A stretch of DNA of 64,000 nucleotides from Bacteroidota bacterium (GTDB lineage Bacteria > Bacteroidota > Bacteroidia > UBA8524): assembly GCA_008933805.1 (NCBI GenBank), contig WBUH01000008.1:62001-126000 (forward strand). Reading direction: 5' to 3'. The notes below the pieces were generated by a model. It saw only the letters and a program-made list of their open reading frames with translations, was not told the origin of the DNA and did no database searches. Position numbers and translations under genes: made by a program. How positions within the stretch are numbered: position 1 is the stretch's first letter; each line of letters begins with the position of its first letter. Of this stretch, positions 1-64,000 are shown in pieces.

Positions 1-48
1 GCTTTTTTTGTTTTATACAATCTGCTTTTAATGCCTGCTAATACATCC

Positions 49-56
49 TACTTTTG
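49..56 (+). promoter_or_regulatory. Candidate -7 promoter box
   Basis: TACTTTTG matches the Bacteroidota -7 consensus TAnnTTTG. It ends 6 nt before the ATG of the TPR lipoprotein gene, so the transcript would start at or very near the start codon. No -33 TTG lies at the usual 17-23 nt spacing. Confidence 0.4.
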
Positions 57-62
57 CAGTAG

Positions 63-1202
63 ATGAAAAAGATAGCATATAGTATTGTTATCCTTATTTT
101 AGGAATAGGTTGCACATCAAAAAATTCAACCGTTAAAGTTACCGACCTTTTAAAAAGAGGGGATAGTTTACTGGCAGTAGGTGAACTATCTGCCGCCGTT
201 GGGGTGTACGACTCTGTATTATTGGCCGACAACCAGAATATACACGCCTCCTTACAAAAAACATTAGCCCTTATACAAAACAGCCAATACACCAGTGCGA
301 TACAAAGTGCCGGTGCTGCCCTGCAATTGGCCGATACTTCAACCGCCTATTATTACCGTGCCAATGCCCACCGTTTTATCGGCAACTATGCCGAGGCTAT
401 TGCCGATTATACCATTGCTGTTAAAAAGGCTCCCGATAATTACGATTATGTACACGAAAGAGGCATTGCCCTTTTGCATATAAACTCCTTAGATAGTGCT
501 TTGCAAGACTTTATGAAGGCCAAAAACCTTAATCCGTTAGACCCTAGAGCGTTTCTTTCCATCGGAAGTACTTATACGTTAAAAAAGGATTTTGGAGCCG
601 CCCTTCGATACTATGAACAATCGTTAGGGTTGAAGCCCGATTACTATCAAGCCTTGCACGCTAAATGCAGGTTGCTGAAAGACATCGGCGAAATTGATTC
701 TTGCATCGCTACCCTTTATACGGCTATTAATTACCATCAAGATTCTGCCGACTTGTATAAACTTCGTTGCGATATGTTGTTTAAGAAGCAACGATTTAAT
801 GATGCTGTGATTGATGCAAGTGTATTAATACGTTTAATGCCCAACAAAGCGCCCTATTACAACGTGCGCGGTTATTGTAAAATACAGCAGAATAAAACAC
901 AAGAGGCATTGGCTGATTTTAACAGTGCCTTAAAAATTGACTCAACCTATGCGTATGCATGGAGCAATAAAGGGTATTGCCATTATTTGCTAAAAGAATA
1001 CCCAACTGCTATGAGTGATATTTACCACTCACTACAATTGGATGCAAACAACAGTTTTGCATACCGCAACCTTGCCCTAGTGCAAATAGCCCAAAAACAG
1101 AAAGCAGAAGCCTGCCAAAGCATTAATTTGGGGCTAACAATGGGTTTCACGAAACAATACGGAGACGAGCTTGAAAAGCTTAAAAAACAGAATTGCCGCT
1201 AA
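63..1202 (+). CDS. TPR-repeat lipoprotein
   Basis: A 379-residue protein. A short signal peptide ends in a lipobox (LGIGC, Cys17), so it should be a lipoprotein of the outer or inner membrane. From about residue 55 to the end it is a run of roughly nine tetratricopeptide repeats, with recurrent A-Y/W-x-N/G-x-A and LKP/LDP-type spacing. TPR lipoproteins usually act as scaffolds for protein complexes; the partner cannot be inferred here. The gene stands alone. Its TAA stop directly abuts the stop of the convergent downstream gene, with no intergenic base. The ATG is chosen because a -7 box and the signal peptide lie just before and after it. Confidence 0.85.
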   Translation: MKKIAYSIVILILGIGCTSKNSTVKVTDLLKRGDSLLAVGELSAAVGVYDSVLLADNQNIHASLQKTLALIQNSQYTSAIQSAGAALQLADTSTAYYYRANAHRFIGNYAEAIADYTIAVKKAPDNYDYVHERGIALLHINSLDSALQDFMKAKNLNPLDPRAFLSIGSTYTLKKDFGAALRYYEQSLGLKPDYYQALHAKCRLLKDIGEIDSCIATLYTAINYHQDSADLYKLRCDMLFKKQRFNDAVIDASVLIRLMPNKAPYYNVRGYCKIQQNKTQEALADFNSALKIDSTYAYAWSNKGYCHYLLKEYPTAMSDIYHSLQLDANNSFAYRNLALVQIAQKQKAEACQSINLGLTMGFTKQYGDELEKLKKQNCR

Positions 1203-4200
1203 TTAACGCAGCAAATGAACTACACCTGAGTAATTGTGGTAAAAACCAAACACATCACGCAAGGCATAAACATAGGTATAGGCTTCATCTTCACAAGGTT
1301 CACCCTTGTACTTGCCATCCCAACGTTTTAGTGGTGAATCTGATTCAAACACCAGTTGTCCCCAACGGTTAAAAATCCTTAGGCTGTACTCTTTGTAATA
1401 CCTTGTACCCTCACCGCCAAACTCGGGGTTATTGCCATCATCATTCGGTGTAAAGGCATTAGGAATATGGAAGAAAAAGTCGGGGGCTACAAACAAAGTT
1501 TTACGAATGGTATCAAAACAACCCTCTGTATTGGTAACAACAAGCCTGATAGGCAGAGTTGCCGTATCACTAAACACTATCAAAGGATCGGATTGATTGC
1601 TCACCATACCGTTACCAAAATCCCAAAACCATTGGTCAACATCGTACGATGAATCTATAAACTGAATGGTCGTATTTTTTTCATCAAAATCTACCTTCTC
1701 GTGCCCGAACAACGCTTGAGGCAGCGCCTTTACAATAGCCTCGTTTACCTTGGTTACTGTAGCACGGCAACCGTAGCTCGATTCTACACTTAACGAAATG
1801 GTATAGGCGCCTGTATTGGCATACGTATGGCTTGGGGTTGAATCACCTGATGAGGTACCGTCTCCCAATGTCCAGTTATAGTTTACAATTTTACCGGGGT
1901 GGGCAGTGCTTTTGTTTTTAAACTTCGAGGGCTCAAAAAGACAGGTAGGTTCTACCGAGAAGTTAACGGTTGGAGAAGGCAACACAATTACATTTACCGA
2001 GGCTGTATCTGTACATCCCTTATCGGTAGTAATTTTCAGTTTTACATTAAATGTATCCGGATATGCATAAATTTTCGCTTCAGGAAAATTATTCATGCCG
2101 ATGGTTCCATCACCATATTCCCACAAATATTGGCTAATTACGCCTGCACCCGCAACTGAACTATCCCCTCTGAAATTAAATGAGTTTCCGTCAAGACACT
2201 GCATTGGTCTGTTAATTTTTGCCTTGGCAGTAGGCGTAGGATAAAAGCGAACCTGTTTGGTTACTGTATCACCACAAGACTTATCAGAAACAACAATCAG
2301 TTTTATTTTATAGGCACTGTCTTTAGAATAGTTTTTAATCGGGGGTTCTTTAAGTGTTGATGTTGCTCCATCGCCAAAATCCCAATCATAACTATATACT
2401 GAACCCGTAGGCACAAACGAAGGTGCTGCCGAGAACGTAAACCCGTGGTTTTTAAAGCACATCTCAGGCTGGGCAATAGCAAAATCAGCCTTTGGCATCG
2501 GATATACAATCACATCCCTACTTGTTGAGTCTGTACAACCTTTATTGGTTATTACCCTCAACTGTACTTTATATGAACCGTAGTTGGCATATTTTTTACC
2601 CATGCCGGTATTTCCAATGGCAGTATTATCGCCAAAATTCCACAAATAGGTTTGTACAAAACCCTTTTCAGTGTAAGTAGTATCTTTAAAATTATAGGTA
2701 TTGCCAAACAAGCATTGGTCGCTATCGTTGGCTTTAAAATCTACATAGGGGTCGCCGTGAACATGCACGTATTTAATAGTGCTATCGAAACAACCCGGTC
2801 CTGTGCCCACCTTCAATTGAACTTTAAAAGAATCAACCGTGGCATAGGTTCTGAAATTATTTAGTGGTAAAGCCGTTCGGTCTTCGGGCGGCAAGGTATC
2901 TGTAAACATCCACCCCCGGTAGTTTATTGAATCCAGCGGGGTGAAAGACGTATCCGTGTACTCAAACTTATTAGCCGAAAGACATTGATTATCATCATTA
3001 ATGGTAAAGCCCGCTTTTGGCTTGGCAAACACCCGTACTTGCTGGTACATGGTATCTTTACAATCCTGACTGGAGTTTAACGCCAGCGAAATAGTATAGG
3101 TGCCCGCTTTGGGATAACTGATAGCAAATTGTGTTTTCCGTGTAGTGTCATTGGGACCCAACCCTTTATTAAACAACTTACTTACTATACCTCCTTGTCC
3201 GTAGTCGATGTATGAAGTGTCTTTAACATTAAATATGTTGCCCTCAAAGCACTGCTGCAACGTATCAACAATAAATTTGGCCACCGGATGTTTAACCACC
3301 AGAATAACCCTTGACATTGTTGCTTTACAACCTTTCTCACTCACAACCGTCATCACGGGCGTATACGATGCTGCATTGTTATAATGTTTAACCCCAATAT
3401 TGGTAAAACCCTTTGTCCCATCACCAAAATCCCAAGTAGTGCTCTTGTATGCAGGGGTAGAAAGGTTGGTAAACACGTATTGGTTATCGCGCTCGCATTG
3501 CAAACCGTCGTTCAGCCTGAACATGGGTATAATCGAGTCGTGATAAACATCAATAGTGTCAGTCATAGAACAACACTTAAAGGTTTTTATCACCCAATAC
3601 CTACCCTCTGTTTCTGCCATAATGTTGGGAGCAAGATCCAAGGGGTTTATGCCTAAATCGGGCTTGCCGCTGTTTACATCCGGAAACGATTTATAATACC
3701 ATATAAAGGTAGAGCCGGGGTTATCGGCAGTGGCTACGTTCAAAAATATTCTGCGGGGTTGCTTGCAAAGAGCAGTGTCTTTAGGCCCCATGTTGGTAGT
3801 AGGCGTAACATTTATTTTTACTAAATCTTCACGCACAACAGCCTTCCCTAATTCAGAAGAATAAGCAATCATTTCAACCCTAAAACATCCGTGTTGAGGA
3901 TAATAATGCTTGATAGTGTTGCCGGTGCCTACCTGATTTCCGCCGTTGGGATCTGTGATTTTCCATTTAAAAGAATCTATTTTCTTTCCTTCGGCCAAAA
4001 TGCTCCACCGCTCTGGGTTCATGTTCAACACCGTGGTATCGGCATGACAACGCTTATCAGCAATGTACATATCAGGGTCAAGAAACCAGCTTTGGTTAAA
4101 GTTGGGGAAATTCTTACCCGGTGATGATAGATTAAGATTAATTATTTGATGTTGGTAATCACAGTCAGTACCTGATTTTTCAGGACGTTGGATTACAGAT

Positions 4201-5222
4201 AACTTGTCTACAGTTTCCCCGTCAATAACATATATTTTACCATCAGGCCCTAATTGCATACCGCCCTTAGGTTTCATAGTAGGACCGGTTACTTTAAGAG
4301 GCAATTTGGCAATAACTGCGGGGTCAAGTGATAAATCGTACTGATAAACACCTTCTTCGGCAGGGGCAGTTCCGCCATTGTAGTTGTTGGTATATAAAAA
4401 GCGGCCACTGGGTGAAAACTCAACGGTATTACCGTCATCCAGCCAGCCATTTTCCATATCTCCCAAGTAGCTGTTAATTACTCCTGTTGTTGGGTTAAAC
4501 TTAAATAATTGCAGTGGGCGCGAAATAGCCAAATAGCGGCCATCGGGAGAAAATTTCATTTGCCCGGTTTCGCTTTTTGTAGAACCTACTGGGCTAATTA
4601 CTGCGTTGGTATCTACACCTAAACTGGTAACGTGATATGCTCTGAACTCAGCGTTTCCTTTAACCTTAGTAACAACCCAATACCCGCCATTTCCATCGTT
4701 GCAAGCAGTTACCATTTCGTTGGCATAACGCACCAGTACTTTGTTGCTCACAACATAACCGGGGCCACCGGGAGCATTGAACGAAAATTCAGTATAGCTT
4801 AAACCATTGTAGTTGTTTACCTCATCCCCATCTACAGTGAAAAAATAAAAAGTACCGGGATTTTGCAGGTTAGGAAGGATAAGTGACGATTGGGTTGCCT
4901 GCCTTGAACCTACCATCGGAAACACGCCGCCCCCGTTTACAGAGTTATGCAGTGAGTTCCAAATACTATCGCCGTTGCAATAAAACTGTAGGTTACCACA
5001 CTCATCACTAATGGTAGAAGGTCCTTCAACCCATGTGGTTATTTTACCTTCTTTTATAACGTTGGGGGGAGAACAGTTAAAGTCTAAGCCTACACCGCCA
5101 AACAACCATGTATTTGCAAAATTATTGGTAAGTGTACCGCCGCCATGCTGGGCAAAAAGGGAACAAGCACCCAATAGGAAGAGTGCCAGCAGTAAACCCC
5201 TGATTCCTTGCTGTATGTTCAT
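1203..5222 (-). CDS. Giant PKD-repeat surface protein with CHU/gliding-type C-terminal T9SS domain
   Basis: A 1,339-residue secreted protein. Residues 1-25 are a signal peptide. Residues 30 to about 400 resemble a WD40-like propeller (SPDGRYLAISRP, SPSGRFLYTNNY, GPDGKIYVIDG). A string of PKD/Ig-like domains follows, each marked by a W-x-F/Y-G-D/N-G-type turn (about residues 600, 864, 947, 1036, 1119 and 1200). The last about 90 residues (PNAFTPNDDGNN, LRIFNRWGQLVFES, RWDG) are the CHU-type tail, known as a type B T9SS sorting domain. It should be exported across the outer membrane and anchored or released at the surface. It is a tandem paralogue of the gene at 5359-9372, with repeats aligned position for position. 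Substrate or ligand is unknown; adhesion or gliding surface roles are typical of the family. Confidence 0.88.
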   Translation of the reverse strand: MNIQQGIRGLLLALFLLGACSLFAQHGGGTLTNNFANTWLFGGVGLDFNCSPPNVIKEGKITTWVEGPSTISDECGNLQFYCNGDSIWNSLHNSVNGGGVFPMVGSRQATQSSLILPNLQNPGTFYFFTVDGDEVNNYNGLSYTEFSFNAPGGPGYVVSNKVLVRYANEMVTACNDGNGGYWVVTKVKGNAEFRAYHVTSLGVDTNAVISPVGSTKSETGQMKFSPDGRYLAISRPLQLFKFNPTTGVINSYLGDMENGWLDDGNTVEFSPSGRFLYTNNYNGGTAPAEEGVYQYDLSLDPAVIAKLPLKVTGPTMKPKGGMQLGPDGKIYVIDGETVDKLSVIQRPEKSGTDCDYQHQIINLNLSSPGKNFPNFNQSWFLDPDMYIADKRCHADTTVLNMNPERWSILAEGKKIDSFKWKITDPNGGNQVGTGNTIKHYYPQHGCFRVEMIAYSSELGKAVVREDLVKINVTPTTNMGPKDTALCKQPRRIFLNVATADNPGSTFIWYYKSFPDVNSGKPDLGINPLDLAPNIMAETEGRYWVIKTFKCCSMTDTIDVYHDSIIPMFRLNDGLQCERDNQYVFTNLSTPAYKSTTWDFGDGTKGFTNIGVKHYNNAASYTPVMTVVSEKGCKATMSRVILVVKHPVAKFIVDTLQQCFEGNIFNVKDTSYIDYGQGGIVSKLFNKGLGPNDTTRKTQFAISYPKAGTYTISLALNSSQDCKDTMYQQVRVFAKPKAGFTINDDNQCLSANKFEYTDTSFTPLDSINYRGWMFTDTLPPEDRTALPLNNFRTYATVDSFKVQLKVGTGPGCFDSTIKYVHVHGDPYVDFKANDSDQCLFGNTYNFKDTTYTEKGFVQTYLWNFGDNTAIGNTGMGKKYANYGSYKVQLRVITNKGCTDSTSRDVIVYPMPKADFAIAQPEMCFKNHGFTFSAAPSFVPTGSVYSYDWDFGDGATSTLKEPPIKNYSKDSAYKIKLIVVSDKSCGDTVTKQVRFYPTPTAKAKINRPMQCLDGNSFNFRGDSSVAGAGVISQYLWEYGDGTIGMNNFPEAKIYAYPDTFNVKLKITTDKGCTDTASVNVIVLPSPTVNFSVEPTCLFEPSKFKNKSTAHPGKIVNYNWTLGDGTSSGDSTPSHTYANTGAYTISLSVESSYGCRATVTKVNEAIVKALPQALFGHEKVDFDEKNTTIQFIDSSYDVDQWFWDFGNGMVSNQSDPLIVFSDTATLPIRLVVTNTEGCFDTIRKTLFVAPDFFFHIPNAFTPNDDGNNPEFGGEGTRYYKEYSLRIFNRWGQLVFESDSPLKRWDGKYKGEPCEDEAYTYVYALRDVFGFYHNYSGVVHLLR

Positions 5223-5287
5223 GGCCCCTTTCTGTACTTAGATTTATCTGGTAAAAGAAAGGTTGCCTGTGTGTAATGCCATAACAT

Positions 5288-5295
5288 CAAAGATA
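5288..5295 (-). promoter_or_regulatory. Candidate -7 promoter box for the downstream PKD gene
   Basis: On the minus strand this reads TATCTTTG, matching TAnnTTTG, about 66 nt upstream of the ATG at 5222. No clear -33 TTG is present. It suggests the two tandem PKD genes are at least partly transcribed separately. A small inverted repeat, CGTAT-AAA-ATACG, lies beside it at 5325-5337. Confidence 0.35.
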
Positions 5296-5358
5296 ATAAT
5301 AAGCGCGACTTTACGCACCCGTTTCGTATAAAATACGGGGAAGAAATTACTTTTTCTA

Positions 5359-8300
5359 CTAACGGATAAGCATTAAAGAGCCGTTGTAGTTATGATACTG
5401 GCCAAATACATCCAGCAAACGATATACGTATGTGTACAATCCAACGGGGCAAGCTTCTCCGTTTGTTGTACCGTCCCAACGTTCTTGAGAATTATTAGAT
5501 TCAAACACCTGTTGCCCCCAACGATTATAAATTCTTAAATAATACTCTTTATAATAACGGGTTCCTTCTCCGCCAAATGTGCGGTTATGTTCGTCTTTAT
5601 TAGGCGTAAATGCGCTAGGTACGTGGAAATAAAAATCAGGTGCCACAAATACACTTCGGTAAAGCGTATCAAAGCAGCCTTCGGCATTGCTCACAATAAA
5701 CCGCACAGGTAATGAGGCTGTATCATCAAAAACAATTAATGGATTTTGTTGATTACTGATAAGTCCGTTTCCAAAATCCCAATCCCAGAAATTCACATCA
5801 ATGGATGAATCAATAAACTGTACAGTAGTGTTTTTATCGTCGTAATCAATTTTAGCCATTCCAAATTTAGCTTGTGGCAAGCCTTTTACCACAGCCTCAT
5901 TTATTTTGGTTACTGATGAGCGGCATCCGTAGTTAGATTCAACACTCAATGTCACCGTATATGCTCCGGTATTATCGTAGGTATGTATCGGATTGGTATC
6001 ATTAGTAAGCGTTCCATCACCTAAGTTCCAGTTCCATGAAATGATATTACCCGGATTGCTTGAGCTTAAATCTTTAAACATTGATTGATGGAACAAACAA
6101 GTTGGCGCTACCGAGAAGTTAGCAGTGGGTGAAGGCCTCACTTGTACTTGCACCGAGGCTGTATCCGTGCAACCGTCAGCCGTAGTTACCTTCAGATTCA
6201 CATCAAACGTGTCCGATTTGATGTAGAATTTACCCGCAGGGTTGGGAACATCCTCAATAGTACCGTCGCCCAAATTCCACAAGTATTCTGTTATCGTTCC
6301 TGTGCCTGCTGTTGAACTATCGCCTTTGTAATAAAACACGTTCTCTTCAAGGCATTGGATAAGGTTATCAACCTTTATCACTGCTACGGGAGTAGGGTAA
6401 AAATTAACTGTTTGCTTGGCGGTATCAACGCAGTTTTTATCAGAAGTGATAATCAGTTTCACCTCATGAGCCGTATCTTTTGTATAAACCTTGGCCGGCG
6501 GATTTTGAACCGTTGATGTTGTTGCATCGTCAAAATCCCACAAGTAACCTGTAATTGTTCCTACGGGCACAAATGAAGCTGCGCCTGAAAACGAAAACGA
6601 GTGGTTTTTGAAACAAGAAACGGTTGGATTTACTGTAAATGCCGCCTCGGGCATGGGATGCAATAATATTCCCTTTGAAACCGAATCGGTACAACCATTA
6701 TTACTAATTACCCTTAGCTTCACATTATAACTTCCATACTTGGCGTAGCTTTTACCTATTCCTGTATTGCTAATGGGCGAACTATCGCCAAAATCCCACA
6801 GGTAAGTTTGCACACTGCCCTTTTCAACAAAAGTGGTATCGTCAAAATTATACAAGTTGCCCTCTAAACACTGTGTAGGTGTTGGAATGGCAAAATCAAC
6901 AAACGGGTCGCCGTGCACATGCACATAACGCGTCATGCTATCGTAGCAATTTAGCCCCGCTCCTATTTTTAACTTCACCCTAAACGAGTCGACCGTATTA
7001 TACGATCGGTTATGTTGCAAAGGCATTCCCGTTCGGTTTGCAGGCGGAGTGGCATCACCATACGTCCACCAACGATAGTTTATCGAATCTATCGACGAGG
7101 AGGAAGTATCTGCGAACGTAAACACATTACCCAGTTTACACTGGCTGGTATCATCAATGGAGAAACCTGCTACGGGTTGAGAGAATACTTTCAGCTGTTT
7201 ATAGGCCGTATCTTTACAATCCTGCGAAGAATTTATAGCCAACATCACCGTATAGGTTCCCGGTTTAGCATAGCTTTTGGTAAACTGTTTCTGATTGGTT
7301 GAAGTACTATCGCCCAAATCAAAAGTCCATTTTTGTATGCTACCGTTACCAAACTCTATCGTTGAGGAGTCTTTAAATTTAAACACGTTCCCCTTAAAGC
7401 AAAGCTGATTAGTATCAACACTAAACTTGGCCACAGGGTGTTTTACCACCAACATGATACGCGAAATTTTAGTTTTGCAACCAAACTGGCTTTCAGTGGA
7501 CATTTCTACGGTATAAGACCCGATAGCATTGTATTTTTTAGTAACAATTTTACCTGTATCAGCAGTTGCATCGCCAAACTTCCACGAAGTCTTTTTAAAC
7601 GTAGGGGTAGATAGGTTGGTAAATTCGTAAGAGTTATTCCGCTCACATTGCAACCCGTCATTCACTTTAAAGAAGGGTATTATTGAGTCGTGGTGAATAT
7701 CAATCGTATCAGAGTTTGTGCAACACTTAAAGGTTTTAACTACCCAAAAACGTCCTTCAACTTTCGGGGTAATATCAGGCCCCATGCTAATAGGATTAAG
7801 TCCCAAGTCTGGGATACCCGCCGCCACATCGGCAAAGGTTTTATAATACCAAACGTATTCTGAAAACGGGTTATCAAAAGTGGCAACCGTTCTAAAAAGT
7901 TGTCTTGGACTAACACACAACGTAGTATCGCGCGGGCCCAGTTCAGTGGTTGGCATCTGGCTGATACGTGCCAATCGCTTACGGATAACCGAACCGCCCA
8001 ACTTATGCGAAAACGCTTCAATGGTTACATTAAAACACCCGAATTGATCGTAGTAATGCGGTATGGTGAAACCCATTGCAGTATGTGTTCCTGAAACGGG
8101 GTCTTCAATCGTCCACCGCACAGAATCGATATCGTTACTGTCCGCCAACGAATACCACAACTTATCATTTAATTCTAAATACGTGGTATCTCTATTACAT
8201 CCGCCATTTACAAAAAACAACGCGGGCTCATAAAACCAACTTTGGTTAAAGTTAGGAAAGTATGTACCCGGACTTGTTAATCGAAGGTTGATGAATTGAT

Positions 8301-9372
8301 ATTCAAAATCAGCATCAGTACCCAAATATTCCGGACGGTGAATGATAGACAGTTTATCAACTGATGCTCCTTCAATAATGTAAATTTTACCATCGGGTCC
8401 TAATTGTAAACCACCTTTAAGAACGGTTGATGGTGCAGAGACGCGCAATGGTGTAGCGCGGATTATCATCTCATCATCGCTGCGCAAATCAAATTGATAT
8501 ACACCTTCCTCACCGGGTGTAGCCCCATTATTAAAATTGTTGGTATATAAGAAATTGCCGCTTGGTGAAAATTCAACACCGGTACCGTCATCTAACCAAG
8601 GAAAACCTGTTGAAGAAACCCCCAAACTGAGTGAAAAGTTTTTAACAACACCGGTAGCAATATCAAACTTAAACAGTTGCAATGGACGGGTTATAGCTAA
8701 AAACCGACCGTCAGGTGAAAACTTGAGCTGCCCGCTTTCAGAAGCTGTACCACCGGCAGTGCTTCTAACGGCACTTGTATCAACGCCTGTATTAGTAACA
8801 TGGTAAGAACGGAATTCGTCTTTGCCCTTCAGTTTAGTAACCACCCAATATCCCCCATTACCATCACTGCAAGCAGTTACCATTTCATTAGTACCGCGCA
8901 CCAATACTTGGTTAGCTACAGGAAATATAGGGTTTCCGCCAATTTCAAGCTCAGTATAACTAAGCCCGTTAAAATTGTTTACTTCATCCCCATCAACAGT
9001 AAAGAAAAAGAATTTTTTCGGGTCTTGAGGGTGAGGAAGAATTACTGAAGATTGGGTAGACTGTCGCGAACCATGCAAAGGAATAGCAGGACCTACTATA
9101 AAGTTGTGGGCAAAATCCCAGATAGTGTCACCGTTACAATAAAAACGTAAATCACCGCATTCATCACTTAGGGCAGATGAGCCAACTACCCAAGGGGTAA
9201 TTTTACTTTCGCCGCGTAAAACACGGGGCGGATTGCAGTTAAAATCAAGACCGACTTCTCCAAAGTACCATATATTTCCAAACCTGCTGGTTTGGTTTTG
9301 GCAAAAGCCAGCTTGCGCTGCCCATACTAATACAAGCAGTAAAACAATACTTTTACCGTACTTACGATACAT
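5359..9372 (-). CDS. Giant PKD-repeat surface protein with CHU/gliding-type C-terminal T9SS domain (tandem paralogue)
   Basis: A 1,337-residue secreted protein with the same architecture as its downstream neighbour. It has a signal peptide (residues 1-24), a propeller-like N-terminal region (SPDGRFLAITRP, SPSGNFLYTNNF, GPDGKIYIIEG), PKD/Ig-like domains with turns near residues 599, 686, 859, 946, 1036, 1119 and 1199, and a CHU-type T9SS tail (PSAFTPNKDEHN, LRIYNRWGQQVFES, RWDG). The near-identical length and spacing of repeats show an ancestral gene duplication. Divergence is spread along the whole length, so the duplication is old. The gene is divergent from kmo; an 18-bp palindrome between them carries a -7-like box on each strand. 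Confidence 0.88.
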   Translation of the reverse strand: MYRKYGKSIVLLLVLVWAAQAGFCQNQTSRFGNIWYFGEVGLDFNCNPPRVLRGESKITPWVVGSSALSDECGDLRFYCNGDTIWDFAHNFIVGPAIPLHGSRQSTQSSVILPHPQDPKKFFFFTVDGDEVNNFNGLSYTELEIGGNPIFPVANQVLVRGTNEMVTACSDGNGGYWVVTKLKGKDEFRSYHVTNTGVDTSAVRSTAGGTASESGQLKFSPDGRFLAITRPLQLFKFDIATGVVKNFSLSLGVSSTGFPWLDDGTGVEFSPSGNFLYTNNFNNGATPGEEGVYQFDLRSDDEMIIRATPLRVSAPSTVLKGGLQLGPDGKIYIIEGASVDKLSIIHRPEYLGTDADFEYQFINLRLTSPGTYFPNFNQSWFYEPALFFVNGGCNRDTTYLELNDKLWYSLADSNDIDSVRWTIEDPVSGTHTAMGFTIPHYYDQFGCFNVTIEAFSHKLGGSVIRKRLARISQMPTTELGPRDTTLCVSPRQLFRTVATFDNPFSEYVWYYKTFADVAAGIPDLGLNPISMGPDITPKVEGRFWVVKTFKCCTNSDTIDIHHDSIIPFFKVNDGLQCERNNSYEFTNLSTPTFKKTSWKFGDATADTGKIVTKKYNAIGSYTVEMSTESQFGCKTKISRIMLVVKHPVAKFSVDTNQLCFKGNVFKFKDSSTIEFGNGSIQKWTFDLGDSTSTNQKQFTKSYAKPGTYTVMLAINSSQDCKDTAYKQLKVFSQPVAGFSIDDTSQCKLGNVFTFADTSSSSIDSINYRWWTYGDATPPANRTGMPLQHNRSYNTVDSFRVKLKIGAGLNCYDSMTRYVHVHGDPFVDFAIPTPTQCLEGNLYNFDDTTFVEKGSVQTYLWDFGDSSPISNTGIGKSYAKYGSYNVKLRVISNNGCTDSVSKGILLHPMPEAAFTVNPTVSCFKNHSFSFSGAASFVPVGTITGYLWDFDDATTSTVQNPPAKVYTKDTAHEVKLIITSDKNCVDTAKQTVNFYPTPVAVIKVDNLIQCLEENVFYYKGDSSTAGTGTITEYLWNLGDGTIEDVPNPAGKFYIKSDTFDVNLKVTTADGCTDTASVQVQVRPSPTANFSVAPTCLFHQSMFKDLSSSNPGNIISWNWNLGDGTLTNDTNPIHTYDNTGAYTVTLSVESNYGCRSSVTKINEAVVKGLPQAKFGMAKIDYDDKNTTVQFIDSSIDVNFWDWDFGNGLISNQQNPLIVFDDTASLPVRFIVSNAEGCFDTLYRSVFVAPDFYFHVPSAFTPNKDEHNRTFGGEGTRYYKEYYLRIYNRWGQQVFESNNSQERWDGTTNGEACPVGLYTYVYRLLDVFGQYHNYNGSLMLIR

Positions 9373-9462
9373 TTATCCTACCTATTTTAAAAAAATGCCT
9401 ACTGATTTAAAGTACTAAGTTAATGATTATTTAATAACGCAGCATAATTTTTTTAACCCACC

Positions 9463-9480
9463 GGCAAATGTAAATTTGCC
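9463..9480. promoter_or_regulatory. Palindrome with back-to-back -7 boxes between divergent genes
   Basis: GGCAAAT-GTAA-ATTTGCC is a perfect 7-bp inverted repeat with a 4-nt centre. The plus strand contains TAAATTTG (9471-9478), 17 nt before the kmo ATG. The minus strand contains TACATTTG (complement of 9465-9472), about 90 nt before the ATG at 9372. Both match TAnnTTTG. Neither has an obvious -33 TTG. It could be overlapping divergent promoters, an operator, or both. Confidence 0.4.
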
Positions 9481-9495
9481 CCATACATTTTGGTT

Positions 9496-10836
9496 ATGGA
9501 AAGAATACATATAATTGGCGGGGGGCTTTCAGGCTCATTAATGGCAGTATATCTAGCTAAACGGGGCTTTGATGTTCATGTGTTCGAACGTCGTCCTGAT
9601 TTACGCAGCAACCGCATCTCGGCAGGAAAGTCAATTAACCTTGCGCTATCCAACAGAGGCATAAAAGCCCTTGAAAAAGTAGGATTGGCTGATGAAATAC
9701 TTTCTGACGGTATCCCAATGTATGGACGTATGATGCACAGCATTGAGGGTAAACTAAGCTACCAACCTTACGGAAAAGAAGGGCAAGCCATTTATTCAGT
9801 ATCACGCGGCAGGTTGAACATAAAATTGCTTGAACTGGCCGATGAATACCCTAATATCACCTTGTATTTTAACCACCGTTGCGTGGACGTTGATATTGAA
9901 AACGGCACCTCGACCTTTGTTGATGAAAACGGAAGCACCGTTCAATATAAAGCCGACCGCATACTAGGCACCGATGGTGCTTTTGCAGCTACAAGGGGCC
10001 GACTGCAAATTACCGACCGCTTTAACTACTCGCAAGACTACTTAAAGCATGGATATAAAGAGCTTTCCATACCTGCAGGTGAGGGCGGCAAATTTTTGAT
10101 TGAGAAAAACGCCTTGCACATCTGGCCTCGCAGCAGCTTTATGATGATTGCACTACCTAACCCTGCGGGCGATTTTACTTGCACTCTCTTCTTACCATTT
10201 GAGGGTGGCGAATACAACTTTAAAACACTTAACAACCCCGATGCTGTAGCGGCATTCTTTAACAACCAATTCCCTGATGCGGTTTCAATGATGCCCGGTT
10301 TGTTGGAAGATTTTGCCACCAACCCCACATCGTCACTGGTAACCGTAAGGTGTTTCCCTTGGGTTCGCGAAGACAAAATTGCATTGATGGGCGATGCAGC
10401 CCACGCTGTGGTTCCATTCTACGGCCAAGGCATGAATTGCAGTTTTGAAGATTGTGTGGTAATGGATGAGTGTATAGAGAACTTTGGCACTGATTGGGCG
10501 AAGGTGTTCGGGAATTATCAGGAACTACGTAAAACCAATGCGGATGCAATTGCAGACCTTGCTTTGCAAAACTTTGTTGAAATGCGCGACTTAGTGGGAC
10601 ATCCCGACTTTTTGCGCAAGAAACAAGTGGAACATGATTTAACTGAATTGTACCCCGATGTTTTCAAATCGCAGTATGAGTTGGTAACCTTTACAACCAC
10701 CCCTTACCGCAAAGCATTGGAGCAAGGTGCAGTTAACGATAAAATATTGGCTACCATTATTAATAATAATGTTGACGTGAACAACCGCGATGCGGTACTT
10801 GACATCATTAATAAAACTACATTAACGGCAAACTAA
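9496..10836 (+). CDS. kmo: Kynurenine 3-monooxygenase
   Basis: An FAD-dependent aromatic hydroxylase converting L-kynurenine to 3-hydroxykynurenine with NADPH and O2, in tryptophan degradation and de novo NAD synthesis. A Rossmann FAD motif (IIGGGLSGS) lies near residue 7, the ERRPDLR segment near residue 35 and the second FAD/ribityl motif GDAAHAVVPFYGQGMN near residue 298. Length (446 residues) is normal for the bacterial family. The ATG at 9496 is preferred over an in-frame TTG at 9490 because it starts exactly at the Rossmann strand. It is the first gene of a tight five-gene cluster, 9 bp before the next gene. No kynureninase or haaO lies in the window, so the rest of the pathway must be elsewhere. 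Confidence 0.93.
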   Translation: MERIHIIGGGLSGSLMAVYLAKRGFDVHVFERRPDLRSNRISAGKSINLALSNRGIKALEKVGLADEILSDGIPMYGRMMHSIEGKLSYQPYGKEGQAIYSVSRGRLNIKLLELADEYPNITLYFNHRCVDVDIENGTSTFVDENGSTVQYKADRILGTDGAFAATRGRLQITDRFNYSQDYLKHGYKELSIPAGEGGKFLIEKNALHIWPRSSFMMIALPNPAGDFTCTLFLPFEGGEYNFKTLNNPDAVAAFFNNQFPDAVSMMPGLLEDFATNPTSSLVTVRCFPWVREDKIALMGDAAHAVVPFYGQGMNCSFEDCVVMDECIENFGTDWAKVFGNYQELRKTNADAIADLALQNFVEMRDLVGHPDFLRKKQVEHDLTELYPDVFKSQYELVTFTTTPYRKALEQGAVNDKILATIINNNVDVNNRDAVLDIINKTTLTAN

Positions 10837-10845
10837 ACACACTGT

Positions 10846-11577
10846 ATGGCTACAAGATTCGGCAAATGGGTAGGCGGCGGATTAGGATGGGTACTTGGAG
10901 GCCCTATTGGGGGTATTGTGGGGTTTGTTGTAGGATCGATGTTTGATGTTTCTGAAATTGATATTGACGAAATAAACAGGCAAGAAGGTCGCTCGCAACC
11001 GGGCGACTTTGCGTTGACCTTGGTTGTACTGGCCGGTGCAGTGATGAAAGCCGACGGCCAAAAGTTAAAATCGGAACTTAATTACATTAAGGACTTTTTT
11101 AAACGAACCTACGGCCCTGAAAAGACCGGAGAGTTGATGATAGTGCTGCGTGAAACCATCGACCAACCCTACTCGTTACGCGACGTTTGTGTGCAAATAA
11201 AAGCCAACATGATTCATGCAGCCCGTTTGCAACTGCTGCATTTTTTAGTAGGTATTGCCTATGCCGACGGTAAAATAGAGTTATCAGAGCTTAACCTTTT
11301 GCAACAAATTGCAGGGTATTTGGGCATCAGCCTTCAAGATTTTCAATCAGTAACGGCAATGTTTTTGCAGGATACCGGAAGTGCCTACAAAGTGCTTGAA
11401 ATAGACGAGGAAGCTACTGACGAAGAGGTGAAAAAGGCCTACCGAAAAATGGCACTGAAATACCACCCCGATAAAGTGGCTCATTTAGGCGAGGAAGTGG
11501 TAACAGGTGCTAAAGAAAAGTTCCAGCAACTTACAGAAGCATACGAAACCATTAAGAAACAACGTAATATTAAGTAA
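10846..11577 (+). CDS. TerB-DnaJ (DjlA-like) co-chaperone
   Basis: A 243-residue protein. The N-terminus has a Gly-rich hydrophobic segment (about residues 8-30) that could be a single membrane or glycine-zipper segment. Residues about 50-160 form a TerB-like alpha-helical domain ([11 protein letters not shown] and [11 protein letters not shown] are the paired acidic-site repeats). Residues about 183-243 are a J domain with the HPD motif at about 206. The J domain should stimulate DnaK ATPase. The order TerB then J matches the DjlA family of membrane-linked co-chaperones. The gene lies 9 bp after kmo and 11 bp before the next gene, so it is probably co-transcribed, without an obvious functional link to either. 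Confidence 0.88.
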
Positions 11578-11588
11578 CTTACGGCAAT

Positions 11589-12086
11589 ATGATAAACAGA
11601 GCTTCATTAAGTAAAATAATAAAACTGGCATTGTTGCCGGTACTACTTGTTTTTGCTGCATTGGCCGTGCAAGCTAATGGCGGAAGCGACAGCACTGATA
11701 TAAAAGCGGTGATGGACAAGCAACTGATTGCTTGGAACAACGGCGATATTGACGGCTTTATGGCAGGTTACTGGAAATCGGACAAGTTGAAGTTTGTAAG
11801 CAAAAATGGTATTACCTACGGCTGGCAAAAGGTGTATGATAACTACAAAAAATCATACCCTGATAAAGCCACCATGGGCACTCTTGCTTTTGAGGTTATA
11901 TCAATAGAATCGCTGGCCGATGATAATTTTCATTCTGTTGGGGCTCCTGCGGGCAAAAACAAATCCTATATGGTGGTTGGTAAGTGGATGATAAGCGGCA
12001 GCGTAAAAGCGGCTCAAGGCTACTACACCTTATTATTCAAAAAAATAAACGGGCAATGGGTTATCGTGTCCGACCACACGAGCTAA
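11589..12086 (+). CDS. Secreted NTF2-like / DUF4440 protein
   Basis: A 165-residue protein with a signal peptide (residues 1 to about 29, ending VQA). The rest has the fold signature of SnoaL/NTF2-like DUF4440 proteins: an N-terminal helix with a W-N-x-G-D-I-D-G-F turn, then curved sheet strands ending in GQWVIVSDHTS. These cone-shaped domains bind small ligands or are steroid-isomerase-like enzymes; no specific catalytic set can be assigned here. Probably periplasmic. Its place in the kmo-truA cluster gives no functional clue. Confidence 0.8.
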   Translation: MINRASLSKIIKLALLPVLLVFAALAVQANGGSDSTDIKAVMDKQLIAWNNGDIDGFMAGYWKSDKLKFVSKNGITYGWQKVYDNYKKSYPDKATMGTLAFEVISIESLADDNFHSVGAPAGKNKSYMVVGKWMISGSVKAAQGYYTLLFKKINGQWVIVSDHTS

Positions 12087-12093
12087 GCCTATC

Positions 12094-12855
12094 ATGCGTT
12101 TTGTTGTAGAACTAAGTTATGACGGCACCCGATACCACGGTTGGCAAGTTCAGCAAAACGCAAATAGCGTGCAAGCCGAATTAAACAGTGCTATTTCCAA
12201 ACTATTAAGCCACCCCGTTGAAACTATTGGCTGCGGCAGAACCGATACCGGTGTGCACGCCCTTCAGTTCTTTGCCCATTTTGACTACCACTCTCCCCTA
12301 CCTCCCAAATTTGTTTTCAGGCTCAACAAAATCTTACCATACGATATTGCCATACACGCTGCTTACAAGGTAAGCGATGAGTTTAATACCCGTTTTGATG
12401 CCACTTACCGCTTGTATGAATACCACATGCATAGCAAGCCCGACCCTTTTTTAGTAAACCGCAGTTACTACCGCTACGGGCCTTTGGATTACGACGCCAT
12501 GAACCTTGCGGCGCAAAAGCTGTTTGACTACATAGATTTTGAATGCTTTAGCAAAACCCATACACAGGTATATACATTTAACTGCAAAATAATGCAGGCA
12601 AAATGGCAGAAAATCCACGAAAGCCGCCATGTATTTACTATACAGGCCGACCGTTTTTTACGTAATATGGTGCGGGCAATTGTTGGCTCACTTATTGATG
12701 TTGGGAGTGGCAAACTGACTATACAAGGTTTTGAGGCCGTGATACAAAGTAAGAAACGTACCGAAGCAGGATTTTCGGCACCGGCACACGGTTTATACCT
12801 TAAAAGTATAGGCTACGACTATACCCTAACCCCTTTTGAGAAGATAGATGAGTGA
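12094..12855 (+). CDS. truA: tRNA pseudouridine(38-40) synthase
   Basis: A 253-residue enzyme that isomerises uridines 38-40 in the anticodon arm of tRNAs. The start is diagnostic (ELSYDGTRYHGWQ). The catalytic Asp is in GRTDTGVHA at about residue 51. The C-terminal segment RFLRNMVRAIVG is the second conserved TruA motif. Length is normal. It lies 7 bp after the preceding gene, and its 3' end overlaps the ABC transporter start by 8 bp, a sign of translational coupling. Confidence 0.96.
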   Translation: MRFVVELSYDGTRYHGWQVQQNANSVQAELNSAISKLLSHPVETIGCGRTDTGVHALQFFAHFDYHSPLPPKFVFRLNKILPYDIAIHAAYKVSDEFNTRFDATYRLYEYHMHSKPDPFLVNRSYYRYGPLDYDAMNLAAQKLFDYIDFECFSKTHTQVYTFNCKIMQAKWQKIHESRHVFTIQADRFLRNMVRAIVGSLIDVGSGKLTIQGFEAVIQSKKRTEAGFSAPAHGLYLKSIGYDYTLTPFEKIDE

Positions 12856-14617
12856 TAATAATCCCCCAAAAAAGCAAAAAAGCGGCATGTTTGATTGGCC
12901 GTTGATACGCAGAATATTCGGGTTAGCTGCCCCCTATAAAAAGCAGGTTTACCTTGCCATTTTTGTTACTCTTATAAGCGCTTGGCTAGGCCCATACCGC
13001 ACCAAGCTTATTAAAGATGTGCTGGATAACGATGTGGCAAAAGGTGATTATGAAGGCTTGATAAACATGACACTGTTTATGATAGCCCTGCTGATTATAA
13101 ACACTGCCATTAACTTTTGGCAGTCGTACGTAACAGCATGGTTAGGCCAAGCAGTTATCAAAGACCTCCGCCTGAAAGTATATGCCTTTGTTACCCGCCT
13201 GAAACTTAAATTTTTCGACCGCACCCCTGTGGGTACCATGGTTACCCGCACCGTAAGCGATATCGAATCACTTTCAAATGTGTTTTCTGAAGGGTTGATT
13301 GTTATCGCCGGTGATATATTACAAATCGGGGTGATACTGTACTTTATGTTCTCACTCAACTGGCAACTTACGCTGGTTTGTCTTTCGGTACTTCCCCTGT
13401 TACTTATAGCAGCTTATATCTTTAAAGAAAAAGTAAAATCATCGTTTACAGAAGTACGTAATGCCGTTGCCAACCTTAATGCGTTTGTTCAAGAACACAT
13501 TACGGGAATGCAAATTGTGCAGATTTTTAACCGTGAACGTGAAGAATATAAACGGTTTAAAAGCATTAACTCCATGCACCGCGATGCCAACATCCGCTCG
13601 GTAATGTACTACTCTGTATTCTTTCCTGTAGTAGAGATTATCACTGCGCTGGCTACTGGTTTGGTAGTGTGGTACGGTGTAAAAGGAGTAATTGGTGGTG
13701 ACATTACCTACGGTATCATTGTATCGTTTATTGTGTTTATCAACCAGTTCTTCAGACCCATACGCCAATTGGCCGACCGTATTAATACGTTGCAAATGGG
13801 TATGGTGGCTGCCGAAAGGGTATTTAAACTGATTGACGATAAAGCACAATTGGAACCCGAAGGAACTTATAAGCCTGATACCTTAAAAGGTGAAGTGGAG
13901 TTTAAAAACGTTTGGTTTGCCTATAATGAAGAAGATTGGGTATTGCGCGATGTGTCTTTCAAAGTAAAAGAAGGCAAAACCCTTGCTTTAGTAGGAGCAA
14001 CGGGCGCAGGTAAATCATCGATTGTAAACCTTATCAATAAGTTTTATACGGTTAATCAAGGCGAGATATTAGTAGACCACCGAAACGTTAACGATTACCA
14101 GTTGGCTTCGCTACGCTCAAATGTTGCGGTAGTTTTGCAGGATGTGTTCCTATTTTCGGGCAGTATCAGCGATAATGTTCGTTTGTACGACGATTACATC
14201 AGCAAAGAAAAGATTATTGAAGCTGCCAAGCTAATTGGTGCAGAAGAGTTTATACAACGCCTGCCCGGAGGATATGATTTTAATGTGATGGAACGTGGCA
14301 GTTCGCTATCGGTAGGTCAACGTCAAATGATTTCGTTTATCCGTGCACTGGCTGCCGACCCCAAAATCCTTATTTTGGATGAGGCTACCAGCTCTGTTGA
14401 CTCTGAAACCGAGGAGTTGATACAACACGCCATTGAGGTACTGATGAAAGGCCGCACCAGCATAGCCATTGCCCACCGTTTAAGTACTATACAAAACGCC
14501 GACGAAATACTGGTGCTTGAGAAAGGCCAGATTGTAGAAAGCGGTACACACGAGGAACTGCTGAACGGCAAAGGGTACTACGAAAAACTATACAACTTCC
14601 AGTTTGCAGGGGTGTAA
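12848..14617 (+). CDS. ABC exporter, fused membrane and ATPase domains (MsbA-like)
   Basis: A 589-residue half-transporter. Residues about 20-320 contain the six-helix type I exporter membrane domain. Residues about 350-585 are the ATPase: Walker A GATGAGKSS (about 381-389), signature LSVGQRQ (about 486), Walker B ILILDEATS (about 507) and the switch His in IAHRLST. It should work as a homodimer in the inner membrane, exporting lipid or a small molecule. MsbA-like lipid export is plausible but cannot be told from multidrug export by sequence alone. It is the last gene of the operon; a strong stem-loop follows 23 bp later. Confidence 0.92.
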   Translation: MSDNNPPKKQKSGMFDWPLIRRIFGLAAPYKKQVYLAIFVTLISAWLGPYRTKLIKDVLDNDVAKGDYEGLINMTLFMIALLIINTAINFWQSYVTAWLGQAVIKDLRLKVYAFVTRLKLKFFDRTPVGTMVTRTVSDIESLSNVFSEGLIVIAGDILQIGVILYFMFSLNWQLTLVCLSVLPLLLIAAYIFKEKVKSSFTEVRNAVANLNAFVQEHITGMQIVQIFNREREEYKRFKSINSMHRDANIRSVMYYSVFFPVVEIITALATGLVVWYGVKGVIGGDITYGIIVSFIVFINQFFRPIRQLADRINTLQMGMVAAERVFKLIDDKAQLEPEGTYKPDTLKGEVEFKNVWFAYNEEDWVLRDVSFKVKEGKTLALVGATGAGKSSIVNLINKFYTVNQGEILVDHRNVNDYQLASLRSNVAVVLQDVFLFSGSISDNVRLYDDYISKEKIIEAAKLIGAEEFIQRLPGGYDFNVMERGSSLSVGQRQMISFIRALAADPKILILDEATSSVDSETEELIQHAIEVLMKGRTSIAIAHRLSTIQNADEILVLEKGQIVESGTHEELLNGKGYYEKLYNFQFAGV

Positions 14618-14634
14618 GCCTCTACAACTATAAA

Positions 14635-14667
14635 TAAAAAAGCCCCGAGCAATGCTCGGGGCTTTTT
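14635..14667. terminator. Two-way intrinsic terminator
   Basis: A 10-bp perfect GC-rich stem (AGCCCCGAGC / GCTCGGGGCT, loop AAT, 14641-14663) is flanked by an A-run on the left and a T-run on the right. It should stop the kmo-ABC operon on the plus strand and the subtilase operon on the minus strand. Confidence 0.9.
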
Positions 14668-14684
14668 TATTATATCAATGAGTT

Positions 14685-17600
14685 CTATTCAACCCTAAGT
14701 TTTTGCGAAACAAGCGTATTGTTCTGCTCAACCGAGATAAAGTACAATCCGGCAGGCAGGGTATCAACGTTTATTGTATTGGTGGTAATGATTGTTTCAA
14801 GCACCTTACGGCCAATCATATCGGTTAAGGTAATTTTTGCTTCAATGCCTTTCTCAAGCCCTTCAAAGTAAACCTCACCCGATGTTGGGTTTGGGTAAAT
14901 ATTTATTTTACCTGAATTAACACCAATTATCCCTTTTGTAGACTGTACGTAATCAAAATACACCTGCTGTGAAACAGATGAACACCCTGCTGAATCTGTA
15001 ATAATCACTTTATAATTCCCAGTCTTCTTTGGCTCAATAGTAGAAGTATGTAGGTTCATATCGGAATCATTTACAAACCAAGAATAATAGAATAAACCAG
15101 GGTTATGGGTAGCAGTCATTTTTTTACCGGAAACAGAAATAAAAACAGGAGGAGGTAACTGAACATAAACACCTCTAACCCCGATTGAATCCCAACAACC
15201 AAATGAATTATACCCTTTTACACTATAGATGGTAGTTTGTACAGGTCTATCACCTAACACTGAACCATATACATTAGTTTTTGTATTATGCTTATACCAA
15301 ATAATAGAGTCAGCTCCAGTTGCAGTAAAATGTATACTATCACCAGGGCAAACATATTTTTGGGTATCGTCAACTATTATTTTAGGCGGAGCAATACAAT
15401 TGATGTAATCTCTTAAAATTAAAGTATCGTAACCTAATGGATTAGCTGCCACAAGCGTAACATCATAAACCCCTGAAACGGGATACTCGACCTCCGGATT
15501 TTCTAATGTTGCGATATTAGGCACACCTCCTTCAAATATCCATTGATACCCATTGGTTGCAAGGAGACTTTTATTGTTGAATTGAATTTTATTACCTTCA
15601 CATACTTCTGTTTTGGAGACACTAAAATCTGATGTAGGGGGCTCGAATAACACATCACCACATTTAGAAAAGACCTTAATATTATCAATGTATAAATTAT
15701 TACCTACTTTGTGATAAGCTTCAAATTTTAAAAGCGCATAGTTTTTACCTGCAAAAACTGAATCCATAATTACTGAATTACAGGAAAGGCCGGAACCAAA
15801 GCACCATTCAGAGCTGTTTTGAGGTATGAAGCTAATACCTGTAGATCTAGTAATCATAGATTGGCAATGAACAGCTAGCAGCCTGTAAGGAAACGTTTTG
15901 CCACTATCAAGTGAGCCATAAACAATAACACTGTCTTCTGATAATGAATAATAATCCGAATATGAGTGGCTAAATGTTAATTGTGGTTTCAATGACCGGG
16001 AAAGATCAATAGGTGGTAAGATAAAAGCATCTCTTACACCTACACCGGATGTTGTGTAGTTAAAAAAATCCATTTTCATGGCTTTATTACCCATATTCAC
16101 AGTAGTAGGTGCTGTTGCCTGTATCCAAGTTATTTTATTATCAGGATTGACAATTGTAAGGTTATTGAACGCTGTAGAGTCTTCAAAATCCTCATAATAG
16201 AGTGTACTCACATACCCCGCATTTATTGATAAATAATCTTCAAGATATATAGAATCATATCCATAGCTATTAAATCCTGTTACCGTAATACTATAAACAC
16301 CGCTAGTAGGATACTTCACCTCAATATCAAATCCACTTTGTGATAAAATAATTGCACTGGGAAGGTGCCATACCACACTATCTACATTTTTATTTACTGC
16401 ACCTGCTGTTATCTTAATTTTTTTATTCGGACATGAAGAAGATTCACTAACTTGAATAAACATTTCAGGAGGTGCCTTGCTTGTTGAATCCATGCAACGC
16501 ATTGCCTTTTCTGCATTTATTCTACCTCCTCCTAATAAGCCTTTAAAACCTGAATTTACAGGATCGATGTTATCTGCCGATTTTATAAGGCACCTTGTCA
16601 TACCTGTATTTGATATTAAAGGTCTATAACTTTTCATAAGACCCAACAAACCTGCTGTAAGCGGGCATGCTGCTGATGTTCCACCAAAACTGTAATAACC
16701 TCCATCGGTTTTAGTAGTGTACATCCCTACACCTGGGGCAGTTACATTAATACGGCTACCATAATTTGAAAAGGACGCTTTTTTGTCACTAATATCTGAT
16801 GCGGCAACAGAAATCACTCCTGTATATGATGAAGGGTAGTGGGTTAAAGTATTATTGTCATTTCCTGCACTAGCAACAACTATACAGTTTTTAGAGAAGG
16901 CATAATTTAAAGCATTTACAGTTGTTTGTGAATATGCATAAGACCCAAAAGAACAGCTTATTACATCAGCATCCATAAGCGCAGCATATACAATTCCTTC
17001 GGTTGTGTTACGAAGAAATTCATCCTTTTGACCGTCTTGACTAGTCTTTACAGGAAGAACTTTGACGAAAAACCCAATAGAGGCAACACCCTTACTATTA
17101 TCAGTTGTAGCAGAAACAAGTCCGGCACAAGGCGTCCCATGGTCTAAATAAGTTGTATTAGTGGTAATAACATTATTGTCGTTATCCGATACATCCCACC
17201 CACTTACATCATCGACGTAACCATTATTATCATCGTCAACACTGTTATTTGCAATTTCACCGGGGTTTTTCCAGATATTATTTCTTAGGTCGGCATGGTT
17301 GATATTACACTCTTGGTCAACAACTGCAACAACAATATTGCTATCCCCTTTTGAATAATTCCATGCCTCCCTTGCCTTTATAGTGTACAAATGCCACTGC
17401 CCCCCTACTGCATTAGAGCCTAAATCATTGGGGGTATATGTGGGGCGGTAAGCTGGTATTTTTTCAGCATACTCAATAAAAGGTTGAGATGTAAAGTATT
17501 CAACCAGTTTATCAGCAGTTTTGATTGCTGTAAACTTTAGCCTCACTGTTTTTTGCAGTTTAGGATACTGCACTTTATTAAATGAAAACCGAGCCTCAAC

Positions 17601-17807
17601 AATACCAAATTGTGTAGTAACTTCAATATTAAGCCCCGGAAGAGTATGAGGTTCAACAAATTCCCGTGAAAAATCTACGGGGAAATCATCTTTATATTTT
17701 AAATATATTTCACCATCAAGATAATTACTATCTGCTATTTGAGCAAATCCATTAAGCCTTATTAAAACAAATAGAAGTATTATACTATTCTTTAAAAGGC
17801 GTTTCAT
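14685..17807 (-). CDS. Secreted S8 (subtilisin-like) peptidase with PKD domains and type A T9SS tail
   Basis: A 1,040-residue protein: signal peptide (1-23), an inhibitor-like pro-region to about 120, S8 catalytic domain about 135-430, PKD/Ig-like domains about 460-530 and 735-800, a lectin-like beta domain between them (about 545-720), and a C-terminal type A T9SS sorting domain (IYPNPTSGEVYFEG, GLYFISVEQN). The triad appears as Asp164, His223 and Ser378, with oxyanion Asn316. The Asp motif is unusual: VVDQECN instead of the common D-S/T/D-G. His is followed by GTPCAG rather than GTHVAG. It should be a surface or secreted endopeptidase if these changes are tolerated. The start overlaps the stop of the upstream paralogue by 4 bp (ATGA), so the two are one operon. 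Confidence 0.88.
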   Translation of the reverse strand: MKRLLKNSIILLFVLIRLNGFAQIADSNYLDGEIYLKYKDDFPVDFSREFVEPHTLPGLNIEVTTQFGIVEARFSFNKVQYPKLQKTVRLKFTAIKTADKLVEYFTSQPFIEYAEKIPAYRPTYTPNDLGSNAVGGQWHLYTIKAREAWNYSKGDSNIVVAVVDQECNINHADLRNNIWKNPGEIANNSVDDDNNGYVDDVSGWDVSDNDNNVITTNTTYLDHGTPCAGLVSATTDNSKGVASIGFFVKVLPVKTSQDGQKDEFLRNTTEGIVYAALMDADVISCSFGSYAYSQTTVNALNYAFSKNCIVVASAGNDNNTLTHYPSSYTGVISVAASDISDKKASFSNYGSRINVTAPGVGMYTTKTDGGYYSFGGTSAACPLTAGLLGLMKSYRPLISNTGMTRCLIKSADNIDPVNSGFKGLLGGGRINAEKAMRCMDSTSKAPPEMFIQVSESSSCPNKKIKITAGAVNKNVDSVVWHLPSAIILSQSGFDIEVKYPTSGVYSITVTGFNSYGYDSIYLEDYLSINAGYVSTLYYEDFEDSTAFNNLTIVNPDNKITWIQATAPTTVNMGNKAMKMDFFNYTTSGVGVRDAFILPPIDLSRSLKPQLTFSHSYSDYYSLSEDSVIVYGSLDSGKTFPYRLLAVHCQSMITRSTGISFIPQNSSEWCFGSGLSCNSVIMDSVFAGKNYALLKFEAYHKVGNNLYIDNIKVFSKCGDVLFEPPTSDFSVSKTEVCEGNKIQFNNKSLLATNGYQWIFEGGVPNIATLENPEVEYPVSGVYDVTLVAANPLGYDTLILRDYINCIAPPKIIVDDTQKYVCPGDSIHFTATGADSIIWYKHNTKTNVYGSVLGDRPVQTTIYSVKGYNSFGCWDSIGVRGVYVQLPPPVFISVSGKKMTATHNPGLFYYSWFVNDSDMNLHTSTIEPKKTGNYKVIITDSAGCSSVSQQVYFDYVQSTKGIIGVNSGKINIYPNPTSGEVYFEGLEKGIEAKITLTDMIGRKVLETIITTNTINVDTLPAGLYFISVEQNNTLVSQKLRVE

Positions 17808-20800
17808 TCATTATTTATAATTACTTTCCAAACAATATTCTGGTTGCCGGATTGTACATTCACAAAGTATATACCATCGTTCAACGTTTTTGTGGTTATT
17901 TCAGCTCGTTTTCCGATTAGTTTATCCTCAAACACACACTCACCCAAAATATTGTAAACCTTAATCTCAGCATCACCATTCTCAGTTTCAACATACAGCA
18001 CATCTGAAGCAGGGTTAGGATACACTTTTATGCCCTTATCACTTGCATTAATAACTGATAATGGGTTGAAATAATACTCATTAGATACCACTTTGCAACC
18101 AATACTATCGCTTGCACGCAATGAGTATGTACCGGGTGCTGACGGTGAAGGTGTAATGGTTTTGCTTGTATCGCCGGGGAGTACCACACCTTCAAGCAAC
18201 CACTGGTATTTTACCCCAAGAGTGTTGTTATTAGTGTATAACGACCCCATGTTGTTATTAAATATATTAACCGTACCGGGACCGGGATATACAGTGATTG
18301 AGATAGTTTTCACGTCTGTACACCCATCAACAGATGTACCCCTTACGTTGTAGGTAAAGCTCGAAGGAGGGTTAATAATAATTGTATCACCAACCGTTGT
18401 ATTTTGAGCGAATACAGGATACCAAAAATAATCTTTCGCGCCTGCTGCGTACATGCGGGTACTTTGTCCCCTGCACAGTTTAGTTGTATCAGCCCATACA
18501 GTTACAACCGGGTTTGCCGCAGCCACAATGTAATCCCTCATTTCAATGGTATCGTAACCAAAACTGTTACCAACAATTAGGGTTACATCATAGGTACCTG
18601 ACACTGAATAATTAACTTGTGGGTTCTTAAGTGTAGATGTAGCAGGAGTTCCTCCTTCAAAAATCCACTCATAAGAGGTACCGAAGTTTACGCTCATATC
18701 TGTAAACTTCACATCTGCCGGAAGGCAAAAAGTAGTATCGTTATTTGCAAAGTCGGCTTCAGGTTTTTTAGTGTTAAACCTTGCGCAATTACCCGCCACT
18801 TTAATATTATCGATATATAAGTTATTACCATTATCGTTATAAGCCTCTAGCTTAAACACAATCCCGTCTTTACCGTCAAAATTGCTTAAGTCGATATCAA
18901 TACATGATGTTCCTTTAATAGTTTCTACGCACCAATCAGATGAGAAAGTAGTAGTAAATGTAGCTGTTGATGCAGTTTGAGTAGCAAAGCTAAAGCTGTT
19001 GTTCTCGGCAAAAGCAGCAACTAAATAAGGGAATGTTTGTCCACTATCGGTTGATACATACACCAACAACGAGTCGCGTTTAGTAGTATTACGGGCACGG
19101 TATGCATGCTGCATGGTAAGCCTGCTGTTTGCTATGCCGTTTAGGCTCATTACAGGGCTTATTAATGCATCGCGTTGACCAATTGTAGCATAGTTAAAAA
19201 AGTTCATACGTAGCGAACGTTTGCTGCCCTTTAAGGCATTTGCATTCACTACATCCCACGTAGCGCCATTATCGGGGTTCAGTGTTGTGAAACCCATTCC
19301 TGTTAAATTACCCGATTCAAAATTTTCTTGAAAAACAACCTCATTACCGTAGGCAGAAACAGAAACGTAATTAGTTAGGTTGATTGAATCACTTCCGTTT
19401 GTATTGGTTATCACCAAAGCAACATCATAGTCGCCAACATTTGTGTAAGTAACCACAGGATTTTTAGTAGTATCGGTAGCTGGCGTTCCACCGGGAAAAT
19501 ACCAGGTATATTTTTCAGCGCTGCCTTTGGTAGAGCTACCAAAGAAAGAAACTACCGTATTAGGGCAAGCTGTAGTGCTTGCTGATTGTATTTGTGCCTT
19601 AGGAACAGCATTTAGGAATGCACCGGCACATTGCAACGACTTTTCAGCATCAATACGGCCACTACCAATTTTACCGGCAAAGGTTTGATTAAGTGCATCT
19701 ATTGGCTCTGCTCTGCTTATCAGGCACTGCTCAAGTTGTGCATTAGTCATGTTGGGATTGTGTGATTTCATTAAACCCAACAAACCGGCCACCATGGGAG
19801 TTGCCATTGAGGTTCCGTCAAACGTTGAATAAGACCCTGTTGCAATTGTACTGCGGATACGGCTACCTGGAGCTGAAACATCTACCCAAGTACCGTAGTT
19901 TGAAAAGCTTGATTTATTATCGTTAATATCTGTACTGGCAACGGCTATTACCCCATCGTATGCTGCGGGGTAGCGTATTTGCTCCACACCATCATTACTG
20001 GCAGCAGCAACTACTATAGACCCTTTTGATACCGCAAAATCAATTACGTTTTGGGCTGTTTGGCTTTGCTGACCGCTACTCCATGAGCAGTTAATAATAT
20101 CTGCACCCGCACTGGCTGCGTAGGTTACGCCTTCATACCCCATGGGTATTGATGCAGTATTTGATTGTGCATTGAAGGTACATTTTACAGCCATCAGCGA
20201 AATATTATACCCAATTGATGCTACACCCAGCTGGTTATTACTTACCGCACCGGCAATACCACCAACATGGGTTCCGTGCGTAAAATTTGTATTCGGGTGA
20301 AACGGATCAGGGTCTTTATCGCCTACATCAAATCCAAAAATATCATCTACGTAGCCGTTATTATCATCGTCAATCTTATTACCTGCAATTTCTTTAGGAT
20401 TACGCCATACGTTATTGTTCAGGTCGTTATGAAAAATATTCATCCCGTCGTCAACAACGGCAACCGTAATGGCAGAATCTCCTTTAGAAATATCCCACGC
20501 CTCGCGGCCTTTTATCTTGTACAACCCCCATTGTCCGGTGGTAGTATTGGTTCCCAAATCATTAGGTGTATATCCTGTAACATTCAACGGAACTGGTTCT
20601 GCATACTCAACCATAGGGTTAGCGGTTAATGCCTTAATTAAAGTCCCGATATCTTTAGCATTTCTAAAAGAAACCCTAATGGTTTGCTTTAACTTACTAT
20701 CTGCATTGCCAAATGAGGCTTGAGCTTTATAAATCTGAAATTTTTCTGAAAACTCCTTATCAAAACCGGGTAACAACGCATAGGGAGCGTCTGTTTGTAC

Positions 20801-20944
20801 CAATAAACCTGCTATAGGATATTCGCTTTTGTATTTAAGATACACCTCTCCATCTATTTGTTGAGGATGATTGGTTTGGGCTGTTGAAATAACTGTAAAC
20901 AGGGCAAAACACAGCAGCCACAGGGCTCTTTGGTACTTCATCAT
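17804..20944 (-). CDS. Secreted S8 (subtilisin-like) peptidase with PKD domains and type A T9SS tail (upstream paralogue)
   Basis: About 1,046 residues with the same order as its downstream paralogue: signal peptide, pro-region, S8 domain, PKD, lectin-like beta domain, PKD and type A T9SS tail (VYPNPASDVLYVET, GIYFVNVQSG). The triad is canonical: Asp in AVVDDGMN (about 165), His in THGTHVGGIAG (about 223), Ser in DGTSMATPMVAG (about 379), with oxyanion Asn in ASNDG (about 317). It should be an active extracellular protease. An ATG at 20944 (or 20941) is preferred over the in-frame TTG at 20953. It is followed with a 4-bp overlap by the second subtilase. Confidence 0.9.
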   Translation of the reverse strand: MMKYQRALWLLCFALFTVISTAQTNHPQQIDGEVYLKYKSEYPIAGLLVQTDAPYALLPGFDKEFSEKFQIYKAQASFGNADSKLKQTIRVSFRNAKDIGTLIKALTANPMVEYAEPVPLNVTGYTPNDLGTNTTTGQWGLYKIKGREAWDISKGDSAITVAVVDDGMNIFHNDLNNNVWRNPKEIAGNKIDDDNNGYVDDIFGFDVGDKDPDPFHPNTNFTHGTHVGGIAGAVSNNQLGVASIGYNISLMAVKCTFNAQSNTASIPMGYEGVTYAASAGADIINCSWSSGQQSQTAQNVIDFAVSKGSIVVAAASNDGVEQIRYPAAYDGVIAVASTDINDNKSSFSNYGTWVDVSAPGSRIRSTIATGSYSTFDGTSMATPMVAGLLGLMKSHNPNMTNAQLEQCLISRAEPIDALNQTFAGKIGSGRIDAEKSLQCAGAFLNAVPKAQIQSASTTACPNTVVSFFGSSTKGSAEKYTWYFPGGTPATDTTKNPVVTYTNVGDYDVALVITNTNGSDSINLTNYVSVSAYGNEVVFQENFESGNLTGMGFTTLNPDNGATWDVVNANALKGSKRSLRMNFFNYATIGQRDALISPVMSLNGIANSRLTMQHAYRARNTTKRDSLLVYVSTDSGQTFPYLVAAFAENNSFSFATQTASTATFTTTFSSDWCVETIKGTSCIDIDLSNFDGKDGIVFKLEAYNDNGNNLYIDNIKVAGNCARFNTKKPEADFANNDTTFCLPADVKFTDMSVNFGTSYEWIFEGGTPATSTLKNPQVNYSVSGTYDVTLIVGNSFGYDTIEMRDYIVAAANPVVTVWADTTKLCRGQSTRMYAAGAKDYFWYPVFAQNTTVGDTIIINPPSSFTYNVRGTSVDGCTDVKTISITVYPGPGTVNIFNNNMGSLYTNNNTLGVKYQWLLEGVVLPGDTSKTITPSPSAPGTYSLRASDSIGCKVVSNEYYFNPLSVINASDKGIKVYPNPASDVLYVETENGDAEIKVYNILGECVFEDKLIGKRAEITTKTLNDGIYFVNVQSGNQNIVWKVIINNE

Positions 20945-21019
20945 AATTGGCAAGATAAATAAAAACTAAATAACGTAGCTTTTATGGTAGACTAGTAAAA
21001 ATACAGAAATGTTTGAAAT

Positions 21020-21907
21020 TTAACGTACAATTGTTTTGTACTTATCCCAAAGTTCTAAGATTATACCGTCTTTAAGCCCTGCATTGGGAGAATAGATATT
21101 GTTAATACCGGCCCACTCCATTACCGCCAAATATATTTTAGCGGCATGGTCAATCACATCAGCACGGTCGGGATTCAGTTGTAATTTATAAATACGGTCA
21201 GTAATGCTCATTGCGCTTATATCGGCATACAGTTTCCTAAGCACGTCAACAGACATCGGGTCATTAGTTTCGCCTACCGCCATTTGGTAAAGCTTATTAA
21301 TGTTTCCTCCTGTACCTATGGCAGTAATATTATCTTTTATAGATGCGTTTTGCAATACCCAGCTCTTCATTTCATCCCACACCGCGGGATTGGTTTTTCC
21401 TTCTTTAAGACGTACTGAGCCTATTGGGAACGAACGTGAATTGATTACTTTATGTTCTTTGATGAGGGTTATTTCTGTGCTTCCGCCGCCAACATCAATG
21501 TTTACATAGTTGCCCGTGGCAGGAAAATACGACATCACCGATTTTAAGATTAGCTCCGACTCTCTATCGCCGCTAATTATTTCTACCTTAAAATCGTATT
21601 TCTTTTGCACCTTGCGCACCAGCATCTCGCCGTTTTTTGCCTCTCTCATGGCACTGGTGGCACACACCATATAATGACGAACGCGGTGTATATCAAGTAT
21701 CAACTTAAAGGCGTTCATGGTCATTGCAAAAAGTTCCTGTTTTTCTTTACCGATTTTACCGGTTTTAAAAACATCGTCTCCAAGCCTCAATGGTATGCGG
21801 ATGAACTCTACCTTTTTAAACTGCACCTCGTCATTCTCGGTAGGCATCACCCTGCTGATAAGTAAGCGTATGGCATTTGAGCCTATATCAACGGCGCCTA
21901 TCTTCAC
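21020..21907 (-). CDS. Ppx/GppA family phosphatase (short form)
   Basis: A 295-residue member of the exopolyphosphatase / pppGpp phosphohydrolase family, which hydrolyses polyphosphate or (p)ppGpp. The ASKHA nucleotide-binding motifs are visible: GAVDIGSNAIRLLI at the N-terminus, CATSAMREAKNG, and NIDVGGGSTEITLI near residue 135. It lacks the C-terminal HD-type domain of long Ppx/GppA, which is common for about 300-residue members in Bacteroidota, so substrate preference is uncertain. It stands 75 bp downstream of the subtilase start on the same strand and 97 bp after the DUF2721 gene. Confidence 0.9.
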   Translation of the reverse strand: MKIGAVDIGSNAIRLLISRVMPTENDEVQFKKVEFIRIPLRLGDDVFKTGKIGKEKQELFAMTMNAFKLILDIHRVRHYMVCATSAMREAKNGEMLVRKVQKKYDFKVEIISGDRESELILKSVMSYFPATGNYVNIDVGGGSTEITLIKEHKVINSRSFPIGSVRLKEGKTNPAVWDEMKSWVLQNASIKDNITAIGTGGNINKLYQMAVGETNDPMSVDVLRKLYADISAMSITDRIYKLQLNPDRADVIDHAAKIYLAVMEWAGINNIYSPNAGLKDGIILELWDKYKTIVR

Positions 21908-22004
21908 GCTACTAAATTATAACCAACCATATGTTTTCAAGGGCTTTTTGTTTCAACAGGTGTGGAAAATAGAAGCCGGCCCTTGCCCTTACAAGGCATT
22001 GCCT

Positions 22005-22433
22005 TTATTCTTTGGTAAATAATTTTTCTAAAAATGTCCGACTCCGCTCTTCAATATCATGTAACTCAATTTTTAGTGCTTTAACTGATATTGTTATCTC
22101 CCAAACGCTGATTGATAATGAAACCACCATGGTTATCATGCTGATGCTAAATACAACTTTAGCCCACCCCTCTTGGTCTACAAACAACAATAGCATACAT
22201 ACTACGCTTAGCAGCAAACTGCTAACGCCTAACAATTGCATATTGCGGATAAGATTAAGCCGCAGCCTTAGGTTGGTTATTTGCTGTATGATGTGTTCAC
22301 TGGGCTTATCAGTGTACTTATCGTGCAGCTCACGGATAAGCTTTGCTACAGCCAAAAAACGATTAGTATAGGCCAGCATTAGCAGCGATATGGTGCTGAA
22401 CAAAAGTGCGGGGGTAGAGAGTTGCAGTTCCAT
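22005..22433 (-). CDS. DUF2721-like small membrane protein
   Basis: A 142-residue protein with an N-terminal hydrophobic helix (about 8-28), a central amphipathic charged region containing LRLRLNLIRNMQLLG, and two further membrane helices (about 68-85 and 92-112), then a charged coiled tail. This pattern and the R-R-N-x-Q-L segment fit the DUF2721 family of integral membrane proteins, whose function is unknown. It may be co-transcribed with the Ppx/GppA gene. Confidence 0.75.
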   Translation of the reverse strand: MELQLSTPALLFSTISLLMLAYTNRFLAVAKLIRELHDKYTDKPSEHIIQQITNLRLRLNLIRNMQLLGVSSLLLSVVCMLLLFVDQEGWAKVVFSISMITMVVSLSISVWEITISVKALKIELHDIEERSRTFLEKLFTKE

Positions 22434-22457
22434 GCCTGCAAGTTAGCTAAGAAATAA

Positions 22458-22485
22458 CAAAGCCCCGACTCCCGTCGGGGCTTTG
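22458..22485 (-). terminator. Stem-loop terminator of the giant multidomain gene
   Basis: A 12-bp perfect stem (CAAAGCCCCGAC / GTCGGGGCTTTG) with loop TCCC, 24 bp after the stop at 22510 in the minus direction. It is followed on that strand by a T-rich stretch (TTATTTCTT). The stem is strong but the T-run is broken. Confidence 0.75.
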
Positions 22486-22509
22486 AAAAAGGAAAGAGGC
22501 TTAATTAAC

Positions 22510-25500
22510 CTATTTAACAAGGTTCACTTTTTTCACAAGTACCATCCCATCTGCTTCAATTCGTACCAGATATAATCCGGATGCATAGGCACTCATGTCT
22601 ATATTGAAGTTATTCTCAAGCACTGTTTGTGGTGTTATCGAAGTAATAACCTCGCCTAACAAATTTACAACAGTTACTTTAACTTCTCGGTTTTGGTCAA
22701 ATTTAACAGCTACGTTTAGCTCACCACGGGTTGGGTTAGGATACACATTAACTGCATTCTCAAGATACTCTTCAGTAATGCCGGTTGTGTTCGCAATTAC
22801 CTCAACGGTGCGGCACACGCGTTGTGCAATATTACCCGATGGATCGGTCAAATCATAGCAGTATTCATAAATACCTTCAGCCAAAGTATTTACGTTTGAT
22901 GTAACTACAAGGTTTGGTGCCAATTCAGCATTGCTGTAGTAGTTATCGCTGTATGATACACCTGAGTCAGTATATGTTTTCCAACGCATGATTTTGTTGG
23001 TTGAAACAAAACCTTTCAGCTGCAATATTGGGGCTACACGGTCAACAACCCTTACTACGCGGGTTTTAGTTACAGCAACATTACCTTCACAATCAGTAAC
23101 ATCATAGTTCACTACGTAATCACCTAGTTTGTTAATGTTTACAACTATAGAAGGAGTTGTTGTTAAACCAGTACAATAGTTATCAGCAACAGTTGCACCT
23201 AGCTCATTGTAGTTACTAAACACATTCACAATAACAGTATCTAAACCATTGATGGTAATAACTGGTTTTTGTGTATCACGTACAACCACAATACGGCTTT
23301 CGTTGCTGCTATTTCCGGCAGTATCAGTTGCAGTGTAGTTAAGTACATAAGTACCGGTTTTGTTAATGTTTACAGTACCTGAAACTACTGGTACAGAAGC
23401 ATCATAGTTATCAGTTGCGCTGATACCGGGTTCGGTATATGGCGATTTAACTTCAACAAATACGGTATCACCTACTTTAGCAATAATCGGAGCAACACGA
23501 TCAACAACATTTACTGTACGGTTAATCAACGCTTTGTTACCTGCCAAATCTGTTACTTCATAAGCAACTACATAAGCGCCCACTTTTTGGTCGTTTACAT
23601 TGTTAGTTACCACAATTGATGAAGTAAAGTTACGGTTTAGGTAATCCATTGCAGTTGCACCTGCATCAGTATAAGTAGTTTTCACATCGTGGTCGATGGT
23701 TGAAGCACCGGTAAGAGTAAGTACTGGATTAGTTACGTCAGGTGTAACTTCAACATCGCGTGTTACGATAGTTTTGTTACCTGCTACGTCGCTAACTTCA
23801 TACTTCACTTGATACATACCTACAGTTGTAGAGTCAACATTGCTGGTTACAGATACCACATTGGTCAAGCTGCTGTCAATGTCATCCATTGCAGTAAAGC
23901 CGGCCTCAACGTATTGGTACCATTGTTCAAAAGTAACTTTGTTAGCACCGTTCAAAGTAATCACCGGAGCAATACCGTCACCGATAATGCTTACAGTGTA
24001 ATCTTCAAACTCACCAACACGGTTCAAACCGCAAGCATGGTTAGCATCGTTTCCGTAGCTAACACCTACACGCATACGAGTAAATCCTTCTGAAGCAGTT
24101 GCAGGAACTTTAACAATAGTGTTGAAAGTTGCATTGCGGCTAGCACCCTCAAAAGCAACCAATTCAAGTGAATCATCAAAATCACCGTCAATGTTCCAGT
24201 CAATCCAAACCTTACGGTTCATTTCGTCAACTGTGTTTGTGCGTGAAACGCTCAATGGATATTTACCACCTTTAGTTACAGTAGCAAACTGAGGAAGGTT
24301 AATGTAGTTAGTGTATTTAGCAACACCTGAAGTAGTTGTATTGTTAATAGCACCAAATGTTACGTTGCTGATACCAATTTTGCCATCAACGCTAGCAACA
24401 CCCGGGTCGCAATAATCATACACAGTAATGTATGAAGTTTTGATTAAGCTATCATTGCCTATGCTGTTACCTGCTACCAACTTAACGGTGTATACACCCG
24501 GTACTAGGAAGTTAGCGGTAATGTTTTTGCTGGTTTTGTTTGGTTTAACATTAACACCTGTTGATGGTGAAAATTCCCACCTGTAATTCAAAGGACCGTG
24601 TTTAGTGTTGTTGGTAAAGGTTACCAAAGCATTTACGGCTACCATTGTTTTATCGGCAACAAAATCAACTGCAGGCGCAGTGATAGGATCAAGAACAGTA
24701 ATAGATTTAGAAATTGAGTTTGAACCTGCACAGTTAACTACTTTCAGTTTCACGTTGTAGTTACCTGAAATTCCGTATGAGTAAACATCAAAGTTTTTCT
24801 CACCACCTTCATTACCGGGAATTTCAAATGGAGGATCAAAATCCCATAAGTAGCTAAGGTTAGTTCCGGTTGATGTGCTGGTAAACCTAATATCCTCATC
24901 AATAAACAAAGTATCAGGGAAGCTGAAATCAGCAACAGGAGCAGGAGTATTATCGGCTACAGATGTCCATTCAGCAGCAAAACCGGCAGCTTGAGTGGTT
25001 GCATCAGTTACCCAGTTGATAAACATTTGGCCTGAAGTAGCTACCAAACCGGTAGATCCACCGGGCATTCCCGAAGTGCTTGTGTATGCACCAATAAGTG
25101 GCGCAGTTGCATCGGCACCGTCATAAATCCTTAATGTTTCGCCTGCTACCAATGCAAACTGAGAGAATTTCAATGTGATTGAAGAAGCGCAAGGATTAAT
25201 CAAATAGTTACAGTTACGGTTAGTTCCGTAGTTACCTGATGGGCCACCGTCATCATACAATTTACCGTAGCGGGCAGTTGTTTTAGGATTAGAGCTGCTT
25301 CCGCACATTGAGTATTCTTCTTTAACAAAGATGTATGAGCTTTTGCAAGTGTCTTTACCTACACCCAAATCGTTCTCAGTGTTCAAGCACACATCATAGA
25401 AACCTGATTTTCCGAAGAAAATGGTTGGATGTTGAGCTGCATCATCAGAGAAGAACGCATCGCTAGAAGGACTAGCAGTCCATTGCCAAATGGTAGGACC

Positions 25501-28500
25501 AAAAGTAGAGTTATCGCGAAGGTTCACCATTGCATACAAATCAACGATTTGAGGAGTAGCAACGAAATCAGATTTTGGAGTAGAAGTTGGAAGAATAACA
25601 GATACAGTTTTGTTTAAGCTGTCTGAACCTGAACAACCGTCAACCGCCAATTTCACATCATAGTTACCTGTAACGGCAAATTGGTAATCCAAATCACGAG
25701 TGGTTGAAGTTAAAACACCATCAACATACCACCTGTAGGTGTATTTTGTAGGCTCGCCTTTGGTTGTGTTTACAATACGAGTACCGCTGGCAGCATAAAC
25801 GCTGTCGGCAACTACAAATGTTGAAACAGGAACCAATTGAGGATATGATGATTGGTCAGCACCCATGGTCATAGAACCGGGGCAACGAATATCACCGTCC
25901 ACATCAATATTGATACCCAAGGTCAAATCACCTGAAGGAGCATCATACGATGATTGCAAGTGTGCATTTACTGAGCCGTAAGTTGTATTAATAAATACAG
26001 GCTGTTCTTGTAACGATTTCAAGTTCAGCGTTGGGTAAAACGCTTGCCAGTCAGTTAGGTTTTTGTAGAACGTTGTATAATCTTCAGTGTAAATATCAGC
26101 TGAAGAGTAATACAAGTTGCTCTCAAACGTACAGTTATTACTTTGTGTGCGAGAAACCGCAACACCCCTTGTACTAGCACCTGCATACACAAAAATGTTG
26201 TTTTTGATATCAGCATTGTTTGAGTAGTTAAGGTTTAAAGCAGCTCTGCTACCTGTTGTTGCAACAGTTTGAGGGTTAAAATATATAGTGTTGTGGTAAA
26301 TTTTTAGTCCTGTAGTGCTGCTGGTGTATATACCGCCATAAGTACCTGTGCTGGTAGTTAAGAAATCAGCGAACATGTTATTATAAATAACAGTGTTGTT
26401 GTTTTCATTAATGATGTACATACCATAAATACCCAGGTTTTTGTAGTTGTTGTTACGAATTGTGTTGGTAACACCAGAGTTTGAGTAGTATCCGTAGCTT
26501 GAAGCGAAGTTACCAAAAGTGAAGTTGTTCATATCAACATCAATTTCAGCTGCATAGTTCACATACACACCATAACCGTACAAGCCGGTAAAGTTGTTTT
26601 TACGGATAGTGATTTTTGAGCTGCGTGATGTAGTTGATGCACTACGTAGTTGAACACCATAGTAGCAGTTAACAAAATTGTTACCTTCTACCAATGAACC
26701 AACAGACTCAGCACCTGCGGTATTTGTGTTGTAATCACCAAACGTAACACCAAAAGTGGTAAAGTTGCTAAACGCGCTAAACTCAATACTATTTTTAAGA
26801 ATTTTAACGCTATCTGATTGAGAAGCAATTTTAATACCCGCAACGTTTGTGTTTGATGTAGCGCGTAGGCTCATGTTTTGCACTGTAACGTGCGGAGTAC
26901 CTGCTATGCTCACAATTGCAGCATTGGTTGTTGCTGGAAGTTGTAGAATTGATGAACCGATACCTGCACCATTAAATATAATAGTGTTGGCTTTTGAAGC
27001 ACCTTTTACATACAATAAATCCAGTTTTTCATTAAATGTAGCTGCTGCCACATTAAACTGAACTGCACCTGTAATACCACCACAATTCAATATTTCAGCA
27101 ACTTCAGCAAAAGTTGTGTAGTTGGTGGGGCCTGAACCGGCAGGGTCAATTGTATAAGTACCTGCGCTAAACGGAGTACAGAAGTTAGTTCTTATTGTAT
27201 CGTTGCTCTTATTTTGATCAACAGAAGCGTTAGGATTATCAATATAGGCCGTAACGGTGTTCTTACCGGGGTTAATTGTAAACTGGTTAGAACCTGTAAA
27301 CAGTACAGTAGCTTCATTACAAGAAGTTAAACTACCCGTCCAGTTAATTGTTTTGGTTGTAGAACCTATCGTTACCGATACATTTAACGATGTTAGCGTT
27401 AATAAACCTTTGTTCTTAATTTTAACCTCAACATCATTGCTGCCTGCACTAACAGGGAATGAAGGCCTCAAGAAGGCATTAACCTCAGCATCTACGTTCA
27501 AGCCACCTGCGTTTTCAGCACATCCAACTGTTGGAGGATTCAAACGGGTTACGTTGTTTATGTCTTTGGGCAATACCGATTGGTAAACACCTTTTAAGCA
27601 TATTGAACCTGGGCGAGGGTCGGTAGCTGAAGTAAGCATAGGGTCTTCACTGTAAGAGTTAGCGTCAAAACCGCCAAAACCCTTATAATTTGCCTTAGTT
27701 ACGTTTGAACCGTTAATTACGTTCAAAAACTGGCCGGGGGTATTGTTTACTTTGTAATAGTTGTTGTAGTCAGCTCCGCTAAGACATCCGCCTTCAGAAT
27801 ACAAAGCTAAACCACTACTATTAGCACCCGAAATAATGATGTTGTTATTTCTTACATCATTGGGGTAACTAGATGGGTAAATATAAATACCTGCACCGGT
27901 ATTTGTAAGGTCGTTTTGCATTACAACAGTGTTAGCCCAAACATCAAAGTTACGGTCGTAACCCATGTAAATAGCCCTAGCACTGGTACTACGCCAATCG
28001 CCCCTAAAGAAGTTGTTCCAAATCCTACCCCTTGCACCATTGCTGTTACGGGTAAGCGTATATATCCCGTATTGTCCGCAATTGGCAAAAGTGTTACCAA
28101 TCATTTCATACAACTGGCTACCGCTGGTGCTACCATTACAATGCGAAAAACCATAATTACTATTATTGGTAGTACGCATATCGATAAAGTTGTAGTTGAT
28201 TTGATAACCGTTCAAGTTGTTTATACCAATGGCTGATTGGTACGCCTTCCTTAACTTGTTGGCGCGCATAAACAAAATAAATGGAACTGTTGTAGTACTG
28301 TAACTTGATGTACCATAGTACGAGAAGTTACCACCCACAATATCGTTACTGTCAATTACAATATTGTAAGTAGAAGCCGATGTACCACCGCACAAACTAC
28401 CATCAGTAACAAGTGTATTGTTAATCATCTGGATAGCCTTAAAGTTTGTACTGGTAGATGAACTATCAACAGCAATGTGGCAACTTACTATTGAACAGTT

Positions 28501-29007
28501 GTTTGTAGTACCATATATATGCACACCTAAACCGGCAGTAGTACCGGTATTTCTTATACTAAGATTTTTTAGGGAAACATAAGATGTACTACTCAACCTT
28601 ACCGTGTGAGCGTCGGTGGTTGATGTTGCTGCAAAAGTGATAATTCTTGTATTAGCATTGCCGAAACCACCATCAAAAGTAATGGTGTTTGTTGCGCTTG
28701 CACCGGTAATTGCGGGTATTGTTATCTGCCCGCTGTATGTACCTGCTGCAACCTGAAAAAGTACTGGACCGTTAACGCCTTTAGCCACAAGGTCGGCAAC
28801 AGCCGCTGAAACTGATACGTAGTTGTTTGCCCCACTTCCCGAGGGGTTTACAGTTTTTACCCCGCTAAGCTGGGAAAAACCTGATAAAGCAACCATAATA
28901 AATGCTACTGCGAAAAGAGATTTCCGCCACGTGTTTGGAGACAATAGTCCCCTGCTGCCAAAGGTTAAGCCGGCCCTTTGGCGAGAGCTAAGTAATGTTT
29001 TTTTCAT
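22510..29007 (-). CDS. 2,165-residue mosaic surface protein: beta-helix, PKD, CUB, GEVED, five DUF5011 repeats, type A T9SS tail
   Basis: The domain order by eye is as follows. First a long Arg-rich signal peptide (cleavage near residue 45), then right-handed beta-helix segments rich in N-N/N-x-F turns (about 60-470) and a CARDB-like Ig domain (about 530-620). A second beta-helix follows (about 640-1010), then PKD domains, a CUB-like domain (about 1225-1335: LKFSQFALVAGETLRIYDG, MFINWVTD), two more PKD domains and a GEVED domain (about 1520-1640: RKVWIDWNIDGDFDD, GEFEDYTVSI). Five DUF5011 Ig repeats (about 1650-2060, each with V-x-Y-x-V/A-x-D-x-x-G/A-N) precede the T9SS tail (VYPNPTRGELNVAV). 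It should be a very large surface or secreted protein, for polysaccharide binding or adhesion; no catalytic set is visible. The ATG at 29007 (MKKTLLSSRQ) is preferred over a start 45 nt upstream because it directly begins the signal peptide. Confidence 0.88.
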   Translation of the reverse strand: MKKTLLSSRQRAGLTFGSRGLLSPNTWRKSLFAVAFIMVALSGFSQLSGVKTVNPSGSGANNYVSVSAAVADLVAKGVNGPVLFQVAAGTYSGQITIPAITGASATNTITFDGGFGNANTRIITFAATSTTDAHTVRLSSTSYVSLKNLSIRNTGTTAGLGVHIYGTTNNCSIVSCHIAVDSSSTSTNFKAIQMINNTLVTDGSLCGGTSASTYNIVIDSNDIVGGNFSYYGTSSYSTTTVPFILFMRANKLRKAYQSAIGINNLNGYQINYNFIDMRTTNNSNYGFSHCNGSTSGSQLYEMIGNTFANCGQYGIYTLTRNSNGARGRIWNNFFRGDWRSTSARAIYMGYDRNFDVWANTVVMQNDLTNTGAGIYIYPSSYPNDVRNNNIIISGANSSGLALYSEGGCLSGADYNNYYKVNNTPGQFLNVINGSNVTKANYKGFGGFDANSYSEDPMLTSATDPRPGSICLKGVYQSVLPKDINNVTRLNPPTVGCAENAGGLNVDAEVNAFLRPSFPVSAGSNDVEVKIKNKGLLTLTSLNVSVTIGSTTKTINWTGSLTSCNEATVLFTGSNQFTINPGKNTVTAYIDNPNASVDQNKSNDTIRTNFCTPFSAGTYTIDPAGSGPTNYTTFAEVAEILNCGGITGAVQFNVAAATFNEKLDLLYVKGASKANTIIFNGAGIGSSILQLPATTNAAIVSIAGTPHVTVQNMSLRATSNTNVAGIKIASQSDSVKILKNSIEFSAFSNFTTFGVTFGDYNTNTAGAESVGSLVEGNNFVNCYYGVQLRSASTTSRSSKITIRKNNFTGLYGYGVYVNYAAEIDVDMNNFTFGNFASSYGYYSNSGVTNTIRNNNYKNLGIYGMYIINENNNTVIYNNMFADFLTTSTGTYGGIYTSSTTGLKIYHNTIYFNPQTVATTGSRAALNLNYSNNADIKNNIFVYAGASTRGVAVSRTQSNNCTFESNLYYSSADIYTEDYTTFYKNLTDWQAFYPTLNLKSLQEQPVFINTTYGSVNAHLQSSYDAPSGDLTLGINIDVDGDIRCPGSMTMGADQSSYPQLVPVSTFVVADSVYAASGTRIVNTTKGEPTKYTYRWYVDGVLTSTTRDLDYQFAVTGNYDVKLAVDGCSGSDSLNKTVSVILPTSTPKSDFVATPQIVDLYAMVNLRDNSTFGPTIWQWTASPSSDAFFSDDAAQHPTIFFGKSGFYDVCLNTENDLGVGKDTCKSSYIFVKEEYSMCGSSSNPKTTARYGKLYDDGGPSGNYGTNRNCNYLINPCASSITLKFSQFALVAGETLRIYDGADATAPLIGAYTSTSGMPGGSTGLVATSGQMFINWVTDATTQAAGFAAEWTSVADNTPAPVADFSFPDTLFIDEDIRFTSTSTGTNLSYLWDFDPPFEIPGNEGGEKNFDVYSYGISGNYNVKLKVVNCAGSNSISKSITVLDPITAPAVDFVADKTMVAVNALVTFTNNTKHGPLNYRWEFSPSTGVNVKPNKTSKNITANFLVPGVYTVKLVAGNSIGNDSLIKTSYITVYDYCDPGVASVDGKIGISNVTFGAINNTTTSGVAKYTNYINLPQFATVTKGGKYPLSVSRTNTVDEMNRKVWIDWNIDGDFDDSLELVAFEGASRNATFNTIVKVPATASEGFTRMRVGVSYGNDANHACGLNRVGEFEDYTVSIIGDGIAPVITLNGANKVTFEQWYQYVEAGFTAMDDIDSSLTNVVSVTSNVDSTTVGMYQVKYEVSDVAGNKTIVTRDVEVTPDVTNPVLTLTGASTIDHDVKTTYTDAGATAMDYLNRNFTSSIVVTNNVNDQKVGAYVVAYEVTDLAGNKALINRTVNVVDRVAPIIAKVGDTVFVEVKSPYTEPGISATDNYDASVPVVSGTVNINKTGTYVLNYTATDTAGNSSNESRIVVVRDTQKPVITINGLDTVIVNVFSNYNELGATVADNYCTGLTTTPSIVVNINKLGDYVVNYDVTDCEGNVAVTKTRVVRVVDRVAPILQLKGFVSTNKIMRWKTYTDSGVSYSDNYYSNAELAPNLVVTSNVNTLAEGIYEYCYDLTDPSGNIAQRVCRTVEVIANTTGITEEYLENAVNVYPNPTRGELNVAVKFDQNREVKVTVVNLLGEVITSITPQTVLENNFNIDMSAYASGLYLVRIEADGMVLVKKVNLVK

Positions 29008-29049
29008 TTCAAAGAATTGTGAGTTTAATATGTGTCTGTCAAAGACAAT

Positions 29050-29057
29050 CAAATTTA
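29050..29057 (-). promoter_or_regulatory. Candidate -7 box for the giant mosaic gene
   Basis: It reads TAAATTTG on the minus strand, matching TAnnTTTG, 42 nt before the preferred ATG at 29007. No clear -33 TTG is present. Its position between the upstream in-frame start (29052) and the preferred ATG supports the shorter gene model. Confidence 0.45.
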
Positions 29058-29314
29058 TAAAACTGATGCCCGTTTATACTACATGTTTAAAATATTTTGT
29101 ATAAAATTTCACAATGCATTACAAATCAATAATTTAAAATTGTAAAAAACAAGTCATTTATTTTAACCCTCAATAATATCAAGCAACTAATTGAAATTAA
29201 ATATCAAAAAATATAACATAATTATGATTAATCCAAATAAACGTTAGTACAAAAAACTGACACGTATGTACTAAATAATAACACACATTTGAATCTAATA
29301 AAAATATCAAGCTA

Positions 29315-29389
29315 CTGTTAGGCAACTTAGTAGCGCAAAGCAATGCATTGCCTTTGCGGCGGTAGCCGAAAAGCCTAAACAGAGTAGGC
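29315..29389 (+). promoter_or_regulatory. Structured 5' leader with competing stems (riboswitch-like)
   Basis: A closing stem pairs CTGTTAGGC (29315-29323) with GCCTAAACAG (29373-29382) with one bulged A. Inside it, CGCAAAG (29334-29340) pairs with CTTTGCG (29352-29358), capped by CAA/TTG with one bulged C, followed by a small GGC-GGTA-GCC hairpin (29358-29367). The 3' strand GCCTA (29373-29377) can instead pair with TAGGC (29385-29389), 16 nt before the ATG at 29406, so two mutually exclusive folds exist. I do not recognise the class. The order AGGCAA, GCGCAAAGC, GGTAGCCG is reminiscent of c-di-GMP-I (GEMM) riboswitches, but the GNRA-capped P1b hairpin is missing. Confidence 0.45.
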
Positions 29390-29405
29390 ACTAACAATTA
29401 ATAGC

Positions 29406-31271
29406 ATGAAAAAATTATCATTTGTTGTATTATTACTTATTGCATGCGTGGTTCTAAAGGCACAAAATTTCAGAGTGGCCGAAAAACGCATTGAACAATT
29501 CTCTACTGACGATAACCTTATTAACACAGTTGACATGGATCTGCAAAGCGGGCTTGCCCAAATAGGGTATATCAGACCAGCGGCAGGTTCACTTAGCAAC
29601 ACTCCAACAAACAGCAACACTGCCACCAGGATGCACTTTACTCATTTGTCTGATTATGTGCCCAACACCATTATCAACAAGTTGATAATGCCATCAACTG
29701 AAAACCCTTACTTTTTAGATGACAACAAAAAATACTTTCCCAAAGAAATCAAGAAAATAAGCGGGGGGTATATTGTTTGCGGCTATTTTGAAGGTTGCCC
29801 TTCAAAAGGTTCTTTTCTAATGAAGCTGGACAACAGCGGTACGCCAACCCAATACAAAGAATATGTAAACACCGTAAACGGTGATTATACGGTACTTAAC
29901 TCTGTTGCTGTAATTACCGACGGGTTTGTTGCGTGCGGATATAAATGGGACAATACCAATAGTCGTAAAAAGGCAATTATAATGACTGCCAATGCGTCTC
30001 TTACGATTGTAAATGCCCGTGAAATTAATGAAGGTACAATCACTGTTCCCCAATTAGGAACAACAAGGTACCCCAACAGTTACTACAACAAAATTGAAGC
30101 TGACCTTAACGGTGAGTTGTTTTTGATTGGTGCTTGCGGTGTGGTAACAACCCCAACCACTGCAGTACCCGATGGAGTTGCTTATTATACCGGCGACATA
30201 TTATTTGCCCGTTGTACCACAGTTATCAGCGCATCTTACTTTCAAGTAACTGCTGTTAATTTGTTTAGCAACTATACTGACGTGGTTGAACTGGGTGTTG
30301 CGTTGAAAAAAGACAGCGGAGCCATTTTTACCAACACTGACTATGTGTTATTGATTGACAGGATTGACGACCAATTTAACGGCTCACAATTCACATCACG
30401 TACCTCTAATGTTGTAATTGAAGGAATGTTCAATGTTCACACCAACAACTATTCAAATTGGCTTTCAACTCCAATTGAATCAAGGTTTGATTATCAATAC
30501 ACTAATTGGGAGCGTGGTGTAGATTTAACCATTGAAAACGACAGTGATTTGTTTATGCTTTGTAGCTATGATGGTGTTTCACGCCCTATTGAAAGTCAAG
30601 TTTTCCAAAGCGGTACAGGAAGAGCAACTACAAACCAAGGCGACGATTACACTCCTGCTGCCGGTGGCATTTACCTTGTTCCTCGCGACCTTGAAACCGA
30701 TGCTACCGGTCGTAAAATTTTGGCACACGGCAGCACATCTCCATACGTTGAAAAAATAAACCCTTTGTATTACGATTCATTACCCGGTATGCCTCATTGC
30801 CAAGGAAATTATCATCCTGTTTACGCCTACGATTACTCACTTAATAAAGGTTCATCTAAAACGTTTTTGAACCCAACTTACAATACTTGTGAAATAGCAA
30901 TGACCGCTTACAACATTGATATCAATGTTTTCAACCCTTGCATGCAATTGAAAACACAGCCGAATGAAGAAGGTAATGTTCCGAACGAACAAGGAAACAA
31001 AAACCAATTAGCCGATGTAAAAGTGTACCCCAACCCTGCCGGAAATAAAGTAACCCTTGAGTTTACCGATGCATTGGCAACAACATCAACACTTGAAGTA
31101 ATTGGTGTTAACGGACAGGTTGTTGCTACTATGCTTACCACTGAAGCCAATGGCAACCTGATTAATGTTGACATTAGCAACCTTGCTGATGGCGTTTACT
31201 TTTGCAGGGTAACTGCTGAAAACGGAACTCAATTACAAACCCGTTTCCAAAAAGTAACTGCTACTAAATAA
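29406..31271 (+). CDS. Secreted protein of unknown function with type A T9SS tail
   Basis: A 621-residue protein with a clear signal peptide (1-19, ending LKAQ). The central about 500 residues form a beta-rich, Thr/Asn-rich region, with segments such as GGYIVCGYFEGCPSKGSFLMK and GFVACGYKWDN that look like blades of a degenerate beta-propeller. The C-terminal about 80 residues are a type A T9SS sorting domain (VYPNPAGNKVTLEF, LADGVYFCRVTAENG). Exported to the cell surface or medium; no function can be assigned. It is a single gene bounded by the structured leader and a terminator. Confidence 0.82.
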   Translation: MKKLSFVVLLLIACVVLKAQNFRVAEKRIEQFSTDDNLINTVDMDLQSGLAQIGYIRPAAGSLSNTPTNSNTATRMHFTHLSDYVPNTIINKLIMPSTENPYFLDDNKKYFPKEIKKISGGYIVCGYFEGCPSKGSFLMKLDNSGTPTQYKEYVNTVNGDYTVLNSVAVITDGFVACGYKWDNTNSRKKAIIMTANASLTIVNAREINEGTITVPQLGTTRYPNSYYNKIEADLNGELFLIGACGVVTTPTTAVPDGVAYYTGDILFARCTTVISASYFQVTAVNLFSNYTDVVELGVALKKDSGAIFTNTDYVLLIDRIDDQFNGSQFTSRTSNVVIEGMFNVHTNNYSNWLSTPIESRFDYQYTNWERGVDLTIENDSDLFMLCSYDGVSRPIESQVFQSGTGRATTNQGDDYTPAAGGIYLVPRDLETDATGRKILAHGSTSPYVEKINPLYYDSLPGMPHCQGNYHPVYAYDYSLNKGSSKTFLNPTYNTCEIAMTAYNIDINVFNPCMQLKTQPNEEGNVPNEQGNKNQLADVKVYPNPAGNKVTLEFTDALATTSTLEVIGVNGQVVATMLTTEANGNLINVDISNLADGVYFCRVTAENGTQLQTRFQKVTATK

Positions 31272-31289
31272 TCTCTGTTTTATATAACT

Positions 31290-31315
31290 AAGGTGTGCCA
31301 TGCGGCACACCTTTT
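31290..31315. terminator. Two-way intrinsic terminator
   Basis: A 10-bp perfect stem AAGGTGTGCC / GGCACACCTT with loop ATGC (31290-31313), followed by T-rich sequence on the plus strand. It sits 18 bp after the T9SS gene and directly next to the stop of the convergent LytTR gene, so it may serve both, less well on the minus strand. Confidence 0.8.
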
Positions 31316-32052
31316 TAATTATTCAGCAGTGCTAAAAAATCGTCTTTTTTGCGGCTTGATACATAAACGGTATCCCCATTATCCATCACTACTTCACCCC
31401 CACGACCCTTCACATATTTAACCACCCTAGCCATATTAATAATATAGGATTTATGCACTCTAAAAAAACCTTCGGCACCAAGTTGCTCTTCATACTCTGA
31501 AATAGGTTTTGAAGAGGTTATGCGTTTGCCGCTTGTTAATACCGCGTGAGTATAATTTCCATCCCCCTCCAAATAAATCACATCTTCATATTTTAAAATG
31601 TGCATCTCCTTATAATCACTAATAACCAGCTTGTTACTCCGCACGCTTGTTGACGGTTTTTGAACCGCCGCAGTGGGGGCGACAACTTCAATACCAGCAT
31701 TGCGTTGCACCTTTTGCATAGCCTCTTTAAACTCAAGCGGACTTATTGGCTTTAAAATGTAGTCAACCGCTGAAAGCTTGATGGCCGGTATGGCAAAATG
31801 TTCAAACGCAGTAATAAATACTACCTGAAAATCAACTTCGCCAATTGATTTAAAAATATCAAATGCGCTACGTCCGTAAAGCTGAATATCCATTATTACC
31901 AACCCCGGTTTGGTTTGGTTTATTAGTTCCACAGCTTCATCCACGTGTCCTGTTTCGCCAACCAAATCAATAAATGGCGCAGTATCGCTAATCAACGATT
32001 TTATAAACTCCCTGCTTTGGAGTTCATCTTCAACTAATAGTGTTTTTATCAT
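31315..32052 (-). CDS. LytTR-family response regulator
   Basis: A 245-residue regulator. The receiver domain (1 to about 120) has an acidic pocket (EDE at 8-10), phospho-acceptor Asp55 in LVIMDIQ, a conserved Thr in FITAFEH, and Lys101 in DYILKPI. The C-terminal LytTR DNA-binding domain (about 145-245) has YLEGDGNYTHAVL and FFRVHKSYIINM. It binds DNA as a dimer at direct repeats when phosphorylated. It overlaps the 3' end of the upstream histidine kinase gene by 23 bp, which marks that kinase as its partner. Targets are unknown. Confidence 0.93.
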   Translation of the reverse strand: MIKTLLVEDELQSREFIKSLISDTAPFIDLVGETGHVDEAVELINQTKPGLVIMDIQLYGRSAFDIFKSIGEVDFQVVFITAFEHFAIPAIKLSAVDYILKPISPLEFKEAMQKVQRNAGIEVVAPTAAVQKPSTSVRSNKLVISDYKEMHILKYEDVIYLEGDGNYTHAVLTSGKRITSSKPISEYEEQLGAEGFFRVHKSYIINMARVVKYVKGRGGEVVMDNGDTVYVSSRKKDDFLALLNN

Positions 32053-35014
32053 GTTGTGGTATTAAAACGCTTACAAAAGCACCTTTACCTGTCAATCCGT
32101 AATCCTCTTTGTTTCCGGCAACAATATCATATTTTTTGCCATACAATTTTGATAAGGTATCTAGTCTTTCCTGTACCAATGTTAATCCTAATGAGGCTTT
32201 AGGACTATCATTTTGGTAATCGGCCGCAAATCCTCTGCCGTTGTCTGTTACTTCACACACCAGCTCTTTGTTTCTTTCAAAAAAATGAACTTCAACATGT
32301 AAAGGGTCTCCCCCCGCTTGTGTCCCATGCTTAAGAGCGTTCTCAACCAACGGCTGTAGCAGCATAGAAGGTATTTTGTACCCCTCACTACCTTTATCAA
32401 CTATTACATTGTAGGTAAAACGTCCCTCAAAACGTAATGCCTCCATTTCGATATATAAATTTAAAAACTGTTGTTCTTGCAAAACACTAATCAATTCTTG
32501 CCGTGAGTTTTGTAAAATCAACCGCATCAATTTTGCAAACTTCACGAGGTACTCATTGGCTTGCAGCTTGTTTTCAGTATAAATAAAGGCCTGTATTGAG
32601 TTAAGTGCATTAAAAATAAAATGCGGATTCATTTGAGCCCGGAGCGCATCGATTTCTGACTTCAGTTTAGCCTGTTTCAGTCGTTGCCTCACCACCCAGC
32701 CGTATATCAAATACACGCTTAAGCCCACTACAACAAGCGCAACAACCGATTTAAACCACCACGTAAGCCAAAACGGGGGACTGATAACTATCCGCAAGCG
32801 GTACAACTCGCTATTACTTTCGTTAGCTTGCCCAACAAGATAGGCTTTAAACACATAGCTGCCGGGCTCTAAATTAGTATAGGTGATACTATTGCCCGTA
32901 CTGCTGATGTTCCAATCGGCATCTTCACCTTCAAGTTTGTACACCAGTTGCCTGTTATGTCCAAACAGATGGGTTGCCGCCCACTCCAAAAGCAATTGCC
33001 CTTTGTTGTAATCAACCGTTATTTCACTACCGCTCTCCAAATAATCAGCCACCTGCACACCCGCATACTTAAACGATGGAACAAACAACGAATGTTTGGG
33101 CACATTTTGTTTGGCAGGTGCGGCATCAACCACCGTAAAACCATCTTCACCGCAAACAGCAATTTGGGCATCGTTCAAACGGGTAATACCTGTATAGGAA
33201 AGAAAATTAGTATTAAGTCCGTCAAAAGCTGAATAATTGGCACTCTTCCCTTGTTTCACATCGTATTTAATAAGTCCCTTATCATTCACAAACCAAAAGT
33301 CGCCCGCAGCATCTTTTAAAAGGCTGTATAAGAAATTATTAATACTATCCACATTAGTCAATTCACCTGTTTTAGGCAAAAACTTCCATAATCCCCTGCC
33401 CTGTGTAGGTAGCAGCCATAAACTATCGCTTATAAAAAAATCCCATACGGGTATTGATTTTAATTGCTCACTAAACACGGGGGTAAACCGCTCCGTTGCA
33501 GTATCAAACTCAAACATCCCTGCTGAGGTACCTACATATATTTTGTTTTTATACGTCTGCGTTTGCCATATACGATTGTGATTATCGGTAGGTATTGAGC
33601 TTCCGTTAGGAAAATAACTTTTTGTTGCTCCTGTTTCGGAATTAAATTTTATTAGCCCCGCCCTATTGGTACCCATCCAAAAATCATTACCATTGCCTTG
33701 CACAATACCCCAAACACTGGTTGACGGATATTTTGACGACCAAGTTTTCCCGTTATATAAAAATAATCCTCCGTTTGTGGCGGCCCATAACCGATTGTTT
33801 TTATCATAATAAAAACGGTTTAATGTATTTACCGACATGAATGTAGGATTGCCCAATACCCATTGCTTATTTTTTTGCCAACGTCCATCGTTTTTTTTGG
33901 TGTACACAAATATTCCCTGCGCAAACGTTCCCACCAGCAATGTATCAGGCCCCAAGGGAGCTACACAACGCAATTTAGGCCGTAAATCATCAGTATAGGC
34001 TGTAAATGCCTTGCTGCTTATACTGGTTCGTAAAAAACCTTTATTGGTAGCTATATACACTACATTACCTTTTGTTATGAGGTAATTATTTGCATCGTAT
34101 TTTGAAGTATTTACCCCTTCAATTATCGGTTCTTCAAGTTTACCGCTTTCTTTATCTACAAAAAGCAGCATACGACCGGTGGTAGCCATTACTACTAATG
34201 GCATATCGCTGCGAACTGCCGAAAATCTGAAAAATTCTTTTTTGCCTTGATTATCTAATTTATCAAGCTCGTACAATTGATTTATGTGCAGGTAATTATT
34301 ACTAAAGTGTGCTTTGTACAACGTTTGTTGTGTAAATACAAACAGGTTTTTGCCATCATGTACCGCACTAATTATACCTGATGTAATACCTTGTTTGTTC
34401 TCAAAATTCATTGTGAGGGAAGGTTTATCTACACAAAAGACAGTATTGTGGTTGTACAACCATAGCCTTTGCCGCTCATCAATAAACACGTTTTCAACCG
34501 CACCTGTTTTTTTTGTAGGCCATACAGTAACCGAGGTATCAGACATATCGACAAAAAACAGCTCGTTTTGAAGTGTTACCCCCCAAATATTACCGCCTTT
34601 GTCAAAAGTGATATTTTTTGGTTTAGGAAAATCGTTGTCAAATCCGGGTTTTCTCAGCTCGCCAAACCCCCTCTCTCCGAACGGCAGCACTAAAAGTCCG
34701 TGCGTACTTGCAATGCCCCAAATATTACCCTTATTATCACCGGTAACCACCCCCATATCCAGCTCCCCTTCTCTATCATCCGGTGTGTACTCATAATACT
34801 TAACCGAAAAACCATCGTAACGCACCAAGCCGCTCATAGTGCCTGCCCAAATAAAACCACGGCTATCCTCAAACAATACCCGCAGGTTATTGCCTACCCG
34901 CGTAGGCGAAACCTCGATATGCTCAGGTGCTAATACCGATTGCCCTAACAAGGAAAGGCGAAACACCAGCATAAGTAACAATAGCGGAAGCTCTTTTTTT
35001 CCGTTTAAAAACAC
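32030..35014 (-). CDS. Two-component sensor histidine kinase: Reg_prop propeller, Y_Y_Y, TM, His_kinase (LytS-like)
   Basis: A 994-residue membrane sensor. A signal peptide is followed by a two-component propeller (about 35-640) with Reg_prop blades (EDSRGFIWAGTMSGLVRYDG, YDKNNRLWAATNGGLFLYNG). A Y_Y_Y domain (about 690-745: LEWAATHL, YKLEGEDADWN, YTNLEPGSYVFKA) and one TM helix (about 753-773) come next. The His_kinase/HATPase core has the phospho-acceptor His798 in MNPHFIFN and an ATP-binding N box in PLVENALKHG. It should sense an extracellular ligand, often a polysaccharide or surface signal in related proteins, and phosphorylate the overlapping LytTR regulator. The start is GTG at 35014; no better ATG precedes the signal peptide. 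Confidence 0.92.
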   Translation of the reverse strand: MFLNGKKELPLLLLMLVFRLSLLGQSVLAPEHIEVSPTRVGNNLRVLFEDSRGFIWAGTMSGLVRYDGFSVKYYEYTPDDREGELDMGVVTGDNKGNIWGIASTHGLLVLPFGERGFGELRKPGFDNDFPKPKNITFDKGGNIWGVTLQNELFFVDMSDTSVTVWPTKKTGAVENVFIDERQRLWLYNHNTVFCVDKPSLTMNFENKQGITSGIISAVHDGKNLFVFTQQTLYKAHFSNNYLHINQLYELDKLDNQGKKEFFRFSAVRSDMPLVVMATTGRMLLFVDKESGKLEEPIIEGVNTSKYDANNYLITKGNVVYIATNKGFLRTSISSKAFTAYTDDLRPKLRCVAPLGPDTLLVGTFAQGIFVYTKKNDGRWQKNKQWVLGNPTFMSVNTLNRFYYDKNNRLWAATNGGLFLYNGKTWSSKYPSTSVWGIVQGNGNDFWMGTNRAGLIKFNSETGATKSYFPNGSSIPTDNHNRIWQTQTYKNKIYVGTSAGMFEFDTATERFTPVFSEQLKSIPVWDFFISDSLWLLPTQGRGLWKFLPKTGELTNVDSINNFLYSLLKDAAGDFWFVNDKGLIKYDVKQGKSANYSAFDGLNTNFLSYTGITRLNDAQIAVCGEDGFTVVDAAPAKQNVPKHSLFVPSFKYAGVQVADYLESGSEITVDYNKGQLLLEWAATHLFGHNRQLVYKLEGEDADWNISSTGNSITYTNLEPGSYVFKAYLVGQANESNSELYRLRIVISPPFWLTWWFKSVVALVVVGLSVYLIYGWVVRQRLKQAKLKSEIDALRAQMNPHFIFNALNSIQAFIYTENKLQANEYLVKFAKLMRLILQNSRQELISVLQEQQFLNLYIEMEALRFEGRFTYNVIVDKGSEGYKIPSMLLQPLVENALKHGTQAGGDPLHVEVHFFERNKELVCEVTDNGRGFAADYQNDSPKASLGLTLVQERLDTLSKLYGKKYDIVAGNKEDYGLTGKGAFVSVLIPQHDKNTIS

Positions 35015-35306
35015 AGTTTTGCAATAGGTTGTTAAGTACTCGGTGGTAAGTTACCAAAAATGTGAAATGCGCGCTTATAAACTTTACACACAAGGCAAGG
35101 GTTGCGGAGTTTATCCATATAAACCGCTATTGCCAGTTTAAACGAGCTCAGTTATTGATATAGCTACCATAAGAGAATCATAACAATCATCACTGAATCT
35201 AACTGTAGTATAGCCGTTGTAAAATCTCATGGGCAACATCCTTTTTATAATGTTGACTATCTGTAAAATTTAAATGACTTTGTTATGAGGGTGTTAGTAA
35301 AGAAAG

Positions 35307-35378
35307 TGGCCTCACCGGGAATCGAACCTGGATCTTGAGTTCCGGAGACTCACGTACTATCCATTGTACTATGAGGCC
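35307..35378 (-). tRNA. tRNA-Arg (anticodon CCG)
   Basis: On the minus strand the 72-nt sequence folds as a cloverleaf. The acceptor is GGCCTCA/TGAGGCC with discriminator A, the D stem GTAC/GTAC, and the anticodon stem TGAGT/ACTCA with loop CTCCGGA, giving anticodon CCG. A T loop TTCGATT is flanked by CCAGG/CCCGG, with one A-C mismatch in the middle of the T stem. It reads CGG arginine codons. CCA is not encoded. Confidence 0.95.
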
Positions 35379-35394
35379 ATGTGTAATAGAGGTG

Positions 35395-35425
35395 CAAAGA
35401 TAATTTAAATAGCATGCCCTATCAA
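35395..35425 (-). promoter_or_regulatory. Promoter of tRNA-Arg (TTG-N20-TATCTTTG)
   Basis: On the minus strand TTG (35423-35425), a 20-nt spacer and TATCTTTG (35395-35402) match the Bacteroidota -33/-7 consensus TTG-N17-23-TAnnTTTG. The -7 box ends 16 nt before the mature tRNA 5' end. It is one of the two complete promoters in the window. Confidence 0.65.
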
Positions 35426-35455
35426 TCTAATACCTGCAAACCCGCTGCTTATTTT

Positions 35456-35463
35456 TATATTTG
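35456..35463 (+). promoter_or_regulatory. Candidate -7 box of the propeller gene
   Basis: TATATTTG matches TAnnTTTG and ends 7 nt before the ATG at 35471, implying a leaderless or nearly leaderless mRNA. No TTG lies at -33. Confidence 0.45.
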
Positions 35464-35470
35464 AATAGAT

Positions 35471-38227
35471 ATGCAACGTAAACCTTTACTGTACACCTTA
35501 CCCATAATTGCTGCTTGCTTCACAATTATCGGCATTGGATATATGTTTAATACCCAACCCGACGCTGATGCCCTATCAACAGGCGGCGATGAAATGAGTT
35601 ACAACCTAAGTTCCCGCAAGCGTTGGGAATTTAACCGACTTAAAGACCCGAATACAGGCAAAATTCCGGATGGTATCCGCGTAAAGGAACTGGCCTTTGC
35701 TGCCTCCTTGCCCAAAGCCGACGTATTTAAAAAGAGCGGTGATATTTGGAGCAACATGGGTGTGTGGAACGTAGGCGGCAGAACACGCGCTATAGCCGTG
35801 GATGCCACCAACGAAAACATATTGATTGCCGGTGGGGCAACAGGCGGTTTGTGGCGCAGCGAAGACGGAGGCAAAAGCTGGACAAAAACAACCACCAACA
35901 CCCAAATAAATGCCATTACCGCGGTAACGCAAGATACCCGCGCAGGTAAAACGAATATTTGGTATGCTTCAACGGGTGAACTAAGCGGCAGTAGTGCATC
36001 AAAAGGTGGTGCTTACTATTCAGGCAGGGGAATACTAAAATCAACCGATGGTGGTAAAAGCTGGCAACCATTAACCAGCACTGTAGTTAATACACCCCAG
36101 TTTGATAGCGATTTCGACGGCTCATGGAACATAATCACCAACCACACCAGCAAAGACAGTGATGTTGTGTTTGTGGCCTTGTATGGCGGCATACACCGCA
36201 GTGTAAACGGCGGTAACACATGGCAACGCCGCCGCGGTGGCACATCAGGCGGCAACCCGTCATATTATACAGACGTAGCCATAACTAAAAGCGGGGTACT
36301 ATATGCTACCCTTAGTAGCGAAGGCCCGCAAAGAGGTATTTGGCGCAGTGTTGACAATGGCACTACGTGGACCAGCATCACTCCGGCCGCAATCGGTTCA
36401 ACATACGGACGTATGGTGATTGGCTTGGTTCCGGGACACGAAAACCAATTTTATATTCTAGCTCATAACACTGTGAACTTGGGTAAAAAGACTACCAATT
36501 TCAGAGGGGATGAAGAGTGGAACAGTTTGCTTAAATACACCTACGTTTCAGGCGATGGAAGCGGTACAGGCGGAATTTGGGAAGACCGTTCGGCTGCAAT
36601 ACCTGATTTCCCAGGCGATTTTGAGAAGTTTAATGCGCAAGGCGGATATGATTTGCTGGTGAGCGTTCACCCTAAAGACACCAATATTGTGATTATAGGC
36701 GGCTCGGGGCTTTTCCGCTCTACGGATGCTTTTAAAAGCACCTCGCAAATCACTAAAATAGGCGGGTATGCACAGGGCACAAAACGTCCTGATTTTAAGA
36801 TTTATGAAAATCATCACCCCGACCAACACAATTTTATCTTCCTCAACTCAAACCCCGATAAAGCAATTTCTACCCACGACGGGGGTATATCTATTACCGA
36901 CAACATAAAAGCGGGTACCGTTAAATGGCAATCGCTTAACAATGGTTATGTAACCACACAGTTTTATACCATTGCTATTAATGAAGCTGTAGCAGGAGAC
37001 CACACCATTATTGGCGGCCTGCAAGATAACGGCACGTTGTTTACCAACAAAAACGACCAACGCAATCCGTGGAATGAAATCTTTAGCTACGATGGTGCTT
37101 TTTGCCATGTTGCTGGTAACGGACAGGATTATTATGTATCAAAACAAGAAGCCGGTTTGTTCCGCATTCGCTTGGATGCTAACAACAACCGTGTGCAAAG
37201 TGCACGTTTAGACCCTCCTAATCTTACCGATTACCGATTTATTAACCCTTGGTGTGTTGACCCTAATGATGATAAGCGTTTGTTTTTATTGAACGATACT
37301 GCCATTTGGCGCAGCAACGATGTAACTCAGTTCCCACTTACCAGTTATTTAGATTCATCAAGAAGCATGGGCAACTGGCAGGAAATGATTAACTGCCGCA
37401 CCCGCTTTGAGATAACAGCCATCAGTATGTCAGTCCAGCCCGCTGGAAAACTCTTTTACGGCACCGAAAACGGGCTATTGTTTAGGGTAGATAATGCCAC
37501 CACAGGTGACCCTATGCCTGTTGACATTAAGGGCTCGAACTTTCCTTCGGGTAACATCAACAACATTTGCATACACCCCGAAGATGCCGATAAAATTATT
37601 GTGGTGTTTACCAACTATGGTATCCCCAGTGTGTTTTACACCGAAAACGGCGGCTTAAACTGGCGTGATATTTCAGGCAACCTTGAGCAAAACGTGAACG
37701 GGACGGGCAACGGACCTTCGTGCCGTTGGGCTGAATTTGTTAAAACCAATACAGGGTTCGGCGTTTTAATGGCTACCAGTGTTGGCCTTTACAGTATTCC
37801 TGAAATTACGGCAAGCACTCCGGTGTGGGTACAACAAAGCCCCGACTTGATTGGTAATGCCATTTGCGAGATGATTAAAATACGCCGCAGCGATAATAGA
37901 GTGGTTGTTGCAACCCACGGTGCCGGGGTTTTTGCGGCCAACATAACCCAAAACTATCACCTAACGGGCATTAACAATGGCACTGTACCCTTGCAGGTAT
38001 CGTTATACCCCAATCCCGCTACTGATTACATTACCGTTTCTGTAGACGACATTGCTGGCAATAACGCCATATACAAGATATACGACTTAAGCGGAAAACA
38101 ACTAATACAAAGCCCCGCTAGCGGAGCAACCACCCAACTTGGTGTTGGCTATCTTACTGCCGGTACTTATTTGTTGAGAATTGAAAACGGCAGCAAAAGC
38201 GGCTCAACATTTTTCATCAAGAAATAG
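35471..38227 (+). CDS. BNR/sortilin-type beta-propeller protein with type A T9SS tail
   Basis: A 918-residue secreted protein. It begins with a hydrophobic signal segment (about 5-28). Most of the chain is one or two sortilin (VPS10)-like propellers with repeated Asp-box turns: SEDGGKSWTK, STDGGKSWQP, SVNGGNTWQR, SVDNGTTWTS and TENGGLNWRD. The C-terminal about 80 residues are a type A T9SS domain (LYPNPATDYITVSV, AGTYLLRIENG). Such propellers bind sugars or proteins, or act as glycoside hydrolases of the xyloglucanase type. The catalytic acids of that family cannot be identified with confidence here. Monocistronic. Confidence 0.88.
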   Translation: MQRKPLLYTLPIIAACFTIIGIGYMFNTQPDADALSTGGDEMSYNLSSRKRWEFNRLKDPNTGKIPDGIRVKELAFAASLPKADVFKKSGDIWSNMGVWNVGGRTRAIAVDATNENILIAGGATGGLWRSEDGGKSWTKTTTNTQINAITAVTQDTRAGKTNIWYASTGELSGSSASKGGAYYSGRGILKSTDGGKSWQPLTSTVVNTPQFDSDFDGSWNIITNHTSKDSDVVFVALYGGIHRSVNGGNTWQRRRGGTSGGNPSYYTDVAITKSGVLYATLSSEGPQRGIWRSVDNGTTWTSITPAAIGSTYGRMVIGLVPGHENQFYILAHNTVNLGKKTTNFRGDEEWNSLLKYTYVSGDGSGTGGIWEDRSAAIPDFPGDFEKFNAQGGYDLLVSVHPKDTNIVIIGGSGLFRSTDAFKSTSQITKIGGYAQGTKRPDFKIYENHHPDQHNFIFLNSNPDKAISTHDGGISITDNIKAGTVKWQSLNNGYVTTQFYTIAINEAVAGDHTIIGGLQDNGTLFTNKNDQRNPWNEIFSYDGAFCHVAGNGQDYYVSKQEAGLFRIRLDANNNRVQSARLDPPNLTDYRFINPWCVDPNDDKRLFLLNDTAIWRSNDVTQFPLTSYLDSSRSMGNWQEMINCRTRFEITAISMSVQPAGKLFYGTENGLLFRVDNATTGDPMPVDIKGSNFPSGNINNICIHPEDADKIIVVFTNYGIPSVFYTENGGLNWRDISGNLEQNVNGTGNGPSCRWAEFVKTNTGFGVLMATSVGLYSIPEITASTPVWVQQSPDLIGNAICEMIKIRRSDNRVVVATHGAGVFAANITQNYHLTGINNGTVPLQVSLYPNPATDYITVSVDDIAGNNAIYKIYDLSGKQLIQSPASGATTQLGVGYLTAGTYLLRIENGSKSGSTFFIKK

Positions 38228-38256
38228 AGGATTTTTTACCCGATAGTACAAAAAAT

Positions 38257-38284
38257 AAACAGCCTGTCTCCCGACAGGCTGTTT
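38257..38284. terminator. Stem-loop terminator, likely two-way
   Basis: A 12-bp perfect stem AAACAGCCTGTC / GACAGGCTGTTT with loop TCCC, 30 bp after the propeller gene. The A-run on its left gives a good T-run (TTATTTTTTG) on the minus strand, where it could also end the hybrid histidine kinase transcript. Confidence 0.8.
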
Positions 38285-38503
38285 GTGCTATTTAGGAATA
38301 TTACTGAAGAATTTACTCTTCCGTCAACAAAGCTAATTTTTTCAATCTTTTAGGGCTATCTGCGCTTTAAACAAAAGCTTGTTGATAACCCGTTTGGATG
38401 AAACAAATGTACGACACTTTTCTAAAAATGCAACATTTTTCTAAAAAAAAATCCCAGTTTTTTAAAACATATTTATGATAATCGGGTAAAGAAACTTTCC
38501 CCA
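38285..38503. other. Convergent intergenic spacer
   Basis: 219 bp of AT-rich sequence between the terminator and the stop of the hybrid histidine kinase gene. I see no supported gene; a short open stretch on the minus strand lacks a start codon. Confidence 0.5.
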
Positions 38504-40873
38504 TCAGGCCACTTCACTAAGCAACGCCGTGATTTTTTCATACAACAAATGCTGGTCGATGGGTTTAGTCATAAAATCATTAACCCCCAAGCTCCTAACT
38601 TTATGTTTTGCTTCGTCTGTTGTATCGGCAGTAACTGCTATAATAGGTATCCTGCTGTTCTCTTCCCCCACCTCTCCGTTCCGTATCCTTTCAGAGGCTT
38701 CGTAACCATCCATCACAGGCATTTGCAAGTCCATCAATACAATATCATAACGTTTTGCCACCAACTCTTCTAAAGCAATGCTGCCATCAAACGCAAACTC
38801 AATCTCCGTATTCTCCCACCTCGAAAGAATAGTCTTCATGATAAAGCGATTCACATCGTTATCTTCCACTATTAAAATCCTCGCTCCCATCAAATCAAAA
38901 GTATCTTTAGGATACTTTGCCTTCTCTGCTTTAGGTTCAACAAAAACAACCTCGTAAGGCAAAGTAACAGTGCAACAAGTCCCTTTATTCACCTCGCTTT
39001 CAATAATCACAGTACCGCCATGAAGGTCGACCAATTTTTTGACGATAGACAAACCGAGTCCCAAACCGCCAAATTTGCGTTTGTTATCTATACTCTCTTG
39101 GATAAAACTATTAAACACTGTGTCCATCTTATCTTTGGGAATCCCAACACCCGTATCGCTTACCTTTATTACCAACTCGGCAGTGTTATTCCCTGTACTT
39201 TTTTGAAACACCTCAAATCGTATCTCACCTAAATTGGTAAACTTAATGGCATTACTCAGCAAGCTGTTTATAATCTGACCCAGCCTAGCCGCATCACCTC
39301 TAAAGTGTTTCGGTAAATCCGTAGCGGGTTTGTAAGTAAATACCAAACCCTTGTGCATGGCTTGCATTGCTACACTATTCTGGGTTTGCAACAACACTTG
39401 CGCGGGCTCAAACACCTCGTCGGTCAAACTCAATTCCCCTTTTTCAATCCTTGAGAAATCAAGAATATCACTCACCGAATTCAACAAACTCACCGATGCG
39501 TTTTTAATGACTTCAAAATTGCCTTTAATCTTTGCATCCTGCACCTCTTTGAGCATCACATCCGTAACACCCATGATTGCATTCAATGGTGTACGCAACT
39601 CGTGGCTCATGTTCGACATGAAATAGGTTTTCAAATCGTTCATCTCCTCTGAGCGTTTCAATGCCAACGCTTGTATTGTTTCTTTTTCTGTACGCAACAA
39701 CCTGATGCGGTTTGCCATAGAGAGGGATAAAAAAACAATTTCTAAGCCCGTGCCAATTTTAGTGCTGTTTTCAGTAATAAAGGTGCCGGGTAATGCTCCA
39801 AAATTTTTGAGTATGAAAATGATGAACCCCATTACCAAACAAAATATACCAATGGCAAAGAAAATATCAACTTTTTGCTTAGCCAGCCAAAGTGTAGTTA
39901 CGCTTATTAAAACAAGCACAAGAATAGAAAAACCTACTAAATTGGCACACGGGTAGCTGTATTGCAACGCGGTATTGCCCAAGAAAGGCATTATTATCAA
40001 CGCCCCACTTAGTAAATACAAAATGTTATAGGCTTTTGTAAGCTTTACATACTGCTGCTTAATGACTAAGAAACTAAATGCGTATCTGCCTAAAAAGTAT
40101 GACGATAACCCGGCGGTGATAATAATAGAGCGCGAATAAAACCAACCGCTTTGGGGCATAACGTATTGAAAGAACAACCCATCTATAGAAAACTGCAAAA
40201 GCCCGATAAACAACACATACAAACCATAATACAAAAAGCTGTTGTCGCGCAAACCGATATAAAAAAACAGGTACGTAATGGCCGCTAACAATAGCACCCC
40301 GTAAAACAAACCAAAAAACAATTGGTAGCTGTCATTATCAGCAATAAAAGCATCGGGGGTATATAAACGCAAAGGCAGGTCAAGCACTTCGCCGTCACTT
40401 TTACAATGGATAAACAGATTTTGCGTTTGCCCGGGTTTAAGAGTTAATTTAAATATGGTTTTGCGGTGAGGAAATGTACGATTATCAAAAGGGATTGCAT
40501 CACCTGAATGCTGTACAACAGTATCTCCGGTGGATGATACCACATACAAATCAACAATATCAGTAATAGGCCGGGCGGTTTCAAGATAGTAGATTGCCTC
40601 GTCCGTGGTCGAATTTTTTATTGCGGTTTTAATCCAAAAATGATGATTTGTGAAACTTGCCTCCTTCGACCATCCGCTAAGCGGAACGAAATCGAGGGAT
40701 TTTTTGCCGCTAACAACATCAAAAAAATTGAGTTCTTTATCGTACGCATCAGCTACCGATGCCGAAGTCTCCAATGAAATAATTCCGTTACCGGGTGCTG
40801 TGCCTACCTCTACAGGTTGAGCTACGCCCAACACTACACAAAGTAGTACTAAAGAAAGTAAAGTAAGTCTCAT
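38504..40873 (-). CDS. Hybrid sensor histidine kinase: 7TMR-DISM extracellular and 7TM domains, HisKA, HATPase, receiver
   Basis: A 789-residue hybrid kinase. A signal peptide (1-19) is followed by a 7TMR-DISM extracellular beta domain (about 40-175: FWIKTAIKN, YYLETARP) and seven membrane helices (about 184-390). A short coiled linker leads to HisKA with phospho-acceptor His424 (MSNMSHELRTPLNAIMG). The HATPase domain follows with N box SLLSNAIKFTN and G boxes DTGVGIP and GGLGLGLSI, then a C-terminal receiver with Asp715 in IVLMDLQMPVMDGYE and Lys in FMTKPID. The 7TMR-DISM module is thought to bind carbohydrate-like ligands. There is no separate regulator or Hpt gene nearby, so the output partner is elsewhere. 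Transcribed alone. Confidence 0.94.
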   Translation of the reverse strand: MRLTLLSLVLLCVVLGVAQPVEVGTAPGNGIISLETSASVADAYDKELNFFDVVSGKKSLDFVPLSGWSKEASFTNHHFWIKTAIKNSTTDEAIYYLETARPITDIVDLYVVSSTGDTVVQHSGDAIPFDNRTFPHRKTIFKLTLKPGQTQNLFIHCKSDGEVLDLPLRLYTPDAFIADNDSYQLFFGLFYGVLLLAAITYLFFYIGLRDNSFLYYGLYVLFIGLLQFSIDGLFFQYVMPQSGWFYSRSIIITAGLSSYFLGRYAFSFLVIKQQYVKLTKAYNILYLLSGALIIMPFLGNTALQYSYPCANLVGFSILVLVLISVTTLWLAKQKVDIFFAIGIFCLVMGFIIFILKNFGALPGTFITENSTKIGTGLEIVFLSLSMANRIRLLRTEKETIQALALKRSEEMNDLKTYFMSNMSHELRTPLNAIMGVTDVMLKEVQDAKIKGNFEVIKNASVSLLNSVSDILDFSRIEKGELSLTDEVFEPAQVLLQTQNSVAMQAMHKGLVFTYKPATDLPKHFRGDAARLGQIINSLLSNAIKFTNLGEIRFEVFQKSTGNNTAELVIKVSDTGVGIPKDKMDTVFNSFIQESIDNKRKFGGLGLGLSIVKKLVDLHGGTVIIESEVNKGTCCTVTLPYEVVFVEPKAEKAKYPKDTFDLMGARILIVEDNDVNRFIMKTILSRWENTEIEFAFDGSIALEELVAKRYDIVLMDLQMPVMDGYEASERIRNGEVGEENSRIPIIAVTADTTDEAKHKVRSLGVNDFMTKPIDQHLLYEKITALLSEVA

Positions 40874-40948
40874 CCGTATAAGTTAGTTTAATAACCATTA
40901 ACATACGAATAGGACAAAAGATTGGTTTTGAGGCGTAAAAGCCGACAA

Positions 40949-41935
40949 CTATTTTGCGTAAATCTCGCGCAAGCCCACCATACGGCCAACTTCGGGGTCC
41001 CAAACTTTTAGCTTAAGACACTGAATAATATCTTTAGGCCACAGCGAGGTTACCTTGGCATACTCCTGAAATTCCGGCATTTCATTATACACCTGTGGTA
41101 GTTTATAAAACGGTATGCGGGGATTAGTATGGTGGATATGATGGTATCCGATATTCCCAGTAAACCAATTCATTATTGGGCTAAGTTTCATGAAACTTGA
41201 CGAATTGAGTGCAGCATCGATATACGACCAATTGCGGGCATCTTGAAAAGTAGCAGTAGGAAAATTATGCTGAGCATAAAACAGGTAAGAGCCCATTGCT
41301 CCGGCAATCAAACTGGGCAATAAAAAGCCTAAGACAGCACTTTCCCAACCAAATAAAAAGTACACACCGAAGAAAATACCATAGTGGTATAACAAGGCAG
41401 GAATGGCATCCCAGTGTTTATCAGGGCTACGCATAAGCGTACGCACGCACATACCGTATGCAAAGGTGAAAATATACCCCGTAAGCAAGGTTAACGGGTG
41501 GCGGATAAACAAGTATATCAATTGGTCTTTCTTAGATGCTTCTAAGAACTTTTGTTTGGTTACAATAGGAAATGAACCAATGCTGGATGAGTAAAGTTTT
41601 GAATTGTGTTGGTGATGATAATCGTGCGACCTGCGCCAAACGCTAACGGGTGCCAACATATGGAAGCCAAAAAATGTAAACATTACTTTGGCGATAAATG
41701 AATCGTGCAGAATGGTATTGTGCAGGTAATCGTGATAGATAATAAAAGCTCTGGCAAGTATTAGTCCCGATAATGTGCCAAAAAACAACTGTATGGCCCA
41801 ATGTGAGGGATAAATGCCTGCTACATACGAAGCAGTTAACAATGAAAAAGTTGATACTGTGTGGACCCAGCTTTGTTTTCGGTCTTCTTTAGCGTATTTT
41901 TTGGTGGCCAGTATTAGGTCGTTACCAATCTTCAT
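40949..41935 (-). CDS. Fatty acid desaturase family protein
   Basis: A 328-residue membrane di-iron desaturase. Three His boxes are visible: HDYLH (about 68-72), HDYHHQH (about 104) and HHIHH (about 265), with hydrophobic helices between them. It should introduce a double bond into acyl chains of membrane lipid or acyl-CoA/ACP using O2. Regiochemistry cannot be assigned. The ATG at 41935 (MKIGNDLI) is chosen over an in-frame TTG 18 nt upstream. It lies 30 bp after an acyltransferase gene on the same strand; both act on lipids and are probably co-transcribed. Confidence 0.88.
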   Translation of the reverse strand: MKIGNDLILATKKYAKEDRKQSWVHTVSTFSLLTASYVAGIYPSHWAIQLFFGTLSGLILARAFIIYHDYLHNTILHDSFIAKVMFTFFGFHMLAPVSVWRRSHDYHHQHNSKLYSSSIGSFPIVTKQKFLEASKKDQLIYLFIRHPLTLLTGYIFTFAYGMCVRTLMRSPDKHWDAIPALLYHYGIFFGVYFLFGWESAVLGFLLPSLIAGAMGSYLFYAQHNFPTATFQDARNWSYIDAALNSSSFMKLSPIMNWFTGNIGYHHIHHTNPRIPFYKLPQVYNEMPEFQEYAKVTSLWPKDIIQCLKLKVWDPEVGRMVGLREIYAK

Positions 41936-41950
41936 TCTATAAATTTGTTG

Positions 41951-41958
41951 CAAATATA
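41951..41958 (-). promoter_or_regulatory. Possible -7 box before the desaturase
   Basis: It reads TATATTTG on the minus strand, 15 nt before the desaturase ATG and within the 30-bp gap after the acyltransferase. No -33 TTG is present. It could be an internal promoter allowing separate desaturase expression, or chance in AT-rich DNA. Confidence 0.3.
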
Positions 41959-41965
41959 TTGTAAA

Positions 41966-42835
41966 TCAGTTAGTTCTTTTGTGTTTCCAGCGACGGTGCG
42001 TCCACAGCCATATCTCAGGATTTTCAATAATATCCTTTTCTAAGCGTTTTGTGTGCAATTCCGAAATTTCATTTTCACTGGTAAGCTCCGGTTTCTCAAC
42101 CAGCAGTTCACACTCCATGGTATATTTTCCGCGTTTAGGCCGCTTAATCGAAAGATAAATTACCGGGTACTTAAACTTTTGGGCAATCTTTTCAGTACCG
42201 GGAAACACAGGTGTATCTTGGTTCAAAAAAGTGGTCCAATAAGCACCGCTGGGTTGTGGAGTTTGATCGGCAATAAAAGCCGTAGCCGTCAACTCTCCCC
42301 TGTCTCTTACCATTCCCCTCAGCACTTCGCTCATGGCATACAGACGGTTGCCCAACCTAGTACGCATATGAACGATAAGATTGTTAAAATTCTTATTACT
42401 CAACGGATGGTAAATAACATACAAACGATGGTAGGGAAGCAATGAAAACCTTGCTCCGCCAAGCTCCCAGTTTCCTAAGTGCCCCATTACAATAATTACA
42501 CTCTGCTTTTGGTTGCTGTACTTTTCAAACAACGAAGGGTCGTCAAAAGATATGTGTTTGCGCAACGCCTTCTCGCCAATGGTAAGTGTTTTAAGTGTTT
42601 CAACTATCAAATCGCAGAAAAACGCATAAAACTTATACATAATGGCCTTTAACTCCGCCTCACTTTTCTCAGGAAATGAGTTTTTGAGATTCTGGTACAC
42701 TACCTTCTTTCGGTAGCCCGTAACCCTGTACACCACAAAAAATAAGAAATCTGAAATACCGTATAATGCCCAAAAAGGCAATAGCGAAAGCAGGTATAAC
42801 ACCGGAAGAAAAATGTAATATACTACGGCACCCAT
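41966..42835 (-). CDS. HtrB/LpxL-type lysophospholipid (lipid A) acyltransferase
   Basis: A 289-residue inner-membrane acyltransferase. An N-terminal membrane helix (about 5-25) anchors it. The catalytic HX4E motif is GHLGNWE, with His119 and Glu124. Downstream, IADQTP and the FFxG-like segment VFPGTEKIAQKFKYPVIY match the HtrB/MsbB family, which adds a secondary acyl chain to lipid A. In Bacteroidota some members act on ornithine or sphingolipid-type lipids, so the acceptor is open. Paired with a desaturase downstream. Confidence 0.9.
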   Translation of the reverse strand: MGAVVYYIFLPVLYLLSLLPFWALYGISDFLFFVVYRVTGYRKKVVYQNLKNSFPEKSEAELKAIMYKFYAFFCDLIVETLKTLTIGEKALRKHISFDDPSLFEKYSNQKQSVIIVMGHLGNWELGGARFSLLPYHRLYVIYHPLSNKNFNNLIVHMRTRLGNRLYAMSEVLRGMVRDRGELTATAFIADQTPQPSGAYWTTFLNQDTPVFPGTEKIAQKFKYPVIYLSIKRPKRGKYTMECELLVEKPELTSENEISELHTKRLEKDIIENPEIWLWTHRRWKHKRTN

Positions 42836-42925
42836 TGCACAAAAAAAATATTATTCAACAACTTTGCAAAATACTATTGCCCCTGGCACAAAACTACTCT
42901 TATATTTAACAACTTACGTAAGCCC

Positions 42926-43828
42926 ATGAATATACGTCATAAATCACTGTTTATAAGCCTTTCAGCTCTTTTGTTGGCCGCCTGTGCAGCTCCCAGAACC
43001 ATTAACCAATCAGGTAAAGTTACTCCAAAAGGAAACGTAGTTGCCGGTATGTCGTACACGGCCAATATACCCACACGTACAATTGGATTAATGGCCGACG
43101 TACTTGAGCAAAATGTAAAAGACCTTGCCAACAAAGACAGTATAACGCTTGATGAGAACTTTTACCGCATAAATAAAGCCGCTACGGCCTTTGCTGTTGA
43201 CCCTTTTGGCAGTGGTTACGATTTTTACTTGCGCGCCGGTATAGCTAACCGCTTTGAGTTGGGTTACAAAAGGGCAGGAAAAGCAAACGCATTTACAGGA
43301 CAGTATCAGTTTTTAGGACCTACCGGACAGATTGGCGAAAAACAAGAAGACAGGGTATATGGGAGCATTGCTTTGCAGTACTCGTGGCAAAACTATGAAC
43401 TACCCAGTTTTTTTAGTGAATTGCAAAGCCGTTTGGGCTATAAGTTTAAACGCAGCGACATACTGCTTCCTGTAATCTTTAGCGTATCGTTTGGTAACGA
43501 AGAGGAGTACGGCAGTCTTTCCTTTGGGGCAGCTATGGCCTATAGCCGCATTGTGTACACCACTTTGCCCGACAAGATTTTTGACGATAACAACAAACCC
43601 GTATTTGGCACCAGAAATACCGAAAGTTTTTTATCATTTGGCGGATTTGCAAATGCTAAAATAGGATACAAGTATGTGTACGTAGTTCCGGCAATGTCTA
43701 TCTTTTACCAAAACTACGGTACCTACAAATTATTAAATGACGAGGCCTTTTCATTCAAAGGGTTCACCATTGTTCCTTCCCTATCGCTGCAACTAAGGCT
43801 TAGCAAAGCCGACCTTAAATCAAAATAA
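42926..43828 (+). CDS. Putative outer-membrane lipoprotein of unknown function
   Basis: A 300-residue protein with a signal peptide and lipobox (LLAAC, Cys at about 20). After a short linker (NQSGKVTPKGNVVAGMSY) the sequence alternates polar and aromatic residues, with many Tyr/Phe-terminated strands (YDFYLRAGIANRFELGY, YGSIALQYSW, FLSFGGFANAKIGYKYVYV). This suggests a membrane beta-barrel or a beta-rich outer-membrane protein. I do not recognise a named family. Single gene; the convergent methyltransferase gene begins 7 bp after its stop. Confidence 0.72.
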   Translation: MNIRHKSLFISLSALLLAACAAPRTINQSGKVTPKGNVVAGMSYTANIPTRTIGLMADVLEQNVKDLANKDSITLDENFYRINKAATAFAVDPFGSGYDFYLRAGIANRFELGYKRAGKANAFTGQYQFLGPTGQIGEKQEDRVYGSIALQYSWQNYELPSFFSELQSRLGYKFKRSDILLPVIFSVSFGNEEEYGSLSFGAAMAYSRIVYTTLPDKIFDDNNKPVFGTRNTESFLSFGGFANAKIGYKYVYVVPAMSIFYQNYGTYKLLNDEAFSFKGFTIVPSLSLQLRLSKADLKSK

Positions 43829-43835
43829 GGGAAGC

Positions 43836-44435
43836 TTACTTCCTGCCAAACAGCTTAGGAAACAAGAAACCGGTGGCCTTTTTATACTCTGCGTAACCGC
43901 TCCCCATTTTACGTTTTAGCACCTCTTCCTCTACTGGAATCCTTACTACACATAATGCCGTAAACGGAACCAAAGCGCAAACACCTATCAGCCAGTTACC
44001 GGCCACAAGCGTGCACCCAAGCATAACCGTGTACACTGATGTGTATATGGGATGCCGCATATAACCATACACCGTTTCTTTAGCTAAATGAGGATTATGA
44101 CCGATTTCAGGCCCGCTCCACCAATTATCATCAAAATTGTCTTTAGAGATAAAAAACAACGCCAAACCCAACTGGTAAATAAACAGCCCCACAAAGCGCA
44201 CCACCGTTGATATACTCACATTTGCCCAATCTAACAGGTCGGAAGAAACATACAGTGCTTGCGGAACGGTAAAACCCAAAAGTGTGAGTATCAGCAGCAC
44301 AAAAGCTGACCGCCGTAAAGGTGTATTCAATTCAATACCGTCTTCCTGTCTTTTGTATTTTCTAAGGTACTTGCTAATAATCACTAAATACAAAAGCAAT
44401 AGCACCCCCGACAGGCCCTTGTAAAACCATTCCAT
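43836..44435 (-). CDS. ICMT/PEMT-like membrane methyltransferase
   Basis: A 199-residue integral membrane protein with about five hydrophobic helices. The C-terminal half carries the isoprenylcysteine carboxyl methyltransferase / phospholipid methyltransferase signature: GYMRHPIYTSVYTVMLG around residue 125, and RIPVEEEVLKRKMGSGYAEYKK near the end, which forms the SAM-binding site. The bacterial substrate is unknown; lipids or small thiols are possible. Monocistronic, convergent with the lipoprotein gene. Confidence 0.82.
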   Translation of the reverse strand: MEWFYKGLSGVLLLLYLVIISKYLRKYKRQEDGIELNTPLRRSAFVLLILTLLGFTVPQALYVSSDLLDWANVSISTVVRFVGLFIYQLGLALFFISKDNFDDNWWSGPEIGHNPHLAKETVYGYMRHPIYTSVYTVMLGCTLVAGNWLIGVCALVPFTALCVVRIPVEEEVLKRKMGSGYAEYKKATGFLFPKLFGRK

Positions 44436-44790
44436 AAAGTAAATTTTTACGTAAAAACTGAAAGGGAACGACTACACTTTCGGACTACCGAAAGAATGGA
44501 TGATAAAATGACGGCTTATAAAATATGGCGGCAGACTACCCCTGAACACAGGGGTATAAACAGGAATTTTATTCATACATACTAAAAATTAAACAATCCG
44601 CAGGCAAGTACGCATTTTAGCTGTTTACAATTGGTCTACGAAAAAAAATGACATTTGACTGACAATTAGAAATGACGGCACTTACAGCGTTTGATAAAGG
44701 CGATTGAAGAAAAAATGACAAAATATGACACTAATTTTACAGAACTTGCCTACAATTATAAGATTTATTCTTACTAATTGTAAACAATCC

Positions 44791-44820
44791 AAAGGTGCAA
44801 CTCATACTTGCACCTTTTTT
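44791..44820 (+). terminator. Orphan intrinsic terminator inside a divergent intergenic region
   Basis: A 10-bp stem AAAGGTGCAA / TTGCACCTTT with a 7-nt loop CTCATAC, directly followed by TTT on the plus strand. Both neighbouring annotated genes are transcribed away from it, so it must end some other plus-strand transcript: a small RNA, a leader peptide or an attenuated upstream start. Confidence 0.7.
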
Positions 44821-44890
44821 ATTTTCAACAGCTTACACACAACCAAACTTCGCTATAGTCACTGCTGACCCGATAAGTAACCAAAAATTA

Positions 44891-44909
44891 ATTTGGAATT
44901 AATCTAAAT
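44891..44909. promoter_or_regulatory. 19-bp palindrome overlapping the -33 element (Fur-family-like operator)
   Basis: ATTTGGAATTAATCTAAAT is an imperfect 19-bp palindrome; 14 of the 18 non-central positions are symmetric. Its length, A/T-rich centre and GAAT/ATC core resemble Fur/PerR-family operators. It covers the TTTG of the promoter, so a bound repressor would block RNA polymerase. Downstream genes (imelysin-like protein, TonB receptor) fit iron control. The assignment to Fur is inference. Confidence 0.45.
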
Positions 44910-44922
44910 AAACATAAGTTTG
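44892..44922 (+). promoter_or_regulatory. Promoter of the DUF4856-imelysin-carboxylase-TonB receptor operon
   Basis: TTTG (44892-44895), a 19-nt spacer and TAAGTTTG (44915-44922) match the Bacteroidota consensus TTTG-N17-23-TAnnTTTG exactly. The 5' leader to the ATG at 44972 would be about 43 nt. Confidence 0.7.
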
Positions 44923-44971
44923 CGACCACAAAAAAATTACTTAAAACCACAATTCTTTAAATATCAACGCA

Positions 44972-46111
44972 ATGAATAAAAAAACAGGGTTACTAAGCGT
45001 ATTAGCTGCTTGCCTACTTTTGGCAACTTCTTGTAAAAAAGACGATGATTCAAACGATACAAAAGCATCACTATCCATTCCTTCAAGCTATGTATCCGCT
45101 GATTACGCTGCAAACGTAACCACTGAAACAGCTCTTAAAACCCAACTTAGTGGTTTAAGCACTTACATGAAAACTGCTGAAAGCGGAACAACTGCATTAG
45201 ACCTTGCGACTCTTAAAGATAAATTCAGTACAGGCGCTACAGGGTTAAAAAATGTAACCGGAGCTTATTACATCACCCGTATCGAAAACGATTGGTTCCC
45301 AGTGATGGTTGCTGCAAGCGCCAACACTTATGACCCTGCAAACGGAGCAACTGCTACTAATGGAGGTTCATTTGGAAACCGTTTGGTTGATAAAGGAGCA
45401 AAAGAGAACTTACAAGAAATTGAAAAAGGTTTGTATGCTGCAGCCTTGTATAATCACCTTGTAACTGTGAGCGAAGGCACACTAAACCAAGCTGCCGTTG
45501 ATAAAATGATTAGCGTAGTAGGTGCAAGCCCTGCTTTCCCAAACACTAATACTGCTGCAAACACAAACAGCCCCGATGCATTATTGGCATTGTACATGGC
45601 TCGTCGTGATAAAAACGACGGAGCAGGCTTTTATGGTCAAATGAAAGCTAACTTTTTGAAGTTGCAAGCTGCCGTAAAAGCGGGAGCAGATTATAATACT
45701 GAGAAAAACGAAGCGATTGCCGCTATTAAACTAAACATTGAAAAAGGCTTGATGGCTACCGCCGTTAACTACGGATATGCTGCAATTACAAAGTTCTCAA
45801 CTACCAACCCTCCTGTAACAACCCTTTCAGGCGGTTTGCACGATTTGGGTGAAGCTATCGGCTTTATACACGGGTTTAAGGCAGTTGCCCAACAACACCG
45901 CAAAATTACCGACGCACAGATTGACGAGATACTTGCACTGCTAAACGCTCCTGTTAATGCAGATGCTACCGTATATAAATTTATTACCGAAGGTGCTTCT
46001 GAACTGCAAAGGATTACACAAGCCCTGGCCAAAATTAAAGCGGTATATGGCTTTACCGATGCAGAGATGAACGACTTTAAACAAAACTGGATTTCAGTTC
46101 AAGGTCGTTAA
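44972..46111 (+). CDS. DUF4856 lipoprotein
   Basis: A 379-residue lipoprotein with lipobox LATSC (Cys21) followed by an acidic/Lys linker (KKDDDSND). The body is largely alpha-helical. DUF4856-type signatures include the N-terminal YVSADYAANV segment, LVDKGAKENLQEIEKGLYAAALYNHL, and a C-terminal GGLHDLGEAIGFIHGFK with a conserved His. The family is restricted to Bacteroidota-like genomes, has no known reaction, and typically sits beside imelysin and TonB receptor genes, as here. It is the first gene of the operon. I infer a surface or periplasmic role in metal acquisition. Confidence 0.82.
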   Translation: MNKKTGLLSVLAACLLLATSCKKDDDSNDTKASLSIPSSYVSADYAANVTTETALKTQLSGLSTYMKTAESGTTALDLATLKDKFSTGATGLKNVTGAYYITRIENDWFPVMVAASANTYDPANGATATNGGSFGNRLVDKGAKENLQEIEKGLYAAALYNHLVTVSEGTLNQAAVDKMISVVGASPAFPNTNTAANTNSPDALLALYMARRDKNDGAGFYGQMKANFLKLQAAVKAGADYNTEKNEAIAAIKLNIEKGLMATAVNYGYAAITKFSTTNPPVTTLSGGLHDLGEAIGFIHGFKAVAQQHRKITDAQIDEILALLNAPVNADATVYKFITEGASELQRITQALAKIKAVYGFTDAEMNDFKQNWISVQGR

Positions 46112-46114
46112 TAG

Positions 46115-46166
46115 TATTTTTGCACTTTATTAGTCCCATCCCGTTAGGTAATCCCTGATGGGATGG
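46115..46166 (+). promoter_or_regulatory. Intercistronic -7 box and stem-loop between the DUF4856 and imelysin genes
   Basis: TATTTTTG (46115-46122) matches TAnnTTTG. It is followed by two alternative 7-bp stems formed by TCCCATCCC (46134-46142) and GATGGGATGG (46157-46166). There is no T-run, so it is more likely a processing or partial-attenuation element, or RNA stabiliser, than a full terminator. No -33 TTG is visible. Confidence 0.4.
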
Positions 46167-46181
46167 ATTGTTTAAACACAG

Positions 46182-47288
46182 ATGAATTACAAAAGAATTG
46201 CGCTAAGGATGTTGTTGCCTGTAATAGCACTGCCAATGCTGTTTACAATGGGCTGTAAGGAGGATAATAACGATGGCAATACTGCCGGCAACTTTGACAG
46301 GAAGTTATTGCTTGAAAACTTTGCCGACAATATTATCATCCCATATTGGGGAAAGATGAAAACGGCTACAGATGCACTTAGCACCGCAGCCGATGCACTA
46401 ATTGCAACCCCAAACACAAGCACCTTGCAAGCTACCCAAACAGCTTGGACAAATGCTTACACTGCTTGGTTGTACTGTAATTCATTTAACTACGGCCCGG
46501 GTGAAAAACCGATTTTCGGGATGGTAAACGAAAATATTGGCACATGGCCTGTGAGTGCAGGGGTTGTAGAAAACCGCATTGCTGCTGCCGATTTTAAATT
46601 TGACGATTTTAGGCGTGACAGCAGGGGGTTGCTCACCGTTGAGTATTTGTTGTTTACCCCAACCGCCTTAGACTCGCTTACAGCCTCATCAAACCGCAGA
46701 CAATACCTACAAAAAGTAATCGCGGATATTAAAACATGGGTAGATGAAAACAACACCGGTTGGACTACCTACCGCAATGCTTTTGTTTCAAACACTGATA
46801 AATCAGCAGGAAGCCCTACATCAATGCTTTACAATGAGTTTGTAAAAAGCTTTGAGGCAATAAAGAACTTTAAGATTGCTGTACCGGGCGGCAAACGTGC
46901 CGGCCAAGCACAACCTGAACCCCACCTTTGCGAAGCCTATTACAGCGGCCAATCAATTAAATTTATCAAAGAACATTTTAAGGCCGTGGAGCAGATGTGG
47001 CGAGGTATTGGTGCCAACGGTACCGATGGAATAGGTTTTGATGATTACCTTGATAAAGTAACAGGGGGTGCTGCGCTAAAAACAGAAACACTTAAGCAGC
47101 TTACCGCAGTTAACAATGTAAACAAAGGATTTGCGGATAGTGAACTTCTTGCCCATTTAGTATTAACTGAGACCGGACGAATTGATACCCTGCATACTGA
47201 ATACCAAAAGATGACCCGCTTTTTTAAGAGCGACCTTTCATCATTGTTGGGCATAGCCATTACATACAGCAGCGGAGATGGCGATTAG
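46182..47288 (+). CDS. Imelysin-like lipoprotein
   Basis: A 368-residue lipoprotein (lipobox FTMGC, Cys25) of the imelysin / IrpA-like family (M75-like), alpha-helical proteins linked to iron uptake. Family marks are WTNAYTAWLYCNSFNYGPG (about 89-107), IGTWP (about 119-123) and RGLLTVEYLLF (about 148-158). The M75 motif GxHxxE reads G149-L-L151-T-V-E154, so the His is lost and Glu is kept. This argues against the proposed peptidase activity and for a binding role. The 3' end overlaps the next gene by 11 bp. Confidence 0.87.
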   Translation: MNYKRIALRMLLPVIALPMLFTMGCKEDNNDGNTAGNFDRKLLLENFADNIIIPYWGKMKTATDALSTAADALIATPNTSTLQATQTAWTNAYTAWLYCNSFNYGPGEKPIFGMVNENIGTWPVSAGVVENRIAAADFKFDDFRRDSRGLLTVEYLLFTPTALDSLTASSNRRQYLQKVIADIKTWVDENNTGWTTYRNAFVSNTDKSAGSPTSMLYNEFVKSFEAIKNFKIAVPGGKRAGQAQPEPHLCEAYYSGQSIKFIKEHFKAVEQMWRGIGANGTDGIGFDDYLDKVTGGAALKTETLKQLTAVNNVNKGFADSELLAHLVLTETGRIDTLHTEYQKMTRFFKSDLSSLLGIAITYSSGDGD

Positions 47289-48666
47289 TATCGCCCGATA
47301 CATAAAAAACAGTGTTACTGCGTGGCAAGCAACTACGCATATTGCTCCATTGGCTGCTTTCAGAGTTATTTTCGGGCTGTGTATGGTATTTAGCACCACA
47401 CGCTTCATGGTGCTGGGATGGATTGAAGACCACTACATCACCCCTAAACTACATTTCAAATACTTTGGCTTTGAGTTTATAGAGGTTGCCTCTCCCGCAG
47501 CATTGTATGCAATCCACATAGCATTGCTTCTTGCATCAATATTAGTAACGCTCGGGTTGTTCTACAGAGTTGCGGCATGGGTACAATTTCTGTTGTTCAC
47601 CTATACAGAACTTATTGACCTCACCTACTACCTCAACCACTATTACTACGTCAGCCTTGCGTGCCTGCTACTGGCAGTACTGCCCGCCCACCGTTATTTT
47701 TCGCTGGATATACTTCGCAAACCCTCACTAAAAACCACCTATGTTCCAGCATGGTGTATTTATGTGATAATGCTGCAAACAGCTATTGTTTACACCTATG
47801 CCGGATTAGCCAAAATAAATAGCGATTGGTTATTGCATGCTTTGCCACTGAAAATATGGCTACCCGCATCGTATGACATACCCGTATTAGGCCCTTTGTT
47901 CGCTTGGAAATACACCCCCTACATTTTTAGTTGGGTAGGGATGCTGTACGATTGCACCATCGTTATTTTTCTGCTGTATAAACCTACCCGCGTTTGGGCA
48001 TATGCTGCGGTGGTATTCTTCCATGCTGTAACGGGTATTTTATTCCAAATCGGTGTGTTCCCATTGGTAATGATTGGCGGCACCTTAATCTTCTTTAGTG
48101 CTCAATGGCATTTGCGTTGGATGGGAGCAATAACACGTCTTTTCAAAACACCTGAAAAAACAGAACGTAACGTTACCTTTGCCCCTTCGTTCCTGCACAA
48201 AAAACTACTATTGCCGGCACTGTGCGTGTACTTTGCCTTTCAGCTATTGTTTCCGTGGCGGTATGTATTGTACCCCGGCAATATGTTTTGGACGGAAGAA
48301 GGTTACCGCTTTGGCTGGCGGGTGATGCTGATGGAAAAAGCAGGCACGGCTACCTTTTTTGTAAAAGACACAAAAACAGGCAAAGAAGGCGAAGTGTTTA
48401 ACAGCTTTTTTTTATGCGACCACCAAGAAAAACAAATGGCTATGCAGCCCGACATGATACTGCAATACGCCAAGTTTTTAGCTGGGTATTACGAAAAAGA
48501 AGGTGTTTACCAACCCCAAGTACGGGCAGAAGTTTACGTAACCCTTAATAGCAGAAAAAGCCAACTGTTGATAGACCCAACCGTTGATTTGAGCAAAGTG
48601 AAAGACAGTTGGGGACATAAAGAATGGATTTTACCTTTTGATGAAAGGCTTGCCGAGACAAAGTGA
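47278..48666 (+). CDS. Vitamin K-dependent gamma-glutamyl carboxylase homologue (HTTM family), full length
   Basis: A 462-residue membrane protein with an HTTM domain (about 15-290) and a C-terminal lumenal/periplasmic-type domain (about 335-455), the full architecture of animal GGCX. From memory of the human enzyme, its active-site residues align: N120-H121 in YLNHYYY (human His160), K179 in AGLAKINSDW (human Lys218, the base that deprotonates vitamin K hydroquinone), and H249 in FFHAVTGILFQIGVF (human His287). Spacing between the first two is 58 residues in both. The C-terminal part keeps GYRFGWRVMLM, TGKEGEV and LLIDPTVDL, matching GGCX segments. It should use reduced quinone, O2 and CO2 to carboxylate Glu residues, if active. 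It overlaps the imelysin gene by 11 bp and the TonB receptor by 4 bp. Menaquinone as cofactor is inference. Confidence 0.85.
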   Translation: MAISIARYIKNSVTAWQATTHIAPLAAFRVIFGLCMVFSTTRFMVLGWIEDHYITPKLHFKYFGFEFIEVASPAALYAIHIALLLASILVTLGLFYRVAAWVQFLLFTYTELIDLTYYLNHYYYVSLACLLLAVLPAHRYFSLDILRKPSLKTTYVPAWCIYVIMLQTAIVYTYAGLAKINSDWLLHALPLKIWLPASYDIPVLGPLFAWKYTPYIFSWVGMLYDCTIVIFLLYKPTRVWAYAAVVFFHAVTGILFQIGVFPLVMIGGTLIFFSAQWHLRWMGAITRLFKTPEKTERNVTFAPSFLHKKLLLPALCVYFAFQLLFPWRYVLYPGNMFWTEEGYRFGWRVMLMEKAGTATFFVKDTKTGKEGEVFNSFFLCDHQEKQMAMQPDMILQYAKFLAGYYEKEGVYQPQVRAEVYVTLNSRKSQLLIDPTVDLSKVKDSWGHKEWILPFDERLAETK

Positions 48667-51110
48667 AGATTAGGATTAAAATAGCAGTATTTGTTGTTGC
48701 GCTACTAAGCGTTATTTCTGTTATTGGCCAAACGGGAACTATACAAGTACGCTTGCTTAATGAAGATAGTACCACGATAGAGACAGGCGTGGTGGCGTTG
48801 GAAAATACGGGCTTCACAACCTCAACATCAGCTAATGGAACGTTCACGTTAAATAAAATTCCTTACGGCAATTATACCCTGCTTACTTACACATTCGGCA
48901 AAAACATACAACGAACTACTATTAGTTTAACCACTGAGCAACTTTCGCTAACAGTAGTAATGAAAGACTTGAGCACTGATGTAAGCACCGTTGAAATTGT
49001 ACACGAAGCCGAACGGACTTTCGGCATTGAACGACTAAAGGGCATTGAAGGAACTGCCATATACGAAGGCAAAAAAACAGAGGTAGTAGTGCTTAAAGAC
49101 ATCACTGCCAACCTTAGCACCAACAATCCCCGCCAAGTGTATAGCAAGATTACGGGGCTAAACATTTGGGAAAGCGATGCTGTGGGCCTGCAATTAGGCA
49201 TTGGCGGCAGGGGATTAAGCCCTAACCGAACCTCAAACTTTAATACAAGGCAAAACGGGTACGACATAAGTGCCGATGCCCTTGGCTACCCTGAAAGTTA
49301 CTACACTCCCCCTACAGAAGCATTAGAACGGATAGAAATTGTGCGCGGGGCAGCATCACTGCAATACGGCACCCAGTTTGGCGGCCTGCTCAATTTTGTG
49401 ATGAAAAAGGGGGCTACTGATAAAAAAGTAGAAGTAACCTCAAGGCAAACGCTGGGCTCTTTCGGTTATTTCGGGAGTTTTAACAGCGTGGGCGGTACAG
49501 TAGCCAACGGTAAACTTAATTACTATACTTTTTACCAACGCAAGCAAGGCAATGGCTGGCGGCCCAACAGCGGATTTTATTCAAACACGGCCTATGCCAG
49601 GTTGGAATGGAAAACCACCAGCAAACTCACCCAAACGTTTGAGTTTACCTTTATGGATTATCTTGCCCAACAACCGGGTGGATTAACAGATGCTATGTTT
49701 GCCGAAGATGCTCGCCAATCGGTGCGCAACCGCAACTGGTTCAGCATTGGCTGGAAACTGGCCGCGTGGCAGGTGGATTATAAAGTATCAGAAAACACAC
49801 AACTTAATTGGCGAACCTTTGGACTGCTGGCAAGCAGGCAATCGTTGGGCAATTTAGAACGGATTAACGTGGCCGATTTCGGCAAAAACCGCACCCTTAT
49901 TGACGGTAAGTTTACCAACATAGGCCACGAAGGACGTTGGCTGCAACATTACCGAACAGGCAAAACAAAGCATACAGGAGTGTTGGGCTATCGGTTATAC
50001 TACGGTCAAACCACCAACAAGCAGGGCGACGGGAATAATGGTAGCGGTCCTGATTTTTACTTCCTCAACCCGCAAAACCTCGAAAACAGCGACTATACCT
50101 TTCCCAATTACAATGCCTCAGTGTTTTTAGAGAATATCTTTAACATCAACCCTCGTTTCTCCATTACCCCCGGGGTTCGGTATGAGTATATCCAAACCCG
50201 CTCAGATGGGTATTACAAGCAACGAGTGTTTGATGCTGCGGGAAACCTGATAGTTGATAACCGCATATACGATAAAATGCAGCGACCCCGTAGCTTTGTG
50301 ATTGCAGGCATTGGAACTAAGTATAAATTATCAAAAAACACTGAGTGGTATGCCAATGCTTCGCAAAACTATCGGGCTATAAACTTTTCTGACTTGCGTG
50401 TTACCAACCCCAACTTTATTGTAGATACCGCCATACAAGATGAAAAGGGTTTCACTGCTGATATGGGCATACGTGGTAACCGCGCCGGGTTATTTACCTA
50501 TGAAGTAACTGCCTTTTACATTTACTATAAAGGTCGCATAGGGCAAGTGCTACGTGCCGACCGTCCGCCATTGTTTATTGATTATCGCTACCGAACCAAC
50601 ATTGCCGATGCCCGTAACCTTGGAGTGGAATTAATGGCCGAACTGAATGTGTGGCGGGTATTCAGAATCCCTTATGATAAAACCAACCAGCTAAACGTAT
50701 TTGTAAACGGTGCTTTTATTGATGCCCGCTATATAAAAACCGAAGACAATACCATTGCCAATAACAAGGTAGAGATGGTGCCTCCCGTAATGGTGCGTAC
50801 CGGATTAAACTACCGCCACCGCAAAAAAGCGGGGCTTTCGCTGCAATATTCCTACACAGGCAAGCATTATTCTGATGCTACCAACGCCACCCTTACTTCT
50901 ACAGCGGTTGAAGGAGTGATAAAAAGCTATCAGGTGGTGGATGTTTCGGCATCGTTCAGCCATAAAATTTTCAGTCTCGAAATCAGCTGCAACAACCTGT
51001 TAGATGCAAGGTACTATACCCGCAGGGCTGAGAGCTACCCCGGCCCCGGTATCATCCCGTCTGACGGTAGGTCGTTTTATGCAACATTGGCAATCACCGT
51101 TGGAAAATAA
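48663..51110 (+). CDS. TonB-dependent outer-membrane receptor
   Basis: An 815-residue outer-membrane receptor. A signal peptide (1 to about 22, ending VIGQ) is followed by a CarboxypepD_reg-like domain (about 25-105), a plug domain (about 125-250: VYSKITGLNIWESDA, LERIEIVRGAASLQYG, GGLLNFVMKKG) and a 22-strand barrel ending in SFYATLAITVGK. The closest functional type is a FecA-like siderophore or metal-chelate receptor. The ligand is unknown. Its GTG start overlaps the TGA of the carboxylase gene (GTGA), so the two are translationally coupled. A GTG start and the 4-bp overlap fix the start. Confidence 0.93.
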   Translation: MKIRIKIAVFVVALLSVISVIGQTGTIQVRLLNEDSTTIETGVVALENTGFTTSTSANGTFTLNKIPYGNYTLLTYTFGKNIQRTTISLTTEQLSLTVVMKDLSTDVSTVEIVHEAERTFGIERLKGIEGTAIYEGKKTEVVVLKDITANLSTNNPRQVYSKITGLNIWESDAVGLQLGIGGRGLSPNRTSNFNTRQNGYDISADALGYPESYYTPPTEALERIEIVRGAASLQYGTQFGGLLNFVMKKGATDKKVEVTSRQTLGSFGYFGSFNSVGGTVANGKLNYYTFYQRKQGNGWRPNSGFYSNTAYARLEWKTTSKLTQTFEFTFMDYLAQQPGGLTDAMFAEDARQSVRNRNWFSIGWKLAAWQVDYKVSENTQLNWRTFGLLASRQSLGNLERINVADFGKNRTLIDGKFTNIGHEGRWLQHYRTGKTKHTGVLGYRLYYGQTTNKQGDGNNGSGPDFYFLNPQNLENSDYTFPNYNASVFLENIFNINPRFSITPGVRYEYIQTRSDGYYKQRVFDAAGNLIVDNRIYDKMQRPRSFVIAGIGTKYKLSKNTEWYANASQNYRAINFSDLRVTNPNFIVDTAIQDEKGFTADMGIRGNRAGLFTYEVTAFYIYYKGRIGQVLRADRPPLFIDYRYRTNIADARNLGVELMAELNVWRVFRIPYDKTNQLNVFVNGAFIDARYIKTEDNTIANNKVEMVPPVMVRTGLNYRHRKKAGLSLQYSYTGKHYSDATNATLTSTAVEGVIKSYQVVDVSASFSHKIFSLEISCNNLLDARYYTRRAESYPGPGIIPSDGRSFYATLAITVGK

Positions 51111-51152
51111 CACTCAAAATGCGGAATAGATTTTGTGCTTAAACACCACAAA

Positions 51153-52168
51153 ATGAAACAACTACTAAGCCTTTTATTTGGGGATTCTTCCCTATTGTGC
51201 TTACTGCCCAACACGAAACCTATTTTGAACATTACCACGGTAACGGCAGCTATGAAAATGCTACCCTAAACCCGATAAGTGTTTTCAGAAACAGCAAGCT
51301 GTATTCAAAGGCAGATACCAACAGTAGTTATAGCATTTTACCACCCGCATCAACAATTTATATAAAGGAAGTGGGGCAATCGCAAGGACAAAAGTGGTAC
51401 CACATAGAAGCATACTCATACATTGATAAGAATTACTCGAATTCTAAAGGCTATATCAGGTTTGAAGACGTAATCCCATTTCATATCACCGACTATACAA
51501 CCGGCACCAATTATTACATATGGAAAAACATTGAGAACGGTCAATGGTCGGAGCCTACGTATATAGTTAAAGACGGTGGTCGCGATTCATCAAAAACCGA
51601 CACATTAATACTCACTAACACCCCCTATTACGTCAATGTAAGTGAAAACTACACTAAAAGCTCGCTTACAAACCTTAAGGATATGATTTCGCTTGAGTTT
51701 TACAACGCTCAATGCCCCGGCACTTACATTCATATGTTTGTTGGTAATTGCGGTGACTCACTTTCTGTTATTGAATCTTCATTTTCATCAGGCGAAGGAA
51801 CTTGGTACGATAGTAAAGTGGTGTATCTACCGTTTAGGTTTGAAAACGGCAACGTTTTATTGGTAGCGAACGGTGATGTAAAAAACATCTTTAACTACCA
51901 AACAGGAGGATTAAATATTTTTCCCTACCCTGCCGACTGTGGCATCCCTATTGAAGACTTGGTGGTTATAGAAAGCGAAAGCGCAGAAGAGGAAATGACC
52001 GAAGAAAACGGGGAAGAGAACAGCAAGGCAAGTAGCGAAGAAGGAGAGTACACTGAAAAAACAGAGACTGCAAGCGAGGACACAAACCTACCCCGGAAAC
52101 TGAAAATAACTCACCACAGTATTGAGTTTTTCCGCTGGAACGGACATAAACTGGTGAAAGTGAAATAA
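51153..52168 (+). CDS. Secreted SH3-like protein with Glu-rich tail; signal peptide interrupted by apparent -1 frameshift
   Basis: The ATG at 51153 begins MKQLLSLLF, half a signal peptide. The rest (GFFPIVLTAQHETYF) lies one frame over, joined if one T is added to the run before GGGG at 51177-51183. The uninterrupted frame starts only at a GTG at 51197 and lacks an export signal. After cleavage near LTAQ, residues resemble an SH3b domain (SVFRNSKLYSKADTNSSYS, KWYHIEAYSYI). The segment encoded at about 51968-52084 is very acidic, with 15 Glu in about 40 residues. A basic C-terminus follows. The protein family is not recognised. It starts 42 nt after the TonB receptor and is probably the last gene of its operon. 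Confidence 0.65.
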
Positions 52169-52188
52169 ATCAACCGATAAACTCAACA

Positions 52189-52211
52189 GGATGAGGTTTT
52201 AAACCCCATCC
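52189..52211 (+). terminator. Weak stem-loop after the operon
   Basis: GGATGAGGTT-TTA-AACCCCATCC forms a 10-bp stem with one A-C mismatch, 20 bp after the stop at 52168. There is no T-run, so termination would be inefficient or factor-dependent. Confidence 0.4.
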
Positions 52212-52254
52212 CATCGAATTTGCGACACACGTGTGCATTGCAAAACCAACTTGG

Positions 52255-52262
52255 TATATTTG
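52255..52262 (+). promoter_or_regulatory. Candidate -7 box of the PLD-like gene
   Basis: TATATTTG matches TAnnTTTG and ends 4 nt before the ATG at 52267. A TTG lies 14 nt upstream of it, shorter than the usual spacing. It supports the downstream ATG and suggests a leaderless message. Confidence 0.45.
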
Positions 52263-52266
52263 GCAC

Positions 52267-52800
52267 ATGGAGCCTACCGTATTCTTTTCTGATATAAAAT
52301 CACACATCATTAAACATCTTGAAGGTGCTAAAACCTCAATAAAGTTGGCAGTATCATGGCTTACCGACCGTGAAATTTACAACCTGCTGTTAACAAAATT
52401 AGCCCAAGGGGTTGCTGTAAGTCTTGTTACCCGCAACGATTACTTGAACAACCACCCCGAAGCATTGGATTGGAATGGTTTTATTGCTGCGGGTGGCCGT
52501 CTTTATTTTTCAAGAAACGGTGAACAACTGCACTATAAGTTCATTTTGACAGACGATACCGCAGTGCTTTGCACCTCCTACAATTTAACCTGCTTTGCCA
52601 ACGGCAACAACCGCGAAAACGTGATGCGGTTTACCGATATTTCTTTTGTACAAAACTTTGTAGGTGAATTTGAATACCTTACCGCTACCCTACCCCAACA
52701 AAGCGATGTTGAAAGGCTTATGATTAGTCAAGTACCCGAAGAACTGCATGGCTTTTACAACAGTACTATAGCCAATGACAAAGCCAAGCAAACCGCTTAA
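52267..52800 (+). CDS. Phospholipase D-like single-HKD protein
   Basis: A 177-residue protein of the PLD superfamily. The single HKD motif is HYKFILTDD (about 91-99) followed by TSYNLT (about 107). Before it, SIKLAVSWLTDREIYNLL matches the strand-helix start typical of PLD-like nucleases and MitoPLD-like proteins. Homodimerisation would complete the two-motif active site. Likely substrate is nucleic acid or phospholipid; no signal peptide, so probably cytosolic. ATG 52267 (MEPTVFF) is preferred over an in-frame start 36 nt upstream, because the -7 box overlaps that extension. Confidence 0.8.
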   Translation: MEPTVFFSDIKSHIIKHLEGAKTSIKLAVSWLTDREIYNLLLTKLAQGVAVSLVTRNDYLNNHPEALDWNGFIAAGGRLYFSRNGEQLHYKFILTDDTAVLCTSYNLTCFANGNNRENVMRFTDISFVQNFVGEFEYLTATLPQQSDVERLMISQVPEELHGFYNSTIANDKAKQTA

Positions 52801-52847
52801 AGTACAGGCAGATTGCTTATATTGCAGTAAGAGAACCCTATACAGGT

Positions 52848-53243
52848 ATGGAACCAACACCCAAACTTAAGTTTGAAACGGTTGATGAATACATTGCCGC
52901 ATTTCCCCCTGAGGTTGCTGAACGTTTGTCGCAAATAAGGGCAACTGTTATCAAAGCAGCCCCCGATGCAAAGGAATTGATTAGCTACAGTATGCCCGCC
53001 TTGAAACAAGAAGGCATGCTCATCTTTTATAGTGCATGGAAAGAACATATAGGGATGTATCCCGTCCCTGAAGGAGATGAGGTATTTAATAAGAAAGTGG
53101 TGCAATACAGAGATGGCAAGGGGACACTAAAATTCCCTCATAACCAGCCGCTACCGTTTGATTTTATTACCGAAGTGGTACACCTGCGTTTACTGGATAA
53201 CTTGGCCAGAGCAGAGCTTAAAAAGGCTAAAAAAAAGAAGTAA
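52848..53243 (+). CDS. DUF1801 (YdhG-like) protein
   Basis: A 131-residue cytosolic protein of the DUF1801 family: VDEYIAAFPPEVAERLSQIR at the start, LISYSMPALKQEGMLIFYSAWKEHIGMYP in the middle, and KGTLKFPHNQPLPFDFI near the end. The fold is frataxin-like, and some relatives are called intracellular iron chaperones, though this is weakly supported. It ends in a Lys-rich tail. It lies 47 bp after the PLD gene on the same strand. Confidence 0.88.
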   Translation: MEPTPKLKFETVDEYIAAFPPEVAERLSQIRATVIKAAPDAKELISYSMPALKQEGMLIFYSAWKEHIGMYPVPEGDEVFNKKVVQYRDGKGTLKFPHNQPLPFDFITEVVHLRLLDNLARAELKKAKKKK

Positions 53244-53312
53244 ATCGTTTCATTTCGCAATTACACCCCACTATTGACGCAATACGCCACCATTCGATTT
53301 CATATTATGATT

Positions 53313-53320
53313 TAGCTTTG
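53313..53320 (+). promoter_or_regulatory. Candidate -7 box of the AHSA1-like gene
   Basis: TAGCTTTG matches TAnnTTTG, 40 nt before the ATG at 53361. No clear -33 TTG. Confidence 0.4.
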
Positions 53321-53360
53321 TACCAACAAAACGAATAAAAAATTTAATTACTTCTGAACT

Positions 53361-53789
53361 ATGGAAAATAATCAGCAACTCCAGGCAATTACTGTACAAG
53401 CCACTGTTAATACCCCTCTTGAAAAAGTATGGAAATATTGGAACTCGCCCGAGCATATTACTCAATGGAACACCGCCATTGAAGAATGGCATTGCCCAAG
53501 AGCAGAAAACGATTTAAGGGCTGGCGGCTCCTTTTCATACGAAATGGCAGCAAAAGACGGTAGCATGAGTTTTGATTTTGCAGGTGTTTATGACATTGTG
53601 GATGAAAACAAACACATTGCTTACACCCTTGGCGATGGTCGTAAGGTATCTGTTACGTTTACTGCCACTGCAAACGGCACTGATGTTTCGGAGACATTTG
53701 ACCCTGAGAACATGAACCCTGCCGAAATGCAACAAGCCGGATGGCAAGCCATCTTAAATAATTTTAAAAAATACACAGAAAATAACTGA
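53361..53789 (+). CDS. SRPBCC / AHSA1-like domain protein
   Basis: A 142-residue START-like (Bet v 1 fold) protein. VNTPLEKVWKYWNSPEHITQWN at residues about 13-34 is the family hallmark, and the C-terminal QQAGWQAILNNFKKYTENN helix is typical of the activator-of-Hsp90-like (AHSA1) bacterial family. It should bind a hydrophobic small molecule; the ligand is not known. Cytosolic, monocistronic, followed by a strong terminator. Confidence 0.9.
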   Translation: MENNQQLQAITVQATVNTPLEKVWKYWNSPEHITQWNTAIEEWHCPRAENDLRAGGSFSYEMAAKDGSMSFDFAGVYDIVDENKHIAYTLGDGRKVSVTFTATANGTDVSETFDPENMNPAEMQQAGWQAILNNFKKYTENN

Positions 53790-53814
53790 TAAGATTATAA
53801 GAAGTGCTTTTATC

Positions 53815-53850
53815 AAAAAGGCGCAAACATTAAATGTTTGCGCCTTTTTT
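53815..53850 (+). terminator. Strong intrinsic terminator
   Basis: A 16-bp stem (AAAAAGGCGCAAACAT / ATGTTTGCGCCTTTTT) with loop TAA, ending in a T-run, 26 bp after the AHSA1-like gene. The symmetric A- and T-runs make it two-way. Confidence 0.9.
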
Positions 53851-53900
53851 GTTTTGCACTGATTGCAAACAATGTGTTTCTATACCTTGTAGCCTTTACT

Positions 53901-53908
53901 TAAATTTG
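53901..53908 (+). promoter_or_regulatory. Candidate -7 box of the zinc-ribbon gene
   Basis: TAAATTTG matches TAnnTTTG, 28 nt before the ATG at 53936. It argues for that start rather than the in-frame ATG at 53834, which lies inside the terminator stem. Confidence 0.45.
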
Positions 53909-53935
53909 GATTTTGAAAACGCTTTTAAATCATAC

Positions 53936-54568
53936 ATGAATAAAAACAGCAGGGCAGATAAATCATTTGTAAACCTGGCTTCACTTTCAAAAGAAGTATT
54001 AGTCCGTTGCCCGCACTGTAATAAGCAAGCAGCGGTAGTATCAACCCTTTCAAAATATTACGTTCCTCATCCTTGTAGAGATGAATCACGGTTCAGGTTT
54101 CAGTGCAATAACTGTTACAAACCATTGCGCGATAAAAACTGGCAAGGTTCGGCTATTATCTTCCCCGTATCTACGGTATGTGGCAACTGCGGCAGTCAAT
54201 TACAGGATGAAGAGCGCTTGGTAGATACTTACCAGGACAAAATGAAAATAAAGTGCCGCACCTGTCAGCAAGAGCGTTTGTATGAAACCAACTACAGGCT
54301 TGCATATTCAAATAGTCACCAAGCTACAGACCCCAACCTTGGTTTACCGCTATGGCTGCAAACCCCTGTTGATAATCACGTTTTTTGGGCCTACAATTTT
54401 GAACACCTTGCCTACCTGAAACAATATGTTGGAGCAAAGCTGCGTGAAGCACCCGAAGGGGGTAAATATTCATTGGTGTGGAAACTTCCTACTTTTGTTA
54501 AAACAGCCAAAAACAGGGGTAAAATTCTAAAAGCCATTAAACGGCTTGAGGAAATGTCTAGTGATTAA
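53936..54568 (+). CDS. Zinc-ribbon protein of unknown function
   Basis: A 210-residue cytosolic protein with four CxxC knuckles (about residues 25/28 CPHC, 57/60 CNNC, 82/85 CGNC and 107/110 CRTC), enough for two zinc ribbons. The C-terminal third (LPLWLQTPVDNHVFWAYN, LKQYVGAKLRE, RGKILKAIKRLEE) looks alpha-helical and basic, as in nucleic-acid or protein-binding proteins. I do not recognise a named family. The frame is also open from an ATG at 53834, which would add another CTDCKQC cluster; I prefer 53936 because the longer start lies inside the terminator. Confidence 0.68.
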   Translation: MNKNSRADKSFVNLASLSKEVLVRCPHCNKQAAVVSTLSKYYVPHPCRDESRFRFQCNNCYKPLRDKNWQGSAIIFPVSTVCGNCGSQLQDEERLVDTYQDKMKIKCRTCQQERLYETNYRLAYSNSHQATDPNLGLPLWLQTPVDNHVFWAYNFEHLAYLKQYVGAKLREAPEGGKYSLVWKLPTFVKTAKNRGKILKAIKRLEEMSSD

Positions 54569-54754
54569 ATTAAAACCCTCTTAAAAAACTGAAGTTTTGA
54601 AAACCAATTATTGTGGCAAATACTATGTATCCGTTTACAACAAGACATGAGTATTATTTACCTTCTGCATGGTAATAATAAACTCAGCACCATTACCGCC
54701 TATTAGTTTGTTTGTTGCTGTTTGCATTACTTTTAATTAAAAATCTGTCAGCAA

Positions 54755-55180
54755 TCAAAATTCTCCGCCCAAAAATTCTTCTAACGAATCTGCTACCAAT
54801 GTTTCTTCATCGTCACCTGTATCAAAATATCTACAATAAATTTTGCCATAATCTATTTTATTAGTCGATATGGAATACGGATTATCAAAGGCATCATAAG
54901 CGATAGGAATATACCCCGCCGGAATTATTTTCTCTCTTATTTGATAGTCATAAATTGAATTCTCCAACAGTATGTCACCATATTTTATGCTGCAAAAGCC
55001 TCCAATGGTTAGTTCATCCCCATCAGAATAAACTACTCTATCTAATGGGACACCGCCGTTAAATTTCAACATTAATCTTTTGTAATTTTCAGGCAGTTTA
55101 ATATTGAATTTATTTTCAAATTCAATTATATCTATACTCTCAATTGATTTTTCAACTTCGGTAAATTCAATTTTTTTCAT
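54755..55180 (-). CDS. SMI1/KNR4 (SUKH) family immunity protein
   Basis: A 141-residue protein with SUKH-1 marks: IEFENKFNIKLPENYKRLMLKFNGG (helix, then LPxxYKxLMLxxNGG) and a C-terminal ETLVADSLEEFLGG helix. SUKH proteins neutralise nuclease-type polymorphic toxins by binding them. Just upstream on the same strand (48 bp) is a truncated WHH-type nuclease tip, the usual toxin-before-immunity order. The gene is more AT-rich than its surroundings, suggesting transfer. Confidence 0.9.
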   Translation of the reverse strand: MKKIEFTEVEKSIESIDIIEFENKFNIKLPENYKRLMLKFNGGVPLDRVVYSDGDELTIGGFCSIKYGDILLENSIYDYQIREKIIPAGYIPIAYDAFDNPYSISTNKIDYGKIYCRYFDTGDDEETLVADSLEEFLGGEF

Positions 55181-55228
55181 TTTTTTAACTTTTTTTGATC
55201 TTCCTTTGTATTTTAAACTAAAAAAATC

Positions 55229-55516
55229 TTAAAATTGTTTTACGGAATCTAAATGCGGAGATGTTTTCTTATGTATTTCTCTATCTTCTAGTTGCAAGGT
55301 TCCTTTGCCTGTAATAGGGTCGAAATCATCTAAATAGTGCCAAGTGTATTTCTTAGACGGTTGAATTTTCGACAATTCATAGGCCAATTTATCATCCAAG
55401 ACAGAATCACCAGTTAATTTCATTTTAAATACGCTTCTCTGACTGTCAACTGCTCGGTAAAGATAAGGTTTTAGTTTTTGTAGCCCGAACGAGCAGATTA
55501 TCGAACCAGATTGCAC
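55229..55516 (-). pseudogene. Stranded C-terminal tip of a polymorphic toxin (HNH/Endo VII, WHH-type)
   Basis: A 95-codon open frame from a GTG with no export signal or repeat region. The section FKMKLTGDSVLDDKLAYEL, YTWHYLDDFDPITGKGTLQL and EIHKKTSPHLDSVKQF aligns by eye with the C-terminal nuclease domain of polymorphic toxins of the HNH/Endo VII superfamily. The usual W-H-H reads W-H-Y, and the chain ends soon after the last His, so it is probably inactive. There is an in-frame stop just upstream, and no large toxin body (RHS, CdiA or T9SS) nearby. It looks like debris of a toxin/immunity cassette, or an exchange cassette awaiting a toxin backbone. Confidence 0.6.
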
Positions 55517-55695
55517 AGATTTTAAACAATTTTTTCACTTTCATGTAAGTTATCAGGCATTTAGTTTTACATTCTTATAATGACCCCTTTCAGTAATTTC
55601 AATTACCCTTTAAAACCTACCAACTACTAAACAGTAGTTTATTTATACTATCTTTTTTATTTCTTGCAACATTTACAAAAAGTAGGCTTACTAAC

Positions 55696-58600
55696 GTGAG
55701 GATAACAATACTTCTGTATTTACTTATACTAGCTTTTGCCGCAGTAGCGCAGCAAAAGGAGCCTTACTTTTTGCATTACAATAGCAACAACGGTCTCCCA
55801 TACAACAATGTGCAAAGCATAGCACAAGACAGTGCCGGCTTTATTTGGCTGGGCACATCAGAAGGATTGGTAAAGTACGATGGGTATCGCTTTCGTGTAT
55901 TTCGCTACAACGCTGATGATACCAATACCCTTAGCTGTAACAACATTACAGCCGTGTTGCCCATAAGCTCATACCAACTTCTTATAGGCACTTACGATTG
56001 CGGGTTGAATATTTTTAACACCCAAACCAATCGAGCTACACGCATATACACAAGCTTTGATAACCGCACCCTTAGCCTTTTTAAAGATAAACAAAACCGT
56101 ATATGGATGGGATTAAACGATGGTAGCCTTAATATTTTTGATGTTGAGCAGAAAAAAATAATCCCCGTTGCCACAAAACCGCTAAACGGTAACGGGGCAT
56201 TTAGTTATTGCCACGGTTTTGCCGAACACCGCACAAAACCAAATCAGCTATGGATAGCAACGCTTAATGGCTTGGTGTTGTTGAACAAGACCGATTTTAC
56301 CTACCACCTATACCGCTATGCCGATTATGTGCCAAAAGTTAACCCCATTTTTAACCGCGCCCGCTACCCTATCCATCTTGATGATGATAATGTGTGGATG
56401 GGCTCGTGGGGAGGCGGTGTTTCTCACTATATTATTAGTAAAAACATGTGGGAAAACTTTTTAATAGATAGTACTCCCCCCCTAACAGGCGGCAAAAATA
56501 TAGTGCTTTGCACAGCACCAAAAAATGCAACAGAACTTTGGGTAGCAACGGTTGATAGCGGCTTGGGGGTATTTAACACCCAAACCCGCCAATACATCTT
56601 TTTTGATGTAGAGAACAATCAAAAAACAACAGGTATACGGGCTCTGAAAACCTATGCCCAATACCTGTATACCGATGCACAAAACAACCTATGGGCAGGC
56701 TTTCAAACAGGCTTAGTAACTCATAGTAATGCCGCTACTTTTGAAAAATACGGTATACCCATTCCCACAAAAACCAACTTAAAAAACCTTAATTATCCCT
56801 TCTATTTTTTAGAAGATATAGATAGAAATGGCATTTGGGTAGCACCCTTCCACGGCGATGGGCTTTATTTTTACGACAACATCACTCAAAAATACACCCT
56901 ATACCCACCCACAAAAGAAGAGCTATTGCCGCGCGGTATGGTGTGGAGTAAAAACAGGCAAATACTTCTGCTAACAGCCAACGCCTTTTGGAAATTTGAC
57001 CCCGATAAAAAAACATTTACAAAAGCCCCGGCACCCGATACAATTCAGATAGAAAAACATGGCGGCTACCAATTGTTGCGGGGCAAAAACAGCAAAATAT
57101 ACATAGGCACTTCCCGTTTTGGCGTGTATGAGTGGAACGAAGGGACCAATCAGGTTTACCATTATTATCACCAAAAAAATAATCCCAACAGCCTGCTTCA
57201 AAACGGCCCTATATACGCCCTTTGTATAGACACACTTGGCAACCTGTGGGTAGGCATGAAAAACGGCATCACCGTAATACACAACAATGGTGAAAAATAT
57301 ACTCACCTATCGTACACCATAGGAACAGACCATAAAGCCTTTAAAGATATTTCTTCCATAACCACAGCTCCCGACGGAACCGTATGGATGCAAAGTGTAT
57401 CATCGGGTTTGCTGGCAGTAAACGCATTGCAAAACTATAAAGTGCTAAACGGCTTTGATGTGGGCGACGGACTATTAACAAACACCGTATACCATGTTTG
57501 CAAAGGCCCCGACTCGTTGTTACTAATATATACCTCGCAAGGCTTACAGTTTTTTAACCCCATTACCCGCAAAAGTCATTTTTTTAGTACCCGAACCGAT
57601 TTTCCCTTTAAACCTTCCGAATGGGGCGCACTGCAATACGTCAACGGGCAAGTGTTTATAAGTACATTCAACGGCTTTTACAAACTGGGAATAAATCATC
57701 TAAAACTTCCTACACCACCTAAACAACCAACGATTTCTCACATTACAGTGTTTGAAAAAGAATACCCTCAAACGGCTTACACACAACAAAACATAAACTT
57801 TACTTATAAGCAAAACTTTATCAGGATATACTTTACCAACTTTGATTATGCCAACACCAAAAAAACACGCTTAAGCTATATAATAAAAGGGCTTAGCCCT
57901 GATACACTTCATACTGAAAAAGGTGTAAATGATATTTCGCTTACCGGTTTAGCTGCAGGAACTTACGAGCTGGCGGTTTGGATCAATTACCCTGAAAGTG
58001 GGGTATCATCATCTGCAACAACAATTAAAGTAGTCGTATCGCCGCCTTGGTGGCAAACCTGGTGGTTTATAGCAATTGTAATTGTCACGTTTTTGTTGAT
58101 TATTTACGTCATATACGGCTACCGACTGAAACAAGCCCGCGAAACAAGCAACCTGAAGCGAAAACTGGCCGAAATGGAAAACATAGCCTTAAGGGCACAA
58201 ATGAATCCCCATTTTCTGTTCAATAGTCTTAACTCGGTAAACTATTACATACAAAACAACGAGACGGCAAAAGCCTCACAGCACCTTAAAAAATTCTCAA
58301 AGCTGGTGCGCATTGTATTAAACAACTCCCGCAACAACACCGTAACTCTTGAAGATGAGTTAGAAGCCCTTAAGTTGTACCTTGAGTTTGAAGAAGTACG
58401 CTTTGATAACCATTTCAGCTATCAAATACATATTGCACCTGATATTCATACCACTGACATTATTATTCCGCCATTATTGCTGCAACCTTATGTAGAAAAT
58501 GCAATTTGGCACGGAGTAATGCAAAGCGAAAAAGGAGGAGCAGTAACGATACGTATTGCAGGAAGCGAAGAAGCAGTAACCTTTGTTATTGAAGATAACG

Positions 58601-58806
58601 GAATAGGCAGGGAAAAGGCGAGTGAACTGAAAAGCAAATCGGCGTTGAAGCATAAGTCGCACGGGATGGACATTACTAACGAAAGAGTGCGCCTTTTTAA
58701 TGTTACCCACACCCAAAGCATCAGTACCGAAATTATAGATTTGTATAACGAAGACCGAAGTCCTGCAGGTACCCGCGTAGTAATAACCTACAAACAGCAA
58801 CCATAA
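55696..58806 (+). CDS. Two-component sensor histidine kinase: Reg_prop propeller, Y_Y_Y, TM, His_kinase (LytS-like)
   Basis: A 1,036-residue sensor with a signal peptide (1 to about 18) and a 14-blade-type Reg_prop propeller (about 25-680: QDSAGFIWLGTSEGLVKYDG, IDTLGNLWVGMKNGITVIHN). A Y_Y_Y domain (about 700-775), a TM helix (about 790-812), a short coiled linker and a His_kinase domain follow. The phospho-acceptor is His839 in MNPHFLFN, and the N box is PYVENAIWHG. A GTG at 55696 opens the signal peptide. Its TAA overlaps the ATG of the LytTR regulator by 1 bp (TAATG), so the two form one system. It is a paralogue of the kinase at 32030-35014. Confidence 0.93.
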   Translation: MRITILLYLLILAFAAVAQQKEPYFLHYNSNNGLPYNNVQSIAQDSAGFIWLGTSEGLVKYDGYRFRVFRYNADDTNTLSCNNITAVLPISSYQLLIGTYDCGLNIFNTQTNRATRIYTSFDNRTLSLFKDKQNRIWMGLNDGSLNIFDVEQKKIIPVATKPLNGNGAFSYCHGFAEHRTKPNQLWIATLNGLVLLNKTDFTYHLYRYADYVPKVNPIFNRARYPIHLDDDNVWMGSWGGGVSHYIISKNMWENFLIDSTPPLTGGKNIVLCTAPKNATELWVATVDSGLGVFNTQTRQYIFFDVENNQKTTGIRALKTYAQYLYTDAQNNLWAGFQTGLVTHSNAATFEKYGIPIPTKTNLKNLNYPFYFLEDIDRNGIWVAPFHGDGLYFYDNITQKYTLYPPTKEELLPRGMVWSKNRQILLLTANAFWKFDPDKKTFTKAPAPDTIQIEKHGGYQLLRGKNSKIYIGTSRFGVYEWNEGTNQVYHYYHQKNNPNSLLQNGPIYALCIDTLGNLWVGMKNGITVIHNNGEKYTHLSYTIGTDHKAFKDISSITTAPDGTVWMQSVSSGLLAVNALQNYKVLNGFDVGDGLLTNTVYHVCKGPDSLLLIYTSQGLQFFNPITRKSHFFSTRTDFPFKPSEWGALQYVNGQVFISTFNGFYKLGINHLKLPTPPKQPTISHITVFEKEYPQTAYTQQNINFTYKQNFIRIYFTNFDYANTKKTRLSYIIKGLSPDTLHTEKGVNDISLTGLAAGTYELAVWINYPESGVSSSATTIKVVVSPPWWQTWWFIAIVIVTFLLIIYVIYGYRLKQARETSNLKRKLAEMENIALRAQMNPHFLFNSLNSVNYYIQNNETAKASQHLKKFSKLVRIVLNNSRNNTVTLEDELEALKLYLEFEEVRFDNHFSYQIHIAPDIHTTDIIIPPLLLQPYVENAIWHGVMQSEKGGAVTIRIAGSEEAVTFVIEDNGIGREKASELKSKSALKHKSHGMDITNERVRLFNVTHTQSISTEIIDLYNEDRSPAGTRVVITYKQQP

Positions 58807-59564
58807 TGACAATAAAAGCAGTATTACTTGACGACGAAAAACATTGTACAAAAGGCTTGCAAATGCAGCTTGAAGAGGTGTGCCCACAGGTAGAGGTTAT
58901 TGCTACTTTTAATTCACCCATACAGGCAGTAGAGTTTGTAACCAAAAACAATTTCGATATTCTGTTTTTAGACGTGGAAATGCCCCAGTTAAACGGCTTT
59001 GATTTTCTTAAAAAAATAGGCACACCCGCTTTTGATGTAATTTTCACTACTGCCTATGACCAATTTGCTATAAAAGCCTTTAAATACAGTGCTTTTGATT
59101 ACCTGTTAAAGCCCATTGAAGACGAAGACCTGCAAAACGCCATAGCCAAATGGGAAACTGAGCGCGCTGATAAACAAAAACATAATCCTATGCGCTACGA
59201 CGTGCTAATGGAGCAACTAAGTACCAACATACAAAAGAAGCTGGTGTTGCCCACTGCCGAAGGCATGGAGTTGATAGAAGTTGATGATATTGTGTGCATA
59301 GATAGCGATAGCAATTACAGCCGTTTGTTTTTTGCCGACGGTACTTCGCTACTGGTATCTCGCACCCTAAAAGAGTTTGAAGATATGCTTGAAACCAAAG
59401 GGTTTTTGCGGGTGCACCACTCACACATTGTAAACATAAAAAAGATGCGCAAATACCTAAAAGCCGATGGCGGCTATGTGGTAATGAGCAACGGGCGAAA
59501 AGTAAGCATATCTCGCGCCCGCAAAGACCAAGTGCTTGAGGTAATAAGCCAAATAAGTATGTAA
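58806..59564 (+). CDS. LytTR-family response regulator
   Basis: A 252-residue regulator with a receiver domain (1 to about 120): DDE at 9-11, Asp56 in ILFLDVEMPQLNGFDFL, a conserved Thr in FTTAYDQFA and Lys102 in DYLLKPIED. A LytTR DNA-binding domain follows (about 150-250: CIDSDSNYSRLFF, FLRVHHSHIVNI). Expected to be phosphorylated by the overlapping upstream kinase and to bind direct-repeat sites. The nearest downstream genes (59692 onward) are a plausible but untested target operon. Confidence 0.93.
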   Translation: MTIKAVLLDDEKHCTKGLQMQLEEVCPQVEVIATFNSPIQAVEFVTKNNFDILFLDVEMPQLNGFDFLKKIGTPAFDVIFTTAYDQFAIKAFKYSAFDYLLKPIEDEDLQNAIAKWETERADKQKHNPMRYDVLMEQLSTNIQKKLVLPTAEGMELIEVDDIVCIDSDSNYSRLFFADGTSLLVSRTLKEFEDMLETKGFLRVHHSHIVNIKKMRKYLKADGGYVVMSNGRKVSISRARKDQVLEVISQISM

Positions 59565-59691
59565 GTCTGACGTACCTCCTTACACTTTCAAAAACCACCT
59601 ACCCTCCTCTCCTTTCCAATTACTCACCCAAAGCAGCCAACGGCTAATCGCCCGTAAAAAACTTTAATGGTCAGCCTTATTTCGTATAGTT

Positions 59692-60864
59692 ATGATGAAA
59701 TTAAAGGCTTACTTACTGCTGTTTGCAGCATTTGTACTACTTGCATCGTGCAAAGAAGAAGAAACCCCTGAAACCAACACCGATAAAAATGTGCTGCCCT
59801 GTTTTATAACGGCAGATATGGTGCTTACCAATCACAACCCTGACGGTGTGGATTACTTCGTAAACTGTATTTCTGAAGTTTCGGCAGGTACGCTCACCAT
59901 ATTACCGGGTGTAGAAATTGCTTTTAGGCCGGGTAGCGGCTTGCGCGTAACCAATACAGCCTCCATAAAAGCTGTGGGACTTGATACACTCCCCATAAAA
60001 TTTAACGGTACTACCACCACCCCAAGTTGGTTGGGTATAAGCATAGAAAGCACCCAAACGGGCAATGAAATGGCTTGGTGCCAAATAACTAACGCGGGAA
60101 AAGGCGAACAGTTTAACACCCAAGTGGCAGGTTTTATTTACGATGCTGCCTCGGCTGTATCGGTGTACGGTAAACTAAAAATGCACCACTGTACCATCAC
60201 CCAATCAGGTGGCAACGGTGTTTCATTTACCAGCGAGGCCTCCACAGGCCAGTTTTCACACAACAACTTTATAAACAACAGCAGATATCCCGTACTTACC
60301 TACGGCGGAGCTTTGCCCAACATGATGCTTGACTCAGGCACCTACACGGGCAACAAAAACCAATACATAGCCCTGTTTGCAAAAACATCAAACGCTGTAA
60401 TTGAAGAAAACATAGTAATCCCCGCTACCTCCATCCCCTACTTTGCCATCAGCGATATGTTTTTTGCAGGCAATGTTACCATAAACGCAGGTGCTACCAT
60501 TGTTATAAATAAAGAATTGGGCATGGGCGTTACCGATAACGGAAAAATGCTGATAAACGGTACTGCAGCCAACCATGTAACCATAAAAGGCGGCAACGCC
60601 ACCGCAGGGTATTGGAAAGGTATTTTGGTGAACTCACCCACTGATAATGAGTTTAATTACTTAGACGTAAGCGACGGAGGCAATACCGCCTACTACGTGG
60701 CCGAAAAAACCAATATAGCAGTAGGCTCAGCAGCCCCTGCCAAACTTACCCTTAACAACTGTACCTCTGAACGATACCCCGGTACTTGCGCCGTAGCATA
60801 CAGCGATACCGATGGTGCTTTTACCAATAACAGCCCGCTAATAACCAACGTTTGCAAATACTAA
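59692..60864 (+). CDS. Beta-helix lipoprotein
   Basis: A 390-residue lipoprotein with lipobox LLASC (Cys at about 20) followed by an acidic linker (KEEETPETNTDKN). The rest is a right-handed parallel beta-helix by pattern: repeated V-x-N-x-x-x-I and N-x-F turns such as CTITQSGGNGVSF, HNNFINNSRYPVLTYGG and GNKNQYIALFA. Beta-helix lipoproteins often bind or cleave polysaccharides; no catalytic residues can be picked out. The start could be 59692 or the next codon. First gene of a tight operon. Confidence 0.82.
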   Translation: MMKLKAYLLLFAAFVLLASCKEEETPETNTDKNVLPCFITADMVLTNHNPDGVDYFVNCISEVSAGTLTILPGVEIAFRPGSGLRVTNTASIKAVGLDTLPIKFNGTTTTPSWLGISIESTQTGNEMAWCQITNAGKGEQFNTQVAGFIYDAASAVSVYGKLKMHHCTITQSGGNGVSFTSEASTGQFSHNNFINNSRYPVLTYGGALPNMMLDSGTYTGNKNQYIALFAKTSNAVIEENIVIPATSIPYFAISDMFFAGNVTINAGATIVINKELGMGVTDNGKMLINGTAANHVTIKGGNATAGYWKGILVNSPTDNEFNYLDVSDGGNTAYYVAEKTNIAVGSAAPAKLTLNNCTSERYPGTCAVAYSDTDGAFTNNSPLITNVCKY

Positions 60865-60885
60865 CCCTAAAAACAACCGAGTAGT

Positions 60886-62388
60886 ATGAAAAAGATACTT
60901 GCCCTTGTAACCTTGTTGACTATCGTTGCAAGCCTAAAAGCCAATAACGTAAAAGTAGAAAACGTTACCTATGATAAAAATACCAAGAAAATAACCTTCG
61001 ATTTATCGTGGGAGAACGCTTGGAGGCAAACCATCGATTACCACGATGCTGTGTGGGTATTTGCCAAATACCGCACCGTAAACCAACCCCGTTGGCAGCA
61101 CGCCAATATTGTATTTAATTCTACCAACGTCGCCGGTGGAGCGCTTGAAACTATTGAAACAAATGACAAATACGGTTTTTTTGTACGGCTGAAAACCGAC
61201 AGCGTTGGTAATATACAACCCACGCAGGTTAGCTTTGAAGCTACTGACGGACTTACAGGTTTAATAGGTTTATACCCCGATTTTCAGGTATATGCCATAG
61301 AAATGGTATATGTGCCCCAAGGCAGTTTTTATGTGGGTGCCCCCCCAACAAAGTATGATGCCAACCTTTTTGAAGATATGGTTATATATCGTTATAACCC
61401 TACGCACACAAACCCCACCTTTTCTCCGCTTTATATTTCATCAGAAGATAAAATATCAACCGGCAATACTTTCGCTAGCCCTTATATAAGCAGCAAGGGT
61501 ATTTCGGCCTCCTTCCCAAAAGGTTATAATGCCTTTTACTGCATGAAGCACGAGGTGAGCAACGAACAGTTGGTGGCCTTTTTTAACGCCATTGGCACTG
61601 ATTTTATTAGGTTTTATGGGTTGGGAATGTCAGGCAGTAGTTCGGGCTTCAAATACAAGAACATTACAAGAAACCAAGATACTGTAGATATTGTAGGCAC
61701 AAAAACAACCAACGGCTGGGAGTTTACCTGTGAGGCAGGCTATGAAAACCACCCGGCCGTTATGACCCCGTACACACTAATCAGTTATTTAGCTTGGGCA
61801 GGGCTTGTACCAATGACTGAACTGCAATATGTAAAAGCCTGCCGTGGCCCATTACAACCTGTACGGAATGAAGCTGCCTGCGGTGTTAGTGTTACAACAG
61901 CACTTGGGGGAAACACTATAGGCTCTGAAGACACTTTTTTTGTTGACCTGAAAACACCTGCCGAAAGATTGAAACGCCATTATAGCGGCCCTACTACCCG
62001 CAGACTAAGAAGGTGCGGTTATGCAGCCGATTCAACCACCAACCGTATTACGGCCAACGCAACCTTTTACGGTATTTTGAATATGACGGACAACGTGGCC
62101 GAAATAACCATAAGCATTAATGATACTAACGAATTTTATACAGGCATTCTGGATCACCCCAATAATGCTGTAGAGCCTGATGATTATGGCATGAAATCTT
62201 ACATCGTGCCCGCATACTTCTCAGAATCAGGCTATGGTAGTAATGTGCTTTATTATCGTGGTTCTGAAAACGGAGAGAAAGAATACTACGACCCTTATAA
62301 CTTTTTTGAACCAACAGACGAAGACGGAACAACAAGAACGTATTTCCCCTACCCCATAGGCGGACGCGGAGTGCGCAAACCTAATTAA
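60886..62388 (+). CDS. Formylglycine-enzyme-like (SUMF1/FGE-sulfatase domain) protein, probably non-catalytic
   Basis: A 500-residue exported protein with a signal peptide (1 to about 19), an N-terminal Ig-like domain (about 22-135) and an FGE/PvdO-type domain (about 140-500). Recognisable pieces are IEMVYVPQGSFYVGAP, FYCMKHEVSNEQLVAFF and LAWAGLVPMTELQYVKACRGP, whose counterparts in active FGEs are W/F-M-x-x-E-V-T and R-L-P-T-E-A-E-W-E. The normally conserved GNVWEW is DNVAEI, and no Cys pair is seen in the C-terminal region, so enzymatic activity is unlikely. It lies 21 bp after the beta-helix gene. Confidence 0.8.
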   Translation: MKKILALVTLLTIVASLKANNVKVENVTYDKNTKKITFDLSWENAWRQTIDYHDAVWVFAKYRTVNQPRWQHANIVFNSTNVAGGALETIETNDKYGFFVRLKTDSVGNIQPTQVSFEATDGLTGLIGLYPDFQVYAIEMVYVPQGSFYVGAPPTKYDANLFEDMVIYRYNPTHTNPTFSPLYISSEDKISTGNTFASPYISSKGISASFPKGYNAFYCMKHEVSNEQLVAFFNAIGTDFIRFYGLGMSGSSSGFKYKNITRNQDTVDIVGTKTTNGWEFTCEAGYENHPAVMTPYTLISYLAWAGLVPMTELQYVKACRGPLQPVRNEAACGVSVTTALGGNTIGSEDTFFVDLKTPAERLKRHYSGPTTRRLRRCGYAADSTTNRITANATFYGILNMTDNVAEITISINDTNEFYTGILDHPNNAVEPDDYGMKSYIVPAYFSESGYGSNVLYYRGSENGEKEYYDPYNFFEPTDEDGTTRTYFPYPIGGRGVRKPN

Positions 62389-62407
62389 TACCTTAAAAGC
62401 AGCTACC

Positions 62408-64000
62408 ATGAAAAAACTGCTTTTATTAATAAGCTGTATTGCCGTTGCCTTTTACAACGCACATGGCCAGCAATGCTTTTTTACAGGCAACGATACCTGC
62501 TGGCGAACTGATTTTGTAGGTAACGGCACCACCTCCACCAGCCGTATTGTGGCTATGGTGGCCAAACCTGACGGACTTTACTGCCTGTTTGAAAGCCCCA
62601 TTGGGCTAAAACTTACAGGCGGTGCACCATCCGTAGCGGCGGTAAACAAATGGAACGGCAGCTACTGGCAACCCGTTGGCCCTTCGTTTCCGTATACCGG
62701 CAGCTCGGCAACGTTTACCGCCATGACTGCCGATAGCGATGGAAATCTTATTATAGGCGGTAGGTTTACTACATCACTCGGCAGCCCGTGTTTGATTAAA
62801 CTTAACCTTACCACCCAGAGCTACGAACCCATTGGCATGGGCATAAGCAGCGGCGCAAACTATATACAAAAAATTGCCGTATACAAAGACACCTTGTATG
62901 TATTGGGAAGGTTTACAGAGGTGAAAGACTCAAACAAAACACTAACAGTAAAAAACATAGCCCGATTCTACCTTAAAACCCACCGATGGGATAGTATGGG
63001 TAGCGGTATTTCCGATTTTATACAAGGCTACCAAAGCACTTGGATACCCCTTGGCGGCTTAGATGTTTCTCCTTCGGGTGAAGTGTTTGTAGCGGGAAAC
63101 TTTACCACCATAGGCACCAAAACATACTACAACGGTATTGCATCATGGAAAACCGGGCGCGGGTGGGACACCGTAGGCAGTGGTTTGCGAGCATACAACG
63201 GCTTCACCCCTTCGCGTGGTATACCCTATACTCTTGCCTATAACCCTGATGATAGCTGCATATACGTGGGTGGTTATGTGGGTTACTTGCAAAATGCGCC
63301 TGTAACCAACCGCAGACAAAACGGTATTGCACGATTTAAAAACGGGAAGTGGGCGTACAATTTCGGTAGTTTTAGTGCGCTCACCTACCAAAGCTATTAC
63401 GATAGCACTACCCGCTCGGTATTTTATGGCGGCGGATTTGCACGGGGCATAGGCAGCGGCAACCTTTCTGATGCTAACCGTATCGCCCGTTTTGATAATA
63501 CGCTCGACTCTCTGTTCGAGCTAAACTACGGCATCACAGCGGGTACTGATGTTTCAGCAATAGTACGTTGGAACAACCAACTATATGTAGCGGGTAACTT
63601 TAGCGAAGCCGATTCATCTATAAAAACTTATAATCTGGCCGTTTGGGACGGTAGCAAATGGTCGCCCGTAGGGCACGGTATAGAAGCTATAAACAACAAC
63701 GCATGGGTAAAAACTTTTGCTACTGATACTAAAGGCAACTTGCTGGTAGGCGGTAACTTTAAAAGTTTGGGAGGATTGTACACCAATGCCTGGGCGCTAA
63801 TAGACAGCAACCACAAAGTACACGCCCTAAACAACGATATACAAACCCTAAACAGCGCCACCCAAATAAATGCCATCCTACCCCTTAGCGACAGTACTTA
63901 TCTTTTGGGTGGGAAATTCTCAAAAACATTTTCATCGGGAAATTCATCGGCCATAGCGGGTTATAATACCAACAGCGATAGCTGGTTTAAGCTGGGTACT
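62408..64000 (+). CDS. Secreted beta-propeller protein (partial, runs off the window end)
   Basis: An open frame from an ATG 19 bp after the FGE-like gene to the last base of the window (531 codons, no stop). It begins with a signal peptide (MKKLLLLISCIAVAFYNAHGQ). The rest is a run of about 60-residue blades of the form L-x-V-A-G-N-F ... G-I-A-x-W/F-x-x-G-x-W-x-x-V/M-G-S-G, for example VAGNFTTIGTKTYYNGIASW, VAGNFSEADSSIKTYNLAVW and GSKWSPVGHGI. This resembles the Rax2-like / kelch-type propeller. A T9SS tail would be expected beyond the window. Same operon as the two upstream genes by spacing. Confidence 0.82.
   Translation, partial: MKKLLLLISCIAVAFYNAHGQQCFFTGNDTCWRTDFVGNGTTSTSRIVAMVAKPDGLYCLFESPIGLKLTGGAPSVAAVNKWNGSYWQPVGPSFPYTGSSATFTAMTADSDGNLIIGGRFTTSLGSPCLIKLNLTTQSYEPIGMGISSGANYIQKIAVYKDTLYVLGRFTEVKDSNKTLTVKNIARFYLKTHRWDSMGSGISDFIQGYQSTWIPLGGLDVSPSGEVFVAGNFTTIGTKTYYNGIASWKTGRGWDTVGSGLRAYNGFTPSRGIPYTLAYNPDDSCIYVGGYVGYLQNAPVTNRRQNGIARFKNGKWAYNFGSFSALTYQSYYDSTTRSVFYGGGFARGIGSGNLSDANRIARFDNTLDSLFELNYGITAGTDVSAIVRWNNQLYVAGNFSEADSSIKTYNLAVWDGSKWSPVGHGIEAINNNAWVKTFATDTKGNLLVGGNFKSLGGLYTNAWALIDSNHKVHALNNDIQTLNSATQINAILPLSDSTYLLGGKFSKTFSSGNSSAIAGYNTNSDSWFKLGT

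What the first reader, a model, noticed from the sequence alone, without database searches (positions are those of the whole stretch)
47278..48666. Full-length bacterial vitamin K-dependent gamma-glutamyl carboxylase homologue with intact active-site residues
The protein is not just an HTTM membrane domain. It also has the C-terminal domain of the animal enzyme, and aligns through segments such as AGLAKINSDW, FFHAVTGILFQIGVF and LLIDPTVDL. Residues equivalent to human His160, Lys218 and His287 (recalled numbering) are present as H121, K179 and H249, with matching spacing (58 and about 70 residues). The sequence is direct evidence for homology. Activity as a carboxylase, and menaquinone as cofactor, are inferences.
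Basis: partly seen in the sequence, partly recalled or inferred. Interest (0 to 1): 0.8.

Follow-up and report, generated by a model that had tools for sequence, protein, structure and literature searches.

The report
Vitamin-K-carboxylase-like enzyme in iron operon
This bacterial gene encodes a real relative of the human enzyme that uses vitamin K to modify blood-clotting proteins, but it is a shortened, already-annotated kind of relative, and it sits in a conserved operon that looks like an iron-uptake system, which suggests what to test for its unknown bacterial job.

Summary
ORF 47278-48666 (462 aa) carries HTTM (PF05090, 4.5e-71) plus the VKGC lumenal domain (PF22777, 4.8e-57). It matches human GGCX by sequence (1.5e-33; family profile 9e-83) and predicted fold (pLDDT 94.9, TM up to 0.85; only GGCX structures significant). 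H121, K179 and H249 equal H160, K218 and H287.

Two corrections. It is not full-length: it matches GGCX 51-504 of 758 and lacks the rest of the propeptide-binding region and the Arch-like domain. K218 and H287 equivalents also occur in all nine HTTM proteins tested outside the VKGC type, so they do not prove carboxylase activity. K217 is Ala.

The context says more. The gene is third of four: DUF4856-type lipoprotein, imelysin, VKGC, TonB-dependent receptor, with a 17/19 match to a published Bacteroidota Fur box 62 nt before the first. This unit recurs across Bacteroidota, Kapaibacteria and Ignavibacteria. In 296 genomes DUF4856 and VKGC co-occur in 59. A like-annotated set is Fur-regulated in Riemerella (published).

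Best reading: a periplasm-facing, menaquinol-driven GGCX-type enzyme serving iron acquisition, perhaps modifying the co-encoded lipoprotein. Chemistry and substrate are inferred. Known family; the operon link appears under-described.

The parts
44891..44909 (+). Fur-box match ATTTGGAATTAATCTAAAT, 17/19 to the Riemerella anatipestifer Fur box
   Evidence: only place in the window with up to 3 mismatches, 0.08 expected; conserved upstream of related operons; consensus from PMC5609570
44892..44922 (+). Bacteroidota-type promoter match TTTG-N19-TAAGTTTG, overlapping the Fur box
   Evidence: read from the sequence; consensus from general knowledge; not tested against chance
44972..46111 (+). DUF4856-type lipoprotein (379 aa; lipobox Cys21), first gene of the operon; candidate substrate
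   Evidence: no Pfam hit itself; syntenic homologue in L005 hits PF16148 2.9e-6; C21, K152, Y208, H290, E294 invariant; all-helical model without PDB match
46182..47288 (+). imelysin-like lipoprotein (368 aa), GxxxxE variant of the GxHxxE motif
   Evidence: PF09375 2.3e-30; motif profile
47278..48666 (+). VKGC/GGCX homologue (462 aa)
47335..48108 (+). HTTM transmembrane domain, residues 20-277
   Evidence: PF05090
47635..47640 (+). N120-H121, equivalent to human N159-H160
   Evidence: invariant
47812..47814 (+). K179, equivalent to human K218 (catalytic base)
   Evidence: invariant
48022..48024 (+). H249, equivalent to human H287
   Evidence: invariant
48199..48645 (+). VKGC lumenal (periplasmic) domain, residues 308-456
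   Evidence: PF22777
48663..51110 (+). TonB-dependent receptor (815 aa, FecA/siderophore type), start overlapping the VKGC stop
   Evidence: PF00593 and PF07715; TIGR01783 122 bits, below its 223.5 cut-off; overlap seen

Best explanation
The protein is an inner-membrane enzyme of the GGCX (vitamin K-dependent carboxylase) family with its active site facing the periplasm, encoded as the third gene of an operon with a Fur box (DUF4856 lipoprotein, imelysin lipoprotein, VKGC, TonB-dependent receptor). Most likely it oxidises menaquinol with O2 through K179 and uses the resulting strong base to gamma-carboxylate Glu residues of an exported partner of the same operon. The best guess for the partner is the DUF4856 lipoprotein, second the imelysin or the receptor; the product would carry Gla-type metal ligands used in iron capture or hand-over. 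Shown: homology, predicted fold, conserved pocket residues, gene order, Fur-box match, co-occurrence with DUF4856. Inferred: iron regulation in this organism, quinol oxidation, carboxylation, the substrate, and the use of Gla for iron.
For: Sequence and fold match only GGCX among solved structures. Vitamin K-pocket residues are kept in the window protein and nearly or fully invariant in 77 relatives: N120, H121, K179, W184, G221, F248, H249, F256, F261, plus M350 (95%) and Y343 (77%); their roles in GGCX are from PMC12589487. The genome has menD and haem-copper oxidases, consistent with menaquinol and O2. Operon conservation in loci of the window's clade with enough flank: imelysin upstream 64/72, DUF4856 56/72, TonB receptor downstream 101/112; 0/14 for the other clades. 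In 296 phylum genomes VKGC and DUF4856 (E<1e-30) are together in 59, VKGC alone in 9, DUF4856 alone in 1; imelysin occurs without VKGC in 9. Fur box in the window and in many relatives; Fur homologues are present. A set annotated TonB receptor - VKGC - imelysin - hypothetical is Fur-regulated in Riemerella anatipestifer (PMC5609570). DHOR di-haem proteins join the operon in L004 and L005, and imelysins are tied to iron uptake and di-haem peroxidases (PMC3143127).
Against: No Gla-domain-like Glu cluster stands out in the partners: maximum 4 Glu per 40 residues in DUF4856 and imelysin, 7 in the receptor; the Glu-enriched patch of DUF4856 (residues about 137-155) is only partly conserved and weak in the window protein. 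K217, which couples substrate binding to the active site in GGCX, is Ala; N158 and R436, which hold the Gla-domain backbone, are Leu and Gln; the distal propeptide-binding region and Arch are absent. No VKOR was found in the genome to recycle an epoxide. K218 and H287 are superfamily-wide. The Leptospira homologue was, as I recall, reported to epoxidise vitamin K without carboxylating protein (paper not held).
Confidence: 0.45

Rival explanations
1. The protein keeps the quinol-oxidising (epoxidase or monooxygenase-like) half-reaction but is not a protein carboxylase; it uses menaquinol and O2 for another oxidation or deprotonation in the iron system, for instance on a partner protein or an iron-chelate ligand.
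For: The quinone pocket is kept while several substrate-side residues and the distal propeptide-binding region are not. K218 and H287 are shared with HTTM proteins lacking the lumenal domain, which argues for a wider common chemistry. Di-haem oxidoreductases sit in some of these operons. Recalled, unchecked: the Leptospira homologue has epoxidase but no carboxylase activity.
Against: N120, H121 and (mostly) Y343, which contact the Glu side chain in GGCX, are retained, and the proximal lumenal domain is well conserved.
Confidence: 0.3
2. The substrate is not a protein of the operon but a secreted peptide or a small molecule such as a chelator taken up through the TonB receptor; the DUF4856 and imelysin lipoproteins only bind or pass it on.
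For: No Glu-dense target in the partners; animal-type propeptide recognition elements are missing; the receptor is FecA/siderophore-like.
Against: DUF4856 of this type almost never occurs without VKGC, whereas VKGC clades without the iron genes exist; no peptide or chelator biosynthesis gene is linked in the window.
Confidence: 0.12
3. The protein has no catalytic role and is a membrane scaffold or assembly factor for the lipoproteins and the receptor.
For: HTTM proteins are poorly characterised; gene overlaps suggest coupled expression and perhaps complex formation.
Against: Buried pocket residues of an enzyme are invariant over 77 sequences with 28-60% identity.
Confidence: 0.08

Closest known systems
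Animal gamma-glutamyl carboxylase GGCX (human; structures 9bvk, 9bur, 9l6q, 9wf3 and others)
   Same: Transmembrane fold, proximal lumenal domain, vitamin K pocket residues N159, H160, V210, A214, K218, W223, G259, F286, H287, F294, F299, Y395, M402
   Different: Ends at the equivalent of residue ~504 of 758; no rest of the propeptide-binding region or Arch; K217 to A, N158 to L, R436 to Q, S398 to G, M401 to V, no C99-C450 disulfide; no VKOR in the genome; lies in an iron-type operon
Bacterial proteins annotated vitamin K-dependent gamma-carboxylase, e.g. Riemerella anatipestifer RAYM_09784
   Same: Listed beside an imelysin, a TonB-dependent receptor and a hypothetical protein; Fur-regulated (PMC5609570)
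   Different: Only a table row in that paper (its only mention of carboxylase); sequence not compared here
Leptospira vitamin K carboxylase homologue
   Same: Bacterial glutamyl carboxylase homologue, presumed horizontally acquired (PMC4555120)
   Different: Activity recalled as epoxidase without carboxylase; sequence and neighbours could not be compared here
Stand-alone bacterial VKGC paralogues (beside ribF in Flavobacteriaceae; other solo copies)
   Same: Same two domains and invariant N-H, K, H; about 30-36% identity
   Different: No imelysin/TonB/DUF4856 neighbours (0/14); ribF-linked copies have Asn at N158 like human; they fall on the GGCX side of the tree with modest support and a long GGCX branch
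Imelysin/EfeO-type iron-uptake loci (PMC3143127)
   Same: Imelysin lipoprotein, TonB receptor, sometimes a di-haem oxidoreductase
   Different: Carries DUF4856 and VKGC; that paper's main text does not mention carboxylase or vitamin K
HTTM proteins outside the VKGC type
   Same: Equivalents of K218 and H287, often N-H
   Different: Not matched by PF22777 in the same genomes; much weaker HTTM scores (E about 1e-4 to 1e-11 against below 1e-67)

Membership tests
VKGC/GGCX family (PF05090 + PF22777) | HTTM transmembrane domain followed by the VKGC lumenal domain, above curated cut-offs | tested here: met
   239.9 bits and 192.6 bits against cut-offs of 27.7
VKGC/GGCX family (PF05090 + PF22777) | GGCX fold | tested here: met
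   AF2 pLDDT 94.9; Foldseek E down to 2.4e-22, TM by query length 0.70-0.85, only GGCX significant
VKGC/GGCX family (PF05090 + PF22777) | catalytic base K218 and Glu-pocket N159/H160/Y395 | tested here: met
   K179, N120, H121, Y343 aligned; K179, N120, H121 invariant in 77 sequences.
Animal-type vitamin K-dependent carboxylase (GGCX) | complete propeptide-binding domain, Arch-like domain, K217 coupling | tested here: not met
   Alignment ends at human ~504 of 758; K217 is Ala
Animal-type vitamin K-dependent carboxylase (GGCX) | Glu carboxylation coupled to vitamin K epoxidation | not testable with these tools
   needs an enzyme assay or proteomics
Animal-type vitamin K-dependent carboxylase (GGCX) | VKOR for the vitamin K cycle (pathway partner) | tested here: not met
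   No PF07884 match in the 97.7%-complete assembly; newly made menaquinol could substitute
Fur-regulated iron-uptake operon | Fur box at the promoter | tested here: met
   17/19 match at 44891-44909; conserved upstream of related operons
Fur-regulated iron-uptake operon | iron-dependent expression | not testable with these tools
   Published only for the like-annotated Riemerella genes (PMC5609570)
Imelysin (PF09375), neighbour gene | M75 domain with GxHxxE motif | tested here: inconclusive
   Domain 106.6 bits, above cut-off; His replaced by Leu151, E154 kept, as in the GxxxxE variant described in PMC3143127

The most novel reading that the evidence does not exclude
A dedicated bacterial Gla system: a menaquinol-driven carboxylase that converts Glu of a co-encoded, co-occurring lipoprotein family (DUF4856) into Gla to build a metal site for outer-membrane iron acquisition, operating without a VKOR-based vitamin K cycle.
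Probability: 0.2. Interest if true: 0.88.

Novelty: new member of a known kind. Interest (0 to 1): 0.5.

Why it matters
The role of bacterial homologues of the blood-clotting carboxylase is, to my knowledge, open. The conserved DUF4856-imelysin-VKGC-TonB unit with a Fur box gives a concrete growth condition (iron starvation), a concrete candidate substrate and a short list of residues to mutate. If confirmed, vitamin K-dependent carboxylation would have a bacterial role in iron uptake.

Tried and rejected
(1) A Gla-domain-like Glu cluster in the operon partners: none stands out. (2) A fold clue for the DUF4856 lipoprotein: confident model but no significant PDB match. (3) 'The conserved K and H prove carboxylase': rejected, because HTTM proteins outside the VKGC type keep K218 and H287 equivalents. 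(4) The degenerate imelysin GxHxxE Glu as a Gla site: rejected, because it is Asp in about a quarter of the sequences. (5) A VKOR-based vitamin K cycle in this genome: not found. (6) The published Leptospira enzyme paper: not held, so its reported activity is recalled, not checked. (7) Pocket geometry: model coordinates are not readable by script. (9) NCBIfam has no model for the protein.

Full report
Observation. The ORF at 47278-48666 is real and encodes 462 aa. Pfam gives HTTM (residues 20-277, 4.5e-71) and the VKGC lumenal domain (308-456, 4.8e-57). A single-sequence search of all PDB chains returns only human GGCX (1.5e-33); a 77-sequence profile gives 8.9e-83, the next unrelated hit having E 7.9. 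The AlphaFold2 model (mean pLDDT 94.9, pTM 0.92) matches 16 PDB entries significantly, all GGCX, with TM up to 0.85 by query length.

Active site. Mapped on human numbering, with residue roles from PMC12589487: N159/H160 = N120/H121, K218 = K179, W223 = W184, G259 = G221, F286/H287 = F248/H249, F294 = F256, F299 = F261, Y395 = Y343, M402 = M350, V210 = V171, A214 = A175. Most are invariant or nearly so in 77 relatives of 28-60% identity; Y395 is Tyr in 77%. Differences in the window protein: K217 is Ala178, N158 Leu119, R436 Gln386, S398 Gly346, M401 Val349, C99 and C450 both Phe. In GGCX, K217 couples substrate binding, and N158 and R436 hold the Gla-domain backbone. So the quinone pocket and the Glu-contacting core are kept while substrate-side contacts differ.

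(i) The protein is not full length: similarity ends at GGCX residue about 504 of 758, and TM by target length is 0.55-0.61. The proximal lumenal domain is there; the rest of the propeptide-binding region and the Arch-like domain are not. (ii) Nine HTTM proteins from Bacteroidota genomes that score weakly for HTTM (E about 5e-6 to 4e-11), i.e. not of the VKGC type, all keep the K218 and H287 equivalents, and six keep N-H. These residues mark the wider HTTM superfamily and cannot by themselves be read as carboxylase activity. The alignment of these remote sequences is approximate.

Surroundings. The gene is third of four co-directional genes: a lipoprotein (44972-46111), an imelysin-like lipoprotein (46182-47288, overlapping the VKGC start by 11 nt), the VKGC homologue, and a FecA-like TonB-dependent receptor whose GTG start overlaps the VKGC stop. 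The first protein has no Pfam hit itself, but its syntenic homologue in L005 hits DUF4856 (2.9e-6). A terminator-like hairpin with a T-run lies upstream at 44791-44817, and a 13-bp stem lies between genes 1 and 2 at 46136-46166 (pattern scans only).

Conservation of the operon. Homologues of the four proteins were mapped in 80 named loci plus genome-derived loci. For the clade of the window protein, where enough flank is held, an imelysin lies upstream in 64 of 72, DUF4856 in 56 of 72 and a TonB receptor immediately downstream in 101 of 112. In 14 loci of the other bacterial VKGC clades all three are absent. The operon occurs in Bacteroidota, including Kapaibacteria as named in the records, and in Ignavibacteria. 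In several Saprospiraceae and relatives extra genes are inserted; in L004 and L005 these were checked and are a second imelysin and a di-haem oxidoreductase (DHOR, PF06537).

Co-occurrence. In 296 genomes drawn from the phylum, VKGC (PF22777) is in 68, DUF4856 of this type (E<1e-30) in 60, both in 59; Fisher p 3e-51. The p value ignores shared ancestry. The DUF4856 profile was built from VKGC-linked members, and eight weaker DUF4856-like hits lie in genomes without VKGC, so the association is with this subtype. Imelysin (PF09375) is in 70 genomes, 9 of them without VKGC.

Regulation. The published Riemerella Fur box ATTTAGAATTATTCTAAAT (PMC5609570) has one location in the window with at most 3 mismatches (0.08 expected): 44891-44909, 2 mismatches, 62 nt before the operon start. 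It overlaps a TTTG-N19-TAAGTTTG promoter match (read; consensus from general knowledge). Of 58 upstream regions of DUF4856 genes, 36 reach 16/19 or better against 0.05 expected from mononucleotide shuffles. The window's site is among the five best locations in the whole genome, and the genome has two Fur-family proteins. In Riemerella, consecutive genes annotated TonB receptor, vitamin K-dependent gamma-carboxylase, imelysin and hypothetical are Fur-regulated. Iron regulation here is therefore likely, by inference.

Chemistry. menD and haem-copper oxidases are present, so menaquinol and O2 chemistry are plausible. No VKOR domain was found, so an animal-type vitamin K cycle is unlikely; an epoxide would have to be reduced otherwise or lost.

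Substrate. Topology taken from GGCX puts the active site on the periplasmic side, through which both lipoproteins and the receptor pass. DUF4856 is the favoured candidate because of the co-occurrence, but no Gla-domain-like cluster is seen, and the confident all-helical model has no solved relative. The imelysin next to VKGC usually lacks the His of GxHxxE while keeping an acidic residue, Glu in 73% and Asp in 27%; since Asp cannot take a gamma-carboxyl group, that position is not a convincing target.

Evolution. In a maximum-likelihood tree the operon clade (63 rows) separates from a group containing stand-alone bacterial copies and human GGCX (supports 92/85 and 90/85; GGCX branch 4.35, so its place is unsure). 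The ribF-linked copies have Asn at the N158 and N290 positions as in human. The window protein is therefore probably not the closest bacterial relative of GGCX.

Known or new. Bacterial members of this family are already annotated (Pfam PF22777; the Riemerella table; a Leptospira homologue mentioned in PMC4555120). Searches of the held library found no paper that discusses the link between VKGC and imelysin/DUF4856 iron operons beyond that table; subscription literature was not searchable. The family is known; the operon link is the useful addition.

Noticed in passing
L115-L120, L128-L130: Second, stand-alone VKGC homologues in same-family genomes (f5, Flavobacteriaceae-like), each directly beside a homologue of the L119 ribF gene (FAD synthetase/riboflavin kinase), with the N-N-H motif of the human enzyme; function unknown.
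   Followed up: partly
L122, L123, L125, L126, L131: Further solo VKGC homologues on the GGCX side of the tree, without shared neighbours; L123, L125 and L126 carry a TEEGHRFxWxMKLRxKSC motif.
   Followed up: partly
L005:12691-14070: HmuY-domain protein with a Por secretion-system C-terminal sorting tail directly downstream of the TonB receptor of the VKGC operon.
   Followed up: no
L073: The complete operon in a MAG labelled Bradyrhizobiaceae; probably mis-binned Bacteroidota DNA.
   Followed up: no
L166:3563-6368: Two tandem DUF4856-type genes upstream of the imelysin-VKGC-TonB genes in G230.
   Followed up: no
window 46136-46166: Strong 13-bp inverted repeat between the DUF4856 and imelysin genes, perhaps an intercistronic stabiliser or attenuator.
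   Followed up: no
window 43836-44435 (-): PEMT/ICMT-type methyltransferase-like membrane protein just upstream of the operon on the other strand.
   Followed up: no
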